Shown one piece after another: positions 1-64,000 of a DNA stretch of 64,000 bases; positions within the stretch are counted from its first letter, which is position 1, and each line of letters begins with the position of its first letter. Source of the DNA: a bacterium (GTDB lineage: Bacteria; DRYD01); contig JAUQQQ010000009.1 in the NCBI GenBank assembly GCA_030549815.1, forward strand, positions 1-64,000. Reading direction: 5' to 3'. Position numbers and translations under genes: made by a program. The notes beneath the pieces were generated by a model, which made no database searches, was not told the origin of the DNA, and was given only the letters and a program-made list of their open reading frames with translations.

Positions 1-278
1 AAAGCAATAACAGGTTTTATTACAGTATATACACCATCTAAAAAATTATCAACAGCAGGAATCTTATCAGACAATATTTCAATAACAGTAGCAAGGATTA
101 AAAATAACAATACTCTATCATCAGTTATGTATTGTATAAAAGGAGTAGAATAAAGATCTTTTAGAGCAATTAAGTTAAACTTAGCAAGAAGAGCAGTTAT
201 AGTAATAGGTAAGAATGCTCTTATACCTGTTGAAGCAGCCAATACTATTGCAAAGCTGATGATAAATAAATACTCCAC
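1..278 (-). CDS. DUF4126-family membrane protein, N-terminal part (runs off left edge)
   Basis: A reading frame enters from the left edge and begins at a GTG at 278, preceded by an AGAGGG ribosome-binding-like stretch. It gives about 92 residues of hydrophobic protein. The motifs GIRAFLPI near the N-terminus, then ATVIEILSDKIPAVDN and a DGVYTVIKPV segment, match the DUF4126 family, small polytopic membrane proteins of unknown function. It lies 38 bases downstream of the coiled-coil gene on the same strand and may be co-transcribed with it. The C-terminal half is outside the window. The family call is from remembered motifs, not a search. Confidence 0.7.
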   Translation of the reverse strand, partial: MEYLFIISFAIVLAASTGIRAFLPITITALLAKFNLIALKDLYSTPFIQYITDDRVLLFLILATVIEILSDKIPAVDNFLDGVYTVIKPVIA

Positions 279-316
279 TTTTACCCTCTTTATCTCTTAA
301 ACCTTCCATAATTTTT

Positions 317-1558
317 TTAAATAGCTTTAACTATTCTAAAACCAGTAGAAGCAAAAGAGCCCATCAAAACAGGAGAAAATCCAAGTGAAGGAAGTGGTAA
401 AGGTGCAAAAGAAGATACAAACCCCATTAATCCAAAGAAATTCATTAAATTAGCTTGATTGTTAGTAGGGAAGATATTATTGAATAGTCCCGATGAAGCC
501 AAGAAAGCAATATTTGGCAGAGCAATATTCGGTAAAGAGTTAGAAGTTCCAAATCCCATTCCACTTGCAAAACCTAAAATATTAAATAGATTATTAAATT
601 TTCGAGGTCCGTTTAGTTGATTTAGGAAATTCTGTAACTGTTCCTGTCGTTTTTGCCCTATTATTTCTTGTGCTCTTTGGTAAATCATTTTCATATGTTC
701 TATTACTTTTCTAAGTGCTTCCTTTATTTTTTCTTGGTAATTATTTATATTTTGTAGCAATTTTTTGAGGTTATTAATTCTAACATCTACCATTTGTTTT
801 CTTTGCTGCAGTTGATTAACTTGTTGCTGCAATTGCTGTGCTTGTTGCTGTAATTGCTGTGCTTGCTGTCTTAACTGTTGTGCTTGTTGCTTCATTTGCT
901 GAGCTTGCATTTTTAGGTTCATAGCAACCTGTCTAAGTGCTTGAGCTTGGGCTATCAATTGGGCACCCGCAGAAGCAGTAAGAGGGTTTGCTAAAAGAGC
1001 TTGAGCTTGCTGTTCAAGCATCGTAGCGTTTTGTTCCTGCATGTTCGCCTGAGTTTCAAAATTCTGAGCCTGAACATCTAATTGCTGAGCCTGGTTATTT
1101 AACTGCTGTGCCTGATTGTTTAACTGATTTATCCTCGTATTAAGATTATTTATCTGATTATCAATATTTATCTTCTGCTGCTCAAGATTTCTTATGGATT
1201 GTATAGTCCTCTGTTTATCGTTTTCTGTTTTTTGATAACTTTGAACCAACTGATTATATTTTTCGTAATAACTTTTGAATAAATCTGCTAATTGATTTAA
1301 ATCGTTTATATTTTGGTAAGTGGAGTAATTGGGTTCAGGAACAGCAACTATTGGCTCGGGATTATACGAAGTGTTGAAATTCATTGGTCTAACAGTAGAA
1401 AACAAATCACTGTAATTTGGAACATCAAAAATACTACTATCTATAAATCCATCACTAATTGTAGAAATTGATGACGTTGAAGAAACATTACTTACACTAT
1501 ATGATCTACTTACATTCGTACTAATTATGTTTAAATTCGAAAAAACGTCAAACGACAT
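317..1558 (-). CDS. Gln-rich coiled-coil protein, unknown function
   Basis: I do not recognise a family. I place the start at the ATG at 1558, because an AGGAGGT ribosome-binding site sits 7 bases ahead; an upstream in-frame GTG has no such site. The protein is about 413 residues. Residues 1-90 are Ser/Asn/Pro-rich. Residues about 95-300 form a long predicted coiled coil dominated by Gln, Asn and Ala, with near-perfect heptads of the type QQAQQLR/QQAQQLQ. The last 100 residues are Gly/Phe/Leu/Pro-rich and hydrophobic. There is no clear signal peptide. It could be a structural or cell-surface protein. It diverges from the subtilase gene. Confidence 0.75.
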   Translation of the reverse strand: MSFDVFSNLNIISTNVSRSYSVSNVSSTSSISTISDGFIDSSIFDVPNYSDLFSTVRPMNFNTSYNPEPIVAVPEPNYSTYQNINDLNQLADLFKSYYEKYNQLVQSYQKTENDKQRTIQSIRNLEQQKINIDNQINNLNTRINQLNNQAQQLNNQAQQLDVQAQNFETQANMQEQNATMLEQQAQALLANPLTASAGAQLIAQAQALRQVAMNLKMQAQQMKQQAQQLRQQAQQLQQQAQQLQQQVNQLQQRKQMVDVRINNLKKLLQNINNYQEKIKEALRKVIEHMKMIYQRAQEIIGQKRQEQLQNFLNQLNGPRKFNNLFNILGFASGMGFGTSNSLPNIALPNIAFLASSGLFNNIFPTNNQANLMNFFGLMGFVSSFAPLPLPSLGFSPVLMGSFASTGFRIVKAI

Positions 1559-1590
1559 ACCCAACACCTCCTAATTTTTTTACCCTATGT

Positions 1591-1596
1591 ATTATA
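1591..1596 (-). promoter_or_regulatory. Possible -10 box for the coiled-coil gene
   Basis: A perfect TATAAT lies on the minus strand 32 bases upstream of the ATG at 1558. I see no convincing TTGACA-like box at 16-18 bases, so this is a -10 match only, in an AT-rich divergent intergenic region of 140 bases. Confidence 0.35.
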
Positions 1597-1698
1597 TAAA
1601 CCAAAAATCTCCAATTTAAACAAAATTTCATTATTTTTAACATTTTTTTAACAAAACTTGCCCAATACTAAACCAAAATAAAAATAAAAGGATAAAAT

Positions 1699-2934
1699 AT
1701 GAAAATAGAAAATATTAGAAAAAAAATAGTAAGCCGTGAAAAAAATCAAAATATAACCGCCGATCAATATTACCCCAAATATACCAATATACAAATTGAT
1801 GATACATTTAGGCCTAACATAATAGGAAAAAAATATATTGCCCCTACACCATTAAATGGGTATTGCATTGTAGAAGAATCAGCAGACTGTAAAAATTTAG
1901 AATCCAAAATAAATCCTAACTTATCAACAGTAAATTTACAGCCAGCAATAGATCTAAACATAACAGGCAAAGATGTAGTTGTTGCCGTTGTAGATAGTGG
2001 TATAATATACAATCACCCCGATATAGATAAAGACAGAATAATATTTTACAAAGATTTCTCAGGTGAATCAGATCAAAATAATCCCAAAGATATCTTAGGA
2101 CACGGAACTTATGTAGCCTCAATCATAGGTGGAACAGGAAAAGCATCCAACGGATACAACCAAGGTATAGCTCCCAATGTAAAATTCGTTATTTTGAGAA
2201 TAACATCAGTATCAGAAATCATCAAGGCACTCGAATGGTTAAAAGAAAATGGAGAAAAATACAATATAAAAGTTATAAACCTATCGATAGGTGTGGATAC
2301 GGACCCTAAAAAATCATGGGCAGATGATACAATCGCAAAATTAGCAAATGATTTGGCTCAGAAATTTACAGTAGTAGCCGCTGCAGGAAACGACCAAACA
2401 TATGAAACCATAGACAGCCCAGGCGTTGCACCAGATGTAATCACAGTAGGAGGAGACGATTCCCAAAACACACCAAACATAGATGATGATGAAATATATA
2501 TAGGAGCTTCAAAAGGACCAACACCAACATTAGAAAAACTCGATAAACCCGACGTAATAGCACCAGCCAAAAAAGTAACAGGAGCAAGAGTTCCAAACAG
2601 TATTTTCGACCCCTATGCAAATAAAAACAAACTATTTCATACAGAGAGAGAAAAAACACAAGACATTTGGGAAAAGGGTTATTACATTGAAACTTCAGGA
2701 ACGAGCGCAGCTACAGCCATGGTTAGTGGCTTAGCCGCCCTCCTCTACGAAATCCTACCCAACGCAACCCCACAACTTATAAAGAAAATTATCATGCAAA
2801 CAGCAACAAAATTAAAAGACAAAAATGGACAAGAATTTGACAAATACTCACAAGGCAGTGGATTAATCAACGTAGGTGAAGCAATAAAAATGGCAATGAA
2901 TATAGCAAAACAACAAAATACACTAATAGCATAG
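1699..2934 (+). CDS. Subtilisin-like serine protease (S8), apparently cytoplasmic
   Basis: A 411-residue S8 peptidase with the catalytic triad in order: Asp99 in VVDSG, His135 in GHGTYVA, oxyanion Asn231 in AAAGND, and Ser336 in SGTSAAT. There is no signal peptide, transmembrane segment or C-terminal add-on domain. The first 85 residues are charged and could be a short propeptide. This resembles intracellular subtilases, but secretion by another route is not excluded. Start is an ATG after AAAGGAT. It is followed 15 bases later by the epimerase gene and then obgE, so it probably heads a plus-strand operon. It is divergent from the coiled-coil gene. Confidence 0.9.
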   Translation: MKIENIRKKIVSREKNQNITADQYYPKYTNIQIDDTFRPNIIGKKYIAPTPLNGYCIVEESADCKNLESKINPNLSTVNLQPAIDLNITGKDVVVAVVDSGIIYNHPDIDKDRIIFYKDFSGESDQNNPKDILGHGTYVASIIGGTGKASNGYNQGIAPNVKFVILRITSVSEIIKALEWLKENGEKYNIKVINLSIGVDTDPKKSWADDTIAKLANDLAQKFTVVAAAGNDQTYETIDSPGVAPDVITVGGDDSQNTPNIDDDEIYIGASKGPTPTLEKLDKPDVIAPAKKVTGARVPNSIFDPYANKNKLFHTEREKTQDIWEKGYYIETSGTSAATAMVSGLAALLYEILPNATPQLIKKIIMQTATKLKDKNGQEFDKYSQGSGLINVGEAIKMAMNIAKQQNTLIA

Positions 2935-2949
2935 AAATCTATCAAAATT

Positions 2950-5243
<2,294 letters not shown>

Positions 5244-5443
5244 ATTTATAAAGTTACAATCTTCACAATACTTCCTTTATGAACATGAGGAAAAATTTTT
5301 GACCATATAGATTTTGGTTACCTTAATGCCAAAAACAATTTTTAGAGCATTAAAACAAGGCAAATAAAAAAAAATATTGAATATTATAAAATAACCTTCC
5401 AAAAATTTCTGAAAGACAAAAAAGTTTTCAAAGAGGTGGTATT

Positions 5444-6037
5444 ATGAAATTTGAAATGACAAAATATGAAGGCGGGTGGATAGAATTAATCGTAGGTTGC
5501 ATGTTCAGCGGCAAAAGTGAAGAAATGATCAGAAGAGTTAAAAGAGCAATAATCGCAAACCAAAAAGCAATCGTATTTAAACCTCATATAGATAAACGAT
5601 ATGATAAAGACAAAGTAGTAAGCCATAATGGAATAAAAATAGAAGCAGTAGTTGTTAACCATTCTCGAGAAATACTCGAAAAATCGAAAGATTACGACGT
5701 AGTTGCTATCGATGAAGCACAATTCTTTGATCCACAACTAATAGAAGTAGTAGAAGAATTAGCAGAGCAAAACAAAAGGGTAATAATTGCAGGTTTAGAT
5801 CAAGACTTCCGTGGAGAGCCATTCTCCATCATGCCCCATCTAATGGCAATGGCTGATAGTGTAGACAAATTACATGCAATATGTGTAGTCTGTGGAGCAG
5901 TAGCAACAAAAAGTCAAAGATTAATTGAAGGGCAGCCAGCACCATATGATTCACCAACCATCGTTGTAGGAGCAATCGAAACATATCAACCAAGATGCCG
6001 AAAATGCTTCCAAAAACCAGTAAAAGTAAAAAAGTAA
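5444..6037 (+). CDS. tdk: Thymidine kinase, type II
   Basis: A 197-residue type II thymidine kinase that phosphorylates thymidine to dTMP in salvage. It shows the P-loop GCMFSGKS near residues 19-26, the Walker B/lid motif AIDEAQFFD, and two zinc-binding Cys pairs (CVVC, and CRKC near the C-terminus). A strong AAAGAGGTGG ribosome-binding site precedes the ATG. Length fits the family. It stands 200 bases after obgE, in a stretch with no other gene, and is probably transcribed on its own. Confidence 0.96.
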
Positions 6038-6228
6038 ACTTTAATTAAAATTCTTAGTATTACTTTCTTCCCTTTAGAAATCTTTTACCAAAATAAACAT
6101 AAAAGACAAAGGACATTATAATATACCAGAAATAATATAACACGAATAAATTATCTTGTTCCAAATTATCTCAATAATTAATTCCTTTACAAGCGTTAAA
6201 TTCTTGTTCTTACATTATTTAAAAAATT

Positions 6229-7137
6229 CTAAAACTTGAAAACCAAACCGCCATTTATTCCTTGTAATTTGAGACTAAGCTTACTACCGATATCTTCTCT
6301 TGCTCTGATATCTGCATACTTATAGCCAAGTTCCAAATGCAATGAATTAGTTAATTTAACATTAGCTCCTAATTCGTATTCAAATAATCCTACTCTATTT
6401 CCTCCTCCTCCTGTAATTCCCCCATCAATTCTTAAATATCCTGCAAGATTATCGCTGAAATTATACCTGCCATCTATTCCGATAAATCCCGATGCCCCTC
6501 TTTTTCTGTATATATCACTACCGTTTAATGAACCACTATAAGTCCAATCTACAGCTAAATTGTTAAACCTAATACCAACAATAGCAGCCAAATATCCTTT
6601 ATCATATTTTTTACCGATATAATACCCATACCCTATATCAAAAGTATTTATTTTTATTGCAGTAGAAAGAGTATGTCCTGCTGACAAATAAGTGATTCCT
6701 GGTGTTTGATCATTAGGTTGTGAAGGTTTATTCCAAACAAAAGCCACAGGACTTGTAAGAGTAACCTGAGATTTTCTACTATCAGTAAAGTAAGAAAGGT
6801 AACCAAAAGATCTTTGATTAATTTCTTTCCTTACTTCCAATTGTAAAGATGTTTTAGTTCCTCCAAAGCCATACACATCTTTTAAATCGAAGGTATTTGG
6901 AGTAGTAAAAGCTGTTCCTCTTGTTGTTCCATATGAAGCATTAGGATCAAAGGATGTACTGCCACTCAATTTAGAAGCCCATCCCTTTAATTTTATTTCA
7001 AAACCTTGATAAAAGGGTGTTTGTTGTTCAGAGGTTATAATCCCCTCATAAGCGAGTAAATCCTTTGAAAAAGCAATGTTTGCAAAAATTAGAATAGATA
7101 TGATTGCTATTATCAATGTACTCATTATTTTCTTCAT
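6229..7137 (-). CDS. Outer-membrane beta-barrel-like protein (paralog 1)
   Basis: A 302-residue protein with an N-terminal signal peptide (hydrophobic residues 5-22, cleavage probably after AFS) and then alternating polar/apolar, Gly- and aromatic-rich strands typical of a barrel. It ends in LVFKF, a terminal Phe as recognised by BAM-type insertion. It has no Cys. It is similar along its length to the next gene upstream, with the same spacing of strands and the same kind of ending, so the two are tandem paralogs. AAGGAGG precedes the ATG. Ligand and function are unknown; it supports a diderm envelope. Confidence 0.8.
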   Translation of the reverse strand: MKKIMSTLIIAIISILIFANIAFSKDLLAYEGIITSEQQTPFYQGFEIKLKGWASKLSGSTSFDPNASYGTTRGTAFTTPNTFDLKDVYGFGGTKTSLQLEVRKEINQRSFGYLSYFTDSRKSQVTLTSPVAFVWNKPSQPNDQTPGITYLSAGHTLSTAIKINTFDIGYGYYIGKKYDKGYLAAIVGIRFNNLAVDWTYSGSLNGSDIYRKRGASGFIGIDGRYNFSDNLAGYLRIDGGITGGGGNRVGLFEYELGANVKLTNSLHLELGYKYADIRAREDIGSKLSLKLQGINGGLVFKF

Positions 7138-7166
7138 TTCACCATACCTCCTTTTTTACTATATCT

Positions 7167-7982
7167 TTAAAACTTACCAGAAAGCCCAAATAAAAATCCT
7201 TGATATTTAAAATTTAATGATCTTGAAAGGTCATCTTCTCCTTTTGTTGAGTTATATCTATATCCAATATTTAACCCCCAGTTTTGAGTGAATTTATAAT
7301 TTAAACCAACTTGGTACTCAGCATAGTTTATTTTATCTCCACTAAATGACAAGCTCAACCCTTGAACTTGATAGAAAACTTTGAAGTTTTCTGACAATCT
7401 AAAATCTCCACCAAGCCCGATGTAAAGATTAGCAACATTAAAATCAACAGAAGCCAAAGGAGTTGTATTAGTTGCAAAATCACCTTTTAAATCATTAAAC
7501 CTAACACCTACCAACCCATAGAAATTGTAATTAGATTCAGTTGAAAAATACCTTCTATAGTATAAATCAAAAGCGTTTAATTTTATGGAGCTAAAAACAG
7601 TTGTTCCACTTGCTACATTAACATCATTAGGTTCTCCTGGTAAAGTTATATTTCTTGTTAAGGTTCTAACAGCTTTGTGTGATGTAGAAAAAAATGATAA
7701 ACCTATAGTATTCAAATTAGATATTCTATAATTAAAGTCTAACGTAATAGCTCCTCGTGTATTACCAAAACCAAGGTCGTTTTGCAAATCTGTGGTAAAC
7801 GAAGTTGAAGGAGCAAAAGTATCACCCGTTAATTTAGCACTCCAAACTCCAAGATTAAAAGAATACTTTTCCTCATTTACCCCAACAGTGTTATAATTAT
7901 AATAATTTTGAGCATTTGAAACATTGATCAAAGCAACAAAAATCATCATTAATATCGTGATTATTATCATCAATCTGTTCAT
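7167..7982 (-). CDS. Outer-membrane beta-barrel-like protein (paralog 2)
   Basis: A 271-residue signal-peptide protein (hydrophobic stretch through about residue 22, cleavage probably after NVSNA) followed by barrel-like amphipathic strands, ending LSGKF. I choose the ATG at 7982, which follows an AGGAGGTGGT ribosome-binding site; the longer frame adds only three residues. It precedes its paralog by 29 bases, so both are probably one transcript. Shared strings such as SLKLQG/NFKYQG and GYRYNS/GYKYAD near the C-termini support a duplication. Function unknown. Confidence 0.8.
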   Translation of the reverse strand: MNRLMIIITILMMIFVALINVSNAQNYYNYNTVGVNEEKYSFNLGVWSAKLTGDTFAPSTSFTTDLQNDLGFGNTRGAITLDFNYRISNLNTIGLSFFSTSHKAVRTLTRNITLPGEPNDVNVASGTTVFSSIKLNAFDLYYRRYFSTESNYNFYGLVGVRFNDLKGDFATNTTPLASVDFNVANLYIGLGGDFRLSENFKVFYQVQGLSLSFSGDKINYAEYQVGLNYKFTQNWGLNIGYRYNSTKGEDDLSRSLNFKYQGFLFGLSGKF

Positions 7983-8114
7983 AAATACCACCTCCTACTT
8001 TATATAATTTTACAAAGATAATTTTATAAAAAATTACAACCTCCTTCTCAAAAAAACAATAAAAAATTTAAAATCTAATAGGAAAATTCAAAAAATAGAA
8101 AAACTATATAAAAA

Positions 8115-9017
8115 ATGACATATTTAATTTGTACAATAGATTTTGGTAGTAATTCAAATAAATATCTTATCGCAATTTACAAGAATAAAACACTAAAAAT
8201 TTTGAAAAAAGATTCTATTGTTCATAAGATAAAAAAAAATAAAGACATAGAGGAATATGAAAAAAAATTAGAGATTTTGATAAAAAATTTAAAAACAGAA
8301 ATAGAAACTATAAAGAAAATGCATAAAATAAGAAAAATTTTTAGTTCATCGGTTGGAACTGAATTCTACCGTTTAGAATCAACAATAAGAGACAAAATAA
8401 TTGAAATTAATCAAAAATATTTGAAAAATATAGACACAAATTTTAGAGTTATTAGTCAAGAAGAAGAATCAAAGTTATCAAGCAAAGGAATAGATTTCTT
8501 TTTCAAAGAATACATTGCAATAGATTTAGGAGGAGCAAGCACAGAAATAACAATAAAAACTAACAACATATATAAAAAATTTCTCTACAAATTTGGATGC
8601 CTGTCAGAAGAAAATAACTACAATTTCATTAATAATTTTATTAATTTCCACAAGCAAAATATAAAAAATGCAGAATTAATATTAATAGGTGGAAGTTTTA
8701 TTGCAACACTGCTTTCCATAAAAAAAATAAAATCTACTAAATTTTTCTATACTTTACAAATTCAAGAAATGGAAAGATTTTTAAAATTAATAATAAACAA
8801 AAATGAGGAGGAAATATCAGCTATTTATCCATTTCTTAAAGACCGTGAAGAAAGTGTAAAAAAAGCACTCGATTTCATTATACATCTATTAAATTCAATT
8901 GGCATAAAAAAAACAAGAATATCTTTATTAACATTATTAGAAGGATTGGCAATAGATTTGTTAGAATTAAATAAAATAGAATTGAACAAGATAATAAAAG
9001 GAAGGAAAAGAGAATGA
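8115..9017 (+). CDS. Ppx/GppA phosphatase-like protein
   Basis: A 300-residue ASKHA-fold protein with the phosphate-1 motif TIDFGSNSNKY at the N-terminus and the phosphate-2 motif AIDLGGASTEI near residues 136-147. This is the core of exopolyphosphatase/guanosine pentaphosphatase proteins, which hydrolyse polyphosphate or pppGpp. Only the N-terminal ASKHA module is present; the C-terminal HD-like domains of full Ppx are absent, as in many short family members. Its stop overlaps the secY start by ATGA. It is first in a plus-strand run reaching to 16 kb. Confidence 0.85.
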   Translation: MTYLICTIDFGSNSNKYLIAIYKNKTLKILKKDSIVHKIKKNKDIEEYEKKLEILIKNLKTEIETIKKMHKIRKIFSSSVGTEFYRLESTIRDKIIEINQKYLKNIDTNFRVISQEEESKLSSKGIDFFFKEYIAIDLGGASTEITIKTNNIYKKFLYKFGCLSEENNYNFINNFINFHKQNIKNAELILIGGSFIATLLSIKKIKSTKFFYTLQIQEMERFLKLIINKNEEEISAIYPFLKDREESVKKALDFIIHLLNSIGIKKTRISLLTLLEGLAIDLLELNKIELNKIIKGRKRE

Positions 9018-10453
9018 CAACAGATGTAAAATTACAAAAAATATACGAAAGCGTTCAATACAAAGAGTTAATAGATCGGATAAGGTTCTTAATAATCGCG
9101 GTTGCCACTTTTGTTCTTTTAACAAACATAGTTATACCAGGAATAAACTTAGAAGTATGGAGAGAATTTATCAGAAGTCAAGGCTCATTATTTACATTCT
9201 TTGGTATATTCACAGGAGGAGCACTATACAATTTTTCGGTAATATCTCTTGGCATAGTTCCATATATAGATGCAGCAATTATAATGCAACTTTTAATAAC
9301 AGCAATACCACAACTAAAAAGCTTACAAAAAGATTTTGGAGAAGAAGGCAGGAGAAAAATAAACTTTTATACAAAATGGTTGGCAATAGTAATAGCAACT
9401 CTTCAATCTTTTTTTGCTACCTCAGCTTTAAAAAAAGCCAACCCAGCAATATTTGCAGATAATTCAACATTAGGCTTTCTGATCGTTGTAATTTCATTAA
9501 TAGCAGGTAGCGTTTTTGTTATGTGGTTAGCAGATCAAATAAACGAAAAAGGCATAGGTAATGGAAGCTCTATCCTTATATTTGTTTCAATCCTCTTTAG
9601 ATTACCATCTTACATATTAGAAAGTTTTAATGTAGGAGGAAACATAATAAACAATGTAATAATAATAGGTGTTCAGATATTGTTTTTCCTACTTTTCATA
9701 GCATTCGTTTCATTTTTATCTCTCTCTATTAGAAAAATTCCGATAATGCTAACACAAAGAGTAGTAGCAGGAAACAAAGTCGTTCAACAAAAAAGCACAT
9801 TTTTACCATTACCAATAATAGCGGCAGGTGTTCTTCCAATAATATTTGCAGTGGCATTATTCTATTTCCCAATAACGATAATGCAAGCATTTGGAGTAAA
9901 TCAAGAAACTTTTGCCACTAACCCTATCTTGAAATTCATCTATCAAACAATCGTTCCTCCTCACTTAGTAATACCCACAGATTTCAAAAAAGAAATCTTA
10001 ACAAGCTTTCTTTCTACATTAGGGTGGAACATATGGCATTCCTTAATCTATGGTGCATTGATAATTGCATTTACGTACTTTTATACATTCATCGTTATAA
10101 ACGTTGATGATTTAACCGAATATTTAAATAAATCAGGAGCAGTAATAAGAGGAATAAAACCTGGGCAATCAACTAAGAATTTCTTAGAAAATACACTCTA
10201 TAGATTGTCATTCATAGGAGGTGTAGCTCTTGCACTTATCACAATCTTACCACCATACCTAATGTATATCATTAACTTTATCATATCAAAAATAACAGGG
10301 ATTCAGGAATTATCAATGGGCGGCTTAGTAGGGATGTATATCAGTGGCAGTTCAATGTTAATCATAGTAGGTGTCGTCCTTGATTTACTTAAACAAATGA
10401 ACGCTTACCTAATAGCAGTAAATCCCCGTGAAGTATTCAAAACTAAAAAATAA
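9014..10453 (+). CDS. secY: Preprotein translocase subunit SecY
   Basis: A 479-residue protein with about ten transmembrane helices. It has the SecY landmarks: a plug/TM2 region with GIVPYIDAAIIMQLL, DFGEEGRRKINFYTKW after it, WLADQINEKGIGNGSS, and RGIKPG followed by the last helices. SecY forms the Sec channel. It normally sits in the spc ribosomal-protein operon next to adk and map; here it is between a Ppx/GppA-like gene and an exported unknown. Length is slightly above the usual 430-440. It may be the sole secY, relocated, or a second copy. Confidence 0.95.
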   Translation: MTTDVKLQKIYESVQYKELIDRIRFLIIAVATFVLLTNIVIPGINLEVWREFIRSQGSLFTFFGIFTGGALYNFSVISLGIVPYIDAAIIMQLLITAIPQLKSLQKDFGEEGRRKINFYTKWLAIVIATLQSFFATSALKKANPAIFADNSTLGFLIVVISLIAGSVFVMWLADQINEKGIGNGSSILIFVSILFRLPSYILESFNVGGNIINNVIIIGVQILFFLLFIAFVSFLSLSIRKIPIMLTQRVVAGNKVVQQKSTFLPLPIIAAGVLPIIFAVALFYFPITIMQAFGVNQETFATNPILKFIYQTIVPPHLVIPTDFKKEILTSFLSTLGWNIWHSLIYGALIIAFTYFYTFIVINVDDLTEYLNKSGAVIRGIKPGQSTKNFLENTLYRLSFIGGVALALITILPPYLMYIINFIISKITGIQELSMGGLVGMYISGSSMLIIVGVVLDLLKQMNAYLIAVNPREVFKTKK

Positions 10454-10482
10454 TAAGAATGTTAAAAAGGAGGTATATAATA

Positions 10483-11583
10483 ATGAAAAATTTGGTAATC
10501 AAGTTACTCATTCTTATTCTACTTTTTATCACATTCTCCTTAACTGTTTTTGCATTAGAAGTTAGAAAAATAAACATACAAGAAGATATATACAACAAAA
10601 TACCCTCTAAAGATTATGTGTTTTTAGATTTTAAAGTTTTACCAAACAAAAACATAGTAGTATTCTACCAAGATAAAGAACAAAAAAACTTGAATAAAAT
10701 ATTTATATCCTTTATAGATACACAATCCAAAGAAATTATAAAAACAATAAAAACTGATTTAATTAGATATAAAGAAAGTATAGTAGATAACCAAGGAAAT
10801 CTTTACATCCTTTCATGGAAACCTGTCAACGTATATTTTTTAGATACAACCAAATACCAAATCCAGAAAGTTTATGATAACTCTTTACCTACAGAGAACA
10901 AGGAGAAATTTATTTTTACCTTAGATAGCTCTTTTATAAAAGCAGACAACGGGAACATATTAACAACTGTAGATCTAAAAAAAGAAGAATCTGTTTCTGA
11001 AGATGTAGTCATTTGTAAAATAGAAAATGAAAAAAATTTCATTAATTTAACTTCCTACTTTTCATACTATAAAATCTCTTCTTTTTTTTCTCCCAAACCT
11101 TTCATCATGATGATCAACTATCCAAACAAAATATTTATAAAAACAATTAAAGAAAATAAACTTTACTTAATACAAACAAATACAGGTTACAGTAAAGAAA
11201 TAGAAATATCTAAAATCATAAAAGAATATCCTTTCGAATGCACTAATTTATTTGACATAAATGGAAATAATGCATTGTTATCAATAAGAGAAAATGGTAA
11301 AAACAAACTTGCAGTTTTAAATGTAGAAAATAATCAAAAGACATACTTACAACCCGAAAAATTTATTTCCGCCAAATTTCTTAATGATAAGCAAATAATC
11401 TTCAACACAATAGAAAAACAAAAAATAAACTTTTTCTTGTTTAATATAGAAAAAAATAATTACGAAAAATTGGAGTTAGGAGAAGTAAAAGGAGCAAACA
11501 TAGGAATATTAGAAAACAATTCGTTCTTTACATTCGATAAAAACAACATCTATATCATCAGCCTACAAAATGAAAAACAATGA
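10483..11583 (+). CDS. Exported protein of unknown function, possible beta-propeller
   Basis: Not recognised. I set the start at the ATG at 10483 because AAGGAGG lies 9 bases upstream, while the earlier in-frame ATG at 10459 has no site. The 366-residue product has a signal peptide (hydrophobic through about residue 22, ending VFA). The rest is a string of short beta-rich segments resembling a propeller (NIVVFYQDK, NLYILSWK, LYLIQTNTG), with no catalytic motif visible. Its last codons overlap the next gene by ATGA. Its place right after secY does not reveal a function. Confidence 0.75.
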   Translation: MKNLVIKLLILILLFITFSLTVFALEVRKINIQEDIYNKIPSKDYVFLDFKVLPNKNIVVFYQDKEQKNLNKIFISFIDTQSKEIIKTIKTDLIRYKESIVDNQGNLYILSWKPVNVYFLDTTKYQIQKVYDNSLPTENKEKFIFTLDSSFIKADNGNILTTVDLKKEESVSEDVVICKIENEKNFINLTSYFSYYKISSFFSPKPFIMMINYPNKIFIKTIKENKLYLIQTNTGYSKEIEISKIIKEYPFECTNLFDINGNNALLSIRENGKNKLAVLNVENNQKTYLQPEKFISAKFLNDKQIIFNTIEKQKINFFLFNIEKNNYEKLELGEVKGANIGILENNSFFTFDKNNIYIISLQNEKQ

Positions 11584-12086
11584 AAAATTCTAAATTAATT
11601 ATCATTATTCTATCATCATTAACATTATTTTTCTCACTTACTTTACTTCAAAGTAACAAGAAAATAGAGAAAGACAAAACAGAAAAACAAAACCCATTTG
11701 AAAAAAACTCTTTAAAACAAAACTCTACATATAAATTAAAAAATCACTTACTAGAGCAAATATACTCCGAAATAGATAAATACCAACCCAAAAACTATAC
11801 GATTAAAAAATTTAAAATAGAAGAGCTTTTTGTTGACATGGAAATTTATGTAGATAAAAGAAATTACAAAACCAAAATCTATCCAGAAATATCAATAACG
11901 AATAATGAAATAAAACTAAAAGAAAACTTTAATAAATATTTATCCCTGCTTGATCGTTTCTTCGAAAAAGTTAATAATGAAAAAGTTAATAATAGATTCA
12001 ACGATAATGTTAATAACAAAAAAACAATAGTAGAAGGAGACATCTATATTTTCGATACAAGAAAAATCTACGTTTTACCTAAGTAA
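11580..12086 (+). CDS. Small membrane-anchored hypothetical protein
   Basis: Not recognised. A 168-residue protein with one N-terminal hydrophobic helix (residues 5-23) and no lipobox Cys, followed by a Lys/Asn-rich linker and a mixed alpha/beta domain of about 110 residues. It probably has its soluble part outside the cytoplasmic membrane. A short internal repeat, EKVNNEKVNN, occurs near residue 140. It is translationally coupled to the exported protein before it by ATGA, which suggests that the two act together. Confidence 0.7.
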   Translation: MKNSKLIIIILSSLTLFFSLTLLQSNKKIEKDKTEKQNPFEKNSLKQNSTYKLKNHLLEQIYSEIDKYQPKNYTIKKFKIEELFVDMEIYVDKRNYKTKIYPEISITNNEIKLKENFNKYLSLLDRFFEKVNNEKVNNRFNDNVNNKKTIVEGDIYIFDTRKIYVLPK

Positions 12087-12099
12087 GAAAATATAAAAA

Positions 12100-13110
12100 A
12101 TGATTACCTGGATAATAATCTCAATTTTTACATTGATCACGGGTATGATTATAATTATAAATATAAAAAATAGAAATTCAAGAATAAAAAAGGAACAGAA
12201 AGAAGATATAATGAAATTTTTATATAAAAAATCAAAAGAAAATCAAAAAGTTAATTTTGAAAGTTTACAACTATTCTCTAAAATAAAAACAAATAAACTT
12301 ACAAAAATACTGGAAGAAATGCTAAAAGAAAGAAAAATTAAATATGATGAAGATAATATAAAACTAACTCTTGATGGAGAAAAAGAAGCAAAAGAAATTA
12401 TCCAAAAACACAGAAGAATAGAAAAATATCTATTTGAAGAAACCTCGATAGATTTTGAAGAAATCCATGATGTGGCAGAAAAACAAGAACATAATGAAGA
12501 AATCAAAATAAACACAAAAAATACCTACGAATGCATAGACCCACATGGAGATATAATAACAGGCCAAGAAACTTCATCATACCCTTTACTCAAAATAATA
12601 AAAGATATAAAAAATATAGAACAAATATATAAAATAACCCACATAGAAGATGAACCTAAAGAAATATATAAAAAAATAGTTTGTTTAGATCTATCTCCAT
12701 TCGATTACATAAAAATAAAAAATATATCATCAAATTCGATAACCTTACTAACAGACAAGGGAAAGATAATAGAATTAGATTATATCACAGCAGGTAACAT
12801 TTTTGTAAACAAAGAAGAAAACGAAGAAATTACAAAAATGTTTGAAGAGATCGAAAAAAATATTACAAGAATAACAACTCTAAATGAGTTAAAATTAAAG
12901 GAAAAAGGTAAAATTATAGCATTATCCTTTTACATTAGAGGAGAAGAAAGAAGAAGATTAATGGAACTGGGATTCATTAAAGGATCGTTAATCGAACCAA
13001 TTTATAACAACATGCTCGGTAAAGACCCAAGAGTATATAAAATTAAAAATACAATGATAGCACTGAGAGAAGAACAAGCAAGGAAAATATATGTAATCAG
13101 ACTAAATTAA
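12100..13110 (+). CDS. Membrane-tethered DtxR-type metalloregulator fused to FeoA
   Basis: A 336-residue protein combining three parts. Residues 3-24 are a single transmembrane helix. Residues about 30-145 are a winged-helix DtxR/MntR domain ending in the metal-site strings EIHDVAEKQEH and CIDPHGD. Residues about 255-336 are a FeoA (SH3-like) domain with GEERRRLMELGFIKGS. DtxR-FeoA fusions are known iron or manganese regulators; an N-terminal membrane anchor is unusual. It is followed 4 bases later by feoB, so it probably controls or helps ferrous iron uptake. The DtxR dimerisation part looks shortened. Whether it binds DNA or FeoB is open. Confidence 0.85.
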   Translation: MITWIIISIFTLITGMIIIINIKNRNSRIKKEQKEDIMKFLYKKSKENQKVNFESLQLFSKIKTNKLTKILEEMLKERKIKYDEDNIKLTLDGEKEAKEIIQKHRRIEKYLFEETSIDFEEIHDVAEKQEHNEEIKINTKNTYECIDPHGDIITGQETSSYPLLKIIKDIKNIEQIYKITHIEDEPKEIYKKIVCLDLSPFDYIKIKNISSNSITLLTDKGKIIELDYITAGNIFVNKEENEEITKMFEEIEKNITRITTLNELKLKEKGKIIALSFYIRGEERRRLMELGFIKGSLIEPIYNNMLGKDPRVYKIKNTMIALREEQARKIYVIRLN

Positions 13111-13114
13111 TACT

Positions 13115-13906
13115 ATGGATTGCCAAAATTGTAAAATAATAAAAAATATAAAAAACTTTACCAAAATCGATTATACCATTGCTTTAGTAGGAAATCCAAA
13201 TGTTGGTAAATCAACACTTTTTAATTTCCTTACAGGAATGAATGTAAAAGTCGGTAATTGGCCTGGTAAAACAGTTACAAAAATAGAAGGATTCTTCGAA
13301 TTCAAAGTAAATCAGGAAAAATTCGTATTTAAAATTATCGATTTACCAGGCGTATATTCAATATTCTCTTTTACACCAGAAGAAGAAATAACCAGAAATT
13401 TTCTATTCCTTGGTTCATATAATATAGCAATAATAATCTTAGATGCAACAAACTTAGAAAAAAGCCTCGTCTTAGCTTTCCAAGTTTTTGAAGTAACTAA
13501 CAAAGTAATCTTAGCACTTAATTTGGTAGACGAAGCAAAAAGAAAAGGAATAATAATAGATGTAGAAAAACTACAAGAAAAACTTAAAGTCCCCATAATA
13601 CCCATTATAGCACAAACAGGATACAATGTAGATAACCTTATATACAAAGCACTCTCAATAATAAAAGGGGAAATAAAAGTTAATCCAAACAAATATACTC
13701 CACCACCAGAATTGGAAAAAATTATCCAAGATATACAAAAAGAAATAACCGAATATTACCCCGAAATAAAAAACCATCCATTCTTACGATGGATAATCCT
13801 AAGAATATTGGAAGGAGACAAAATTATAATCGAAATGATTAAAAATAAAAACCTAAAAACAGTAGAAGAAAAAATAAAAAATAAACCTATACTACCCATC
13901 CTATGA
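13115..13906 (+). CDS. feoB: FeoB GTPase domain, separate gene
   Basis: A 263-residue protein equal to the cytosolic N-terminal half of FeoB. G1 GNPNVGKST is at residues 26-34, followed by the FeoB-specific WPGKTVTK switch I, G3 DLPGVYS, G4 NLVD, then the helical GDI-like region. It begins with a CxxC pair (Cys3, Cys6). The membrane half is the next gene, joined by ATGA at 13903-13906, so the split is at the natural domain border and not a random frameshift. It drives Fe(II) import with its partner. Split FeoB is known in some anaerobes. Confidence 0.93.
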   Translation: MDCQNCKIIKNIKNFTKIDYTIALVGNPNVGKSTLFNFLTGMNVKVGNWPGKTVTKIEGFFEFKVNQEKFVFKIIDLPGVYSIFSFTPEEEITRNFLFLGSYNIAIIILDATNLEKSLVLAFQVFEVTNKVILALNLVDEAKRKGIIIDVEKLQEKLKVPIIPIIAQTGYNVDNLIYKALSIIKGEIKVNPNKYTPPPELEKIIQDIQKEITEYYPEIKNHPFLRWIILRILEGDKIIIEMIKNKNLKTVEEKIKNKPILPIL

Positions 13907-15282
13907 ATTTCCAAGAAATACTTGAAAAAGTAGAAAAATACAGAATACAATACAACAATACATTAAAAGATAAAATAATAGAAGGTATGCATCAACAAAT
14001 TGATGAAATTCTGCAAGATACTATTGAATATAAGCAAAGTAACGACATATTAACCAAAATAGAAAATTACATAGATTACTTTATCACATCAAGAATAGGT
14101 GGGATATTTGTTTTGATTTCATTACTAAGCCTAATCTTATGGATAACAATAACAGGAGCAAATTATATATCAGAATTTTTGTCAAACATCTTTGCCTCCA
14201 TTGAGGTATTCCTGAGAAATTCCTCAAATTTGTTAAGAATTCCTCCAACCATTAGTAGTTTCCTAATTGATGGAATTTATAAATCATTATCGATGGTAGT
14301 ATCTGTCATGCTACCTCCTATGGCTATATTCTTTCCACTATTCACCTTTTTAGAAGACTTAGGCTTATTACCAAGGATAGCTTTAAACATGGACAAATTG
14401 TTTAAAATGGTAGGAGCACATGGGAACCAAGCTCTGACAATGATGGTAGGATTTGGTTGCAATGCAGCAGGAGTTATATCAACAAGAATAATAAAATCAC
14501 CAAAAGAAAGATTAATAGCGATAATAACAAACAATTTCATGCCTTGTAACGGTAGGTGGCCTTTACTAATAATGATTTCGACCCTTTTTTTAGCACCGTT
14601 AATTTCAGAATCATTAAACCCTTTCCTTGGCTCATTAATCGCAGCCTTAGCATTAGTAGCATCAGTAATAATAGGGCTTTTCTTTACACTAATCGTATCC
14701 TTAGGAATATCAAAATCCCTAAAATCAATCCCCAGCTTCTACATCCTTGAAATCCCACCATACAGAAAACCAAATTTACTCAGAATTATCTACACTTCAA
14801 TAATAGATAGAACAGTTTTTGTTTTGATGAGAGCAATATACATGGCAATCCCTGCAGGAGCTTTTGTCTGGTTTCTTAATTACTTTAATTTATCTACACC
14901 AATCATAAATTTCCTAACCCCATTTGGAAAAATGTTTGGATTAGACGGAGTTATAATCCTTTCCTACATAATCGCTTTACCAGCAAATGAATTGGTAATA
15001 CCATCCTTACTAATGTTATATACAAACGCTAAAAACTTCATAGATATCGAAGAATTTAAGAGTATATACCAAATCCTTTCAACATATGGAAATTGGGATT
15101 GGAAAATAGCATTAAGCGTAATGTTATTCTCTATCCTACATAATCCTTGCACCACAACAATCCTTACAATATACAAAGAAACCAAAAGTATAAAATGGAC
15201 AGCAATAGCAACACTACTACCCTTATCGATAGCATTTACCGTCCTTTTTATACTAAATAACCTTATCCTAAAACACCTATGA
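13903..15282 (+). CDS. feoB: FeoB ferrous iron permease domain, separate gene
   Basis: A 459-residue polytopic membrane protein equal to the C-terminal half of FeoB. It has the two Gate motifs: FLEDLGLLPRIA, with the conserved Cys motif GFGCNAAGV and MPCNGRWP, and the second gate region NELVIPSLLMLY. About 70 residues of cytosolic helices precede the first transmembrane segment near residue 65. It forms the Fe(II) channel. The ATG overlaps the GTPase gene stop (ATGA). Its own stop overlaps the next gene's ATG in the same way, which strongly suggests one mRNA from the regulator through to the nucleotidyltransferase. Confidence 0.93.
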   Translation: MNFQEILEKVEKYRIQYNNTLKDKIIEGMHQQIDEILQDTIEYKQSNDILTKIENYIDYFITSRIGGIFVLISLLSLILWITITGANYISEFLSNIFASIEVFLRNSSNLLRIPPTISSFLIDGIYKSLSMVVSVMLPPMAIFFPLFTFLEDLGLLPRIALNMDKLFKMVGAHGNQALTMMVGFGCNAAGVISTRIIKSPKERLIAIITNNFMPCNGRWPLLIMISTLFLAPLISESLNPFLGSLIAALALVASVIIGLFFTLIVSLGISKSLKSIPSFYILEIPPYRKPNLLRIIYTSIIDRTVFVLMRAIYMAIPAGAFVWFLNYFNLSTPIINFLTPFGKMFGLDGVIILSYIIALPANELVIPSLLMLYTNAKNFIDIEEFKSIYQILSTYGNWDWKIALSVMLFSILHNPCTTTILTIYKETKSIKWTAIATLLPLSIAFTVLFILNNLILKHL

Positions 15283-16067
15283 ACATCTTTGTAATAATTT
15301 TCAGTGCAGGTTTGGGAAGTAGACTAAAAACCAACTTTCCTAAGCCACTTTCGCCCATTCTTAATTCAACAACAATAGACATAAATATCAACTCCGTGAT
15401 AAAACTCTTAAGCAAAACTAATATAAGAAATTTTTCAATCTATATAAACTTACATAAAGATGCAGACAAAATCTATAAATATATCTCACAAAATTATTAC
15501 TGGTTAATCAGAAGAGAAAAACTCAAATTTCTATTTGAACACAAACCGTTAGGACATATCGGAACAATAAATAAACTAAAATATAATATCCTTAGGTTTG
15601 ATAAAATCTTATTAATTAACGCAGACACAATAATTCCACAACTCGATAATATAGTTGAAAACATTATAAAAATAAACACAAATTTCATAATACTATACAA
15701 AATGAAAAATAAACAAACCCCAAAAACAATAACACATTTTAATACAAGCAATTATTACATTCCAAACATATTCAAAGTAGAGTCAATAACTAAAGAAACC
15801 CAAAATCTCAATTACATAAATTTATACACGGGAGTTAGCTTAATAAAAATAGACAAAATCTTTTCACAATTCCTGCTTTCAGAATTAAAAAACCAAGAAA
15901 ACCAATTGAATTTTATCGACTTATTAAAATTTTTAATAAACAACGAACTATTGGCAGTATTTACTGAAAAATTTTATGAAATTACCTCAATTAAAGATTT
16001 ACTTGAAATAAATGTTTCATTAATAGAAAATAAAATCTTTCCGTTAATTTTTAAAACCCAACATTAA
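15279..16067 (+). CDS. NTP-transferase family nucleotidyltransferase
   Basis: A 262-residue GT-A-fold nucleotidyltransferase. The N-terminal signature SAGLGSRLKTNFPKPLSPI (residues 9-27) binds the nucleotide, and LINADTII near residue 110 supplies a metal-binding Asp. It resembles the uridylyl/cytidylyltransferase part of GlmU or sugar-1-phosphate enzymes, but has no C-terminal hexapeptide-repeat domain, so the substrate is uncertain. It is coupled to feoB by ATGA without an obvious functional link, and ends the plus-strand run. Confidence 0.75.
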   Translation: MNIFVIIFSAGLGSRLKTNFPKPLSPILNSTTIDININSVIKLLSKTNIRNFSIYINLHKDADKIYKYISQNYYWLIRREKLKFLFEHKPLGHIGTINKLKYNILRFDKILLINADTIIPQLDNIVENIIKINTNFIILYKMKNKQTPKTITHFNTSNYYIPNIFKVESITKETQNLNYINLYTGVSLIKIDKIFSQFLLSELKNQENQLNFIDLLKFLINNELLAVFTEKFYEITSIKDLLEINVSLIENKIFPLIFKTQH

Positions 16068-16113
16068 ACAGCACTTTAATAATCCTTTCAAAAATTATCT
16101 TTGCTTATTTTCT

Positions 16114-16251
16114 CTACGACCTCTTTAACAGTACTTCATGGTAATTGAAGTAAAACCATTTGCCGCTGTACCCTTCGTGGGAAATATTTACCATTATATA
16201 GTTTAAGTATTCAAAAGACATCCTTATTAGTAATGTATAGTGAAAAAACAT
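16114..16251 (-). CDS. Possible small protein, 45 residues
   Basis: A short frame with ATG at 16251, preceded by GGAGG 9 bases upstream, and TAG at 16114-16116. It starts 17 bases after the stop of the RbgA-like GTPase on the same strand. The product is aromatic-rich (GKWFYFNYHEV in the C-terminal half) with no recognisable motif. It could be a real small protein, or the relic of a longer gene. It fills most of the 201-base gap between convergent genes. Only the ribosome-binding site and position support it. Confidence 0.35.
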   Translation of the reverse strand: MFFHYTLLIRMSFEYLNYIMVNISHEGYSGKWFYFNYHEVLLKRS

Positions 16252-16268
16252 TTGTATTATCCTCCATA

Positions 16269-16907
16269 CTAATATTCTTGAATATTTTTTATCTTCTCCT
16301 TTGGAACATTAACAAATGAGTAGTTAAGAATGGATAATCTGAGTAATTCTATTAATTCATTTTCCTCGATTTTTTCTGGCAATACAATTCCTGGGCTATC
16401 CAATATTTTTATGTTGTATTCTAAAGAAATCCACTTGAGGTTCCGAGTACTTCCTGGAATATCAGCTACCTCTGCTTTCTTTTTTCTACATAAGCAATTT
16501 ATAATGCTTGATTTACCGACATTAGGTAACCCCAAAACTATGCAATTCAAGAATAACTCTTTTTTTACCAAATTTTTTAATAACCTCTCAAGATTCTTAC
16601 AATTCCTTATACTCCCATATTCTATGTGAAAACTACTACCACTTTTGCCAGATTCATAAATCCTCTGAAAAATAAAATTCTCAAAATCTTTTTTATTAAA
16701 ATTATCAACACAGTCCATTTTATTGACAAAAATTATTATATTCTTTTGGAAATAAATCTTATTCAAAAAAGAGAAAAGGTATTTAGAAGTTATAAAAGGA
16801 GATCTTGCATCAGCAATCCAAATCATTAAATTTATCTTGTCTTTTATTTTTTGAAATATATCTATTGCTTTTTTTACGTGCCGTGGAAAAGATAATTTAT
16901 AATCCAT
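16269..16907 (-). CDS. Circularly permuted GTPase, RbgA/YlqF-like, short form
   Basis: A 212-residue GTPase with the motifs in permuted order: G4 NKMD near residue 62, then G1 GLPNVGKSS near 127, then G3 DSPG near 171. This order marks the YlqF/YawG group that helps assemble the large ribosomal subunit. RbgA is usually about 280 residues; this protein stops about 40 residues after G3, so the C-terminal RNA-binding helical domain is missing. Its start overlaps the end of the pseudouridine synthase gene by 11 bases. Truncation by mutation is possible, although no homologous continuation is seen downstream. Confidence 0.82.
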   Translation of the reverse strand: MDYKLSFPRHVKKAIDIFQKIKDKINLMIWIADARSPFITSKYLFSFLNKIYFQKNIIIFVNKMDCVDNFNKKDFENFIFQRIYESGKSGSSFHIEYGSIRNCKNLERLLKNLVKKELFLNCIVLGLPNVGKSSIINCLCRKKKAEVADIPGSTRNLKWISLEYNIKILDSPGIVLPEKIEENELIELLRLSILNYSFVNVPKEKIKNIQEY

Positions 16908-17676
16908 ACTTTTTAATTATTTTCTTCATATCATCGGGTAATTGTGCTACAGCAAATATTTTTTTTCCTTCAAAATTAAACTCAATTTTATAAGCGTGTA
17001 GCATTTGCCTTGGCACTTTTATATTATTAATTTTTCTCCCATAAACATAATCCCCCAAAATAGGATATCCCATTTTACTTAAATGAATTCTTATTTGGTG
17101 TTTTCTACCAGTAAAAGTCCTTACCTTGAAAAGAGAAAGTCCATTATTTTTAGAAACCAAAACAACAGTAGAAAGAGCAGTTTTATTGAAAACAGGGTAA
17201 TCAATTTCTTTAAACCCAAAATTTGCTTCCCCTATCGATATACAGTAATATGTTTTCTCCACTTTATCCCATTGTTTTTTCATTTTTTCAAATACTTGCA
17301 TATTTTTAGCGAAAACGACCACACCTGTAGTATCCTTATCTATCCTATGCAAAGCCATTACATCATTACCATAATTTTTTTTTATTTTGTTTTCTAAACT
17401 ATCAAAACTTTCATTAACAACCAAATTACAGCCTTTGTTAACTATTATAAAATTTTGATCTTCAAATATTATCTCAAAAGTTTTATTTTGGTCATTTTCA
17501 GGAAGGACAAAAATTTTGTCATTAGGTTTCAGAGTATAAGATGCTATCCAAACTATTTTGTCGTTAACAAAAACTTTTTTTCTGTCAATAATGCTCTTTA
17601 CTTTGTTTTTAGATAGAGAGAGTCTGGAGGCGAGAAAATCGATGAGTTTACAGTTTTGGTCGGCAAAAAATTGCAT
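16897..17676 (-). CDS. RluA-family RNA pseudouridine synthase
   Basis: A 259-residue pseudouridine synthase. Residues 1-60 are an S4-like RNA-binding domain. The catalytic motif HRIDKDTTG holds the conserved Asp, and the later RTFTGRKHQIRIHL motif is also family-typical. It isomerises uridine in rRNA or tRNA; the exact site cannot be told. It lies 10 bases after tRNA-Leu on the same strand, so mRNA and tRNA may come from one precursor. The downstream neighbour is the RbgA-like GTPase, which fits a ribosome-maturation theme. Confidence 0.93.
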   Translation of the reverse strand: MQFFADQNCKLIDFLASRLSLSKNKVKSIIDRKKVFVNDKIVWIASYTLKPNDKIFVLPENDQNKTFEIIFEDQNFIIVNKGCNLVVNESFDSLENKIKKNYGNDVMALHRIDKDTTGVVVFAKNMQVFEKMKKQWDKVEKTYYCISIGEANFGFKEIDYPVFNKTALSTVVLVSKNNGLSLFKVRTFTGRKHQIRIHLSKMGYPILGDYVYGRKINNIKVPRQMLHAYKIEFNFEGKKIFAVAQLPDDMKKIIKKYGL

Positions 17677-17686
17677 AGATTAATTA

Positions 17687-17771
17687 TGGGGAAGGTGGGA
17701 TTTGAACCCACACGAGCTTGAGGCTCATTGGCTCCTGAGGCCAACGCGTCTACCTGTTCCGCCACTTCCCC
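17687..17771 (-). tRNA. tRNA-Leu (anticodon CAG)
   Basis: An 85-base tRNA on the minus strand. Acceptor GGGGAAG pairs with CUUCCCC. The anticodon stem UUGGC/GCCAA encloses loop CUCAGGA, giving anticodon CAG, and there is a long class II variable arm with GAGC/GCUC pairing. The T arm is GUGGG-UUCAAAU-CCCAC. The 3' CCA is not encoded. It sits between an RRM gene and an rluA-type gene on the same strand, so it is probably cut from a polycistronic transcript. Confidence 0.97.
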
Positions 17772-17797
17772 AAGGGGGCATGGAATTTAATGATTAA

Positions 17798-18142
17798 TTA
17801 GTCGTCTCTTCTTCTGGAAAAACCAGGTCTTTGTGGTCTTCCAGATCTTTGCATTCTTGGATTTCTGGAGCCGTTTGAACTTCTGAATCTACCATGTTCT
17901 CTGGGCTCTCTGGGTTCTCTTGGTCTTGCCATTTCAACTCTCATTTTTCTACCCTTTAGCTCTTTTCCATTCAATTCTTCAAGAGCTTTTTGGGCAGATT
18001 CCTCGGATTCGAACTCAACAAACCCAAAACCCTTGCTTTGTAGCAATCTAACTTCCTTGATGTTTCCATAACCTTGGAAGGTTTGCTTGAGTTCATCCTC
18101 GGTTAACTGATAACTTAAATTCCCGACGAACAATTTGCTCAC
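17798..18142 (-). CDS. Small RRM RNA-binding protein
   Basis: A 114-residue protein with one RNA-recognition motif (residues 1-80). RNP2 is KLFVGNLSY and RNP1 is KGFGFVEFE. A short Arg/Pro/Gly tail (REPREPREHGRF onward) replaces the Gly-rich tail of cyanobacterial Rbp proteins. Such proteins are single-stranded RNA binders, often cold-induced. AAGGAGG precedes the ATG. The codons look more GC-rich than those of its neighbours, suggesting strong expression. The leader has a hairpin, and the gene lies within a 14-bp inverted repeat. Confidence 0.95.
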   Translation of the reverse strand: MSKLFVGNLSYQLTEDELKQTFQGYGNIKEVRLLQSKGFGFVEFESEESAQKALEELNGKELKGRKMRVEMARPREPREPREHGRFRSSNGSRNPRMQRSGRPQRPGFSRRRDD

Positions 18143-18168
18143 TTAATCCTCCTTAGCACTTTTCGCGC

Positions 18169-18194
18169 AACAGGTATTCTTTTAGGCCCCTGTT
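18169..18194 (-). promoter_or_regulatory. Hairpin in the leader of the RRM gene
   Basis: In the minus-strand transcript AACAGG pairs with CCUGUU across a 14-base loop, ending about 10 bases before the AAGGAGG ribosome-binding site of the RRM gene. Structured leaders are common on cold-regulated RNA-binding protein genes; a thermosensor role here is inference. Confidence 0.4.
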
Positions 18195-18233
18195 AGGCAC
18201 TTTACTTTAATTCCTTTCCATGCCCCCTTTATT

Positions 18234-20012
18234 CTATTTATCCTTTTTATCTAATTCTACCTTCCATAACTTCGCTATTAATATAAATACTAAAATTCCC
18301 AATAAAGCACCCCAAAAAGTTCTTAACAAACTGTAAAAAATAGGAGTATGTATATGCAAAAAGCTATCAACAATACCAGCCATGCTTATAAAAGATAAAG
18401 GTATAAAATATTTGGAATAATTAGAAAACAAAATTGAAGGATTACCAATTATAAATTCCTTAAACCTTGGTCTTGCTACCAAAATTTTATCAAGTAATAC
18501 CCTAATCTTATCTTCCAAAGGTAAAACAAAACCACTATTACCACTTCTAAGTAAATAAAAACCAATACTACCTAAAATGAATAAAAACAATGCTAAATCC
18601 ATAACCCTAATCCTCCTATAGAAAAACAAAACAATTTGATTATAACTAAAAACACAAAAAACAGATAAAACAATAGGCAGTAAAAGAAGTAATTTTATAA
18701 ACCTCACTTTCTCAACAGCTAAAACATAACTATTTTCAAAAAACAACAAATTCAAAATAGCACCAAGAGATACAGAATAAAGAATTATCTCAAAATACTT
18801 CACATACATATTTTTTGAACTATCAAAAACTTTAAAAAATATAGAAACTAAAACAAAAGAAGAACCAATAACAACCGCTAAATTAAAAACTAAATCAATA
18901 CCTACAAACTTTCCTAATAAAATAGAAAAACTATTAACTAACCCTAACAAAGCAAACCAAAAACCATTAACGCTATAACCATTGTTTGAAATTAAATCAT
19001 AATAATAACTGTAAGAAAGAAAAACAAAAACGGATAAAAACAAGACAAAAATAACATCCAATATATTCAAAATAACTAAATTCCTTGACACATTACCTTT
19101 ATTAAAATTCGAATTCTTATTCATATACACATCATAAATATCTTTTATCGCCTCTATATTTTCTTTTAATGAATACCTGTCAAAAAATCTAAACATAACC
19201 GCCCTACAATTTCTTTCATTTATTGCCAAATCAATAGAGTTAATAACCTGCTTTATATCCTTATTCCTTAAAACTGCTGTACTAAAAATTTTTACAGAAT
19301 TAAAATCAACCAACTTTGAACTTCCTAATTGAACATTTTTAGCATCATAAAACTCCGGAAAAGCAAAATATAGATTATTATCCTTAAGGAATTTTTTGAT
19401 TTCATCTAAATAATCAGGATAACCAGCAACAAAAGGCCCCACAAAAAATACAAAATCCCCTTCCTTACAATAAACCTTCAAATAATCAAGGTCATAAACA
19501 TAAGAACTAACACGCCAAAAAATCTTTTTGTCCTTAAAATTAACATTCTCAACAAAAAATACTTGCAAATTAAAAAAATAATTACTATCAGCATATACAA
19601 CAAGAACATTACCAATTCTTTGATACTTTAACTTTAAAGCTTTTACAACCTCTTCTATTTTATTTAAATAAATTTCATTAGGACAATAAACAAAGCTAAC
19701 ATTATCAGAAAAATCCTGATTAATCAAAGGTAAAGCCCAAAACTTAGGGTTAGTCTCTAAACTTTTTAAATCTCCTACATCTACCTTACCTTCACTTTTT
19801 AACTCGTTTAAGCTTTTTAATTTTATAGCAACTGAATTAAAATAAGGGAGAATATTTTTCTGAACAAAAGATGAAGGATTATAATTGAAAGAAGAAACAA
19901 AATCTACAGCCTCAAAATAATCAATTATAAAATATCTCCCCTCATATCGATCAACGAAGATTATCCTAATGAAAATATAGATCAATGCTAAAAAAACAAG
20001 AGCTATCCTCAT
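18234..20012 (-). CDS. DUF5693-like polytopic membrane protein
   Basis: A 592-residue protein with an N-terminal transmembrane helix, an extracytoplasmic domain of about 300 residues (40-310), then about eight helices. The string LRSGNSG, followed by a charged segment and ARPRFKEFIIGNP, matches my memory of DUF5693, a family often encoded next to csaB in Firmicutes. Function is unknown; a role in glycan or S-layer export has been suggested by such context only. Here a CsaB-like gene exists in the window but 16 kb away. The ATG overlaps the OPT gene stop by ATGA. Confidence 0.65.
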   Translation of the reverse strand: MRIALVFLALIYIFIRIIFVDRYEGRYFIIDYFEAVDFVSSFNYNPSSFVQKNILPYFNSVAIKLKSLNELKSEGKVDVGDLKSLETNPKFWALPLINQDFSDNVSFVYCPNEIYLNKIEEVVKALKLKYQRIGNVLVVYADSNYFFNLQVFFVENVNFKDKKIFWRVSSYVYDLDYLKVYCKEGDFVFFVGPFVAGYPDYLDEIKKFLKDNNLYFAFPEFYDAKNVQLGSSKLVDFNSVKIFSTAVLRNKDIKQVINSIDLAINERNCRAVMFRFFDRYSLKENIEAIKDIYDVYMNKNSNFNKGNVSRNLVILNILDVIFVLFLSVFVFLSYSYYYDLISNNGYSVNGFWFALLGLVNSFSILLGKFVGIDLVFNLAVVIGSSFVLVSIFFKVFDSSKNMYVKYFEIILYSVSLGAILNLLFFENSYVLAVEKVRFIKLLLLLPIVLSVFCVFSYNQIVLFFYRRIRVMDLALFLFILGSIGFYLLRSGNSGFVLPLEDKIRVLLDKILVARPRFKEFIIGNPSILFSNYSKYFIPLSFISMAGIVDSFLHIHTPIFYSLLRTFWGALLGILVFILIAKLWKVELDKKDK

Positions 20013-21877
20013 TTACTATTCCCTTTTATCAGCTTATGAACCAAAATAATTAAAACAATAAATAAAATCAATGATAGATAAGGAGAAAAACTACCCAAAA
20101 TAGGAACATCAGTATCCGAAGGAGCAGGTAATAAATTGGAAGCAATCAAGAAAACAAAAATTATACCCAAAATAGTATCTCCCGCAATCAAGCCTGAACC
20201 TATTAGAACCTTTTTCTCTTCATCATTTTTTAATAAATTAGCAAACCAACCACCCAATAAAATCGGAATTGATAAACTAAGAGGAAGATAAACCCCAACC
20301 CCAAAAGCCAAAACAGAAAACCCTAACATTCTTGCTATCAAACCCAAAAACATACCAACTATTATTTCATTCCACTTTATATCACCTTGAAATATACTTT
20401 GAGACAATGTAGCGATTAAATTAGCCTGAGGAGCAGGTAATGGATTACTCGAAAAACCAGGAACAAAACCATAAACATTATTCAAAACAAAAATCAAATA
20501 ACTCAAAAAGAAGCTTGAAACAACAGCAGAAATTATACCAACAATTTGCTGATTTGCAGGAGTAGCTTTTACTAAAAAACCCGTTTTCAAATCCTGAGAC
20601 ATATCCCCTGCTATCGCTAAAGAAATACAAGCAATAACAGAAAGTATTAAAACTGCGACAATTCCATTTTCTCCAGACAACCCTATAAATTTCAAAGTAA
20701 GCGCCACGGCAATTAGTGTAGATATAGTCATTGCACTAACAGGTTGATTACTCGAACCAACCATCCCCACAATATAAGAAGAAACAGCAGTAAAAAGAAT
20801 AGCAAAAATTATCAAAACCAAAAACGATAAAAATTTACCCAAAACCGTAGATACAGGATTAACAAAAAAGAAAACAATCCCACCTATAAGGATTAATATC
20901 AAACCAACAGGTAAAGGTAAATCCTTAGAATAATTAGGATTATCATACCATAAACCCTTATGTGGATCCTTAACAAAAGAAACTTTAGACTCTTCTTTAC
21001 CAAAATTAAGAACAACCTTTAGAATAATAGGAAAAAACTGGATAAAAGAAAATATAGCACCCGTAATAATAACTCCAATCCCAATATACCTTACATAACT
21101 TTTGTAAATTTGAAAAGAAGATAAGTCAGGTTGAAACATACCTATTATAGGAATAATAACCCACCAAGCTATAAGAGCACCAGTTGCCATCATTACCCCA
21201 ATCCTCAAACCAACAATCATACCAACGCCAAAAAGAGCAGGCAACAAATCAATCGAAATAGTAAATTTTTTCAATGAAATCGGCAAATTGAAATTACCCA
21301 AACTGAAAGTAAAATTTTCTTCAACAATCTTATAAATTTTATCAGAAAATTTTAATTTTAAATTTTGAAGGATTTTAAAGATAGCAGAGATAATAAATCC
21401 CCAGAGTAAAAATTTTGCGTTTTCAGTGGCTTTTTGGCCAGTTTTTAAAACTTCAGCACAAGCAGTCCCCTCAGGATAAGGCAATACATCATGTTCATCG
21501 ACAATATGAGGCTTCCTAAAGAATATCATAAAAACAACTCCCCATAAACTTCCAATAAAAGTAAGGAGAACAATCATCCAATAGGAAGGGACATAATTAA
21601 TAACTCCTGTTTGATTAAGAATAAAAAAAGAAGGAACAGTAAATATAACCCCAGCAGCAACAGCCTGAGCAACAGAAGCCATTGTCTGGACCATGTTATT
21701 TTCCAAAATAGTCCCATTCTTAAGCAATTTTGTCAAAACAAGCATTGAAATAACAGCAGCAGGGATAGATGCAGCTACTGTCATACCTGCTTTCAAACCC
21801 AAATAAGCATTTGCCCCACTTAAAACAATACCAAGAATTATCCCCAAAAATACAGCCCTTAAAGTTAATTCCCTCAT
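20009..21877 (-). CDS. OPT-family oligopeptide or metal-chelate transporter
   Basis: A 622-residue transporter with about 14-16 transmembrane helices. The start LTLRAVFLGIILGIVLSGANAYLG and the motif PYPEGTACAEVL are diagnostic of the prokaryotic OPT family (TIGR00728/TIGR00733 type), as are GMSNQ-like GSSNQPVSAMT and DMSQDLKTGFLV. These proteins import peptides or metal complexes. It is coupled by ATGA both to secD before it and to the DUF5693-like gene after it, so all three share an mRNA. Substrate unknown. Confidence 0.9.
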   Translation of the reverse strand: MRELTLRAVFLGIILGIVLSGANAYLGLKAGMTVAASIPAAVISMLVLTKLLKNGTILENNMVQTMASVAQAVAAGVIFTVPSFFILNQTGVINYVPSYWMIVLLTFIGSLWGVVFMIFFRKPHIVDEHDVLPYPEGTACAEVLKTGQKATENAKFLLWGFIISAIFKILQNLKLKFSDKIYKIVEENFTFSLGNFNLPISLKKFTISIDLLPALFGVGMIVGLRIGVMMATGALIAWWVIIPIIGMFQPDLSSFQIYKSYVRYIGIGVIITGAIFSFIQFFPIILKVVLNFGKEESKVSFVKDPHKGLWYDNPNYSKDLPLPVGLILILIGGIVFFFVNPVSTVLGKFLSFLVLIIFAILFTAVSSYIVGMVGSSNQPVSAMTISTLIAVALTLKFIGLSGENGIVAVLILSVIACISLAIAGDMSQDLKTGFLVKATPANQQIVGIISAVVSSFFLSYLIFVLNNVYGFVPGFSSNPLPAPQANLIATLSQSIFQGDIKWNEIIVGMFLGLIARMLGFSVLAFGVGVYLPLSLSIPILLGGWFANLLKNDEEKKVLIGSGLIAGDTILGIIFVFLIASNLLPAPSDTDVPILGSFSPYLSLILFIVLIILVHKLIKGNSK

Positions 21878-23130
21878 TCTATACTTACCAATCTTGGATT
21901 ACTATAAAAAATTAAATACATTACAGTCTTTGTAACATAGATTGCAGTGAAGAAACTGACAACATTACCCCATAATAAAGCAAAACCAAATCCTTGTATG
22001 GTAGATGTCCCAAAAATCATCAAGATGATAGCAGCAATGATAGTAGTTAAATGGCTATCTAAGATAGTATCAAAAGATCTCGCAAAAGCTAAATCTAAGG
22101 AAGTATTTATCGGCTTACCAGCCCTTATTTCTTCCTTCAATCTTTCAAAGATCAAGATATTAGCATCAACGGCCATACCTATCGACAAAATAATACCTGC
22201 GATAGAACCTAAAGTCAAAACAGTATTACTAACAGAAATTATCCATAAGAAAAGCAATCCATAAAAAACGAGAGCAAAAACAGCAACCAAACCAGGAACC
22301 CTATAGAAAGTTATCATAAATAAAGCAACAATGGAAAGAGCGATAATTCCTGCCTCTAAACTCTTTTTCAAATGTTTTTCCCCCAAAGTAGGACCTATGG
22401 CATAAGCTTCCAAAACAACAGGTGGATAATCCAATTTACCAGCGTTTAAATATATAGCCAACTCTCTTGCTTCTTTAAGAGCACTATCTTTATCTTTTTG
22501 ACCTAACGTTATTATTCCACTTCCACCAGTAATAACAGACTGAACGATAGGAGCAGAAATTTCTTTTCCGTCAAAGTAAATATATATGGGTTTTTGTAAG
22601 TATTCTCTCGTTATTTGTTCAAATATTTTTGCACCTTCAGAATCGAGAGTAAAAGCGACATGTGGATAGTGGGTTGTAGGGTCATATTCTACAGTTGCTC
22701 TTATTATCCTATCCCCTGTAAGGACAGTTTTTTTTGTCATAATGCCAGTATTTGGATCATATTCATCAACCTTAAACTCAAGTTTTCCGACTTTTGTAAC
22801 TCTTTCTAATGCTTCATTAGTATCAGTAATTTCAGGTATTTCTATTATTACTCTATTTTTACCGGCTTGTTGAATTACAACCTCGTAAGTCCCTGTTGGG
22901 TTTAACCGCTTTTCTAATATTCCCATTATTTGCCTCATTTCACTATCACTTAGAATCCTTTTAGATGGGTCATAAATTTCCAACATAATGTGTATCCCAT
23001 ATCTCAAATCAAGCCCCAACTTTATAGGAACAGATTGATTCTTAGTTAATGGAAAAAATAGGTAATAAATAAAATATAATGTCAAAACTAATATACCTAT
23101 GGTCAAAGCAAATGATATTTGTCTATTCAT
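21874..23130 (-). CDS. secD: Protein translocase subunit SecD
   Basis: A 418-residue SecD. The first transmembrane helix (residues 8-28) is followed by LGLDLRYGIHIMLEI, the P1 domain with a KLDYPP loop, and five C-terminal helices including GMAVDANILIFERLKEE, the conserved RND motif. SecD with SecF uses proton motive force to complete Sec export. No secF lies next to it; the following gene is an OPT transporter. The start follows a weak ribosome-binding region. SecY at 9 kb is the other Sec component in this window. Confidence 0.94.
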   Translation of the reverse strand: MNRQISFALTIGILVLTLYFIYYLFFPLTKNQSVPIKLGLDLRYGIHIMLEIYDPSKRILSDSEMRQIMGILEKRLNPTGTYEVVIQQAGKNRVIIEIPEITDTNEALERVTKVGKLEFKVDEYDPNTGIMTKKTVLTGDRIIRATVEYDPTTHYPHVAFTLDSEGAKIFEQITREYLQKPIYIYFDGKEISAPIVQSVITGGSGIITLGQKDKDSALKEARELAIYLNAGKLDYPPVVLEAYAIGPTLGEKHLKKSLEAGIIALSIVALFMITFYRVPGLVAVFALVFYGLLFLWIISVSNTVLTLGSIAGIILSIGMAVDANILIFERLKEEIRAGKPINTSLDLAFARSFDTILDSHLTTIIAAIILMIFGTSTIQGFGFALLWGNVVSFFTAIYVTKTVMYLIFYSNPRLVSIE

Positions 23131-23447
23131 AAATTTAGAATTTATCCATTACTAACTTTTATCCTCCTCAAAAAACATAGAAAAACTAAAAGTATTCCTA
23201 CAAAAGGGTTTTTACACAAATCATTAAAAAGTATTCTGAGACAATAAATGATTTATCTCAGTATACTTTTAAATCAATACAATCATTACTAATATCATTA
23301 ATTGAATTAGTTCTCAATACCATATACACTTTAATGTATGAAATTCTTCTTATAGGTATATTTTTTCTTGTCTATAGATAATCAATAAAAGAAATTTTTT
23401 CAAATGATATAAAAGAAGCAATAATTAAAGAAGTTATCAAAACATTA
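23131..23447. other. Intergenic region with open remnant and long palindrome
   Basis: This 317-base stretch lies between the secD start and the small gene at 23448. From 23190 a frame stays open for 63 codons to a TAA at 23379-23381. It then continues in the same phase, without further stop, into the 23448-23858 gene. This is what a gene broken by a nonsense change looks like. No good start codon is present at the left end. Confidence 0.45.
23227..23270. repeat. 44-base imperfect palindrome
   Basis: The left arm (AAAAGTAT, mismatch, CTGAGA, then TAAAT) is the reverse complement of the right arm ATTTATCTCAGTATACTTTT, apart from one mismatch and a two-base bulge. The centre is about 4 bases. 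It lies inside the broken-gene remnant, so it might be an insertion, a mobile-element end or a transcription stop; I see no second copy in the window. Confidence 0.6.
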
Positions 23448-23858
23448 GTGGCAGAAAAAAAGATAATGATAGAAAAATTTGATAAAAAAGTTGATAGAAA
23501 TATCTTTAACAAAGGTTATTTTCCTTTTAGTCCAACAAAAATTAATAAAATGAATTTTTATTTTGAAATAGTACATCCACCTTTTTATATACAAGCGACA
23601 GAAATTAAATTTTTTAAAGTATCACACTCATACAAAAGTTATTCATATAACTTAGTGTCAAGTGGTATATTACTAAAAATAAAATCAACAGATGAATTTA
23701 AAGTAGAAGACATTAATATAAAAGATATTTTCCATGCAACGTCAAAAACCTACTATAAAGGTGATTTTTTATACATATACATTCCTTATTCTTCAAAAAG
23801 TGAGTTTTATATTCTTTTAGTAAAATTGAATATTTACCCTTGCTTAATGAGATATTAG
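23448..23858 (+). CDS. Hypothetical protein, probably the 3' part of a disrupted gene
   Basis: A 136-residue frame beginning at a GTG with no clear ribosome-binding site. I do not recognise it. The sequence is Tyr/Phe/Lys-rich with alternating beta-like segments (NFYFEIVHPPFYI, GDFLYIYIPYSS). The same phase is open upstream for 22 codons to a TAA and beyond that for 63 codons, so the present start may be an internal codon of a decayed gene. It is convergent with tRNA-Val, and its stop lies 28 bases from the tRNA. Confidence 0.4.
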   Translation: MAEKKIMIEKFDKKVDRNIFNKGYFPFSPTKINKMNFYFEIVHPPFYIQATEIKFFKVSHSYKSYSYNLVSSGILLKIKSTDEFKVEDINIKDIFHATSKTYYKGDFLYIYIPYSSKSEFYILLVKLNIYPCLMRY

Positions 23859-23886
23859 ATATATTTTGGGCTATAATAAAATTAAG

Positions 23887-23960
23887 TGGGCGAGACAGGA
23901 GTTGAACCTGTGACCTCTTGCATGTCACGCAAGCGCTCTAACCACCTGAGCTACCCGCCC
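23887..23960 (-). tRNA. tRNA-Val (anticodon GAC)
   Basis: A 74-base tRNA on the minus strand. Acceptor GGGCGGG pairs with CUCGCCC (one G-U). D arm is GCUCAGGUGGUUAGAGC. Anticodon stem CUUGC/GCAAG holds loop GUGACAU, giving GAC. T arm is ACAGG-UUCAACU-CCUGU. CCA is not encoded. A TTGACA sits about 30 bases upstream with TATAAA after it, but the 14-base spacing is short for a promoter. Confidence 0.97.
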
Positions 23961-24011
23961 TTACTCTTTATATAATTCTTCTTTTTTGTCAAAAATCCTT
24001 TTAAATTTTTT

Positions 24012-24083
24012 AGCTGGGGATGGGAATCGAACCCACGACCTGCTCATTACGAGTGAGCTGCTCTACCCCTGAGCTACCCCAGC
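24012..24083 (-). tRNA. tRNA-Thr (anticodon CGU)
   Basis: A 72-base tRNA on the minus strand. Acceptor GCUGGGG pairs with CCCCAGC, discriminator U. Anticodon stem GCUCA/UGAGC holds loop CUCGUAA, giving CGU. T arm is GUGGG-UUCGAUU-CCCAU. CCA is not encoded. It lies 51 bases upstream of tRNA-Val in the same direction, so the two may be transcribed together. Confidence 0.97.
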
Positions 24084-24152
24084 AAAGATACCTTTTCATA
24101 TTATTCTACAACTATCTTTTCCCTTCCTACTATCAAAACAAAAAGCATAAGT

Positions 24153-24166
24153 TTGGAATATTCCAA
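24153..24166. repeat. 14-bp perfect palindrome
   Basis: TTGGAATATTCCAA is fully self-complementary. It sits 5 bases past the stop of the beta-propeller gene and 69 bases upstream of tRNA-Thr. It could be an operator or chance in AT-rich sequence; no second copy was seen. Confidence 0.4.
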
Positions 24167-24171
24167 TGAAT

Positions 24172-25482
24172 CTACTTCTGATAATAAACTAACCTTGCTA
24201 CTGGAACTACGGTAAAATAATCCCTATAAACCCGGAACCAATACAAATTTTCATTAAAAACAACTAAATATCCATTTATTGGAAAATTTGAATGACTAAA
24301 ATTGTAAATATACCTTGTTTTTGCAAATTCAAAAATTTGATTACTAAATGCCCAATTGTCTGTGTCAACTATTAAAAACTCTCCTATCCTTGTGTAAAAA
24401 GTCCTGGAAAAACTCCGACCTTTCTTCTTTCTATAATCATAAACTCTATAATCAACATTAAACATCTGCCTTCGCGAATTAATAAAATACAACTTATCAC
24501 CAAATAAACAAAAATCAAAATATAGTATATCAAAATTATTTTCGGAAGTAAAAGTATCTACAGTAAAATAACTTAAATTTTTATCATAATCATAAAAAGC
24601 GTAGTCTTCTGAATCATACCAATAATCATTGGTTATTTTTGAATACTTAAAAGCCACAAACACATCTGTTAAATAGTTATAAACATAAATTTTTTCAATA
24701 GTTGGGACAACGATATAAGGATAATAAAAATACAAGCCCCTTGGTGTTTTAGGAAAATCCCTTTTCCTTTGAATTTTGAAATCATTTTTACTTATAATAT
24801 AAAGTCCTTTTACAGATGCTACTGCAAAATGATTTTCATCAATAAAAACAATACCACTAACATTAGCTCCAAGATTATACTTACCAATTAGATTTCCATC
24901 ATTTTTACTAAAAACATTTAATTTGTCGTAATGATCAACCACGAATACAAATTTATCATCTGCCGTAACATACCTTACACCATTTACTTGCAAATTTATT
25001 ACTTTTGAATTTTTTACATCATATATTCCTCCATTATAAAATACCAAATCACTACGGATAAAAAATCCATCTTTAAAATCTGGTATTTTTCTGATATTCT
25101 TAATACTCTGTTCATAAAGTTCAGAATCTATTCTACAAAAACTAATACTTCCATCTTTTTCAAGAGAATATATTTCTAAATTCTGTTGATTAATCAAATA
25201 ATAATTTTTATAACCAACTTCAACAGTTTTAACTATAGAGAAATCTTTATTGAAAAAGAAAATCTTATTATTTTTTTCAGGAATTATTAAATATTGATTA
25301 AAAACAAAAGGTTTTGAAGAGAGGGAAATATTAAAAGATAACCCATCTTGAGCATTAACACCAAAAATTATGAAAATAAATAGAAAAACAATGAAAATAA
25401 AAGGGCTTCTTTCGAGGTATCCTAAGGACATTCTTGATTTGGAAGTAATTCCCAAATCACTTTTAGTTGGGGATGCCTCCAA
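24172..25482 (-). CDS. Secreted protein of unknown function, WD40/PQQ-like beta-propeller
   Basis: About 436 residues. I choose the TTG at 25482 because GGGAGGA lies 5 bases ahead; a TTG at 25497 and an ATG at 25431 are alternatives. Residues about 25-45 are a strong hydrophobic signal helix ending GVNA. The rest repeats short beta-strand units (KFVFVVDHYDKLNVFSK, NHFAVASVKGLYIISK, KIYVYNYLTDVFVAFKYS), as in propellers. There are no catalytic motifs. The N-terminal 30 residues before the helix are encoded by a palindrome-rich stretch that may be an inserted repeat. It is followed by tRNA-Thr. Confidence 0.65.
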   Translation of the reverse strand: MEASPTKSDLGITSKSRMSLGYLERSPFIFIVFLFIFIIFGVNAQDGLSFNISLSSKPFVFNQYLIIPEKNNKIFFFNKDFSIVKTVEVGYKNYYLINQQNLEIYSLEKDGSISFCRIDSELYEQSIKNIRKIPDFKDGFFIRSDLVFYNGGIYDVKNSKVINLQVNGVRYVTADDKFVFVVDHYDKLNVFSKNDGNLIGKYNLGANVSGIVFIDENHFAVASVKGLYIISKNDFKIQRKRDFPKTPRGLYFYYPYIVVPTIEKIYVYNYLTDVFVAFKYSKITNDYWYDSEDYAFYDYDKNLSYFTVDTFTSENNFDILYFDFCLFGDKLYFINSRRQMFNVDYRVYDYRKKKGRSFSRTFYTRIGEFLIVDTDNWAFSNQIFEFAKTRYIYNFSHSNFPINGYLVVFNENLYWFRVYRDYFTVVPVARLVYYQK

Positions 25483-25483
25483 C
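25414..25483. repeat. Cluster of short palindromes, possible REP-like element
   Basis: Three inverted repeats lie close together: TCCTAAGGA (25420-25428), GATTTGG/CCAAATC (25436-25458) and GTTGG/CCAAC (25466-25483). Inner bases extend the last two partially. They are more GC-rich than the surroundings and encode the N-terminus of the beta-propeller protein. This resembles a palindromic element inserted at a gene start. Only one copy is in the window, so repetition is unproven. Confidence 0.35.
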
Positions 25484-25549
25484 TTTACTCCTCCCAATAA
25501 TCACAATACATCATAAATCGATAGAAAAATCAAATAATTCAATTATTCT

Positions 25550-26215
25550 TCAATATTCTTTTTCAGCAGTTTCAATGTCTAAAGGATTATTATCCATAAT
25601 AATAAGCTTTCCTTCTTTTATTTCAGAGGATGCTGGTTTAGAATCTTGGTATATTTCTGTTTCTATGAAAGATGTCTCAGTAGGGAATTTTAATTGAGAC
25701 ATTTCTGCTTTATTTGTAGCTAACTGATTTTCAACTTCTTGTTTAGCGGCAAACTCTATTTCTTCAGGTGTAGCTCCAACTTTTTTTGCTAATTCACTAA
25801 ATATTCTTTTTTCTCTATCTACTGTTTTTGTTTCAAATCCTACTTCTTCCACACCTTCTTCTTCTTGGACAGTTACATTTTCGTGCTGCTCAAGTAATCC
25901 TGCTTCTTTGGCTCCTTCTTCAATAAGTAATTCTTCATCAATCATCACTGCATCTTCATCCAATTCTTTATTAGTTAAGCTTTGGTTTATTAATCCCGTA
26001 TTTTTTGCATTTTGCTCCAATTCTTTAGTTTGGTTATGTTTGTCTAAAATCTGGTGTTGGAGATTAGTATCATAAGCTTGTTTTTCCACCTTTTGCTGAT
26101 CTGTAGTTTTCTTTGACATTGCACCATAAGTTGATGCTACATTTTTAGCTCCTTTCTCAATAAGCTTATTAATCAAATCATTTGGGTTCATTCCTGACGG
26201 ATTTATGCCTGACAT
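25550..26215 (-). CDS. Acidic hypothetical protein
   Basis: Not recognised. A 221-residue soluble protein with ATG preceded by AAGGAGG. Residues 1-80 are Asn/Lys/Gln-rich and helical. Residues about 80-130 are strongly acidic (DELDE- and EEGVEEVG-type strings), then comes a helical region and a Pro/Ser-rich tail. It has no Cys, signal or membrane segment. It lies 67 bases upstream of the beta-propeller gene and diverges from nuoL. It might be a structural or adaptor protein; composition is the only evidence. Confidence 0.7.
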   Translation of the reverse strand: MSGINPSGMNPNDLINKLIEKGAKNVASTYGAMSKKTTDQQKVEKQAYDTNLQHQILDKHNQTKELEQNAKNTGLINQSLTNKELDEDAVMIDEELLIEEGAKEAGLLEQHENVTVQEEEGVEEVGFETKTVDREKRIFSELAKKVGATPEEIEFAAKQEVENQLATNKAEMSQLKFPTETSFIETEIYQDSKPASSEIKEGKLIIMDNNPLDIETAEKEY

Positions 26216-26350
26216 CTCTTTATCCTCCTTTCTATATTTTGATTTGCCAAAATCTTCGCACTTTCCTTCCTTATGATAATATTAAAAAATCAAACATAAA
26301 TTACCCTTAAAATTTTGTAAAAAAAATGTTAAAAATAAAATAAGTTTATT

Positions 26351-26381
26351 TTGACAAGGGAAGAATACAAAAAAATATAAT
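26351..26381 (+). promoter_or_regulatory. Sigma-70-type promoter ahead of nuoL
   Basis: A perfect TTGACA at 26351-26356 and a perfect TATAAT at 26376-26381 are separated by 19 bases, with the nuoL ATG 47 bases downstream and GGGAGGG before it. This is the clearest promoter in the window. It probably drives nuoL and the following TPR genes. Confidence 0.65.
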
Positions 26382-26427
26382 TTTTAATTTAAGTAGGTAA
26401 AAAGGAAAAATTAGGGAGGGTTTATTA

Positions 26428-28431
26428 ATGTTAGAAATCATTGCCACACTTACTCCTCTGCTTCCACTAATTGCTTTCTTTGTAGTAGCACTTCTTGTCT
26501 TTATATTTGAGAAGCCCCAACAAAAACTAAAATTAAATAAATTAATTTACTCTTCAATAACAATAAGTGCCATCTTCTTTTCTATGATTTTTAGCTTTAT
26601 CATTTTCTTCAACCAATTAGGTAAAGAGCATTTGATCATTAATCTATACTCCTGGATCTCTTTCATACCGATAAATATTGGTTTTCTATATGATAGTTTA
26701 AGTTTATTTGTTTTGCTTATGGTAACTGTTGTTGTTCTAATGATTCAGATTTACTCAACGGGATACATGGAAGAAGATCGAGATTATCCTCGTTTTTTTG
26801 CTTACCTCAGTTTATTTACATCAGGAATGCTAATAACAGTTCTTGCATCATCTTTAGTTACTTTTATAATAGGCTGGGAAATAATGGGGCTGTGTTCCTA
26901 TTTATTAATAGGTTATTGGTATCACAAAGATAGCGCAGCAAGGGCTGCAAAAAAAGCATTCTTCATTACAAGATTAGGAGACCTGGGATTACTGCTTGCA
27001 ATGTTTATCTTAATATCCAATGGTATTAGTTTAGATATTGTTGAATTAAACAAATATTTTTCAAATGTAGAATTGATAAAAGGGTTAATTGTATTAGTAC
27101 CAATAGGGATAATGATATCTGCATTTGGTAAATCCGCCCAATTTCCTTTGCACGTATGGTTACCAGATGCGATGGAAGGTCCAACTCCCGTGTCAGCATT
27201 AATCCATGCAGCTACGATGGTAGCAGCAGGAGTCTATTTTATAGCCAGACTCTACCCAATGTTCTATAATACTGAAATATTTGGGATCAAATTAGTTGCA
27301 ATAATAGGATTAATAGGAGCAACATCCGCATTCTTGGCCGCAACAATGGGATTAGTAAACAGAGATATAAAAAGAATTTTGGCTTATTCAACAATGAGTC
27401 AATTGGGATATATGTTTATGGCGTTATCAAGTGCAGGTGCAGGAATAATAGCAGCAATATTCCACTTAATAACACACGGATTTTTTAAAGCACTCCTCTT
27501 CATGAGTGCAGGAAATGTTATAACAGCGATAGAAAGAGCTCATCATAAATTAGAACATGAACATCATCATACAAAACATATAGACCCTAATGACATATGG
27601 TTGCATAATAATTTAAAGAAAACGTTAAAACAAACATTTTGGTTATTTCTAGTAGGAACATTAGCTCTTGCAGGATTATTCCCATTTAGTGGATTCTTCA
27701 GTAAAGATGAAATATTATTAGCCGTATATAAAGAATACCCAATATTCTTCTTAATAGGTTTTATCACAGTTCTTTTAACTTCCTTCTATATGGGAAGAAT
27801 AATATGGGTTTCATTCATTAAAGAAAAATCAGAAAAAGAAATAAAAGAAACAGGCATAGATTACGAAACAGCTTCAAAAATAAACTCAAATCTAAAAGAA
27901 GTGCCACCAAATATGACCATTCCCTTATGGATACTTGCATTCTTATCGTTAGCGGGAGGAATTATAAACCTTCCTTTTGACACTGGAATTATTCCAAAAC
28001 ACTTCATGGGACATTACTTTGAAGAACTTTATCCAATAAAATTTGAGCATGGAGAATTTAACATTTTAATGGCATCACTTTCAACAATTCTTATATTAAT
28101 AGGTTTTGCTTTAGGATATATTATTTATGTTATAAATTCAAACAGAAAAATACCAATGTTTTTGGAATCCATTTATAAAATATTAGTAAATCGATACTAT
28201 ATTGATGATATATATGATTCATTTTACAGGAACATAATGAAACCAATATCAACATTCTTTTCTTTTATCGATAATAAAATTATCGTAAAAATGATAACAA
28301 AATTAGCTTCGGAAACATCCATGATTTCCTTAACATTAAGAAAAATACTAAATGGATTATTTTACAATTACTACATTTGGGTAATATTAGGATTAATAAT
28401 TGGGATACTTGGGGTGTTTTTTAACAAATAA
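26428..28431 (+). CDS. nuoL: NADH-quinone oxidoreductase subunit L (NuoL)-like antiporter subunit
   Basis: A 667-residue protein with about 16 transmembrane helices. It has the NuoL/MrpA-type antiporter core: GWEIMGLCSYLLIGYWY with its key Glu, KSAQFPLHVWLPDAMEGPTPVSALIHAATMV, and THGFFKALLFMSAG with conserved Lys. The C-terminal extension of NuoL is present (GRYY-like NRYYIDD, then the last helix). NuoL pumps protons in complex I. No other nuo or mrp gene is adjacent, so this subunit is an orphan here and must assemble with products encoded elsewhere. It has its own promoter. Confidence 0.92.
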   Translation: MLEIIATLTPLLPLIAFFVVALLVFIFEKPQQKLKLNKLIYSSITISAIFFSMIFSFIIFFNQLGKEHLIINLYSWISFIPINIGFLYDSLSLFVLLMVTVVVLMIQIYSTGYMEEDRDYPRFFAYLSLFTSGMLITVLASSLVTFIIGWEIMGLCSYLLIGYWYHKDSAARAAKKAFFITRLGDLGLLLAMFILISNGISLDIVELNKYFSNVELIKGLIVLVPIGIMISAFGKSAQFPLHVWLPDAMEGPTPVSALIHAATMVAAGVYFIARLYPMFYNTEIFGIKLVAIIGLIGATSAFLAATMGLVNRDIKRILAYSTMSQLGYMFMALSSAGAGIIAAIFHLITHGFFKALLFMSAGNVITAIERAHHKLEHEHHHTKHIDPNDIWLHNNLKKTLKQTFWLFLVGTLALAGLFPFSGFFSKDEILLAVYKEYPIFFLIGFITVLLTSFYMGRIIWVSFIKEKSEKEIKETGIDYETASKINSNLKEVPPNMTIPLWILAFLSLAGGIINLPFDTGIIPKHFMGHYFEELYPIKFEHGEFNILMASLSTILILIGFALGYIIYVINSNRKIPMFLESIYKILVNRYYIDDIYDSFYRNIMKPISTFFSFIDNKIIVKMITKLASETSMISLTLRKILNGLFYNYYIWVILGLIIGILGVFFNK

Positions 28432-28483
28432 TTTAAGGAGTATTGAATAATTTTGTGGAATATATATAAATAGAGAACTAATT

Positions 28484-31339
28484 ATGTTTAATAGCAGAGA
28501 AGAAATAATTAATAAACTAAACGAATACAAAGATTTATTAAAAAATGAATCAATAGATTATAATACTGTCAATGAAATAACAATTTTTTGTGCCAAGTAT
28601 AGCTTTTTAGCAGATCTAAGAGAATCTTTATTTTTATTGATTGAAAAATTTCTAACTAATAAGCCTGATATACTATCTATTGAATACCAAAAGACTCTTT
28701 CCATTTTTCCAGAAGATGATGAAATATTTGAAAAATTTATTAACTTTATAAATAACATAAAAATATCAGCAGAGGAAAAAAATATATATATAAAAACTTA
28801 CATAAAAGTATTATCATCAATCGGTAAATTTGGGAAGGCAATAAATATTCTAAACGAGTTAATAAAGACAGATCCTAATAATGTTGAAAACCTCATATTA
28901 GCAGCAAATGTTTATGAAACGGAAGGACATATAGATAAAGCAGTAAATCTATACCTGCAAGCCATAGATAAAATACAAAACATAGATGAAAAAATAAAGA
29001 TAAGAGAACAAATAAGCACTATAGATCCTGCAAACAAAGAAAATATAATGGAATTAGTAGAACTATACATAGAGAAAAAGGAATTTGAACAAGCGTCAAA
29101 AATTTTAAGATTAATATTAAGGTATAATCAAAATGATCCTGAAGTTCTGTACAAAATAGCTGAAATAGATCTACTAAAAGGTAATTACAGAGGGGCAACA
29201 ATAGCAATAAAAAAAGCAATAGAATTAGATCCATTAAGTCCCAAATACAGATACCTATTAGGCATGGTTTATTTCCACAGCGGAACAAAAGTTGAAGCTG
29301 AAAAAATATTAGATCAAGTAATTAATGAATTGTATCAAAATAACAATATAAAAGAACTAAAACAAGCTTTACAAGTATTAAATAGCATAAATTCAAGTTA
29401 TAGTGAAAAATATAAAGACATTATTGAAATTGTAAAAGAACAAGAAGAAAGACTGGAAAGAATAGAAAGAGTAGAAAAAGTGGAAGAAGAAAAACAAATT
29501 GAGCAAATTTCACAAAATTACGAAAAAGAACAAATAATAGAATCTCAAATAGCTTCCCAAGAAAGTAAAATAGAAGAAACAATAAACCAAAAAATTCAAG
29601 AAAAAAATATTGAAGAGAAAAAAGAAGAAAGAGAAACCTTATCAAAAACTCAAAGAAAAAGTACAGGAGTATTCATAAGAAAAGATATCCAAACCGAAGG
29701 ACAACAAAAATCATTTTTATCTAAAAAAGAAAACTTACTTATAAAAGAAAGCACAGTTGGTATAAAACAAACATCCCCATTCATAAAAAAAGACTTTTCT
29801 AAATCAGAAGAAAAACCCACATTAGATAAATCAACATTAGATAAACCTACTTTAGTAAAACCTACGTTAGAAAAACCTACATTAGGAAAATCTGCGTTAG
29901 AAAAAAATATCTCCGATAAACCACTTCTTAACACATCTACAGAAAATCCTTCCTCAACAGTTATACTTCAAAAAGAACAACTACTAATAGAACAAGATAT
30001 AAAAGAACAATCAAAAGCAAAAGAAATACAAGAAAAAGAAGAAACGATAGAAATTACAGTAAAAGCTGATCAGCAAGTAAAACAAGAAAATATAAAAAAC
30101 ATAGAAATTGAAATGTATGAAAATTTACTAAACGAAATTCTACAAAGCTCAAGTAAACCTGAAAATATAATAACAAATTCATTAAGATTGATAGATAATA
30201 TATATCAACTTAAACCAAATAAATACAGATTATTTTTGTGGGTTTATAGGGTTCTTTTATTATCACAAATATACGGATTAGCAAAAATAAGACAAAAATT
30301 AGTTGATTTTATTAAGGAAATCGGTTTCGAAAAAGCATTAGAATATATAAAAATTCAACAATCTTCAGAAAACCCAATTTTTTCAATTTTCGAAAATTTA
30401 TACTTATCACAACAATATGAAGAAATAAAAGATTCAATAAAGGAATTCATTAGGCAAATAATCATTAAAAATTCCATAAATAATTTTATAAAAATTTATA
30501 AAAAATTACAAGAAAAATTTCCGGATAAAACAAAAGAAATCGACAATATTTTCATAGATGTATTGAATGAAGAAAAAAACATCGATTTTATATATATATT
30601 CCTAAATATATCTTCCCCAGAAAACATTGAATACTTAAGTGCAGAAAACATTGAATTACTATCAGAAAGTTTAGACTACAGTTCAATAATTGAAAATACT
30701 AAAATTCAAACAAAATCATCCATAATAGTAAAGTGCTTAGAAAACGAAAAATTAAAAACTGTTGAAAAAATAATAAAAAAGACAATATCAGCTATCGATC
30801 TTTTAATAGAACTATATTCACATGAAAGAAAAATTAATATTCAAAAAGAAATTGAGGATATAAATGTTAAATTAATTCTCATGCCTTTATTAAACAAAAA
30901 CGGATATTATGAATTTTATTCAGAACTCTTAAATTATTCTAAATTAAACAAAATAAATTGGCTTTTATCATATCTGATAACCTCCAAATATCCAACACTG
31001 ATTTTCATGAACATAGAAAATTTCAAAGATACAATATTAAAAATAAAAGATAAAATTAAATCGATAAGAACAAACAATGAATTTAAAAAAGAAATTATTA
31101 ACATTATAATAATGATTACGGAAGACGTTGAATTAGATGTATTCAACAATTATATTAATAATCTTTTAGAAAAATATGAAGGTGAAAATGAACAATTCAT
31201 GCTTAGCTTAATACAATGCTGGTACAATAAAAAGGAAAATCCCCAACTCTCAAACACAATATTAGAAAAATTAGAGTTAATCATTGATGAAATAAAGGAA
31301 AAAGAATTAATAGATTTTTATAAAATGTTAAAACAATAA
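28484..31339 (+). CDS. Large TPR-repeat protein with low-complexity linker
   Basis: A 951-residue soluble protein. Residues about 100-300 hold tandem tetratricopeptide repeats (ALNELIKTDPNNVENLILAA-type and AIELDPLSPKYRYLLGMVYF-type units). Residues about 315-550 are a Glu/Lys/Gln-rich, probably disordered linker. This contains six 5-residue repeats of the form PTLxK, encoded by 29816-29905. The last 400 residues are helical, of unknown fold. It is probably a scaffold. It is followed 4 bases later by another TPR protein, so the two likely form a unit. No enzymatic motif is seen. Confidence 0.8.
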   Translation: MFNSREEIINKLNEYKDLLKNESIDYNTVNEITIFCAKYSFLADLRESLFLLIEKFLTNKPDILSIEYQKTLSIFPEDDEIFEKFINFINNIKISAEEKNIYIKTYIKVLSSIGKFGKAINILNELIKTDPNNVENLILAANVYETEGHIDKAVNLYLQAIDKIQNIDEKIKIREQISTIDPANKENIMELVELYIEKKEFEQASKILRLILRYNQNDPEVLYKIAEIDLLKGNYRGATIAIKKAIELDPLSPKYRYLLGMVYFHSGTKVEAEKILDQVINELYQNNNIKELKQALQVLNSINSSYSEKYKDIIEIVKEQEERLERIERVEKVEEEKQIEQISQNYEKEQIIESQIASQESKIEETINQKIQEKNIEEKKEERETLSKTQRKSTGVFIRKDIQTEGQQKSFLSKKENLLIKESTVGIKQTSPFIKKDFSKSEEKPTLDKSTLDKPTLVKPTLEKPTLGKSALEKNISDKPLLNTSTENPSSTVILQKEQLLIEQDIKEQSKAKEIQEKEETIEITVKADQQVKQENIKNIEIEMYENLLNEILQSSSKPENIITNSLRLIDNIYQLKPNKYRLFLWVYRVLLLSQIYGLAKIRQKLVDFIKEIGFEKALEYIKIQQSSENPIFSIFENLYLSQQYEEIKDSIKEFIRQIIIKNSINNFIKIYKKLQEKFPDKTKEIDNIFIDVLNEEKNIDFIYIFLNISSPENIEYLSAENIELLSESLDYSSIIENTKIQTKSSIIVKCLENEKLKTVEKIIKKTISAIDLLIELYSHERKINIQKEIEDINVKLILMPLLNKNGYYEFYSELLNYSKLNKINWLLSYLITSKYPTLIFMNIENFKDTILKIKDKIKSIRTNNEFKKEIINIIIMITEDVELDVFNNYINNLLEKYEGENEQFMLSLIQCWYNKKENPQLSNTILEKLELIIDEIKEKELIDFYKMLKQ
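29816..29905 (+). repeat. Six 15-bp tandem coding repeats
   Basis: Six consecutive units encode PTLDK, STLDK, PTLVK, PTLEK, PTLGK and SALEK within the linker of the TPR protein. Codon wobble between units shows that they are not very recent copies, though unit number could vary between strains. Confidence 0.75.
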
Positions 31340-31343
31340 AAAT

Positions 31344-32945
31344 ATGGATGAGTTTTGGAAAGAAAAAATTGATACCTTAAAAACCAAAATAGAAGACAAA
31401 GATATTGGATATATATATGAAATAGGTGTAAGAGATTTAGCATATTTCTATAGAACATACTTTGATGATAATATTTTTAAAAATATAGTCGAAGATTTAG
31501 TAAATCTTCTAATCCAAACAAATAGTAGTTTACTGCAGTTAGCATTAGTATACCTAATAAGTGAAATTAATTTCATACAAATAACGGAATACGAAGAATA
31601 TTATAAAAGCAAAATAAATACCATAATAAGTGAAATAATTTCCAAAATAAATAAAATAAAGACAACGTTAGATAAGGATTATCCTCAAGAATACAGGTTA
31701 TATTCAACAATAACTCGTTCAGTAAGTCTTTATATAGCAGGAAATATGAAAACAATGGAATCAACTTTGATAGAATTACAAAAATCTTTTCCAGATAATC
31801 CTAAAATAAATCTACTATTAGCTTTGTCCAAAACCAAAACATCATCCACAATATATAAGGTAAACCTAATAGAAGTTATAAAAACATCAGTAAATACATT
31901 AGAAAAAGCGATAGCTCAGGAATTAGTAGGTGACATAAGTGAACTATTACAAAGTATAAGTTGGTACGATGATAGCGAAAACATATACTCAGAATTAGGA
32001 CTTTACAGAGACCTACTGAGATTATATTATAAAAAAACAGAAAAACTAAAAAGTGACCAAACCAAAAAATTACAATTAGCCCAAGAGTATATAAAGTTAT
32101 CAAATATTTTGTTAAAACTTGGCGATAAAGAAGGTGCAAAAAAATACTTATTCGAAGCATTCAATATTCTACTACAATTGAATAGTTTCATAGAAATAAT
32201 AGATATCATAAACAAAAGCGATCCATTAAACACTTTCCCTGAAAACAAAGACGATTTCTTAGATATAATCATAAAAACATTCCAAAAAAGAATAACAATC
32301 GATCCTTTCAATATAAACCTATACTTAGAATATTCCAACTGGTTAGAAAAATTTAATCAAAAATCAAAACAAGAAATAGTTCTAAAAGACGCATATAGAA
32401 TAGCAATAGAAAAAAGATTAACAGAAAAATTATTAATAATTTCACAAAACCTATTAAATATAGATCCATACAATATAGAATACATCTCAAATTACATAGA
32501 AGCTTGCTCAATTTCAAACAAATCAAAGGAATACATAGAAAACTTCTTATTGGAAAAAGTTAAAGAATTACAAAAAGAAGGTAAAACAGAAGAATACAAT
32601 ATATTAATCCAAAAATTCTCGTCCTTCATATCAACAGAAAAAATAAAAAATATGGAGAAACAAAAATTAATAGAAAAAATAAATAATACATCAAATATAA
32701 ACCAAAAATTAGAAATCATAAAAGAATATTTAACAAAATACCCCGATGATCATGAAATAGCACACATATACATTATAAACAAAGCACAAAACAACGGAAA
32801 TGATCAAGAATCATATAAATTAATAAAAAGCGCAATAGAATGGTATAGAAACAATTTATCCAACATACCTTCAAACGAATTAGAAGCAATTTTCAACATA
32901 CTATTAGAAAACCAAGATTACGAAACTCTACAACAATTGCTATAG
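31344..32945 (+). CDS. TPR-like helical protein
   Basis: A 533-residue, all-helical protein without signal or membrane segment. Several degenerate TPR-like helix pairs are visible (for example YIKLSNILLKLGDKEGAKKY near residue 250, and ITIDPFNINLYLEYSNWL near 315). It starts 4 bases after the larger TPR protein's stop and ends 9 bases before the nuclease gene, so it is inside an operon. Probably a scaffold partner of the larger protein; no specific family is recognised. Confidence 0.75.
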   Translation: MDEFWKEKIDTLKTKIEDKDIGYIYEIGVRDLAYFYRTYFDDNIFKNIVEDLVNLLIQTNSSLLQLALVYLISEINFIQITEYEEYYKSKINTIISEIISKINKIKTTLDKDYPQEYRLYSTITRSVSLYIAGNMKTMESTLIELQKSFPDNPKINLLLALSKTKTSSTIYKVNLIEVIKTSVNTLEKAIAQELVGDISELLQSISWYDDSENIYSELGLYRDLLRLYYKKTEKLKSDQTKKLQLAQEYIKLSNILLKLGDKEGAKKYLFEAFNILLQLNSFIEIIDIINKSDPLNTFPENKDDFLDIIIKTFQKRITIDPFNINLYLEYSNWLEKFNQKSKQEIVLKDAYRIAIEKRLTEKLLIISQNLLNIDPYNIEYISNYIEACSISNKSKEYIENFLLEKVKELQKEGKTEEYNILIQKFSSFISTEKIKNMEKQKLIEKINNTSNINQKLEIIKEYLTKYPDDHEIAHIYIINKAQNNGNDQESYKLIKSAIEWYRNNLSNIPSNELEAIFNILLENQDYETLQQLL

Positions 32946-32954
32946 TATATAAAT

Positions 32955-33563
32955 ATGAAAAAATTGAATACTGTTAGCAGAATATTTAATATAATTCTTT
33001 TTTTAATCCTTATTTTGTTGGTTTTTTATTTTCACAATAATTCTGAAAAGTCAAATAATACTTCTTTAACAAACAAATCGTTAAATCAACTAACAAATTT
33101 AACAGACAAAGATAAGGTAAAATTAATAAAAGTTATCGATGGAGATACCATAGAAGTTGAAAAATTAGAAAATAATTACAAAATTTTTAAGGTTAGATTA
33201 ATAGGAATAGATACACCTGAAAGCTACAAAAACAGAAAACTTCAAAGAGATATAAAAAAAGAACATAAAACAGAAGAAGAAATAATAAACATGGGTCTAA
33301 AAAGCAAAGAATTTACTAAAAAAATACTAAGTCAATCCAAATATCTTTATTTAGAATACGATGTGCAAAAATACGATAAATACGGCAGAACCTTAGCCTA
33401 TGTCTATTTAGATAATGGACAAATGTTAAACTATATACTTGTCAGAGAAGGTTACGCAAAAGTTTATACAATACCACCTAATGTTAAATATCAGGAAATA
33501 TTATTAGAAGCCCAAAAATTAGCAAGACAAGAAAAAAAAGGATTATGGAAAGGGAGTGATTAA
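32955..33563 (+). CDS. Membrane-anchored thermonuclease (SNase family)
   Basis: A 202-residue protein with an N-terminal hydrophobic anchor or signal (residues 10-27), a Ser/Asn/Thr linker, and a staphylococcal-nuclease domain from about residue 52. Visible are VIDGDTIEV, the catalytic-type RLIGIDTPES, DKYGRTLAYVYL and KGLWKG near the C-terminus, covering the conserved Asp, Arg and Glu positions. It would cut DNA or RNA outside the cytoplasm, Ca-dependently by family analogy. It is 2 bases from pnp, with which it may share a transcript. Confidence 0.92.
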   Translation: MKKLNTVSRIFNIILFLILILLVFYFHNNSEKSNNTSLTNKSLNQLTNLTDKDKVKLIKVIDGDTIEVEKLENNYKIFKVRLIGIDTPESYKNRKLQRDIKKEHKTEEEIINMGLKSKEFTKKILSQSKYLYLEYDVQKYDKYGRTLAYVYLDNGQMLNYILVREGYAKVYTIPPNVKYQEILLEAQKLARQEKKGLWKGSD

Positions 33564-33565
33564 AT

Positions 33566-35629
33566 ATGAAATACTCTTTCGTCTTGCCTACTCAAAAAAA
33601 TATCTTCTCTAATGAGAAAACAATAGAGTTTGAGGTAAATACGATAGCAAAACAAGCAGCCAGTAGCGTAGTGGTAAAAAGCGGTACTTGCTGGGTATTA
33701 GTAGCAGTAACATTCTCCGAAAACCCCCGTCAAGACATAGATTTTACCCCCCTTACAGTAGATTATTTAGAAAGAATGTATGCAATAGGAAAAATCCCAG
33801 GAGGATTCTTTAAAAAAGAAGGGAAACCTACTGATCAAGAAATATTAAAAGCCCGTATGATCGATAGAACAATAAGGCCATTAATATCAAACTTCTTTCA
33901 TGATGTAAATGTATACGTGCAAGTTTTTTCAGCAGATGTAAATGAAAGCCCTGAAATACTTGGGTTAATAGGAGTTTCATTAGCTCTAAACATCAGTCCT
34001 ATCCCAATTCTATGCCCAGTTAGCGCAACCCTCTATAAAAATGATTCTCTCGAATTAGTCTTAGCTTCAACAAAAGATAAAATAACAATGATAGAATTCA
34101 AAGGAAAGCAAGTAAATGAAGAAACACTTTTCCAAGCAATAAAAGAATCCTTCGAAATAAACAAAAAAATAATAGAATTCCAAGAAAAAATAATTGAGGA
34201 TATAAAACCTGAAAAACTCTCTTCTTCAATCATACAACTTCCAGAAACATTAGAAAAACTGTATTTAGAACATTTTTCAGAAATAACTAAACAAGCACTG
34301 AATGAAGGAGATAAAAAGAAAAGAAATGAGTTACTTAATCAACTAAGCCTTGATAATTTGAAACAAAAAGTAGCTGAAAACCAAGAATTACTAAATGAAC
34401 TAAACCAATATAACGATTTCCAATTTTCTTTGGTTAAGAAAAAATATTTAAAAGAATTTTTGAAATCACAAGTCTTCAATGAGAAGAGAAGAATAGATAA
34501 TCGAAGCTTTAATGAAATAAGACCTATAACGATAGAAACAGGAGTTCTACCTTATCCACATGGCAGTGCAATCTTTACTCGAGGACAAACACAAGTTTTA
34601 TCAGTCGTAACTTTAGGAACTAAAGCAGATCAACAAATGGTTGAAGGTTTAACACTGGAAGAAGAATTTAAAAGATTTATGCATCATTATTATTTTCCAC
34701 CATTTTCAGTGGGAGAAGCCAAAAGAATAGGACCACCTTCAAGAAGAGAAATAGGGCATGGAAATTTAGCAGAGAAAGCTTTAGAACCATTAATACCAGA
34801 TGAATTCTCATTCCCTTACACAATAAGAGTAGTCTCAGAAGTCTTAGAATCAAACGGCTCAACTTCAATGGCCTCAGTTTGCGGAAGTAGCTTGGCTCTT
34901 ATGGATGCAGGAGTACCAATAGAACAACATGTAGCAGGTATATCGATCGGATTACTTACTCACAATAATGAATACATTCTTTTAACCGATATCCAAGGGT
35001 TTGAAGATTTCTTTGGAGAAATGGATTTTAAAGTAGCAGGCACAAAAAATGGAATCACTGCAATACAAATGGACACTAAATTAGATGGCCTAACTTTCGA
35101 TATAGTATACAACACTCTGATAAGAGCAAAAGAAGCAAGAGAGAAAATCATTGATATAATGAATTCTAAAATATCAAAACCTAATCAACTTTCTCCAAGA
35201 GCACCAAGAGTATTAGTAATTCAAATAGAACCATCTAAAATCCCAGAAATCATAGGTCCACAAGGAAAAATTATAAAGAAAATAATTGAAGAAACTAACA
35301 CAAAAATAGATATAGAAGAAGATGGAAGAGTAATAATATACTCAACTAATGAACAAGACGGAGAAAAAGCCAAAGAACTAATAGAAAATATAACAAACTT
35401 CCAAGAAGGGAAAATTTATTTAGGCAAAATCGTTAGAGTAGAACCATACGGTGTATTCGTCAAAATAGCAGAAGGAAAAATAGGATTATTACACGTTTCC
35501 GAAGCAGATATGGGATATGTTAGAGATGCACGAGAAGTATTTAAAATAAATGATGAAATTGTAGTTAAAATCCTAAAAATAGATGAAATGGGTAGGTTTA
35601 CCCTAACAAGAAAAGGATTAAATCAATAA
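33566..35629 (+). CDS. pnp: Polyribonucleotide nucleotidyltransferase (PNPase)
   Basis: A 687-residue PNPase with the standard order: RNase PH domain 1 (FTPLTVDYLERMYA, RMIDRTIRPL), helical linker, RNase PH domain 2 (RGQTQVLSVVTLG, GSSLALMDAGVP, DIQGFEDFFGEMDFKVAG with the metal-binding Asp residues), KH domain (IIGPQGKIIKKI) and S1 domain (GKIVRVEPYGVFVKI). It degrades RNA 3'-5' by phosphorolysis. The usual upstream rpsO is absent; an extracytoplasmic nuclease gene precedes it by 2 bases. It is convergent with the CsaB-like gene, 10 bases apart. Confidence 0.97.
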   Translation: MKYSFVLPTQKNIFSNEKTIEFEVNTIAKQAASSVVVKSGTCWVLVAVTFSENPRQDIDFTPLTVDYLERMYAIGKIPGGFFKKEGKPTDQEILKARMIDRTIRPLISNFFHDVNVYVQVFSADVNESPEILGLIGVSLALNISPIPILCPVSATLYKNDSLELVLASTKDKITMIEFKGKQVNEETLFQAIKESFEINKKIIEFQEKIIEDIKPEKLSSSIIQLPETLEKLYLEHFSEITKQALNEGDKKKRNELLNQLSLDNLKQKVAENQELLNELNQYNDFQFSLVKKKYLKEFLKSQVFNEKRRIDNRSFNEIRPITIETGVLPYPHGSAIFTRGQTQVLSVVTLGTKADQQMVEGLTLEEEFKRFMHHYYFPPFSVGEAKRIGPPSRREIGHGNLAEKALEPLIPDEFSFPYTIRVVSEVLESNGSTSMASVCGSSLALMDAGVPIEQHVAGISIGLLTHNNEYILLTDIQGFEDFFGEMDFKVAGTKNGITAIQMDTKLDGLTFDIVYNTLIRAKEAREKIIDIMNSKISKPNQLSPRAPRVLVIQIEPSKIPEIIGPQGKIIKKIIEETNTKIDIEEDGRVIIYSTNEQDGEKAKELIENITNFQEGKIYLGKIVRVEPYGVFVKIAEGKIGLLHVSEADMGYVRDAREVFKINDEIVVKILKIDEMGRFTLTRKGLNQ

Positions 35630-35639
35630 ATTATCCTTC

Positions 35640-36656
35640 TTAATAAACTATTCCTTCCAATTTATTGTTTATCTTCTCTTTTATTATATTTATTAATTCC
35701 GGATTCTTTTCATCCAAAAACTCAATATTATAATCTTTGCAAAACCCCTCTATCTTAGGGTCAACAGATATACCAATACATTCAACATTTCTCAAATAAG
35801 AAAATATCAACCCATGAAGTCGATTAGAAATAACTAAACTCGAACTTTGAATAATTGCTAAAGTCTTATAGATCTCCCCTTTACCAGGATATTCAATATC
35901 AGAAAAATATACTTTTAAATCATCTACATCATTTTCCTGGAAAACAATCACCTTAACCTTGTATTTTTCATTTAACTCCTTAATTAAATTTGCGAATTCT
36001 TGAATCCTACTAAAATTTCTTAGTATAAACAAAACATCGTATTTACCAACCTCTATTTTTTCGGTTAATAATGAACGTTTAAAAATATCTGAAGATATAT
36101 CAGAAAGAACAAAATCTTGCTTTAAAGAATATTTACTTGAAAATTTAGGATAAAATTGATTAAGGAAATTTAAAGAATCATTATCTCTTACACTAACCTT
36201 TTCAGCCCATTGAAGAACAAAATTGAAAAGAAATTTACTAATTTTTGAATTCAAAGGCCCTATGCTATTACGTTCAATGATTATCGGCTTTTTATACATC
36301 TTTGCCAATAAAGCAAGATAAAAATAATATAAAAAACTTTTCAGAGATGTCTTATCTTGAAAAATCCCTCCTCCTCCAAAAACAAGTGCATCTGAATAAT
36401 ATATAGCATCATTTATATCTCTTGATTTCCATCTATCATAAATTACCACCTTACTATCAAGCTCAAAATTCTTTAGCATTCTTTCTAAATAAGGATCTTT
36501 ATTAGCTAAAACCCTTACATATATATCATAAGCTTTAGTGTATTCGTTTAGAGCGGAAATAAGAATAGCGTCATCCCCTATATTCCCAAAACCATAGTAA
36601 CCAACTAAACAAATCTCTTTAAAACCTTTTTCAAACATATGTTGTAGGTATTGCAA
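35640..36656 (-). CDS. CsaB-like polysaccharide pyruvyltransferase
   Basis: A 338-residue polysaccharide pyruvyltransferase-family protein. It has the N-terminal GYYGFGNIGDDAIL, the central VFGGGGIFQD, and SNRLHGLIFSYLRNV with the conserved His near residue 285. CsaB adds ketal pyruvate to cell-wall polymers that anchor S-layer proteins. A start at an in-frame ATG at 36638 is also possible. It overlaps the kinase gene by 26 bases, so both come from the same transcript. In other genomes CsaB neighbours a DUF5693 protein; the matching gene here lies at 18-20 kb. Confidence 0.85.
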   Translation of the reverse strand: MQYLQHMFEKGFKEICLVGYYGFGNIGDDAILISALNEYTKAYDIYVRVLANKDPYLERMLKNFELDSKVVIYDRWKSRDINDAIYYSDALVFGGGGIFQDKTSLKSFLYYFYLALLAKMYKKPIIIERNSIGPLNSKISKFLFNFVLQWAEKVSVRDNDSLNFLNQFYPKFSSKYSLKQDFVLSDISSDIFKRSLLTEKIEVGKYDVLFILRNFSRIQEFANLIKELNEKYKVKVIVFQENDVDDLKVYFSDIEYPGKGEIYKTLAIIQSSSLVISNRLHGLIFSYLRNVECIGISVDPKIEGFCKDYNIEFLDEKNPELINIIKEKINNKLEGIVY

Positions 36657-37797
36657 TAGTTACTTTTGTATATTCATTTTTTTTACTTTCCACTTTTATT
36701 TCCCATCCCATTTGCTTAGCTATTTTAAATACGATGTAAAACCCCAATCCTATACCAGATCTTGAATCAAATGTTTTAAAAATCTGTCCCAATTGTTTAA
36801 CCTCATCTTCAGTCATTCCTATGCCGTTATCTTCTATAATAATAATTACACGATTAATAGAGGATTCAAAAAAAGCCGAAAATTTAACATAATTTTTTTC
36901 CTTCTTTTCATCCCTAAATTTTATAGCATTATCCAATAAATTATACAAACATAACTCCAATTTCGAAGGATCAACCATAACATTAGGAATATTAGGTTGA
37001 ATATAAAAATCAAATATAAAGTTAGGATAGCTAAAATTAGCATGGCTTTCATTAACAAGTTTTTCAACGTATTTATTAATAACATTGTTCAAAAAATTAT
37101 ATAAATCAACTTTTTGAACATTAATATAATCCACATTATCAGATAAGTTAAAGCTTAGCAATATTTTAATCCCCTGAGAAACTTCACTATCAATAATCCT
37201 AATAAAATTGTTTATAATCTCGATATCCTTATAGTTTCCCAAAATGATTGTTTCAGTAAATCCTTTAACAACAGAAAAAACTCTATTAGCAACTTGAAGA
37301 AGGACTGTATATTTCTTTTTTATTTCCTCTATCTCTAAACTATATTCTCTTTTATCAACATTGAAAACCATTTTTAAAATATCAAAATCGAAAACAATAA
37401 CATACATCTCATTAACTTTACTCTTTGAATCACCAAAAATTCTAAATATAAAAACATCAGACAAAGTGTTTTCCAATAAGCTAATACTGATGAACGTTAA
37501 ATGTGTTGTTTTATACCCCATATTATTAAATACATTTATAAGCATATTTATTCTTTGATTTGGAATTAACTCTTTTAAATTTTGTGTTTTTTGACCTATT
37601 AAACTAATAAACTTTTCAGGTTTTGAAATAAAATCATTGATTCTTTGTTTCAGTTCAACTTTCTTAGAAATATCAAAATGTTTTAGGAGTAAAAGAAAAT
37701 ATCCATTCTCTGCAATTATATTTTGTTTTTTATCTACAATAACTATCGGTAAATTGATTAATTCTACTAAATCCTTTACTTCATAATTATTCTTCAT
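36631..37797 (-). CDS. Histidine kinase-like protein with Gln at the phospho-acceptor site
   Basis: A 388-residue sensor-kinase homolog without transmembrane helices. Residues 1-140 are a PAS-like sensor. The dimerisation helix is at about 150-220, and the HATPase domain has N box NLLDNAIKF (286-294), G1 DNGIGM (323-328) and G2 SGIGLGFYI (347-355). Aligning VVKGF with the usual xIKGF of HisKA puts Gln168 (codon CAA) where the His belongs, and the following Glu is Val. ATP-binding motifs are intact, so it may act as a regulator, phosphatase or heterodimer partner. It is adjacent to an OmpR-type regulator. Confidence 0.85.
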   Translation of the reverse strand: MKNNYEVKDLVELINLPIVIVDKKQNIIAENGYFLLLLKHFDISKKVELKQRINDFISKPEKFISLIGQKTQNLKELIPNQRINMLINVFNNMGYKTTHLTFISISLLENTLSDVFIFRIFGDSKSKVNEMYVIVFDFDILKMVFNVDKREYSLEIEEIKKKYTVLLQVANRVFSVVKGFTETIILGNYKDIEIINNFIRIIDSEVSQGIKILLSFNLSDNVDYINVQKVDLYNFLNNVINKYVEKLVNESHANFSYPNFIFDFYIQPNIPNVMVDPSKLELCLYNLLDNAIKFRDEKKEKNYVKFSAFFESSINRVIIIIEDNGIGMTEDEVKQLGQIFKTFDSRSGIGLGFYIVFKIAKQMGWEIKVESKKNEYTKVTIAIPTTYV

Positions 37798-38486
37798 TAT
37801 TCTTCAATAATAAATTTATAACCAACTCCATGAACAGTCCTGATATAGATAGGATTATCAGGATTATCTTCTATTTTTTGTCTTAACCTTCTAATATGCA
37901 CATCAACAGTTCGAGTATCTCCTAAATAATCATATCCCCATATCTGTTCTAACAAGTATTGACGAGAAAAAACTCTACCCGGATTAGTTAAGAAAAGTTT
38001 TAACAAATCAAATTCCTTAGGTTTTAATTCAAGTAATTTATCTTCTTTATATATCTCTCGAGTACTAACGTTTATTTTAAATGGACCAATGGATACTTCG
38101 TTTATTTCATTAGGATTGATACGCGATCTTTTAAGTATTGCTTTTATACGAGCCAATAATTCACGTGGACTAAAAGGTTTAGTTAAATAATCATCTGCAC
38201 CTAATTCAAAACCTAAAATCTTATCAACCTCTTCTCCTTTTGCAGTAAGCATTATTATAGGAACCTTACTTTCTTTTCTTATAGCTTTACATACTTCAAA
38301 CCCACCCATATCAGGAAGCATTAAATCAAGGATTATCAAGTCTGGTTTTTCTTTTCTAAACAACTCAATAGCATCTTTTCCTTTATAAGCCTCAACTATC
38401 CTATAGCTTTCTTTTTTTAAATGGAATTTTATAAGTTCAACAATGTTCTTTTCATCGTCAACAATCAAAATTTTTGCTTCAGACAC
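37797..38486 (-). CDS. OmpR/PhoB-type response regulator
   Basis: A 229-residue response regulator. The receiver (1-120) has the acidic pair in IVDDE, phospho-acceptor Asp in LDLMLPDMGG (residue about 54), Thr in MLTAKG and Lys in LTKPFS. The winged-helix DNA-binding domain (about 130-229) ends RTVHGVGYKF. All catalytic positions are kept. Its single-base overlap with the kinase-like gene shows co-expression, but that kinase lacks its His, so the phosphate donor is an open question. GGGAGGTG precedes the ATG. Confidence 0.95.
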   Translation of the reverse strand: MSEAKILIVDDEKNIVELIKFHLKKESYRIVEAYKGKDAIELFRKEKPDLIILDLMLPDMGGFEVCKAIRKESKVPIIMLTAKGEEVDKILGFELGADDYLTKPFSPRELLARIKAILKRSRINPNEINEVSIGPFKINVSTREIYKEDKLLELKPKEFDLLKLFLTNPGRVFSRQYLLEQIWGYDYLGDTRTVDVHIRRLRQKIEDNPDNPIYIRTVHGVGYKFIIEE

Positions 38487-38505
38487 CTAAAAACACCTCC
38501 CTTAA

Positions 38506-39165
38506 CTATTTACCCAACTTTTTCTTATAGAATTCCACCATCTCTTTAACATTGTACTTATCCTTTACTCTATTATCCAATGTTTTATAAAAAATCTGAA
38601 GTTCATTGAAATACTCCTTAGCCTTTTGAATATTATTTAAACTCAGCATAACATCAATAGCTTTAGCAAAGTTCTTTGCAACAAATAAAATTATACTATC
38701 ATCAGAATTTTTTGGTTCTTTTATTAATTCTTCATATTTTTTAGTAGCAACTTTATAATCAACACCATACATTTTTTCCAAAACAGAAGCAAAATTAGAA
38801 TAATTGGAAGCTTTTATATTCATAATATTAATTTTTTTGTTTTGATCATTAGTTTTTTCGTAAGCTTTATCAGCTACCTCATCACTTTCGAGAGAAATTA
38901 TCAATAACTTTTCACCTACTCTAAAAAAATTTTTTTTGTCCTTTAGCTTGTCAATATAAAGATGAAAAGCAAGAGTATAATAAGTAATTGAATTTACATA
39001 ACTTACAAGAGATTTAAGATAATCTTGTTGAAGTCTATATATTTTAGCATACTTATATGAATTCTCTGCCTTTTCTTCATAATTTTTAACAATATCAATA
39101 TTAGCCCAAACTAAAAAAAGCAAAAATATAAATAAAAAAAATACAAACTTATTTTTTAATTTCAT
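38506..39165 (-). CDS. Membrane-anchored helical protein, TPR-like
   Basis: Not recognised. A 219-residue protein with one N-terminal transmembrane helix (residues 5-25) and an all-helical remainder resembling two or three TPR units (YKYAKIYRLQQDYLKSLVSY, LSLNNIQKAKEYFNELQ). The soluble part probably faces the periplasm. It overlaps the CheY-like gene by 17 bases and precedes the response-regulator gene, so it belongs to the signalling operon. It may be a sensor accessory; that is inference from place. Confidence 0.7.
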   Translation of the reverse strand: MKLKNKFVFFLFIFLLFLVWANIDIVKNYEEKAENSYKYAKIYRLQQDYLKSLVSYVNSITYYTLAFHLYIDKLKDKKNFFRVGEKLLIISLESDEVADKAYEKTNDQNKKINIMNIKASNYSNFASVLEKMYGVDYKVATKKYEELIKEPKNSDDSIILFVAKNFAKAIDVMLSLNNIQKAKEYFNELQIFYKTLDNRVKDKYNVKEMVEFYKKKLGK

Positions 39166-39532
39166 CTTCCTTTATCCTTTCTAAAGCACTAATTATTTCT
39201 TGCGGATCAAAAGGTTTAATGATATAGTCTTTAACTCCCAAAACCATACTTTTCTTAATGATGTCAAATGTATCAATAGCTGTTAGCATAATAATTTTAA
39301 TATCATTAAAAAGCGGATTTTTCCTCACATTTTTAACGAATTCCAACCCATCCATTTCTGGCATCATATAATCGCAAATAACGACATCTATTTCTTTCCA
39401 ACTTTTATCCAATATTTCCATTGCTTCTTTTGCACTAATAGCACCAATACCTTCATATCCTTCCAAATCAAGTATTTTTTTGACAAGTTCAACGATATTT
39501 GGATCATCATCAACAACCATTATTTTCTTCAT
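39149..39532 (-). CDS. Single-domain response regulator (CheY-like receiver)
   Basis: A 127-residue stand-alone receiver. It has MVVDDDP with the acidic pair at its start, phospho-acceptor Asp in ICDYMMPEMDG (about residue 53), Thr in IIMLTAID and Lys in DYIIKPFDP. No output domain. It could relay phosphate or act by protein contact. Its presence next to a regulator and a His-less kinase suggests a phosphorelay or signalling complex. It follows trpS by 3 bases. Confidence 0.93.
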   Translation of the reverse strand: MKKIMVVDDDPNIVELVKKILDLEGYEGIGAISAKEAMEILDKSWKEIDVVICDYMMPEMDGLEFVKNVRKNPLFNDIKIIMLTAIDTFDIIKKSMVLGVKDYIIKPFDPQEIISALERIKEDEIKK

Positions 39533-39535
39533 CTC

Positions 39536-40522
39536 TTAAACACCTCTCCCAATACCTATTTTATAATTAACTTCATCCAACTTTTTTCGAGCCTCCCTTT
39601 GAGCCTTTCTTGATCCCTCCTCAATTATCTCAATTAATTTTTTTCTATCTTTAGAAATTTCTTTTCTCTTTTCCCTAATTGGTCTAAGAGTAGAATTTAT
39701 AAGATTAGCTAGTTTTTTCTTACATTCCACACATCCTAATTTTCCTACCCTACAATCTTTTTCTATATCACCCAATTCTTCGTTCCTAAAAGCTCTATGC
39801 AAAGTAAAGACATTACATATTTCTGGTCTACCTGGAGAATTCTTGTATATTTTTTGTGGGTCCGTTATATATTTTCTAACTTTTTCCTCAGTTTCTTTCT
39901 CAGATTCATCTATAAATATTGCGTTGTTATAACTTTTGCTCATTTTCCTACCATCAAAACCAGGTATATACGGAGTTTCTGTAAGTAAAGGCTGGGGTTC
40001 TACAAAAGTTTCTCCATACAAACTATTAAACCTTCTAACTATTTCTCTGGCCAACTCAAGATGCGGTATCTGATCCTGCCCAACAGGAACTACTTTACCA
40101 TTAAAAGCCAAAATATCAGCAGTCATCAAAACAGGATACCCTAAAAATCCGTATGTAGCAATCTCCTTTCCTAACTGAGATATCTGATCTTTGAAAGAAG
40201 GAACCCTTTCTAACCAGCTTATAGGAGTTATCATTGAAAGGATTAAATGCAAAACAGCAACCTCCTCAACCAAAGATTGCAAATAGATTACACTTTTAGA
40301 AGGATCTATCCCAAAAGCCAAATAATCAATCAAAACTTCGATAATATTATCTTTTATTTCTTGAGTTTTTTCGTAGCTTGTTGTAAGGGCATGCCAATCA
40401 ACAATAATAAAGTAACATTTGTATTCGTTTTGATATTTAACCCAATTATTAAGTGTTCCAAAAATGTGTCCAATATGTAGCTTTCCAGTTGGTCTCATTC
40501 CACTAACTAATATATTCTCCAT
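39536..40522 (-). CDS. trpS: Tryptophanyl-tRNA synthetase
   Basis: A 328-residue class I aminoacyl-tRNA synthetase that charges tRNA-Trp. It has the HIGH motif as LHIGH (residues 15-19), VGQDQIPHLE for Trp and ATP recognition, and KMSKS near residue 193. Length is typical of bacterial TrpRS. It overlaps rimO by 20 bases, so the two are translated from one message with the signalling genes downstream. A C-terminal Cys cluster (CRVGKLGCVECKK) is seen in some family members with an Fe-S or zinc site. Confidence 0.97.
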   Translation of the reverse strand: MENILVSGMRPTGKLHIGHIFGTLNNWVKYQNEYKCYFIIVDWHALTTSYEKTQEIKDNIIEVLIDYLAFGIDPSKSVIYLQSLVEEVAVLHLILSMITPISWLERVPSFKDQISQLGKEIATYGFLGYPVLMTADILAFNGKVVPVGQDQIPHLELAREIVRRFNSLYGETFVEPQPLLTETPYIPGFDGRKMSKSYNNAIFIDESEKETEEKVRKYITDPQKIYKNSPGRPEICNVFTLHRAFRNEELGDIEKDCRVGKLGCVECKKKLANLINSTLRPIREKRKEISKDRKKLIEIIEEGSRKAQREARKKLDEVNYKIGIGRGV

Positions 40523-41855
40523 AAAAATCGTACTCCTTGAACTCCTTTATTTTTATGTTATAAAAATTCCCAAGTTTTATTTTTCTTCTGCTTTTTTGAT
40601 CTTTAATTACTTTTATCGTCGAGTCAACTTCCGGAGCGTCAAAGTAAGCTCTACCAATAAAATAATTCTCATCTTCTTCATATATTAGCGTTTTAAATAC
40701 TTTTCCAATCTGTTTTTCAGACCATTCTTTTAATATCTTGTCTTGAATTGATGTAATGATCTTGTATCTTCTTTGCTTCGTTTTAAAATTAACCTGTTTC
40801 AAATTATAAGAAAAAGTGTTTTTTTCACGGTAGTATTTAAAGAAACCTGCTCTTTCTATCTTTACTTCATTAAGAAAATCAACTAATTCTAAAAAATCTT
40901 CCTCTTCTTCCATAGGATGCCCTACTATAAAAGTGGATCTTATAACAACATCGTTTATAGTATTTCTTATTTTTTCTAACAAGTTCTTGTAAAAATCTTT
41001 GTTTCCAGGTCTTCTCATTGCTTTTAAAACTCTTGCACTTACATGCTGAAGAGGTATATCAACATATTTAACTATTTTAGTATTTTCCTTTATCACCTCC
41101 AAAGTTTGCTTAGTAAGAGTAGTAGGGTATAAATAAAGCATCCTAATCCAAAAATCTCCATCAATACTACAAATAGAATTTAACAATTTATCTAAACAAA
41201 GCTTACCATATAGATCATACCCATAAAAAGAAGTATCCTGAGAAACAAGAATAATCTCTTTTATACCAATACTTACTAACTTTTTTACTTCCTGAACTAT
41301 ATCCTCAATAGGCCTCGATTTATATTTTCCTCTTATTAAAGGTATAGCACAGAAAGAACATGTATGATTACATCCTTCTCCTATTTTTACATAAGAAAAA
41401 TAACCTGTAGAAACAAATTTTGACAATTTTGCAGAGTAATCTGGAGTATAGCCAGACATCTTGACTATTCTTTTACCATTCTCAATATTTTCTATATCAT
41501 TAGGAATACTAAGGAACGAATTAGTATCATAAAAGGCATCCACTTCTTTTAATTGATTAATCAATTTATTCTTGTATCTACTAACTAAACAACCAGAGAC
41601 GATCACTTTACTATCTTTACCGTTATCTTTCAAAGTTTGAATAACATCTTTTATAGTTTGCAAAGATTGATTAATAGCTGGTTTTATAAAGCCACATGTA
41701 TTAACGATAACATAATTACTTTCCAGAATGTTTTCAACATGTTCATAACCTCTATCCATTAAAGATGCAATTAATAATTCACTATCTACAGTGTTTTTGG
41801 AGCATCCAAGAGTTATAACGCTAAACTTTTTCTCATTATCTTTTATCTTTTTCAT
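40503..41855 (-). CDS. rimO: Ribosomal protein S12 methylthiotransferase RimO
   Basis: A 450-residue radical-SAM methylthiotransferase. The N-terminal UPF0004 domain starts VITLGCSKNTVDSE, the form typical of RimO rather than MiaB. The radical SAM cluster motif is CNHTCSFC with IRGKYKSRP after it, and the C-terminal TRAM domain is at about 380-450. RimO modifies an Asp of ribosomal protein S12. The enzyme needs two 4Fe-4S clusters; the extra Cys residues of the N-terminal cluster are visible (LGC, NTCG, SGC). It overlaps trpS. Confidence 0.95.
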   Translation of the reverse strand: MKKIKDNEKKFSVITLGCSKNTVDSELLIASLMDRGYEHVENILESNYVIVNTCGFIKPAINQSLQTIKDVIQTLKDNGKDSKVIVSGCLVSRYKNKLINQLKEVDAFYDTNSFLSIPNDIENIENGKRIVKMSGYTPDYSAKLSKFVSTGYFSYVKIGEGCNHTCSFCAIPLIRGKYKSRPIEDIVQEVKKLVSIGIKEIILVSQDTSFYGYDLYGKLCLDKLLNSICSIDGDFWIRMLYLYPTTLTKQTLEVIKENTKIVKYVDIPLQHVSARVLKAMRRPGNKDFYKNLLEKIRNTINDVVIRSTFIVGHPMEEEEDFLELVDFLNEVKIERAGFFKYYREKNTFSYNLKQVNFKTKQRRYKIITSIQDKILKEWSEKQIGKVFKTLIYEEDENYFIGRAYFDAPEVDSTIKVIKDQKSRRKIKLGNFYNIKIKEFKEYDFYGEYIS

Positions 41856-41903
41856 TATATATTTTATTCTACCTATTTTTCACAATACCTTTATTTTTTT
41901 TAT

Positions 41904-42125
41904 TTATTGTATTTTGTAATGATATCCACATTCTTGACAAATAAAAGTTTCTTCATCTTCAAGCAGCATTTCTCCACCACATATATCACATATTTTTATG
42001 ATATTTTTAAACTCTTTTATCATAAGCTTCTCTATACTTTCATCTGCCATAAAACCATCATTTTCTTCATCTTCGATAATATCGATTCTGTCGTGTTCTT
42101 GCAATTTGCATCCCCCCTTTTTCAT
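41904..42125 (-). CDS. Small zinc-ribbon protein
   Basis: A 73-residue protein whose C-terminal half has two Cys pairs, CDICGG and CQECGY, spaced as in a zinc ribbon. The N-terminal half is acidic. Its ATG overlaps the solute-binding protein stop (ATGA); a TTG seven codons in, preceded by GGGGGG, is an alternative start. Likely a nucleic-acid or protein-contact module; function unknown. It lies 48 bases before rimO. Confidence 0.75.
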   Translation of the reverse strand: MKKGGCKLQEHDRIDIIEDEENDGFMADESIEKLMIKEFKNIIKICDICGGEMLLEDEETFICQECGYHYKIQ

Positions 42126-43378
42126 CGATAAAATTTCATATTTTGATTAAGCATTATCTGATTAACTTTTTGTTCAAGCTCTTTTTTAGAATTACTAACA
42201 TCTTCTTTATTTACAAAAGTTGATACAACATAGTCGTTAATGAAATATCTTATATTTTCCCAAGCCCATATAGGTTGTTGAACATATAATCTATCTTTAC
42301 TATATTCTATTACTCTCTTATAGTCAGGATGAGAATTTAGAAATTCTTTATAACTTTCACTTTCTCCTTCAGTAGGAACAACATATCCTGTATTAATACA
42401 AAAATATTCTATGTTTTCAGGTTTAATTAAATACTCAATAAACTTAAGAGAGGCTTCCTCTTGCTCATTTGAAGATTTAAAAAGGACTAAATTAGTTCCG
42501 GCAGCATAAATTTTACCATTATCAGCAGGTAAAGGAGAAATCACATATTCCTGGCTTTTAGATTTAAGATCCGTGTATTTACTTGTTGTAGCCAAGATTA
42601 CAGGGGCTCTGTTTTCAATAAAATCTTTATAGGAATTACTCGTCCATTGGATTAATCCCTCATTTTCAAGATTAGTCAACAAGTTAGTAACTTTATCCAA
42701 ATTACTACCTAAAAAAGAAGGATAAATTTTTGAATTTATTTCAAAAAATTTGTTTGAAGTTGTAAGTAAGTAAAATATTATAAAAGAATCTTCATTATAT
42801 TCTAAGTAAAGTGGAGGCTTACCTATATTTTGTTTTATTTCTCTTAATTTCACTACAAATTTATCAAAATCTGTTGGCAAATTATCAACCATTTTTGAAT
42901 TGTAATAGAAAACAAAAATACTTTTATTAAAACTTAAAGAATATATTTTCCCATCTATAACACAAGAATTCTTAAACTCGGGATAAAGATTATTATAATA
43001 TCTTTCGATTTCCTTACTTTGGAAAGAATTAAAATCTCTTAAAACTTGTGCTTCCACAAATTGAGAAACCCAGTTCTCGTAAGCTATTGAAACATTAGGC
43101 AAGTTCTTTTCATAAGTAGCTTTCAACAATTCACTAAACAAAGTATTATAGGGATTGCTATATTTTCCTTGACCACCTTTATAAACACTTTCAACAACTA
43201 TATCCTTACCATTAATTTTATATTGCTTTTTATTAAAACTATCGATCAGATAATTAATAGCTTCTCCTCTTTTAGAAGAAGGAGAAAACACATGCCAAAA
43301 TTTTATTTTTATACTTTCAGCAAAGGAAACCACACTTATGCATATTAGGGTTATAATCAGGCTTACTATTATCTTCAT
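42122..43378 (-). CDS. Extracellular sugar-type solute-binding protein (ABC family 1)
   Basis: A 418-residue binding protein. I set the start at the ATG at 43378, because AGGAGG lies 7 bases ahead of it. It has a signal peptide (residues 1-22, ending VSFA). The mature start KIKFWHVFSPSSKRGEAINYLIDSFN is typical of sugar or glycerol-3-phosphate binding proteins (UgpB/MalE class). No permease or ATPase gene follows; a zinc-ribbon gene does. The ligand cannot be told. It is divergent from the UPF0173 gene. Confidence 0.88.
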   Translation of the reverse strand: MKIIVSLIITLICISVVSFAESIKIKFWHVFSPSSKRGEAINYLIDSFNKKQYKINGKDIVVESVYKGGQGKYSNPYNTLFSELLKATYEKNLPNVSIAYENWVSQFVEAQVLRDFNSFQSKEIERYYNNLYPEFKNSCVIDGKIYSLSFNKSIFVFYYNSKMVDNLPTDFDKFVVKLREIKQNIGKPPLYLEYNEDSFIIFYLLTTSNKFFEINSKIYPSFLGSNLDKVTNLLTNLENEGLIQWTSNSYKDFIENRAPVILATTSKYTDLKSKSQEYVISPLPADNGKIYAAGTNLVLFKSSNEQEEASLKFIEYLIKPENIEYFCINTGYVVPTEGESESYKEFLNSHPDYKRVIEYSKDRLYVQQPIWAWENIRYFINDYVVSTFVNKEDVSNSKKELEQKVNQIMLNQNMKFYR

Positions 43379-43531
43379 CCATCTTCCTCCTTTCTTTACC
43401 ACCCTACATTTTATATTTAAAAAATTTTTCCAAAATTCCTTAACAAAAAATTACCAAAAACTAAAAATTATTAACAAAAGGTAGAATGACTAAATATGTA
43501 GAATTAAGAAAAAGAACAAGGGGGTGGTAAT

Positions 43532-44218
43532 ATGAAAATACAATACATCGGACATTCCTGCTTTATACTAATGGGATCCCAAAATATAATATTAGACCCA
43601 TGGATAACAAATAATCCTACAAACACAAGTTTTTCTATCGATAACCTTCCACATATCGACTACGTCTTAGTTAGCCATGGACACTTCGACCATATAGCAG
43701 ACGTCGAAAACATCTACAAAAAATTCAAAAGCGAAGTATGGTGTAATTTTGAATTATCAAACTACTTTGCAAAGCGAGGAGTTCAAGCAAACGGAGCATA
43801 CATGGGTGGAAAAATCAAATTCCCATGGGGATACATAAAATTCTTACCAGCTTTTCACGGTAGCTCAACACCAGATGGAAACTACGCAGGTGTAGCAACC
43901 TCAATACTTATTAATTTCGATAAAACCGTAATCTATTTCGCAGGAGATACATGCTTAAATGCAGAAATGCAATTACTACCCCGATATAACGTTGAAATAG
44001 CTTTTCTACCAATAGGAGGATTATTTACGATGGACATCGAAGAAGCAGTAGAAGCAGTCAAAATAATTCAACCAACCTACGTCATACCAATGCACTATAA
44101 CACATTCGATCCCATTAAAGTTAATCCCGAAGAATTTAAAGAATTAGTAGAAAAAGAAACAAAAACAAAATGTATAATTTTAAAACCAGGAGAAATATTT
44201 GAAAAACAAAAAGTTTAA
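43532..44218 (+). CDS. UPF0173 metal-dependent hydrolase
   Basis: A 228-residue metallo-beta-lactamase-fold protein. The metal motif SHGHFDH is at residues 50-56, with further ligands in AFHGS, AGDTC and PMHYN. The N-terminal IQYIGHSCFIL is typical of UPF0173. Substrate is unknown in the family. A strong GGGGGTGGT ribosome-binding site precedes the ATG. It is followed 3 bases later by the MNT gene. Confidence 0.92.
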   Translation: MKIQYIGHSCFILMGSQNIILDPWITNNPTNTSFSIDNLPHIDYVLVSHGHFDHIADVENIYKKFKSEVWCNFELSNYFAKRGVQANGAYMGGKIKFPWGYIKFLPAFHGSSTPDGNYAGVATSILINFDKTVIYFAGDTCLNAEMQLLPRYNVEIAFLPIGGLFTMDIEEAVEAVKIIQPTYVIPMHYNTFDPIKVNPEEFKELVEKETKTKCIILKPGEIFEKQKV

Positions 44219-44221
44219 AAA

Positions 44222-44551
44222 TTGAAATTAGAACATTATAACAAAGACAAATTAAAACAAGAATTATTAAATATATTTTCAAAATATTTGGATAAAAGCA
44301 GTTACTTGGTTTTCTTTTTCGGGTCAAGAGTTGAAAATAAAAATAATGAAAGATCAGATATAGATATAGGAATAATAGGACCACCGATAAAACCCTCTAT
44401 CTTCCAAAAGATAGAAGAAGAAATCGAAAATCTAAACATATTATACAAAATAGACTTAGTAGATTTTAATTATGTATCAGAAGAATTCAAAAAAATAGCC
44501 CTTAAAAATATAGAACCAATATATGGAGAAATTAAAAATATTATTGAATAA
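44222..44551 (+). CDS. MNT-type nucleotidyltransferase, antitoxin partner of HEPN
   Basis: A 109-residue minimal nucleotidyltransferase with the signature GSRVENKNNERSDIDIGI near residues 33-50 (GS and DxD metal residues). The start is a TTG at 44222. It is followed, with a 29-base overlap, by a HEPN gene; this is the MntA/HepT type of toxin-antitoxin pair, in which the MNT enzyme AMPylates and silences the HEPN RNase by family knowledge. The third catalytic Asp may lie in YKIDLVDF. Confidence 0.88.
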   Translation: MKLEHYNKDKLKQELLNIFSKYLDKSSYLVFFFGSRVENKNNERSDIDIGIIGPPIKPSIFQKIEEEIENLNILYKIDLVDFNYVSEEFKKIALKNIEPIYGEIKNIIE

Positions 44552-44927
44552 ATATAAGAAAGTAATAACAAAATTAGAAAGAGTAATGACAATAGAAGAA
44601 AGTGATGAAGAATTTTTAGAAATAAAAAGAGACAGTGCAATAAAGCGATTTGAATTTTGCTTCGACTTATTCTGGAAAACCCTAAAACATTTTTTAGAGT
44701 ACTATCATGGAGTTATATGCAATTCCCTCAAAAGCTGTATAAGAGAAGCGTTCACAAACAAACTAATAGAATACGATGAATATTACCTTAAAATTTGCGA
44801 TTACAGAAATCTAACATCCCATACTTATGACGAAGACATTGCTATCATCGTTTTTCAAGAAATACCCAAAATAATAAAATGCTTTAAATCTTTTTTATTA
44901 AAAGTAGAAAAAATTATTGAAAACTAA
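44523..44927 (+). CDS. HEPN-domain RNase toxin, HepT-like
   Basis: A 134-residue all-helical HEPN protein of the HI0074/HepT type. The catalytic RX4HXY motif is RNLTSHTY near residues 97-104, intact. It overlaps the MNT gene by 29 bases, as expected for a co-translated toxin-antitoxin pair. HEPN toxins cleave RNA. Because Arg, His and Tyr are kept, it is likely active. Such pairs are often horizontally carried; base composition here is not visibly different from neighbours. Confidence 0.88.
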   Translation: MEKLKILLNKYKKVITKLERVMTIEESDEEFLEIKRDSAIKRFEFCFDLFWKTLKHFLEYYHGVICNSLKSCIREAFTNKLIEYDEYYLKICDYRNLTSHTYDEDIAIIVFQEIPKIIKCFKSFLLKVEKIIEN

Positions 44928-44982
44928 GCTTTATGATATTAAGAGGGAAAATCACTATTGTAAATAATAAAATTATAGGTAT

Positions 44983-45507
44983 ATGAGTTTCATCGATATT
45001 TTTGAGGCCACTCACGAAAATAATCTAAAATTAATTAAAGAAATAATCGAAAAGGGGATCATCGATATAAATAAACAAAATGATTTCGGTAATACGGCTC
45101 TTCATATTGCCTCCTTTAGAGGACATAAAAAAATAGTTGAATTTTTATTGGAGAAAGGAGCAAATCCAAATATTCAAAACAACGTGGGATATACTCCACT
45201 TCATGATGCAGCATATTACGGACATTTTGCTATCGTTAAGATTTTAGTAGCAAATAAAGCTCAGATTAACATAAAAGATAACTACGGAAATACACCACTA
45301 CACTATGCAACAATCAAAAACAACAAAGAAATCGTAGAATTCCTTATTAAATTAGGAGCAGATATTGATGCTAAAAATAATGAAGGAGAAACACCTCTCG
45401 ATATTGCTCTAAAATTTAATTATAAAGAAATAATAAAATTAATAGAATTTTACAAAATAAATCCGCCTCGTGGGGAAGTCAGGCGGAATAAAAATCCCCA
45501 CAAATAA
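44983..45507 (+). CDS. Ankyrin-repeat protein
   Basis: A 174-residue protein of four to five ankyrin repeats with consensus strings such as GNTALHIASFRGHKKIVEFLLEKG, split here into repeats starting near residues 38, 72, 105 and 138. No signal peptide. The final 15 residues, rich in Pro, Arg, Asn and Lys, are not ankyrin-like and are encoded by a sequence that can fold into an H-type pseudoknot (45462-45501). Likely a protein-interaction module. It lies 55 bases after the HEPN gene and 6 bases before a nitroreductase. Confidence 0.93.
   Translation: MSFIDIFEATHENNLKLIKEIIEKGIIDINKQNDFGNTALHIASFRGHKKIVEFLLEKGANPNIQNNVGYTPLHDAAYYGHFAIVKILVANKAQINIKDNYGNTPLHYATIKNNKEIVEFLIKLGADIDAKNNEGETPLDIALKFNYKEIIKLIEFYKINPPRGEVRRNKNPHK
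45462..45501 (+). promoter_or_regulatory. Predicted H-type RNA pseudoknot at ankyrin gene end
   Basis: Stem 1 TCCGCCT (45462-45468) pairs with AGGCGGA (45481-45487), 7 bp. Its loop contains GTGGGGA (45470-45476), which pairs with TCCCCAC (45495-45501), 7 bp. The linking loops are 1, 4 and 7 bases, the last being ATAAAAA. Both stems are GC-containing in AT-rich surroundings. It ends 12 bases before the nitroreductase ATG, which has no ribosome-binding site. Confidence 0.6.
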
Positions 45508-45513
45508 AAAACT

Positions 45514-46149
45514 ATGCACAAGACCGTAAACCAAGAAATGATAAATATTATAAAAGAAAGAAGATCAATAACTTTCTTTGACCCTTCAAAAGAAATTCCT
45601 GATCAAACATTAAAAGAATTAATAGAATTAGCTTCTACCGCACCCTCAGGATACAACCTACAACCATGGAAATTAATAATCGTTAAAAGTAAAGATAAAA
45701 AATCCAAACTTAAAGAAATTTGCTTCAATCAACAAAAAGTGGAAGACGCCTCAGCAAATATAGTAGTCTTAGCAAACACAAAAGGCGGCATTGAAAATGT
45801 AGATAGAGTTTTAGATAGTTGGGTAGAACTCGGATATATAACAAAAGATCAAAAAGAAGGATTAAAACAAAGTATAATTAACTCATGGAGTAATGAAGAA
45901 AACGCAAAAAGAAAAGCAATAAGAGATGCAGCAATGCTCGCAATGAACATTATGATCTGTGCAAGACTCTTTGGTTTAGAAACTCATCCAATGGAAGGAT
46001 TCGACCACCAAAAATTAAGAGAATTCCTTAATATACCAGAATATTTAATACCAATAATGATAATAGCAATAGGTTACAAAGACGAAACTAAACAACTACT
46101 ACCAAGAGCTTACAGATTTAAATTTGAAGAAATAGCAAATGCAATATAA
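45514..46149 (+). CDS. Nitroreductase-family flavoprotein
   Basis: A 211-residue FMN-dependent nitroreductase-fold protein. It begins with IIKERRSITFFDP (FMN phosphate-binding Arg residues), then ELASTAPSGYNLQPWKLIIVKS, and ends with IAIGYKDE plus an FEEI tail. Substrates cannot be predicted; the family reduces nitro compounds, quinones or enones with NAD(P)H. No Shine-Dalgarno sequence precedes the ATG; instead a possible pseudoknot lies directly upstream. The next gene is glycogen synthase. Confidence 0.9.
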   Translation: MHKTVNQEMINIIKERRSITFFDPSKEIPDQTLKELIELASTAPSGYNLQPWKLIIVKSKDKKSKLKEICFNQQKVEDASANIVVLANTKGGIENVDRVLDSWVELGYITKDQKEGLKQSIINSWSNEENAKRKAIRDAAMLAMNIMICARLFGLETHPMEGFDHQKLREFLNIPEYLIPIMIIAIGYKDETKQLLPRAYRFKFEEIANAI

Positions 46150-46179
46150 ATAAATTATTCAGGATTGGAGGAAAGTTCT

Positions 46180-47601
46180 ATGAAAATAGCAATGCTATCA
46201 ATGGAGATGGTTCCTTTTTCAAAAGTTGGTGGATTGGCAGATGTAATGGGATCACTACCAATTGCACTATCAGCTTTCTCAAAAATATCCGTTATAACAC
46301 CATACTACGGACAAATAACTGAAAACCTTTATTCAAAATTCTCAGACCAAAAACTTAATACAGTAACATTTAAAGAATTAGAAATTTTAAATCATAAAGT
46401 AAAAATCTTAAAAACAGAATATAAAGGAATAGAAGTTTTTTTAGTATCCAATAAAGAATTATTTGAAAGGGAAGGAATATACTTGGACAAAGAAGGGAAA
46501 CCATTTGAAGACGAAGTATTAAGGTATTATGTTTTTTCATTAGCAGCAGAAAGTTTATTACAGGATTTTGATGTAATCCACTGCCATGACTGGCATACAA
46601 CATTTACGATAATACTTGCTAAACTTAAAAACTTAAAAAACACTATCTTTACCATCCATAACATTGCTTACCAAGGAATATTTGAAACAGAAAAATTAAA
46701 TTTTCTTAACGAAGAAGTGAAAAATTTATTATTCCAATATGGAGAATACTACGGAAAAATAAACCTAATGAAAGCAGCTATACTTTTATCCGATTTTGTC
46801 ACAACAGTCAGTCCCAACTATGCTAATGAAATTCAAAATTCATCAGAATTTGGAATGGGATTGGAAAATATCCTAAAACAAAACTCTCATAAAATCGTGG
46901 GAATACTTAACGGAATAGATCAAGAATTGTGGAATCCCAAAAAAGATAAACACATATACTTTAATTATTCCATAGAAAATGTTGAAGAAGGTAAAAAAGA
47001 AAACAAGAGAAGACTTTTAAATGATTTAAATCTTAAAGAAGCAGGATATCTTTTCGGAATAGTTGCAAGATTAGATCACCAAAAAGGATTTGACATTTTA
47101 GCTAATGCTGTAGAAAATTTAGAAATCGGAAAATTTAATTTAGTAGTATTAGGTACAGGAAATGTTGAAATACAAAATAGCATCAAAAAATTGTCAGAAA
47201 AATACCCAGAATTCATTAGTGTTAATATTGGATTTGATGAAGCATTAGCAAGAAAAATTTATGCTGCTTCTGATTTCTTCATAATACCCTCAAGGTTTGA
47301 ACCTTGCGGATTATCACAAATGATATCATATAAGTATGGAACTATACCAATAGCAACAAGAGTAGGTGGATTAAAAGATACCATAATCGATATATTCGAA
47401 AATAAAGAAAATGGTACAGGAATACTAATTGATAAAGCAGATCCTAATTTGCTATACCAAGCAATGAATAAAGCAATAAACTTATCTACCCAAGATCTAC
47501 AAAATTTAAGAAAAAGAGTAATGCAATTAGATTTCTCTTGGAGTAAAAGCGCTCAGAAATACATAGAACTATATCAAAAATTATTATCATTAAAAACATA
47601 A
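46180..47601 (+). CDS. glgA: Glycogen synthase (GT5)
   Basis: A 473-residue GT5 glycogen/starch synthase, using ADP- or UDP-glucose to extend alpha-1,4-glucan. The N-terminal MEMVPFSKVGGLADVMGSLP has the KxGGL substrate motif, HCHDWHT follows, and SRFEPCGLSQMISYKYGTIP lies in the C-terminal lobe. I set the start at the ATG at 46180, which has GGAGG 9 bases ahead. Length is normal. Other glg genes are not in the window; the next gene is a permease. Confidence 0.95.
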   Translation: MKIAMLSMEMVPFSKVGGLADVMGSLPIALSAFSKISVITPYYGQITENLYSKFSDQKLNTVTFKELEILNHKVKILKTEYKGIEVFLVSNKELFEREGIYLDKEGKPFEDEVLRYYVFSLAAESLLQDFDVIHCHDWHTTFTIILAKLKNLKNTIFTIHNIAYQGIFETEKLNFLNEEVKNLLFQYGEYYGKINLMKAAILLSDFVTTVSPNYANEIQNSSEFGMGLENILKQNSHKIVGILNGIDQELWNPKKDKHIYFNYSIENVEEGKKENKRRLLNDLNLKEAGYLFGIVARLDHQKGFDILANAVENLEIGKFNLVVLGTGNVEIQNSIKKLSEKYPEFISVNIGFDEALARKIYAASDFFIIPSRFEPCGLSQMISYKYGTIPIATRVGGLKDTIIDIFENKENGTGILIDKADPNLLYQAMNKAINLSTQDLQNLRKRVMQLDFSWSKSAQKYIELYQKLLSLKT

Positions 47602-47623
47602 AAGAATTAAATAAAATATTTTA

Positions 47624-48979
47624 ATGAACAAGTATAAGTTAAGTTTATTGGATTCTATATTTTTGGTTGTCGGTTCAATGATAGGGTCTGGCATATTTAT
47701 TGTGCCATCCATTATCTCCTCAAAACTACCTGATGGTTTGTCAGTATTGATCATTTGGATAATAGCAGGGATTATAACAGTTTTAGGAGCGATAAATTAC
47801 GCAGAATTGGCTTCAATGTTCCCTAAACACGGAGGACAATATACTTATTTAAAAGAAACATATGGGAAAATTATTGGTTTTCTTTTTGTATGGGCCAGTT
47901 TCTTTGTAATCCAGGCAGGGACAATCGCAGCTGTAGCAATAGCAATGGCTAAATATGTCGGTACATTCTTCCCCTTCATCTCTGAACAAAACTTTATTTT
48001 TAATCTATGGTTAATAAAAATAAATACTGCGCAGTTAGTCGGAGTTCTGTCAATAGTAATTTTAACTATCATAAATATCATTGGCTTAAAGTTAGGTGCC
48101 ATCGTTCAGAATATATTCACTATTTCCAAAGTTTTAGTCATAATAGTTTTAGTTTTATTTGCTTTTTGGTACCCAGGAGGAAGTATAGAAAAAGTTTTTT
48201 CAAGCCATAATGTAGACAGTTTTTCAAATTTAAATTTAGCCTTAATGGTAGCAGCCTGGAGCTTATCCAAAGTCTTTTTTGCCTATGATGCATGGTATTA
48301 TCTAACATATGTTTCTCACGAAGTAAAAGATTCAAACAAAAATGTTCCCTTAGCAATGGTTATAGGTACAATACTAACAACAATAATATATTGTATAACC
48401 ACAGCAAGCTATCTTTATGTGTTAGGTATAGACGAAGTTAGCAAAGCCTTTGATAATAAAGTAGCAGAAGAAGTAGCAAAAATAATATTCCCTATAGCAG
48501 GGGTTTATTTCATCGCTTTAGGAATAATAATATCGACATTTGGTTGCAATAATGGTCTGATCTTGACAAGTTCAAGGTTGATATATTCCCTTTCAATTGA
48601 CAAATTATTTTTTGAGTCATTTTCAAAAGAACATCCAAAATATCAAACACCTTATATTTCATTAATTTTCCAAGCAGTATGGGTTAGTTTATTGATAATA
48701 CTTGGAAACTACAGCTCACTTTTAACTTATGTTACCTTTGCATCAATAGGGTTCAATTTTTTAACAGTTTTAGCAGTAATAGTATTAAGGAAAAGAAATC
48801 CCGAATTAGATAGGCCATTTAAAGCATGGTTTTATCCAGTAAGTACAATTATATACCTTTTAGCAACATCGATATTCCTCGTTTACACTTTCATAAGCAG
48901 CCCTGTTGAAACAATAACAGGAATAGCACTTATACTATCAGGAATAATTTTCTTCTTCTTTATAAACAAAAAACAATAA
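47624..48979 (+). CDS. APC-superfamily amino acid permease
   Basis: A 451-residue, 12-helix transporter. The TM1 motif VGSMIGSGIFIVPS is the substrate-binding signature of APC carriers. FPKHGGQYTYLKETYG in TM3 and STFGCNNGLILTSSRLIYSLS in TM8 are also typical. It probably imports or exchanges amino acids; which one is not visible. It lies 22 bases after glgA on the same strand, and is convergent with the glycerate kinase gene, one base apart. Confidence 0.93.
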   Translation: MNKYKLSLLDSIFLVVGSMIGSGIFIVPSIISSKLPDGLSVLIIWIIAGIITVLGAINYAELASMFPKHGGQYTYLKETYGKIIGFLFVWASFFVIQAGTIAAVAIAMAKYVGTFFPFISEQNFIFNLWLIKINTAQLVGVLSIVILTIINIIGLKLGAIVQNIFTISKVLVIIVLVLFAFWYPGGSIEKVFSSHNVDSFSNLNLALMVAAWSLSKVFFAYDAWYYLTYVSHEVKDSNKNVPLAMVIGTILTTIIYCITTASYLYVLGIDEVSKAFDNKVAEEVAKIIFPIAGVYFIALGIIISTFGCNNGLILTSSRLIYSLSIDKLFFESFSKEHPKYQTPYISLIFQAVWVSLLIILGNYSSLLTYVTFASIGFNFLTVLAVIVLRKRNPELDRPFKAWFYPVSTIIYLLATSIFLVYTFISSPVETITGIALILSGIIFFFFINKKQ

Positions 48980-48980
48980 T

Positions 48981-50294
48981 TTATAAAATTGAAATATCCG
49001 AAATAAAAATTCCGTATAACTCGTTGAGGTTATTAACACCAGCAGGAAAAGATATAGAGTATTTTTGATTTTTTGGATTTTCGAAAAATAATCCACTATT
49101 AAAGTTATCAAGATATTTTTTAATTTTTTCAACTTCCACATTAATTTGATTGGAAATTACGGATCCGGCTCTATTTGTATTTCCATCAACACCATCAGTT
49201 GCAAAAGCAAAGAAAATAACCTCTTTTTGTATTTTCATCTCTTTCAATTCCTTTAGAACAGACAAACAGAGATGTTGTAAGCGTCCTCCAAATCCTTCTT
49301 TTATAACTTTTAAATTCGTCTCTCCTCCTAATAAAAACAAAGTATTAGAAAAATCTATATTAGTTATTATTATTGATTTTATTAGATTTAAAAGATCATT
49401 CAAAGAAAGATTAATATGAGAAGAAATTAAACGAGCATTCATTTCATTAGCTACAAATAATTCATACAATTTTCTTAAAGCAAAGTTATTATCTGCTAAA
49501 ACAAAATGAAAAACTTGATCTAAATTGGCATTGTTTTTTTCTATATCCTCATAAATTTCAAAATTTTTTCTTAATGTTTGATGAATATTATAATGATCGA
49601 TCAAAGGTTTTAGGATTTCAGAAACAAAGAAAATATCATCACTGGTAATCTTTTTCAAAAAAGTTATTCCTGAGGAAATTGAGGAAAGGTCATTGAAAGG
49701 CACATCAGAAAAAATTAGGGATATTACCTGTGATTTTTTTATGTATTGAAAAATTTTTCCGCTTTTTACAGAAGAGAAAAACCTCCTTATAGTATTAATT
49801 TGATGTATATTAAGGTTTTGAAGAAGAATATACTTATATATTTCAATGGCTAAATTTGGATTGATTAGGGGATACTCAAAGAGGCTACTTCCTCCCCCAC
49901 TTATTAGAAAAATAAAAGTGGTATCTTCAGAATCATTTTCAATAAAAAAATCAATCATCTTCTTTGTATTTTCTATAGACTGATAAGAAAGATAAGGATG
50001 AGTTGAATAAAAAATATCAAAACCATATTCATTATCTACTAAATATTTTATGTCTGTAATAATTTTAACTTTTTTAGGATTTTCCAAATTTAGACTATTA
50101 AAAATTTCCTCTGCAAAAAGATACGCAACCTTTCCAATAGAAACAACGAAGATATTTTTCCTCAATTTTATGTTATTACCAAACAATTTTATCTCATCCT
50201 TATCAAAAAATAACGAATTAGAAATTATGTAATTAGGTGTAATAAATTTTGGAAACTCTTTCTCTATAATTTCTTTGAATTTTTTAATCATCAT
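48981..50294 (-). CDS. gckA: Glycerate 2-kinase (GckA/MOFRL family)
   Basis: A 437-residue GckA-type glycerate kinase that makes 2-phosphoglycerate. Seen are FLISGGGSSLFE near residue 138, NTIRRFFSSVKSGK for the conserved NxxRkhlSxxKgG motif, LLGGETNLKVIKEGFGGR near 330, and FATDGVDGNTNRAGSV near 375 in the MOFRL domain. All the main motifs are present. Its neighbours give no pathway context. It ends one base from the permease gene, facing it. Confidence 0.92.
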   Translation of the reverse strand: MMIKKFKEIIEKEFPKFITPNYIISNSLFFDKDEIKLFGNNIKLRKNIFVVSIGKVAYLFAEEIFNSLNLENPKKVKIITDIKYLVDNEYGFDIFYSTHPYLSYQSIENTKKMIDFFIENDSEDTTFIFLISGGGSSLFEYPLINPNLAIEIYKYILLQNLNIHQINTIRRFFSSVKSGKIFQYIKKSQVISLIFSDVPFNDLSSISSGITFLKKITSDDIFFVSEILKPLIDHYNIHQTLRKNFEIYEDIEKNNANLDQVFHFVLADNNFALRKLYELFVANEMNARLISSHINLSLNDLLNLIKSIIITNIDFSNTLFLLGGETNLKVIKEGFGGRLQHLCLSVLKELKEMKIQKEVIFFAFATDGVDGNTNRAGSVISNQINVEVEKIKKYLDNFNSGLFFENPKNQKYSISFPAGVNNLNELYGIFISDISIL

Positions 50295-50552
50295 TAATAT
50301 ATTTTAACATCATTTGAAACTTTTCTTTCAAATCTAAAAAAATGTATTCAAAGTGTAGAAAAATTGGTCTAACTTTACTTTGAGATCTTTTTTATCTAAT
50401 CTTCTGATCAATTCAAAATACATCAATGTTTTCAGCTCTTCTATAACTTTGTATATGTAAACATAGTATTTTAAAACTTTATATTTTTTGAAATTTCATA
50501 ATACTTATCAAATTTCTATTGTAATTAAATATTATTATAAAGTAAATTAACC
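50295..50552. other. Intergenic region with a possible gene relic
   Basis: Between the glycerate kinase start and the end of the DUF3137-like frame (50553) I see no intact gene. On the minus strand 50334-50495 is open for 53 codons, with protein-like helical composition and a TAG end, but no ATG, GTG or TTG at its head. It may be the tail of a decayed gene or chance. Confidence 0.3.
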
Positions 50553-50589
50553 TCATTTAATAAAGTTCTTAACAAAACTAAGGTTAGAT

Positions 50590-51171
50590 TTAACATCTTC
50601 TACAAATTTTTTCAAATCTGTTTCCTCTATTTTTTTTAAATAGTTCAAATTCAAAAAGGTCCTGATTGGAAGACTTAAAAATATAAACAAAATCTTGTTC
50701 CTCAAAGTAATTTGAAGTATCCCCTAAATTAGATTCTAATTTAAAATTAGATTTAGGAATTTTAAATACCATTCCTCTAAATACAGTATAAGAACGCTTT
50801 CCACTTTGATTTCTTAACTCAACCTCAGAAGCCAAAACATCTACACCATTTATCCTAAACAGAAAAACATCTTCCTCTATGTATCCACTAAAATCAAAAA
50901 CTTTTTTCATAATGTCAATGAAATTTTTTCCTTCTGGAAAATAATTGATTAATTTAATATCCGCCAAATCAGAAATAGCCAAGTTAAATATCTTTTGCTT
51001 AATGAAAAAAGAAAACTTCTTCTTAAAACTTGATCTCAAAATCAAAAATATGATAACTATAGAAAAGATTGAAATAATAAAACCAAATATAAAACTACCA
51101 AAAATTTCCGTGAATAAGTATTCTTTCCTTAGCTGTTGTAATTGTTGTGCAACTACTTGCAATACATCCAT
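50590..51171 (-). CDS. DUF3137-like membrane-anchored protein A, 3' end frameshifted at A8
   Basis: A 193-residue product with one transmembrane helix (residues 25-47) and a beta-rich domain. LASEVELRNQSGKRSYTVFRGMVFKI resembles the DUF3137 core when read as the segments AEVEL and TVFRGxxF. It is a paralog of the next upstream gene. After residue about 177 the message has eight A bases (50630-50637). If one A is lost, the frame continues to TGA at 50553 with KKFVEDVKSNLSFVK, which matches the C-terminus of the paralog; the current tail does not. Frameshift, slippage or sequencing error are the options. Confidence 0.7.
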   Translation of the reverse strand: MDVLQVVAQQLQQLRKEYLFTEIFGSFIFGFIISIFSIVIIFLILRSSFKKKFSFFIKQKIFNLAISDLADIKLINYFPEGKNFIDIMKKVFDFSGYIEEDVFLFRINGVDVLASEVELRNQSGKRSYTVFRGMVFKIPKSNFKLESNLGDTSNYFEEQDFVYIFKSSNQDLFEFELFKKNRGNRFEKICRRC

Positions 51172-51173
51172 AA

Positions 51174-51626
51174 CTAATATATTATACTGACCAAAAGGTC
51201 AAGAAAATTACCTACATTTTCTCTTACATATTCTCTTGTTGGATTTTTAATCAAATCAAAGAAAAGGAGTCTATCATCAGTTATTATATACATAACTTTT
51301 CTATTTCCTTCCGAAGATATTCGTGTACTATATCCTTTCAGAGGCAATTTTTTGGATTGTATATTATTAAAGTTAATCGATTTGCTTTCATATATTTTGA
51401 TTATGGTGCCATTAAAGATTATGTTTTCTTTACGTCTTCCTTTATAATCGCGCCAAATTTTTTTCAATTCAATTTCAGCAACTACAATGGGAACATCGTC
51501 AATAAATAACTCCATTTTTTGTTGATAATATTCATCAAATTCCCAAATTGAAGAGCAAAAACTATAAAAATCTTTTTCATTACTATCAAATCTGATAAAT
51601 CTTGCCGAGTGATAAGGTGATCTCAT
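51174..51626 (-). CDS. DUF3137-like protein B, 5' end apparently frameshifted
   Basis: 150 residues from the ATG at 51626, but the frame is open and protein-like upstream for 46 more codons, to 51764. That part encodes a hydrophobic helix and KYQYDREAKRIFFNN. No start codon exists in that frame. An ATG at 51774 in another frame (MYVGFLFFYYFF) joins it if one base is removed in the A6/A7 runs at 51740-51763. The body, with VAEIELKKIW and IIFNGTIIKI, parallels paralog A, whose start is 3 bases downstream of this stop. Confidence 0.6.
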   Translation of the reverse strand: MRSPYHSARFIRFDSNEKDFYSFCSSIWEFDEYYQQKMELFIDDVPIVVAEIELKKIWRDYKGRRKENIIFNGTIIKIYESKSINFNNIQSKKLPLKGYSTRISSEGNRKVMYIITDDRLLFFDLIKNPTREYVRENVGNFLDLLVSIIY

Positions 51627-51889
51627 GAATTTTACATTATTAAAAAAAATTCTTTTTGCTTCCCTATCGTATTGATATTTTTGAGAAAAGAAAAAAAAAC
51701 AAAAAATTATGGAAAATTCAATAATTATAGCAAGGAATGAAAAAATAATAAAAAAATAAAAAACCTACGTACATATTTTTTTCTATAACTTTCAAATTCC
51801 TTAGCCCATACTAACATAATATCTAAATTGTCTCTAAAATATAATTCTCTTATCAAATTTATAAACCTTTAAAAAAATTGAACATCTTT

Positions 51890-53029
51890 TCACTTTTTCT
51901 CAATTTCTTCTGGATATCCAATTAATAGAGTCTCTTCAAAAAAACCATAAGGATTAATTCTTCTTATCATAAATCTGTAATTTTCAACCTCTTTCTGTAA
52001 AAGGGGCTTAATATAAAAAAAATCTTGTGGTACGTGATATATTGAAATTAACAATATTGGTCTATGTTCTTTTATTACTTTCAATGCCCCCAGTATCGCA
52101 TTGTATTCATTACCCTCTATATCAAGCTTTATGCAACCTATCTTCTTGCTTTCAAAATTTTCTTTGTTATTATGGTAAAAATCATCCAGTGATACCAATT
52201 CTATGTTTTCTTCTCCTTTATAATCAATTTTACTACCAGCAATAATAGTAGAAGCACTACCAGCTTTAAACAATTTTGATCTTCTGTTTTCCTTATCAAG
52301 TCCTATTTTAAATACAAGCACCTTATCCAACGAAATATTATTTTTTACAAGAGTTTGCTGTAAGGATTTGATATTTTCTTCAAGTGGCTCAAAAACCAAC
52401 ACTTTGTAAGGATTAAATTCCATAAACAATACTAAAGAATCCCCTATATACCCCCCACCATCAATTATCAATTTATCAAGTAAGAATCCTTTTAAATCAA
52501 CCTTATCTTCAATGAAATATAAACCCTCTGCAGTCCCAAAAAAATTCCACGTAGGTACATACGGCAAAACATATTTAGTTTTAATTTTCTCAATCCTTTG
52601 ATCAAATTTCTTTTGTTCTTCTCTATCCTTTTGATCAAAAATAAAATCCAAAGCACTTTCCTCAAGAAGGAAATTTTTAGAACCGTATGGTATAAAAAAA
52701 AGTATATTTTTTATAATTTTCTTCGCATCTTCCTTACTTCGTTCATCAAGGTCATCAATCAAATCCTTTAATAATTTTGGAATTAATTCAAAGTTTTGCC
52801 ATATAAAATCCTTCCACTTATTCACATAAACCCCACCATTATCAAAAAATTTATACTTTAATTTTTTCTTACCAAACACAGATCTTATAGCTAAACCAAT
52901 AAATTTCTTATCAATCATCCCAAAAAACAAAAAATAACCCAATTCCATCAATAAATTATAAATTATCTTTTTAAATAAATAGTAAAAATCCCTTATTACT
53001 CTCATACAAAATATAATTCTAATTTGCAA
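51890..53029 (-). CDS. FkbM-family methyltransferase
   Basis: A 379-residue protein whose C-terminal 200 residues form a SAM-dependent methyltransferase of the FkbM type: IIDGGGYIGDS for the SAM-binding glycine loop, KVLVFEPLEEN for the acidic residue, and CIKLDIEGNEYNAILGA. The N-terminal 150 residues are helical. The start is a TTG at 53029 with AAAGGA upstream; an ATG at 53005 is an alternative. It probably O-methylates a sugar of the glycan made by the adjacent divergent galactofuranose genes. Confidence 0.88.
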   Translation of the reverse strand: MQIRIIFCMRVIRDFYYLFKKIIYNLLMELGYFLFFGMIDKKFIGLAIRSVFGKKKLKYKFFDNGGVYVNKWKDFIWQNFELIPKLLKDLIDDLDERSKEDAKKIIKNILFFIPYGSKNFLLEESALDFIFDQKDREEQKKFDQRIEKIKTKYVLPYVPTWNFFGTAEGLYFIEDKVDLKGFLLDKLIIDGGGYIGDSLVLFMEFNPYKVLVFEPLEENIKSLQQTLVKNNISLDKVLVFKIGLDKENRRSKLFKAGSASTIIAGSKIDYKGEENIELVSLDDFYHNNKENFESKKIGCIKLDIEGNEYNAILGALKVIKEHRPILLISIYHVPQDFFYIKPLLQKEVENYRFMIRRINPYGFFEETLLIGYPEEIEKK

Positions 53030-53094
53030 TTCCTTATTCCTTTAATTTCCCTCAAAAGAGGAAAGAAAATAGAGGAAATAGAAATTAAATCATT

Positions 53095-54507
53095 GTGAGA
53101 GTATTACACATAGGGTGGGGATTCTATCCCTGGCGCGCTGGTGGATTAATAGAATACACAGAAAGTCTAATGAAAAAACAAGTACAACAAGGATACAAAG
53201 TAGCATACTTTTGCTCAGGAAGAATTTACCCTTTCATCAAAAAAACATCTATAAAAAAATGGAAAAAAAATAACTATGAAATTTTTGAAATCATTAACCC
53301 TACCATCTACCATGGAGGAGACGAAGGAACACTATTTGACATAGAATCAGAAACAATCGAAAAACTCTTTCAAAAAGTACTATTTCAATTCAAACCTAAC
53401 GTAATCCACATCCAAGAATTGGCAGGGCTACCATCCTCCCTAATCGACATTATTTACAATAACAATATACCATGCGTAATGACACTACACGATTACTTCC
53501 TACTATGCCCTACCCTAAAATTACTTGACTACAATTACCAAAATTGCCTTGAATACCACATAGAAAACAAATGTCCAAATTGCATAAAATCAACCCCAAA
53601 CAACAATAAAAAATTACTGATGATTAAAACACTACATCACGACTTCAAACCATTAATAAACATTTTACCAAACTCTATTAAAAATTTTTTTAGAGAAATA
53701 TTCCTAACTCTAAGAAAAAATTTTTTATATAAAAACCAAAATACACCAAAAAAAACAGTTATTGAAAACAATGAAAATTACTTTCAAAAACGCAGAGAAA
53801 TAAATATTGAAAGACTAAAAAAAATAGATCTATTAATTGCACAATCAAAAAGACTAGAAGAAATATACAAACACTTTGTCCCCAATTTATCAATAAAAAC
53901 AGTAAATTCTCCCGCAGAACATATAGAGAAAATAAAACCAAAACACATAAACTGTAAAATTCCAGTAAAATTTGGAACTCTAAACGGTATGGCAAGCATC
54001 CAAAAAGGAGCTTACTTACTACTTGATACAATAAACATACTTCAAAAATTACAAGATAAATTCGAACTGCATATATTTGGGGCTATATTGCCTACCGCTT
54101 ATGAGAAAATTAAAAATTACAAAAACATATTCTACCATGGCAAATACAAAATAGAAGAATTAAACAATATTCTTGAAAATATAAATGTTGGTATAATTCC
54201 ATCAATATGGGAAGAAGCTTATGGATACGTAGGATTGGAGTTTTTATCTAAAGGAATACCCATTATAAGTAACAACAAAGGAGGAATAACAGAATATACA
54301 ATTGAAAACCTAACAGGATGGGTAAACAAAAGCTCATCCGCCCAAGAATTAGCTCAAATAATGGAAAACATAATCAACAATCCTGAAATCGTAAACGAAC
54401 TAAACCAAAAAATTATTAAAAACCGAGACAAAATTATAAAAACCATGGATCAACATCTTCAAGAAATTCATCAAGTCTACACAGAACTTATAAATAACAA
54501 AAAATAA
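53095..54507 (+). CDS. Glycosyltransferase family 4 (GT-B fold)
   Basis: A 470-residue GT-B glycosyltransferase starting at a GTG. The N-terminal GWGFYPWRAGGLIEYTESL is the acceptor-side Gly loop. The C-terminal SIWEEAYGYVGLEFLSKGIP has the E-x7-E nucleotide-sugar motif, near residues 377-392. A Cys cluster (CPNC, CLEYHIENKC) sits near residues 148-165. It probably builds a surface polysaccharide. The glf gene follows 3 bases later, so it belongs to the galactofuranose operon. Confidence 0.92.
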   Translation: MRVLHIGWGFYPWRAGGLIEYTESLMKKQVQQGYKVAYFCSGRIYPFIKKTSIKKWKKNNYEIFEIINPTIYHGGDEGTLFDIESETIEKLFQKVLFQFKPNVIHIQELAGLPSSLIDIIYNNNIPCVMTLHDYFLLCPTLKLLDYNYQNCLEYHIENKCPNCIKSTPNNNKKLLMIKTLHHDFKPLINILPNSIKNFFREIFLTLRKNFLYKNQNTPKKTVIENNENYFQKRREINIERLKKIDLLIAQSKRLEEIYKHFVPNLSIKTVNSPAEHIEKIKPKHINCKIPVKFGTLNGMASIQKGAYLLLDTINILQKLQDKFELHIFGAILPTAYEKIKNYKNIFYHGKYKIEELNNILENINVGIIPSIWEEAYGYVGLEFLSKGIPIISNNKGGITEYTIENLTGWVNKSSSAQELAQIMENIINNPEIVNELNQKIIKNRDKIIKTMDQHLQEIHQVYTELINNKK

Positions 54508-54510
54508 AAT

Positions 54511-55656
54511 ATGTTTGATTATATCGTTGTAGGTGCAGGTTTCGCAGGATCCACAGTAGCAGAAAGAATAGCTAATAAACTGAAAAAACAAGTACTAATT
54601 ATCGATAAAAGAAACCATATAGGAGGAAATTGTTTTGATTACCGAAACGAAACAGGTATAATAATCCATAAATACGGACCCCACCTATTTCATACAGACG
54701 ATAAAAATGTCGTAGAATACCTCTCAAATTTCACAGATTGGCACATATACAAACACAAAGTATTAGCCTTAGTAGAAGGAAAAAAAATACATATCCCATT
54801 CAATTTTGAAAGCTTAGAAAAACTATTCCCTCACCACCTCTCAATAAAACTTCAAGAAAAACTATTACAATATTTCAAATACGGTTCAAGAATATCAGTA
54901 TTGGACCTAAAAAAACATAACGATCCAGATATAAATTTCTTAGGCAATTTCCTATATGAAAAAATCTACCTAAATTACACGGCTAAACAATGGGGTAAAA
55001 AACCGGATGAAATAAGTGAAGAAGTAATATCAAGAGTTAAAGTAATAATAGGCAAAAATGAAGGATATTTCGATGATAAATACCAAATGGTACCCCTTAA
55101 CGGATATTCCCAAATCTTCCAAAATATGCTTCAAAATAAATACATAAAAATATTACTTAACACAGACTTTAAAGAAATCATCAAAATAGATATAGAAAAT
55201 ACAAAAATATACTTCCTTAATCAAGAATTCAAAGGAAAATTAATATTTACGGGAATGATAGATGAACTCTTCGAATACCGTTTCGGTAAATTACCCTATC
55301 GAAGCCTCAAATTCCATTTCAAAACCTTAGATCAAGAATACTTCCAAGAAGTCGCAACCATCAATTATCCAAATAATTATGATTTCACAAGAATAACTGA
55401 ATTCAAACACATTCATCCTCTACAAACACCAAAAACAACCATAGTTTTCGAATATCCAGAAGACTATGAAATTGGTAAAATACCGTACTATCCCGTATTT
55501 ACCCAAGAAAGCACTAATATCTACCAAAAATATCTGTATTTATCACAAAAATTTAATAACTTAATATTAGTAGGAAGATTGGCAGAATTTAAATACTACG
55601 ACATGGATGACATCGTAAAAAGAGCATTAGAAATATTTGAAGAAAAAATAAAATGA
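54511..55656 (+). CDS. glf: UDP-galactopyranose mutase
   Basis: A 381-residue flavoenzyme converting UDP-galactopyranose to UDP-galactofuranose. It begins DYIVVGAGFAGSTVAER (FAD-binding), then RNHIGGNCFD, KYGPHLFHTD, and NYTAKQWGKKPDEIS, with the conserved Arg and Tyr residues later (RFGKLPYRSL, FTRITEFKH). Length is standard. Its stop overlaps the next glycosyltransferase by ATGA, which links the sugar donor with its transferase. With galT at 61 kb, it shows galactose-based glycan synthesis. Confidence 0.97.
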   Translation: MFDYIVVGAGFAGSTVAERIANKLKKQVLIIDKRNHIGGNCFDYRNETGIIIHKYGPHLFHTDDKNVVEYLSNFTDWHIYKHKVLALVEGKKIHIPFNFESLEKLFPHHLSIKLQEKLLQYFKYGSRISVLDLKKHNDPDINFLGNFLYEKIYLNYTAKQWGKKPDEISEEVISRVKVIIGKNEGYFDDKYQMVPLNGYSQIFQNMLQNKYIKILLNTDFKEIIKIDIENTKIYFLNQEFKGKLIFTGMIDELFEYRFGKLPYRSLKFHFKTLDQEYFQEVATINYPNNYDFTRITEFKHIHPLQTPKTTIVFEYPEDYEIGKIPYYPVFTQESTNIYQKYLYLSQKFNNLILVGRLAEFKYYDMDDIVKRALEIFEEKIK

Positions 55657-56612
55657 ATAAAAACTCAATTTGCGCTATCATCACAACATTTAATAGAAAA
55701 AACAAATTAATTGAATGCATACAATCAATAATTAATCAAACATATAAACCTGATTGTTTACTGATCATCGATAATTTCTCAACTGATGGAACAGAAAAAC
55801 TAATAAGTGAAATAGAAAATGAAATAAGAAAAAGCATAAAATTAATATACAAGAGATTATCTGAGAATACAGGGGGAGCAGGAGGATTCCACTACGGAAT
55901 AAAAGAAGCATACGAACAAGGCTTCGAATTCTTCTGGGTAATGGACGATGATGGGAAACCCGACAAAAACTGCTTAGAAAAATTAATACAATACAAAGAT
56001 AAAGCTGATATAATCGGACCCCTTGTATTAAATCCAGATAACGTAGAAGAATTAACATTCGGCATAGGAAAAAATTTCTCATTCCAAAACCTAAAAAGAA
56101 TACTAAAACAACCTAAACAATCTTACAAAACAGTTAAAGAAATAAAACAAGATAATCCAGAAGGAATAGTATACAATTCAGCAAACCTATTTAATGGAAT
56201 TTTAATATCAAGAAAAGTAGTAGAAAAAATCAGCTTGCCAATGAAAGAATTATTCATATGGGGAGATGAAACTGAATACCTATTCAGAGCACTAAAAAAC
56301 AACATAAAAGTTATAACAGTTATTGACGCCCTCTTTTATCACCCAAAAAGAAAAGAAGAAGAAATAACTAAATTATTCGGCAAATATGTAATATTTGAAA
56401 AAGTAAGCAAACTACAAAAATACTGCTATTTCAGAAATATGGCTTACATAGGTAAAAAATATTCACTACCCTTTTTTATTAGACATTTTTTTAAATACAC
56501 CCTATTTTATATTTTTAATATAAGGTTTTCAGATTTTCTTTTTTTTCTTTCATCTACAATCGATGGATTCTTAGAAAGATGGGGTAAGGAAAAAAGATAC
56601 TTAAAGAGTTAG
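55653..56612 (+). CDS. GT2 glycosyltransferase, galactofuranosyltransferase-like
   Basis: A 319-residue GT-A glycosyltransferase. Seen are AIITTFNRKN at the N-terminus, the metal site WVMDDDGKPD near residue 95, and FIWGDETEYLFRA near 210, where the catalytic base lies in GlfT2-type enzymes. It is coupled to glf by ATGA, so UDP-galactofuranose is the likely donor. It is homologous to the two convergent genes that follow, with a shared C-terminal DGxLxRWGKEK motif. Its TAG overlaps the TAA of the facing gene. Confidence 0.93.
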   Translation: MNKNSICAIITTFNRKNKLIECIQSIINQTYKPDCLLIIDNFSTDGTEKLISEIENEIRKSIKLIYKRLSENTGGAGGFHYGIKEAYEQGFEFFWVMDDDGKPDKNCLEKLIQYKDKADIIGPLVLNPDNVEELTFGIGKNFSFQNLKRILKQPKQSYKTVKEIKQDNPEGIVYNSANLFNGILISRKVVEKISLPMKELFIWGDETEYLFRALKNNIKVITVIDALFYHPKRKEEEITKLFGKYVIFEKVSKLQKYCYFRNMAYIGKKYSLPFFIRHFFKYTLFYIFNIRFSDFLFFLSSTIDGFLERWGKEKRYLKS

Positions 56613-57601
56613 ACAGCTTCAATAAACTTTTTTTCTTTTCCCCACCGCCCTAAAATACCATCCAAAACTGCTTCTATATACAAACCTAAATACGTTGGTT
56701 TATAAAACAAGTAAAAAAATGTGTACTTTATTAAACTATTTATAAATGAAAACGGATTATAACGCAAGAAAACATAACTTTCATTCCTATGCAAACAATA
56801 TCTTCGGATTAAACTTTGTGGGTCAGCAATTGTTAAAAATCCCAAAATTTTCCTCACATCTTCTTGACGCGTTAAAGGATGATAAACTACAGCATCCACA
56901 ACAGTTAATATAGTAAATCCATTGAGAAAAGCTCTGGCTCGGTACTCAAATTCCTCAAGATAGAAAAAAAATTCACTCCTTGGAAACCCAATTTTCTCTA
57001 CAAGTTTCCTTGATAACAACGTCCCATTCCAGGGAGTAGAGGCATCAAAAAAAACCCCACCCTTACTAACCTCCCTTAATTCACTTAAATAATAATACCT
57101 TTTCTTATCAACAGCAACAAACTTTCCAAAAACTCTTTTTATTTTTCGTACATAAAAAACCAGCCTATCAGGATCATCTATACTAACAACAACAGAATCC
57201 AGATAATCCCCCTTATCAACGTGCTTGATTAAATTTTCAAGACAAGTTGGAGAAGGGTATCCATCGTCATCGAGTGTCCAAAACCAATCAAAACCCATTT
57301 CAAAAAGCCTCCTCATTCCATAACCATATCCCCCTCCAACACCAGTATTATAAGGCATCCTAATATAGATAAAGTCGATAGAACCAACCTTTTTAGAAAA
57401 CTCTAAAACATCTTCACTATTTTCATTAACAAAAGCATCAATATATCCTTTCTCACTTAACAACACAGGTGTCCCATCTGACGAAGCATTATCAACAACG
57501 CATAAACAATCAACAGGATAACTCTGCTTGAAAACATATTCAATACACCTAACCAATAAATCTTTTCTGTTGTAAGTATTTATAATCGCACCTATTTTCA
57601 T
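56609..57601 (-). CDS. GT2 glycosyltransferase, GlfT2-like (tandem copy 1)
   Basis: A 330-residue GT-A transferase with AIINTYNRKD at the start, FWTLDDDGYPSP for metal and nucleotide-sugar binding, and FFYLEEFEYRARAF for the acid/base region (in place of the WGDE form). The C-terminal YLGLYIEAVLDGILGRWGKE is nearly identical to that of the next gene. Codon and DNA similarity over the last 115 bases are high. It overlaps the preceding gene by 4 bases. Probably adds galactofuranose or a related sugar to a surface glycan. Confidence 0.92.
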   Translation of the reverse strand: MKIGAIINTYNRKDLLVRCIEYVFKQSYPVDCLCVVDNASSDGTPVLLSEKGYIDAFVNENSEDVLEFSKKVGSIDFIYIRMPYNTGVGGGYGYGMRRLFEMGFDWFWTLDDDGYPSPTCLENLIKHVDKGDYLDSVVVSIDDPDRLVFYVRKIKRVFGKFVAVDKKRYYYLSELREVSKGGVFFDASTPWNGTLLSRKLVEKIGFPRSEFFFYLEEFEYRARAFLNGFTILTVVDAVVYHPLTRQEDVRKILGFLTIADPQSLIRRYCLHRNESYVFLRYNPFSFINSLIKYTFFYLFYKPTYLGLYIEAVLDGILGRWGKEKKFIEAV

Positions 57602-57742
57602 TTTTTATCGTTTAATAAACTTTGTTTAATAAACTTTTTTTCTTTTCCCCAACGTCCTAAAATACCATCCAAAACGGCTTCCATATACAAACCCAAATAC
57701 CTCGGCTTATAAAACAAATAAAAAAACGCGTACTTTATTAAA
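56621..57742. repeat. Direct repeat, 115 bp, at the 3' ends of tandem GT2 genes
   Basis: 56621-56735 and 57628-57742 are aligned without gaps with 11 differences counted by eye, about 90% identity. Both encode the C-terminal helices of the tandem transferases, whereas identity falls off upstream. Most differences are synonymous or conservative. Confidence 0.8.
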
Positions 57743-58629
57743 TTTTTAACTAAAGCTCGCCTATTGTACTTAAGTAGCATATGAGTCTCATTCCTATGAA
57801 TACAGTATCTCCTTAAATCTGTAGCATCATCTATTACGGGATATCTATTAAATAACCTTCTTATAACCTTTTTTTCGGGAGGATGATAGAAAACAGCATC
57901 AAGTATAACCAATAATTTAAAACCAGCTAAAATAGCTCTATACATATATTCAACTTCATCATACCATGTAAAAAATTCCTTAATAGGAAACCCTATACGA
58001 GAAACCAATTTTCTGGAAATTAAAGTTCCGTTGAATGGAATAGCTGCATCATAGAAAATGCCATTTTTACTTTCCCTTTTCAAATCTTCTAAAGTATCTA
58101 TAATTCTATTTTCACTTCTTATATACCTTTTATTCCAAATAAAGAGTTCTCTACAAGAAAAAGCTAATCTTTTACTATCTTCGGTACTAACAACAACAGC
58201 ATTCAAAAAATCACCTTTATCCTTATGTTTCATCAAATTTTCGAGACAGTTAGGAGAGGGAAAACCGTCATCATCCATCAGCCATATCCAATCACACCCT
58301 GCCTCGTATGACCTTTTTATTCCTTCGTAAAATCCACCCGCTCCCCCAGTATTCTCATTCATCCTAACATATCTTATTTCTAATTCCCTATCCTGGATTT
58401 TTATTTTTTTAACAACTTCAACTGGTTGATTATCAACAACTGGTATATCATCTATATAACCTTTTTCTTTTAGTAATTCCGGGCTACCATCGGTAGAAAA
58501 GTTATCTATAACATAAACAACATCAGGCAAATAAGTTTGATTAATAACTTTTTCTAAACAATTAATCAAAGAAAATTTACGATTATAAGTGACTATAACA
58601 GTTCCGACTTTATCATTCACAGATCTCAT
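57598..58629 (-). CDS. GT2 glycosyltransferase, GlfT2-like (tandem copy 2)
   Basis: A 343-residue GT-A transferase with VIVTYNRKFSL, IWLMDDDGFPSP and FTWYDEVEYMYRA, the same three-motif layout as its neighbour. An in-frame ATG a few codons later is a possible alternative start, as the beginning overlaps the YmdB gene by 17 bases. The C-terminal 38 residues match copy 1 almost exactly, while the rest is diverged, a pattern that suggests local gene conversion. Same presumed role in galactofuranose glycan assembly. Confidence 0.92.
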   Translation of the reverse strand: MRSVNDKVGTVIVTYNRKFSLINCLEKVINQTYLPDVVYVIDNFSTDGSPELLKEKGYIDDIPVVDNQPVEVVKKIKIQDRELEIRYVRMNENTGGAGGFYEGIKRSYEAGCDWIWLMDDDGFPSPNCLENLMKHKDKGDFLNAVVVSTEDSKRLAFSCRELFIWNKRYIRSENRIIDTLEDLKRESKNGIFYDAAIPFNGTLISRKLVSRIGFPIKEFFTWYDEVEYMYRAILAGFKLLVILDAVFYHPPEKKVIRRLFNRYPVIDDATDLRRYCIHRNETHMLLKYNRRALVKNLIKYAFFYLFYKPRYLGLYMEAVLDGILGRWGKEKKFIKQSLLNDKK

Positions 58630-59386
58630 TAAACACGATAAAATTTTTCGTTCTTCCGTTTTCTAATTCCAAAAGGACAGCATTGAAAATATAAGGTTTT
58701 TCTCTTTCTGGTTCAAATTTATTCGATAAGCCTGTTTCAAATTTCTCCAATATTTTATTGATTTTAAAACCAATGATTGAATAATATGATCCACACATAC
58801 CCACATCAGTTATAAAAAACGTTCCATTTGGTAAAATTTTAGCATCATTTGTTTGCACATGGGTATGTGTTCCTATAACAGCAGATACTTTACCATCCAA
58901 AAGATAAGCTATAAATGCTTTTTCAGCTGTAGTCTCCGCATGTAGATCAACGATAATATTCTCATACCTTTCGAAAAAACCTTCATTCAATAAGTTCTTT
59001 ATTGAAACCAAGGGACTAACGGGAGTATCCATAAAAGTTTTGCCTTGCAAATTTAATACAGCCAAATTATATTCCTCATTGATGCATAACTTGCGACCAG
59101 GCACCCAAGGAAATAAATTATAAGGCACAACAATATTATCATATTCATTTATTAACTCCAATATTTCTCGATTATCCCATACATGATTACCAGTTGTTAT
59201 TATATCCGCTCCACTATCAATCAATTCTGTATAGGTTTTTTTACTTACTCCAAATCCTCCAGCACTATTTTCTCCATTAACTATAACAACATCTACTTTG
59301 TAATTTTCTTTGATTTTAGGAATGAAAAATTGACAAGCTTTTCTACCTGATGTAGAAACAACATCCCCCACAAATAATACTTTCAT
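58613..59386 (-). CDS. ymdB: YmdB-type metallophosphoesterase (TIGR00282)
   Basis: A 257-residue metallophosphoesterase, cyclic-nucleotide phosphodiesterase by family knowledge. It has FVGDVVSTSGR with the first metal Asp, VNGENSAGGFG with Glu and Asn, ITTGNHVWDN with His, and IGTHTHVQTND near residue 175. All metal ligands are present. Length is standard. In Firmicutes ymdB often neighbours rny; here it lies between a glycosyltransferase and an ACT-domain gene. Confidence 0.93.
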   Translation of the reverse strand: MKVLFVGDVVSTSGRKACQFFIPKIKENYKVDVVIVNGENSAGGFGVSKKTYTELIDSGADIITTGNHVWDNREILELINEYDNIVVPYNLFPWVPGRKLCINEEYNLAVLNLQGKTFMDTPVSPLVSIKNLLNEGFFERYENIIVDLHAETTAEKAFIAYLLDGKVSAVIGTHTHVQTNDAKILPNGTFFITDVGMCGSYYSIIGFKINKILEKFETGLSNKFEPEREKPYIFNAVLLELENGRTKNFIVFNEICE

Positions 59387-59407
59387 AAGCCGTCTGATTC
59401 GAATTTC

Positions 59408-59731
59408 TTATATTTCAGCTTCAGAGGCTATAACACTTTCAAGACCGTATTTAAGATTAACAACATCTATAGAAGTTGGTTTCCTAATGTTGGTAATGGA
59501 TATTTCCTTTATTTTTTTAAGTTCATCATTTATAGTTTGGATAATATTTTCCTTATCTTCAACACTAATGAGCATTCTAATAGTTTTAGGTTTGACTTCA
59601 GACGGTATAATCCCCTCAATTCCGGTTGTAAAAGCTGCAATATTTGCATTCATTTTAGCCAATATTGTTGTAATTTGTGCCAATATTCCAGGTTTATCTT
59701 CCAAAACCTTGGCTTCTATATACAATATCAT
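59408..59731 (-). CDS. ACT-domain protein
   Basis: A 107-residue protein. Residues 1-75 form an ACT domain (VLEDKPGILAQITTILAKMNANI is the conserved Gly-containing helix start), which binds amino acids in many regulators. The tail of about 30 residues is polar. No catalytic domain is attached. AAGGAGAG precedes the ATG. A likely pseudoknot lies in the 59-base leader between the SPOR gene and this one, ending 5 bases before the ribosome-binding site, which suggests translational control. Confidence 0.88.
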   Translation of the reverse strand: MILYIEAKVLEDKPGILAQITTILAKMNANIAAFTTGIEGIIPSEVKPKTIRMLISVEDKENIIQTINDELKKIKEISITNIRKPTSIDVVNLKYGLESVIASEAEI

Positions 59732-59748
59732 AATTTCTCTCCTTATAA

Positions 59749-59786
59749 GGGTAAAGTTTTTATATACCGCCCTTTACCCAAGCGGT
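59749..59786 (-). promoter_or_regulatory. Predicted H-type pseudoknot in the ACT gene leader
   Basis: In the minus-strand RNA, ACCGC (59786-59782) pairs with GCGGU (59770-59766). The loop holds GGGUAAAG (59779-59772), which pairs 8 bp with CUUUACCC (59756-59749). Linkers are 2, 1 and 9 bases, the last being AUAUAAAAA. The geometry is textbook H-type. It sits between the SPOR gene stop and the AAGGAGAG of the ACT gene, riboswitch-like in position. A simple hairpin of the 8-bp stem is the alternative. Confidence 0.6.
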
Positions 59787-59790
59787 TTTC

Positions 59791-60435
59791 TTAATAACTA
59801 CGAATAACATTGTCATATCCTAATCTTTTTAATTTATTGCTCTCTAATTGAACTTCTTCTTGAGTTTTGTATGGTCCTAATATAACCCTATATATGGTAT
59901 TACCTCCTGTTATTATTTTTTCTATTTTTGGCTGCAATCCTATCGAAACTAACTGTTCTTTAATACTTTCAGCGTTTTCAAGTGATGTAAAAGAACCAAC
60001 CTGAATATAATATGATTCCTGGACATTTTCTTGGAAAGTATTTTGGTTTTCATCTTTCGAATTATTATCCTCTTTTTCTTTATTAATTTCCTGTGAATTA
60101 ACCTCTGTTGAATTACTCTGCGTATCATCTTCTTTACTTTCAGTAGTATTAGTAGTATTTTTTTCAGTAATGGTGTTTTTAGTTTGATTTATAGTAGTTT
60201 GATTTACTTTTTCTGTTTCACTTTGCTTTTCCTTATCTACTTGAGGAACCAAAACAAATGGTTTTTGACTATCACTATTTGTGGTAAAAGTTTTCTCTTC
60301 AATAAGAGGAGCTATCAGAGGCTTTGAGTTGGTATCATTCGTTGTATTTATTTTTTCTTTATAAAAATATTTTCCTGCATAGTATCCTAATACGGATGCT
60401 AAAACTACAGCAAGTATGATTAGTATATATCTCAT
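59791..60435 (-). CDS. Membrane-anchored SPOR-domain protein
   Basis: I set the start at the ATG at 60435, which overlaps the galT stop by ATGA; the longer frame runs 75 bases into galT. The 214-residue product has a transmembrane helix at residues 2-21, a Thr/Glu/Asn/Ser-rich linker of about 100 residues, and a C-terminal SPOR domain (YYIQVGSFTSLENAESI, then YRVILGPYKTQEEV). SPOR domains bind denuded peptidoglycan at division septa. Its exact role is not readable. Confidence 0.92.
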   Translation of the reverse strand: MRYILIILAVVLASVLGYYAGKYFYKEKINTTNDTNSKPLIAPLIEEKTFTTNSDSQKPFVLVPQVDKEKQSETEKVNQTTINQTKNTITEKNTTNTTESKEDDTQSNSTEVNSQEINKEKEDNNSKDENQNTFQENVQESYYIQVGSFTSLENAESIKEQLVSIGLQPKIEKIITGGNTIYRVILGPYKTQEEVQLESNKLKRLGYDNVIRSY

Positions 60436-61439
60436 TGTATTTGTTGCTTTCTTAGTTCTGCTGCTGCCATTTCCGGTGTCATTGGATTTATATATGTACC
60501 TGTTCCCCATTCAAACCCCGCAACCTTTGTCAACCTTGGAATTATCTCTATGTGCCAATGGAAATACTCTTTACTATTGGAATTTGGAGGAGCAGTATGA
60601 AGCATCATATTATAAGGAGGATTATCAAGTAATAAGTATATTTTTGATAATACTGTTTTCATCGTTTCAGCCAAATCAACAACATGATTCTTATCTATAT
60701 CCTCAAATCTGTGATAATGCTTTTTAGGTATAATCCATGTTTCAAAAGGAAAAGCAGATGCAAACGGGCAAAAAGCAATAAATGAGTTATTCTCAAAGAC
60801 TATTCTATCTTGGTGCCCCCTTTCTTGAGTAACTATATCACAAAATATACACCTATCCCTTAAATCATAGTATTCTTTTGCATTGTCTATTTCATTCTTT
60901 ATAACTGATGGTATTATTGGAGTTGCAATGATTTGAGAATGGGGATGAAAAAGGGAAGCACCAGCATCTTTACCATGATTCTTAAAAATTATAACATACT
61001 TTATTCTCTGATCTTTAGACAGTTCTATTATTCTATCTCTGTAAGCCCAGATAATCTCCATATACAGTTCTTTAGTAACAGTTAGAGGAGTTGCAAAATG
61101 ATCTTCTCCCTCAATCAATACCTCATGATAACCTACACCATTCATAAAATCATATATTCCTATACCTTTCTTATCCAAATCACCTTCAGGTTTAAGAGCA
61201 GGAAATTTATTATTAATTACTCTTATCCACCATCCAGGTCCATTCGCTATTGTCCCAGGGTTTCTGTAAGCCAAAACCTCAGGAGGAGTCATGTATTCGT
61301 TACCTGGACAAAACGGACATTTTGAAACATCACCAGGTTGATCCTGAACTTTCTGCTTGAAATCATTAGGCCTTGATGCTCTTTCAGTTGCTATTATAAC
61401 CCATCTCTTCAGTATCGGATCTTTCCTAAGCTCAGGCAT
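60432..61439 (-). CDS. galT: Galactose-1-phosphate uridylyltransferase
   Basis: A 335-residue GalT that exchanges UMP between UDP-glucose and galactose-1-phosphate. It has the CPFCPGNE zinc site, a second Cys pair in CIFCDI, the active-site FHPHSQI with the nucleophilic His, and YFHWHIEIIPR near the C-terminus. It supplies UDP-galactose for the glf pathway nearby. Length is typical. The downstream SPOR gene is coupled by ATGA. Confidence 0.95.
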   Translation of the reverse strand: MPELRKDPILKRWVIIATERASRPNDFKQKVQDQPGDVSKCPFCPGNEYMTPPEVLAYRNPGTIANGPGWWIRVINNKFPALKPEGDLDKKGIGIYDFMNGVGYHEVLIEGEDHFATPLTVTKELYMEIIWAYRDRIIELSKDQRIKYVIIFKNHGKDAGASLFHPHSQIIATPIIPSVIKNEIDNAKEYYDLRDRCIFCDIVTQERGHQDRIVFENNSFIAFCPFASAFPFETWIIPKKHYHRFEDIDKNHVVDLAETMKTVLSKIYLLLDNPPYNMMLHTAPPNSNSKEYFHWHIEIIPRLTKVAGFEWGTGTYINPMTPEMAAAELRKQQIQ

Positions 61440-61626
61440 AAACTATTCCCCTTTCCTCTTCAAAAACATCTTGTATATAATTATACTTATCAACCCATTT
61501 CCCTTTTTACAAATCAAATTGTTCTTCAAAAAAACTTACTAACCTATTGTTTTTTATAAATTTTTCTTGAAAATTTGACAAAGATCCAAAACTTTCAAAA
61601 TCTTTATCATTTCTAATAGGTAATCT

Positions 61627-62997
61627 TTAAACAACTTCTCTTAAATCCGTTTTAAAGAATTTTTCAAATGTTTTGTCCCAATTAAAATCTTGAATATTAT
61701 TCAATTTTATTCTTTGTAAAGCAAGCATAAATTCAATTGATAGGATAATAGAAGACAAATAAGCACATTTCAATAACTTCTTGGAATTGTTTTCACTGAA
61801 ACTAACAAGATCTTCCTGATTTAAACTAACTGGAAAATTTTCCATACTAATCGGTAAACAGTTATTTTTTAGCTCTACTAACAAATGAGAAGCAAGGTAA
61901 TGACTTATCATAAAACCACTATTCAATCCTTCATCCACAATAATAAAATCAGGATTTAGTAAATGATTCATCCTTTGAAAAGACATATTAGCAACCTGAA
62001 AAATATGTATTTTTAAGTGATCAGATAAAGTAGATATTGTATTACCATGAAAATTACCAGCAGAAATAAATTCCTCATCTACTACTAAAGGATTATCTGT
62101 ATTACTGTTTAACTCACTTTGAGCAAAATAACAAGACAAATCTAAAAGACCGTACATACTCTCCATTATCTGGGGATAACATCTGTATGAGTAAGGTGCT
62201 TGAAGCAAAGTATTCCGATCTTTAAAAAAACTATTCAAGTTTATGTAATTATTTATATCCTCAATCACTTGTCTAAAATACTTGCTAAATTTTGTTTTTT
62301 TTAGTTTTTCACTAAAATGAGAAAAATCTATATTTCCAGCAATTGAACTTACGACTATAACAAAATTAGAAAAATCAATTAGTTTCTCTATAAAAAATAG
62401 TCCGATTATAAAATTAGCCAATGAATATGAAGTTCCATTGATGAAAGCAATTGACTCTTTAGGTTTCGGATTATAATTTTCGATTATCTTTAAAAATATG
62501 TGCGAAAGGGGGATTAAATCTCCACTGGCACCAACAGAGGTATAAAAAGGAATTTCTGGTAATTCCTGATTTTCAACTAAATCTATGATTTTTTCTATCA
62601 TTTCCCAACTAATCCCACTGTATCCTATAAGTAACTGTCTCAATCTAATCAATAGAGTAAGAAAAACAACAAAATCATTAATTTTCTTTCCATATCCTGC
62701 AGTATGCGAGTAAATTAGATTACACTGCAATTCCTGTAGTTTATTATCAGAAATTATTTTATTAAAAAGTTTTCCAAAGCCAGTATTTATCCCATAAACC
62801 GGTTTATCTATCCTTTCAACTTTTCGGCGTACAGAATTAATTTTTTCTTTTATATTATTGGGAACAAAAATTTTTACTCTTTCAAAACTACCCTTTTCAA
62901 AGTAATTAGAAATTATATTTAATATAGTTTCCAAATTTAGGTTGGCAACATCAATAAGGATAGATTTTCTACTATTTTGAAAGGCTTTTTTATCCAT
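61627..62997 (-). CDS. MIO-type aromatic amino acid ammonia-lyase (HAL-like)
   Basis: A 456-residue lyase with the Ala-Ser-Gly triad of the MIO cofactor in GASGDLIPLSH. It also has YGINTGFGK (catalytic Tyr), LIYSHTAGYG, NGTSYSLA, APYSYRCYPQ, NTDNPLV, AGNFHGN and NQEDLVS. The His in YSHTAG matches histidine and tyrosine lyases rather than PAL. It is about 50 residues shorter than typical HutH, and no other hut gene is near. It overlaps the phosphatase gene by 61 bases. Substrate is His or Tyr; undecided. Confidence 0.87.
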   Translation of the reverse strand: MDKKAFQNSRKSILIDVANLNLETILNIISNYFEKGSFERVKIFVPNNIKEKINSVRRKVERIDKPVYGINTGFGKLFNKIISDNKLQELQCNLIYSHTAGYGKKINDFVVFLTLLIRLRQLLIGYSGISWEMIEKIIDLVENQELPEIPFYTSVGASGDLIPLSHIFLKIIENYNPKPKESIAFINGTSYSLANFIIGLFFIEKLIDFSNFVIVVSSIAGNIDFSHFSEKLKKTKFSKYFRQVIEDINNYINLNSFFKDRNTLLQAPYSYRCYPQIMESMYGLLDLSCYFAQSELNSNTDNPLVVDEEFISAGNFHGNTISTLSDHLKIHIFQVANMSFQRMNHLLNPDFIIVDEGLNSGFMISHYLASHLLVELKNNCLPISMENFPVSLNQEDLVSFSENNSKKLLKCAYLSSIILSIEFMLALQRIKLNNIQDFNWDKTFEKFFKTDLREVV

Positions 62998-63479
62998 TTT
63001 TCCACGTCTTCCTTCTTTGTTTTTCCAGTTAAAGTGAGTATAAACTTAATTTTCATACTGTCAGCACAGAGAAAATCCACCAAACTATCTCCTATAAAAT
63101 AACTATTCTCCACGTCCACCGAAAATCTTTCTATTGCTTTCTTAAGCATCCAATTTTTAGGTTTTCTACACCTGCAATTCTCCTCTTCTTTATGAGGACA
63201 AAAATATAAAGCACTAAGATTAAAACGATTTACTAAATACATAGATAAATCAACAAAAAATCTGTAATTCACAATTCCTTTGTTAATACCAGATTGATTA
63301 GTTATTACGATAAATTTGTAGTATTTTTTATGTTTTTCCCAAAAATCTACAAAACTTTCTAATACTTCGAATTCGTGTATATTTTTTACGTAATCATTTT
63401 CTAAGTATTTATTTATAACTCCGTCTCTATCTAAGAATACGCATCTATATATAGTTTCTACCACCACCAATAATTCCAA
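62937..63479 (-). CDS. GmhB/HisB-type HAD phosphatase
   Basis: A 180-residue HAD phosphatase. The nucleophile motif is FLDRDGVINK near residues 15-24, the Thr/Ser motif is VITNQSGI, and the zinc-binding group CPHKEEENCRCRKP matches GmhB/HisB-N. YFIGDSLVDFLCA is motif III with Asp residues. GmhB removes phosphate from heptose bisphosphate, and histidinol phosphate is the other option. The start is uncertain: TTG at 63479 overlaps the upstream gene end, and nearby GTG codons are possible. Confidence 0.85.
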   Translation of the reverse strand: MELLVVVETIYRCVFLDRDGVINKYLENDYVKNIHEFEVLESFVDFWEKHKKYYKFIVITNQSGINKGIVNYRFFVDLSMYLVNRFNLSALYFCPHKEEENCRCRKPKNWMLKKAIERFSVDVENSYFIGDSLVDFLCADSMKIKFILTLTGKTKKEDVEKWIKKPFKIVENLSLLMLPT

Positions 63480-63925
63480 CCAAAGTTATACCAACATGGG
63501 CTATAAAAGTATGAGTAATACATTGGATAATAAAAAGGATAACTATAAGGCATCAAACCACCCAAAGCTAATCCCGTTAATAAGCCCAATCCACCAACAG
63601 CCAAATATTTCCACAAATTACTTCCAGTTCCCTGAGTATAAGAAGCTTGATTTATATAAGTTGGATTATAAGTTGCAGAAGGACCATAAAATGGGTTTAT
63701 TCCTTGTTGCATTTGATAAAACGGATTTTGGACAAAAGGATTCTCATTTCCAACAGGAGGAACTATTTTTGAATTATCAATACCTTGGTTAACAATTACA
63801 AAATCATTTGGATTTTTAACATCAGCATTATTAACATCTTGAGTTTGATTAGTTTGAAATTGGTTATTGGTTTGGACTTGATTTGTGTTTATTTGATTAG
63901 TTCCCAGCTTTTTTATTTCTGTCAT
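63458..63925 (-). CDS. Asn/Gln-rich protein with hydrophobic aromatic C-terminus
   Basis: Not recognised. I set the start at the ATG at 63925, which follows GGGGGGTGAT; a longer GTG frame has no site. The 155-residue product has an N-terminal half made of short NTNQVQTN-like repeats, a middle rich in Asn, Pro and Gly, one hydrophobic helix (residues about 112-126), and a tail of Tyr, Trp, Phe and Pro ending in three Trp. It resembles a surface or matrix protein. Its stop overlaps the phosphatase gene. Confidence 0.65.
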   Translation of the reverse strand: MTEIKKLGTNQINTNQVQTNNQFQTNQTQDVNNADVKNPNDFVIVNQGIDNSKIVPPVGNENPFVQNPFYQMQQGINPFYGPSATYNPTYINQASYTQGTGSNLWKYLAVGGLGLLTGLALGGLMPYSYPFYYPMYYSYFYSPCWYNFGWNYWWW

Positions 63926-64000
63926 AACATCACCCCCCAGGGTATTACAAATGGTATGTAAGGAACAAAAGGTATAGGGAAACACCAAAAATAAGGACTA
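63922..64000 (-). CDS. C-terminal end of a Pro/aromatic-rich protein (runs off right edge)
   Basis: The minus-strand frame entering from the right edge stays open for 25 codons and ends in a TGA that overlaps the next ATG (ATGA at 63922-63925). The readable tail is rich in Pro, Phe, Tyr, Ile and Trp (for example FVPYIPFVIPWG), similar in flavour to the C-terminus of the gene after it. A family cannot be named from this fragment. Confidence 0.45.
   Translation of the reverse strand, partial: SPYFWCFPIPFVPYIPFVIPWGVML

Follow-up and report, generated by a model that had tools for sequence, protein, structure and literature searches.

The leader of a small ACT-domain gene in the window, i.e., the whole stretch of 64,000 nucleotides analyzed here, carries two interlocking stems directly before the ribosome-binding site. 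This raises the question of what such a compact pseudoknot is and what it does in front of this gene: whether it is a riboswitch, as had been suggested, or an RNA of another kind with a more general task.

Anatomy of the pseudoknot

On the minus strand, positions 59749–59786 read ACCGC TT GGGTAAAG G GCGGT ATATAAAAA CTTTACCC, followed by AAGGAG and by the ATG at 59731. This is exactly the arrangement described by the first-pass annotation—an interlocked ACCGC/GCGGT pseudoknot before the ribosome-binding site of the ACT-domain gene. When both strands of the window are scanned without bias by a descriptor of H-type pseudoknots whose third loop is A-rich, this element and one at 45462–45501 come out as the top two matches. 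The scores are 34.5 and 38 for the two elements, and all others score at most 29. The register of stem 1 stands only in part: The CCGC/GCGG core is retained, but the outer A-U pair of ACCGC/GCGGT is rejected since the family alignment of 110 copies does not support its pairing. The inner pair, on the other hand, covaries. Hence, stem 1 is CCGCY/RGCGG, and loop 3 begins with W. The locus comprises the following parts, in the order of transcription:

59791..60510, minus strand: upstream gene, a SPOR-domain protein (PF05036), with its stop 5 nt before the CCGC core
59781..59785, minus strand: stem 1, 5' strand CCGCU with the invariant CCGC core (sequence and family alignment)
59772..59779, minus strand: stem 2, 5' strand GGGUAAAG (sequence and partner-swap test on 102 matches), with a G-U variant in one congener (L015)
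59767..59771, minus strand: stem 1, 3' strand GGCGG (sequence and family alignment)
59757..59766, minus strand: loop 3, UAUAUAAAAA, family consensus W-AUANAAA (A, U, A, N, A, A, A at 95–100% in 110 members)
59749..59756, minus strand: stem 2, 3' strand CUUUACCC, ending 17 nt before the AUG (sequence and pairing tests)
59739..59744, minus strand: Shine-Dalgarno sequence AAGGAG of the ACT-domain gene (sequence; a 16S tail with CACCTCCTTT is present in the genome)
59408..59731, minus strand: downstream gene, a single ACT-domain protein of 107 aa (PF01842, 2.1e-9), with orthologues and the same leader in three congeners

Loop 3 presumably occupies the minor groove of stem 1. When this copy is folded without a pseudoknot, its best structure is only weakly better than those of shuffled sequences (z of −1.54), a value to be read with the limit that nearest-neighbour folding cannot model a pseudoknot. 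Conservation in relatives, on which the first-pass annotation had made its proposal depend, is found: The element is kept at the ACT gene in the three congeneric genomes, with diverged flanking bases. Two sister-genus genomes have no element before the ACT-domain gene.

The second member features the same parts on the opposite strand:

45463..45501, plus strand: CCGC CTC GTGGGGA AGTCAG GCGG AATAAAAA TCCCCAC (sequence and descriptor scan)
45514..46149, plus strand: nitroreductase-family protein of 211 aa, with its AUG 12 nt past stem 2 and no Shine-Dalgarno sequence

At this copy, the upstream frame, which is ankyrin-repeat-like (45200–45507, plus strand), enters and runs through the pseudoknot and stops beyond it at 45505–45507. 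At the orthologous loci of two further genomes (G003 and G004), the stop of the upstream frame falls inside the pseudoknot.

Distribution and covariation of the family

The two elements of the window, whose likeness had been pointed out before, belong to a single family. The window's own genome, which is 1.59 Mb in size and of the Candidatus Calescibacterium lineage, yields many matches sharing the same core when approximately 1.5 Mb of it is scanned with a descriptor. With the refined descriptor, the count is approximately 31 copies in this genome and 110 across six genomes of its family. The recurrence suspected from two leaders is thereby borne out. The pattern CCGCN{6,20}GCGGWATANAAA, which places no demand on stem 2, has 25 matches in the window's genome and 12 to 21 in each of the five other family genomes. 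Inside the family, this amounts to 104 matches versus 0 for the reversed pattern, and in 186 genomes outside the family, the pattern stays at control level (38 matches versus 52 for the reversed pattern). Searched with a covariance model built on stem 1 and loop 3, each family genome yields 12 to 26 matches, and 53 other genomes, including one of the same order (G006), yield none. One DNA match in another genome (L011 in G001) was discarded as a chance match inside an ABC-transporter gene.

The first-pass annotation had not recognised a known riboswitch. This agrees with a search of the window and of 15 relatives' loci against Rfam 15: At the gathering score, only tRNA and rRNA are matched, with no match to SAM-II or any other family, and preQ1 gives no match in a permissive search up to E = 10. 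The titles and abstracts of the literature on Calescibacterium or Calescamantes describe no such RNA. The element is one copy of a predicted lineage-specific family of H-type mRNA pseudoknots, a new RNA family that is absent from Rfam.

The consensus of the 110 members is CCGCY-S2-RGCGG-W-AUANAAA-S2'. The core of stem 1 is CCGC/GCGG in 107 of the 110 copies, the inner pair covaries (U-A in 59, C-G in 22, and U-G in 17 of 110), and the fixed positions of loop 3 are each conserved at 95 to 100%. Stem 2 is free in sequence—it comprises 4 to 10 bp and occurs in 93 different sequences among the 110 copies. Its pairing is nevertheless kept: In 102 matches chosen without regard to stem 2, it pairs well in 96 (94%), as compared with 25% when the 3' partners are swapped between copies (maximum of 32% in 30 shuffles). 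Orthologous leaders show stem 2 rewritten on both strands, with GCUGGAAG/UUUCCAGC versus CUGGGGG/UCCCCAG before acpP and GUGGGGA/UCCCCAC versus GCUGGUG/CACCAGC before the nitroreductase gene. The two linkers of the pseudoknot are short and variable across the family.

Several copies depart from this plan. Two copies of one genome (G000:C5:163900 and G000:C7:116802) feature CTGC/GCAG in place of CCGC/GCGG, the sole compensatory change of the core observed. Some copies of genus 2 (L227, L228, L229, and L234) have a much longer loop. In L227, an entire hairpin is inserted within the loop of stem 1, and in the other three, the inserted loop can form a third helix with bases that precede the element. 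Judged by its sequence, the gene behind L228 and L234 resembles infB.

Position before start codons and target genes

A start codon follows closely downstream in all 109 copies with a scorable gene (108 AUG and one GUG), and the structured part ends 10 to 24 nt before it in 100 of these, with the last structured base usually about 12 to 19 nt away. Stem 2 and the start codon are separated by a median of 15 nt in genus 1 and of 21 nt in genus 2. In contrast, the median distance from the upstream stop to the element is 3 nt in genus 1 and 39 nt in genus 2, and in a few copies, the upstream neighbour is divergent. The relaxed upstream distance in genus 2 and these divergent neighbours indicate that it is the downstream gene to which the position is fixed. 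Most copies sit inside operons, in the gap between neighbouring genes. Of 83 copies in genus 1, 56 begin at most 60 nt past the stop of a same-strand upstream gene. A long upstream frame enters or passes through the element in 19 copies. A start right after the upstream stop was, hence, rejected as a defining feature, since it fails in genus 2 and in the 19 overlapping copies.

The spacing to the AUG is also kept where stem 2 lies far from it. With spacers of at least 24 nt, a second hairpin begins within 2 nt of the end of stem 2 in 22 of 27 copies—nearly always at 0 nt—as compared with a mean of 2 and a maximum of 6 in shuffled controls of these 27 copies. The extra hairpin fills the long spacer, so that the structure again ends about 12 to 20 nt before the AUG in most copies. 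The remaining linker is A-rich (54% A). In genus 1, the structure ends at 18 nt in copies with a Shine-Dalgarno sequence and at 12 nt in copies without one (p of 8e-10), a contrast that is partly forced by the scoring because a short linker cannot contain a Shine-Dalgarno sequence. An end at 12 nt implies that in the latter copies a helix occupies the Shine-Dalgarno site. Pairing of stem 2 to the anti-Shine-Dalgarno sequence, as expected of a hidden Shine-Dalgarno sequence, is slightly commoner in copies without a Shine-Dalgarno sequence (14 of 58 versus 3 of 51, p of 0.015). In addition, the triplet ACT stands right before the ATG about ten times more often at element genes (12 of 109) than in the genome (13 of 1309). 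These copies mostly lack a Shine-Dalgarno sequence; one example is found at 45511–45516 of the window, and the others are on other contigs.

The genes behind the element belong to about 50 unrelated, mostly housekeeping families: ribosomal proteins, a tRNA ligase, acyl carrier protein, central metabolism, and replication. In the window's genome, the targets include rpsD, rplE, rplL, rpmE, frr, tig, acpP, prs, mdh, and ssb, and further ilvE, jag, a nuoE-like and an HMG-CoA-lyase-like gene, ispH (LytB), ppdK, alaS, HIT, and an rpoZ-like gene; several others are named from sequence only. In the sister genus, targets named in the same way include rpsB, rplQ, rpmF, recA, and asnS. Common to both genera are rpsD (in all six genomes), jag, acpP, and cutA, and rpsO is a target in one genome. 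Genes known for high output, rplL and acpP, are among the targets. Neither the approximately 31 genes of the window's genome nor the about 50 families overall share a pathway, and unlike autoregulatory ribosomal-protein leaders, the family is not confined to ribosomal-protein operons.

Function of the family

The preferred reading, at a probability of roughly 0.5, is a cis-acting module of translation initiation that would position or dock the ribosome or insulate the ribosome-binding site. It is favored by the position tied to the start codon, the kept distance to the AUG, the spacer-filling hairpins, the pairing of stem 2, and the housekeeping targets. Both a covarying stem and a position fixed to the start codon, as expected of a general leader pseudoknot of translation initiation, are found. 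Against this reading, the element does not simply replace the Shine-Dalgarno sequence: The frequency of the latter at element genes equals the genome background (14 of 27 versus 615 of 1309), and simple replacement is rejected. According to the initiation module, a rigid, triplex-type pseudoknot would be placed at the mRNA exit side (the platform) of the initiating 30S subunit. There, it could dock on the ribosome or on a factor recognising stem 1 and loop 3. Alternatively, it could insulate the ribosome-binding site, which is short and A-rich, from the RNA upstream of it and from the ribosome that terminates there. Either way, initiation at the gene would not depend on the preceding one. Stem 2 would serve as a spacer helix, which the optional extra hairpin would lengthen while keeping the distance to the AUG. 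Two further points speak against the module: Stem 1 is conserved more strictly than a purely mechanical task would require, which hints at a specific binder, and the non-pseudoknotted fold of the copy at the ACT-domain gene is only weakly better than shuffled sequences.

Known pseudoknots of initiation offer precedents. The rpsO pseudoknot of Escherichia coli docks on the 30S platform, and ribosomal protein S1 unfolds mRNA pseudoknots in this organism (PMC3858243). The leaders of rpsO (S15) and of the alpha operon (S4) resemble the family by an mRNA pseudoknot at the ribosome-binding site, and rpsD and, once, rpsO are targets here as well; action on initiation is known in those leaders and predicted here. 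However, each of them is devoted to a single operon and overlaps with the initiation region, whereas the elements of the family end before it and precede dozens of unrelated genes. In tisB, a pseudoknot upstream of the ribosome-binding site is needed for binding of 30S and S1 and acts at a standby site (PMC7708055). In contrast to the family, the tisB site acts about 100 nt away and via ribosomal protein S1, which is not found in the family genomes. In the frameshifting pseudoknots of luteoviruses (BWYV type), stem 1 is GC-rich and its minor groove holds an A-rich loop. This likeness is only a lead; those pseudoknots act in elongation at slippery sites, whereas the element precedes start codons.

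A search for ribosomal protein S1 in five family genomes returned a single-domain match only, and an S1-domain search of all six (G000–G005) found no protein with multiple S1 domains and no gene for ribosomal protein S1. The matches are to PNPase in all six (33566–35629 in the window) and to an RNase E/G-like protein in three, both named from their sequences. As the absence is common to six genomes, each 71 to 90% complete, an assembly gap is an unlikely cause. A genome of a sister family in the same order (G006) encodes a four-S1-domain protein and has no pseudoknots. The absence of S1 and the presence of the pseudoknot family are, however, a correlation from one evolutionary event. Since S1 is not found, the S1-based version of the E. 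coli precedents cannot apply here as it stands. A bolder form of the module is speculative and rather improbable: a portable unit—made up of an invariant triplex-type stem 1 and loop 3, a free stem 2, and an optional coaxial hairpin—spread before dozens of unrelated genes in a hot-spring lineage that has lost S1, which would dock the mRNA on the 30S platform and whose helix would replace the Shine-Dalgarno helix in copies devoid of it—similar to an IRES, but genome-wide.

Among the alternatives, an operator of a trans-acting RNA-binding protein, which would read stem 1 and AUANAAA and repress or activate about 30 genes together, is a serious possibility, albeit a clearly less probable one than the module. 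The nearly invariant CCGC/GCGG core and AUANAAA next to a free stem 2 have the look of a recognition site, and in both genera, the element precedes genes of RNA-binding proteins, namely S4 (rpsD, six genomes) and Jag/EloR (four genomes). S4 binds an mRNA pseudoknot in E. coli. The targets are, however, very diverse, and they differ between the genera except for rpsD, acpP, jag, and cutA. An element of mRNA processing or stability—blocking an exonuclease or marking a cut between cistrons, thus giving them different lifetimes—is unlikely. The location of most copies between operon genes, right past the upstream stop in genus 1 or overlapping the end of the upstream gene, would suit it, but in genus 2, the position is kept relative to the downstream AUG and not to the upstream stop. 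Moreover, intergenic gaps in the window's genome are short in general (median of about 13 nt), so that closeness to a stop is not special.

The compact riboswitch considered by the first-pass annotation finds no support as a single-metabolite sensor, given the unrelated, mostly housekeeping targets, the short and variable linkers, and the lack of the preQ1 cytosine. The family resembles the preQ1-I riboswitch (RF00522) in being a compact H-type pseudoknot of approximately 35 to 40 nt with an A-rich third loop in a 5' leader adjoining the ribosome-binding site. In preQ1-I, a specificity cytosine, in the context UC or AC, directly precedes the 3' strand of stem 1 (PMC11625349); the family carries A in 49, T in 30, G in 28, and C in only 3 of 110 copies at this position. 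It further differs by the lack of an Rfam match, a sequence-free stem 2 of 4 to 10 bp, approximately 30 copies per genome, and targets other than genes of queuosine biosynthesis or transport. A riboswitch for a general ligand such as a nucleotide or alarmone that controls growth genes is very unlikely, too. The small H-type architecture of preQ1-I (PMC11625349) and the growth-related nature of many targets speak for such a sensor, and the invariant stem 1 and AUANAAA loop are compatible with a general ligand or a protein. The absence of a coherent pathway, of an Rfam riboswitch match, and of the specificity cytosine, as well as the variable, short linkers available for a pocket, speak against it. 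Least probable by far is a signal at the DNA level, i.e., a promoter or operator, for which the invariant part can be read as a CCGC-N-GCGG palindrome with a −10-like box, TATANAAA. DNA has no need of a stem 2 that pairs over 93 sequences far above partner swaps, and the extra hairpins and the AUG spacing are features of translation.

In bacteria, a structured leader element is normally dedicated to a single pathway or operon. A small pseudoknot that recurs before about 2% of the genes, at a fixed distance to the AUG and with no shared pathway, points either to some general step of initiation or to a new global regulator that binds RNA. As S1 is missing from these genomes, the lineage provides a natural test of how start sites are chosen without this protein, by means of a motif that is short, well defined, and portable.
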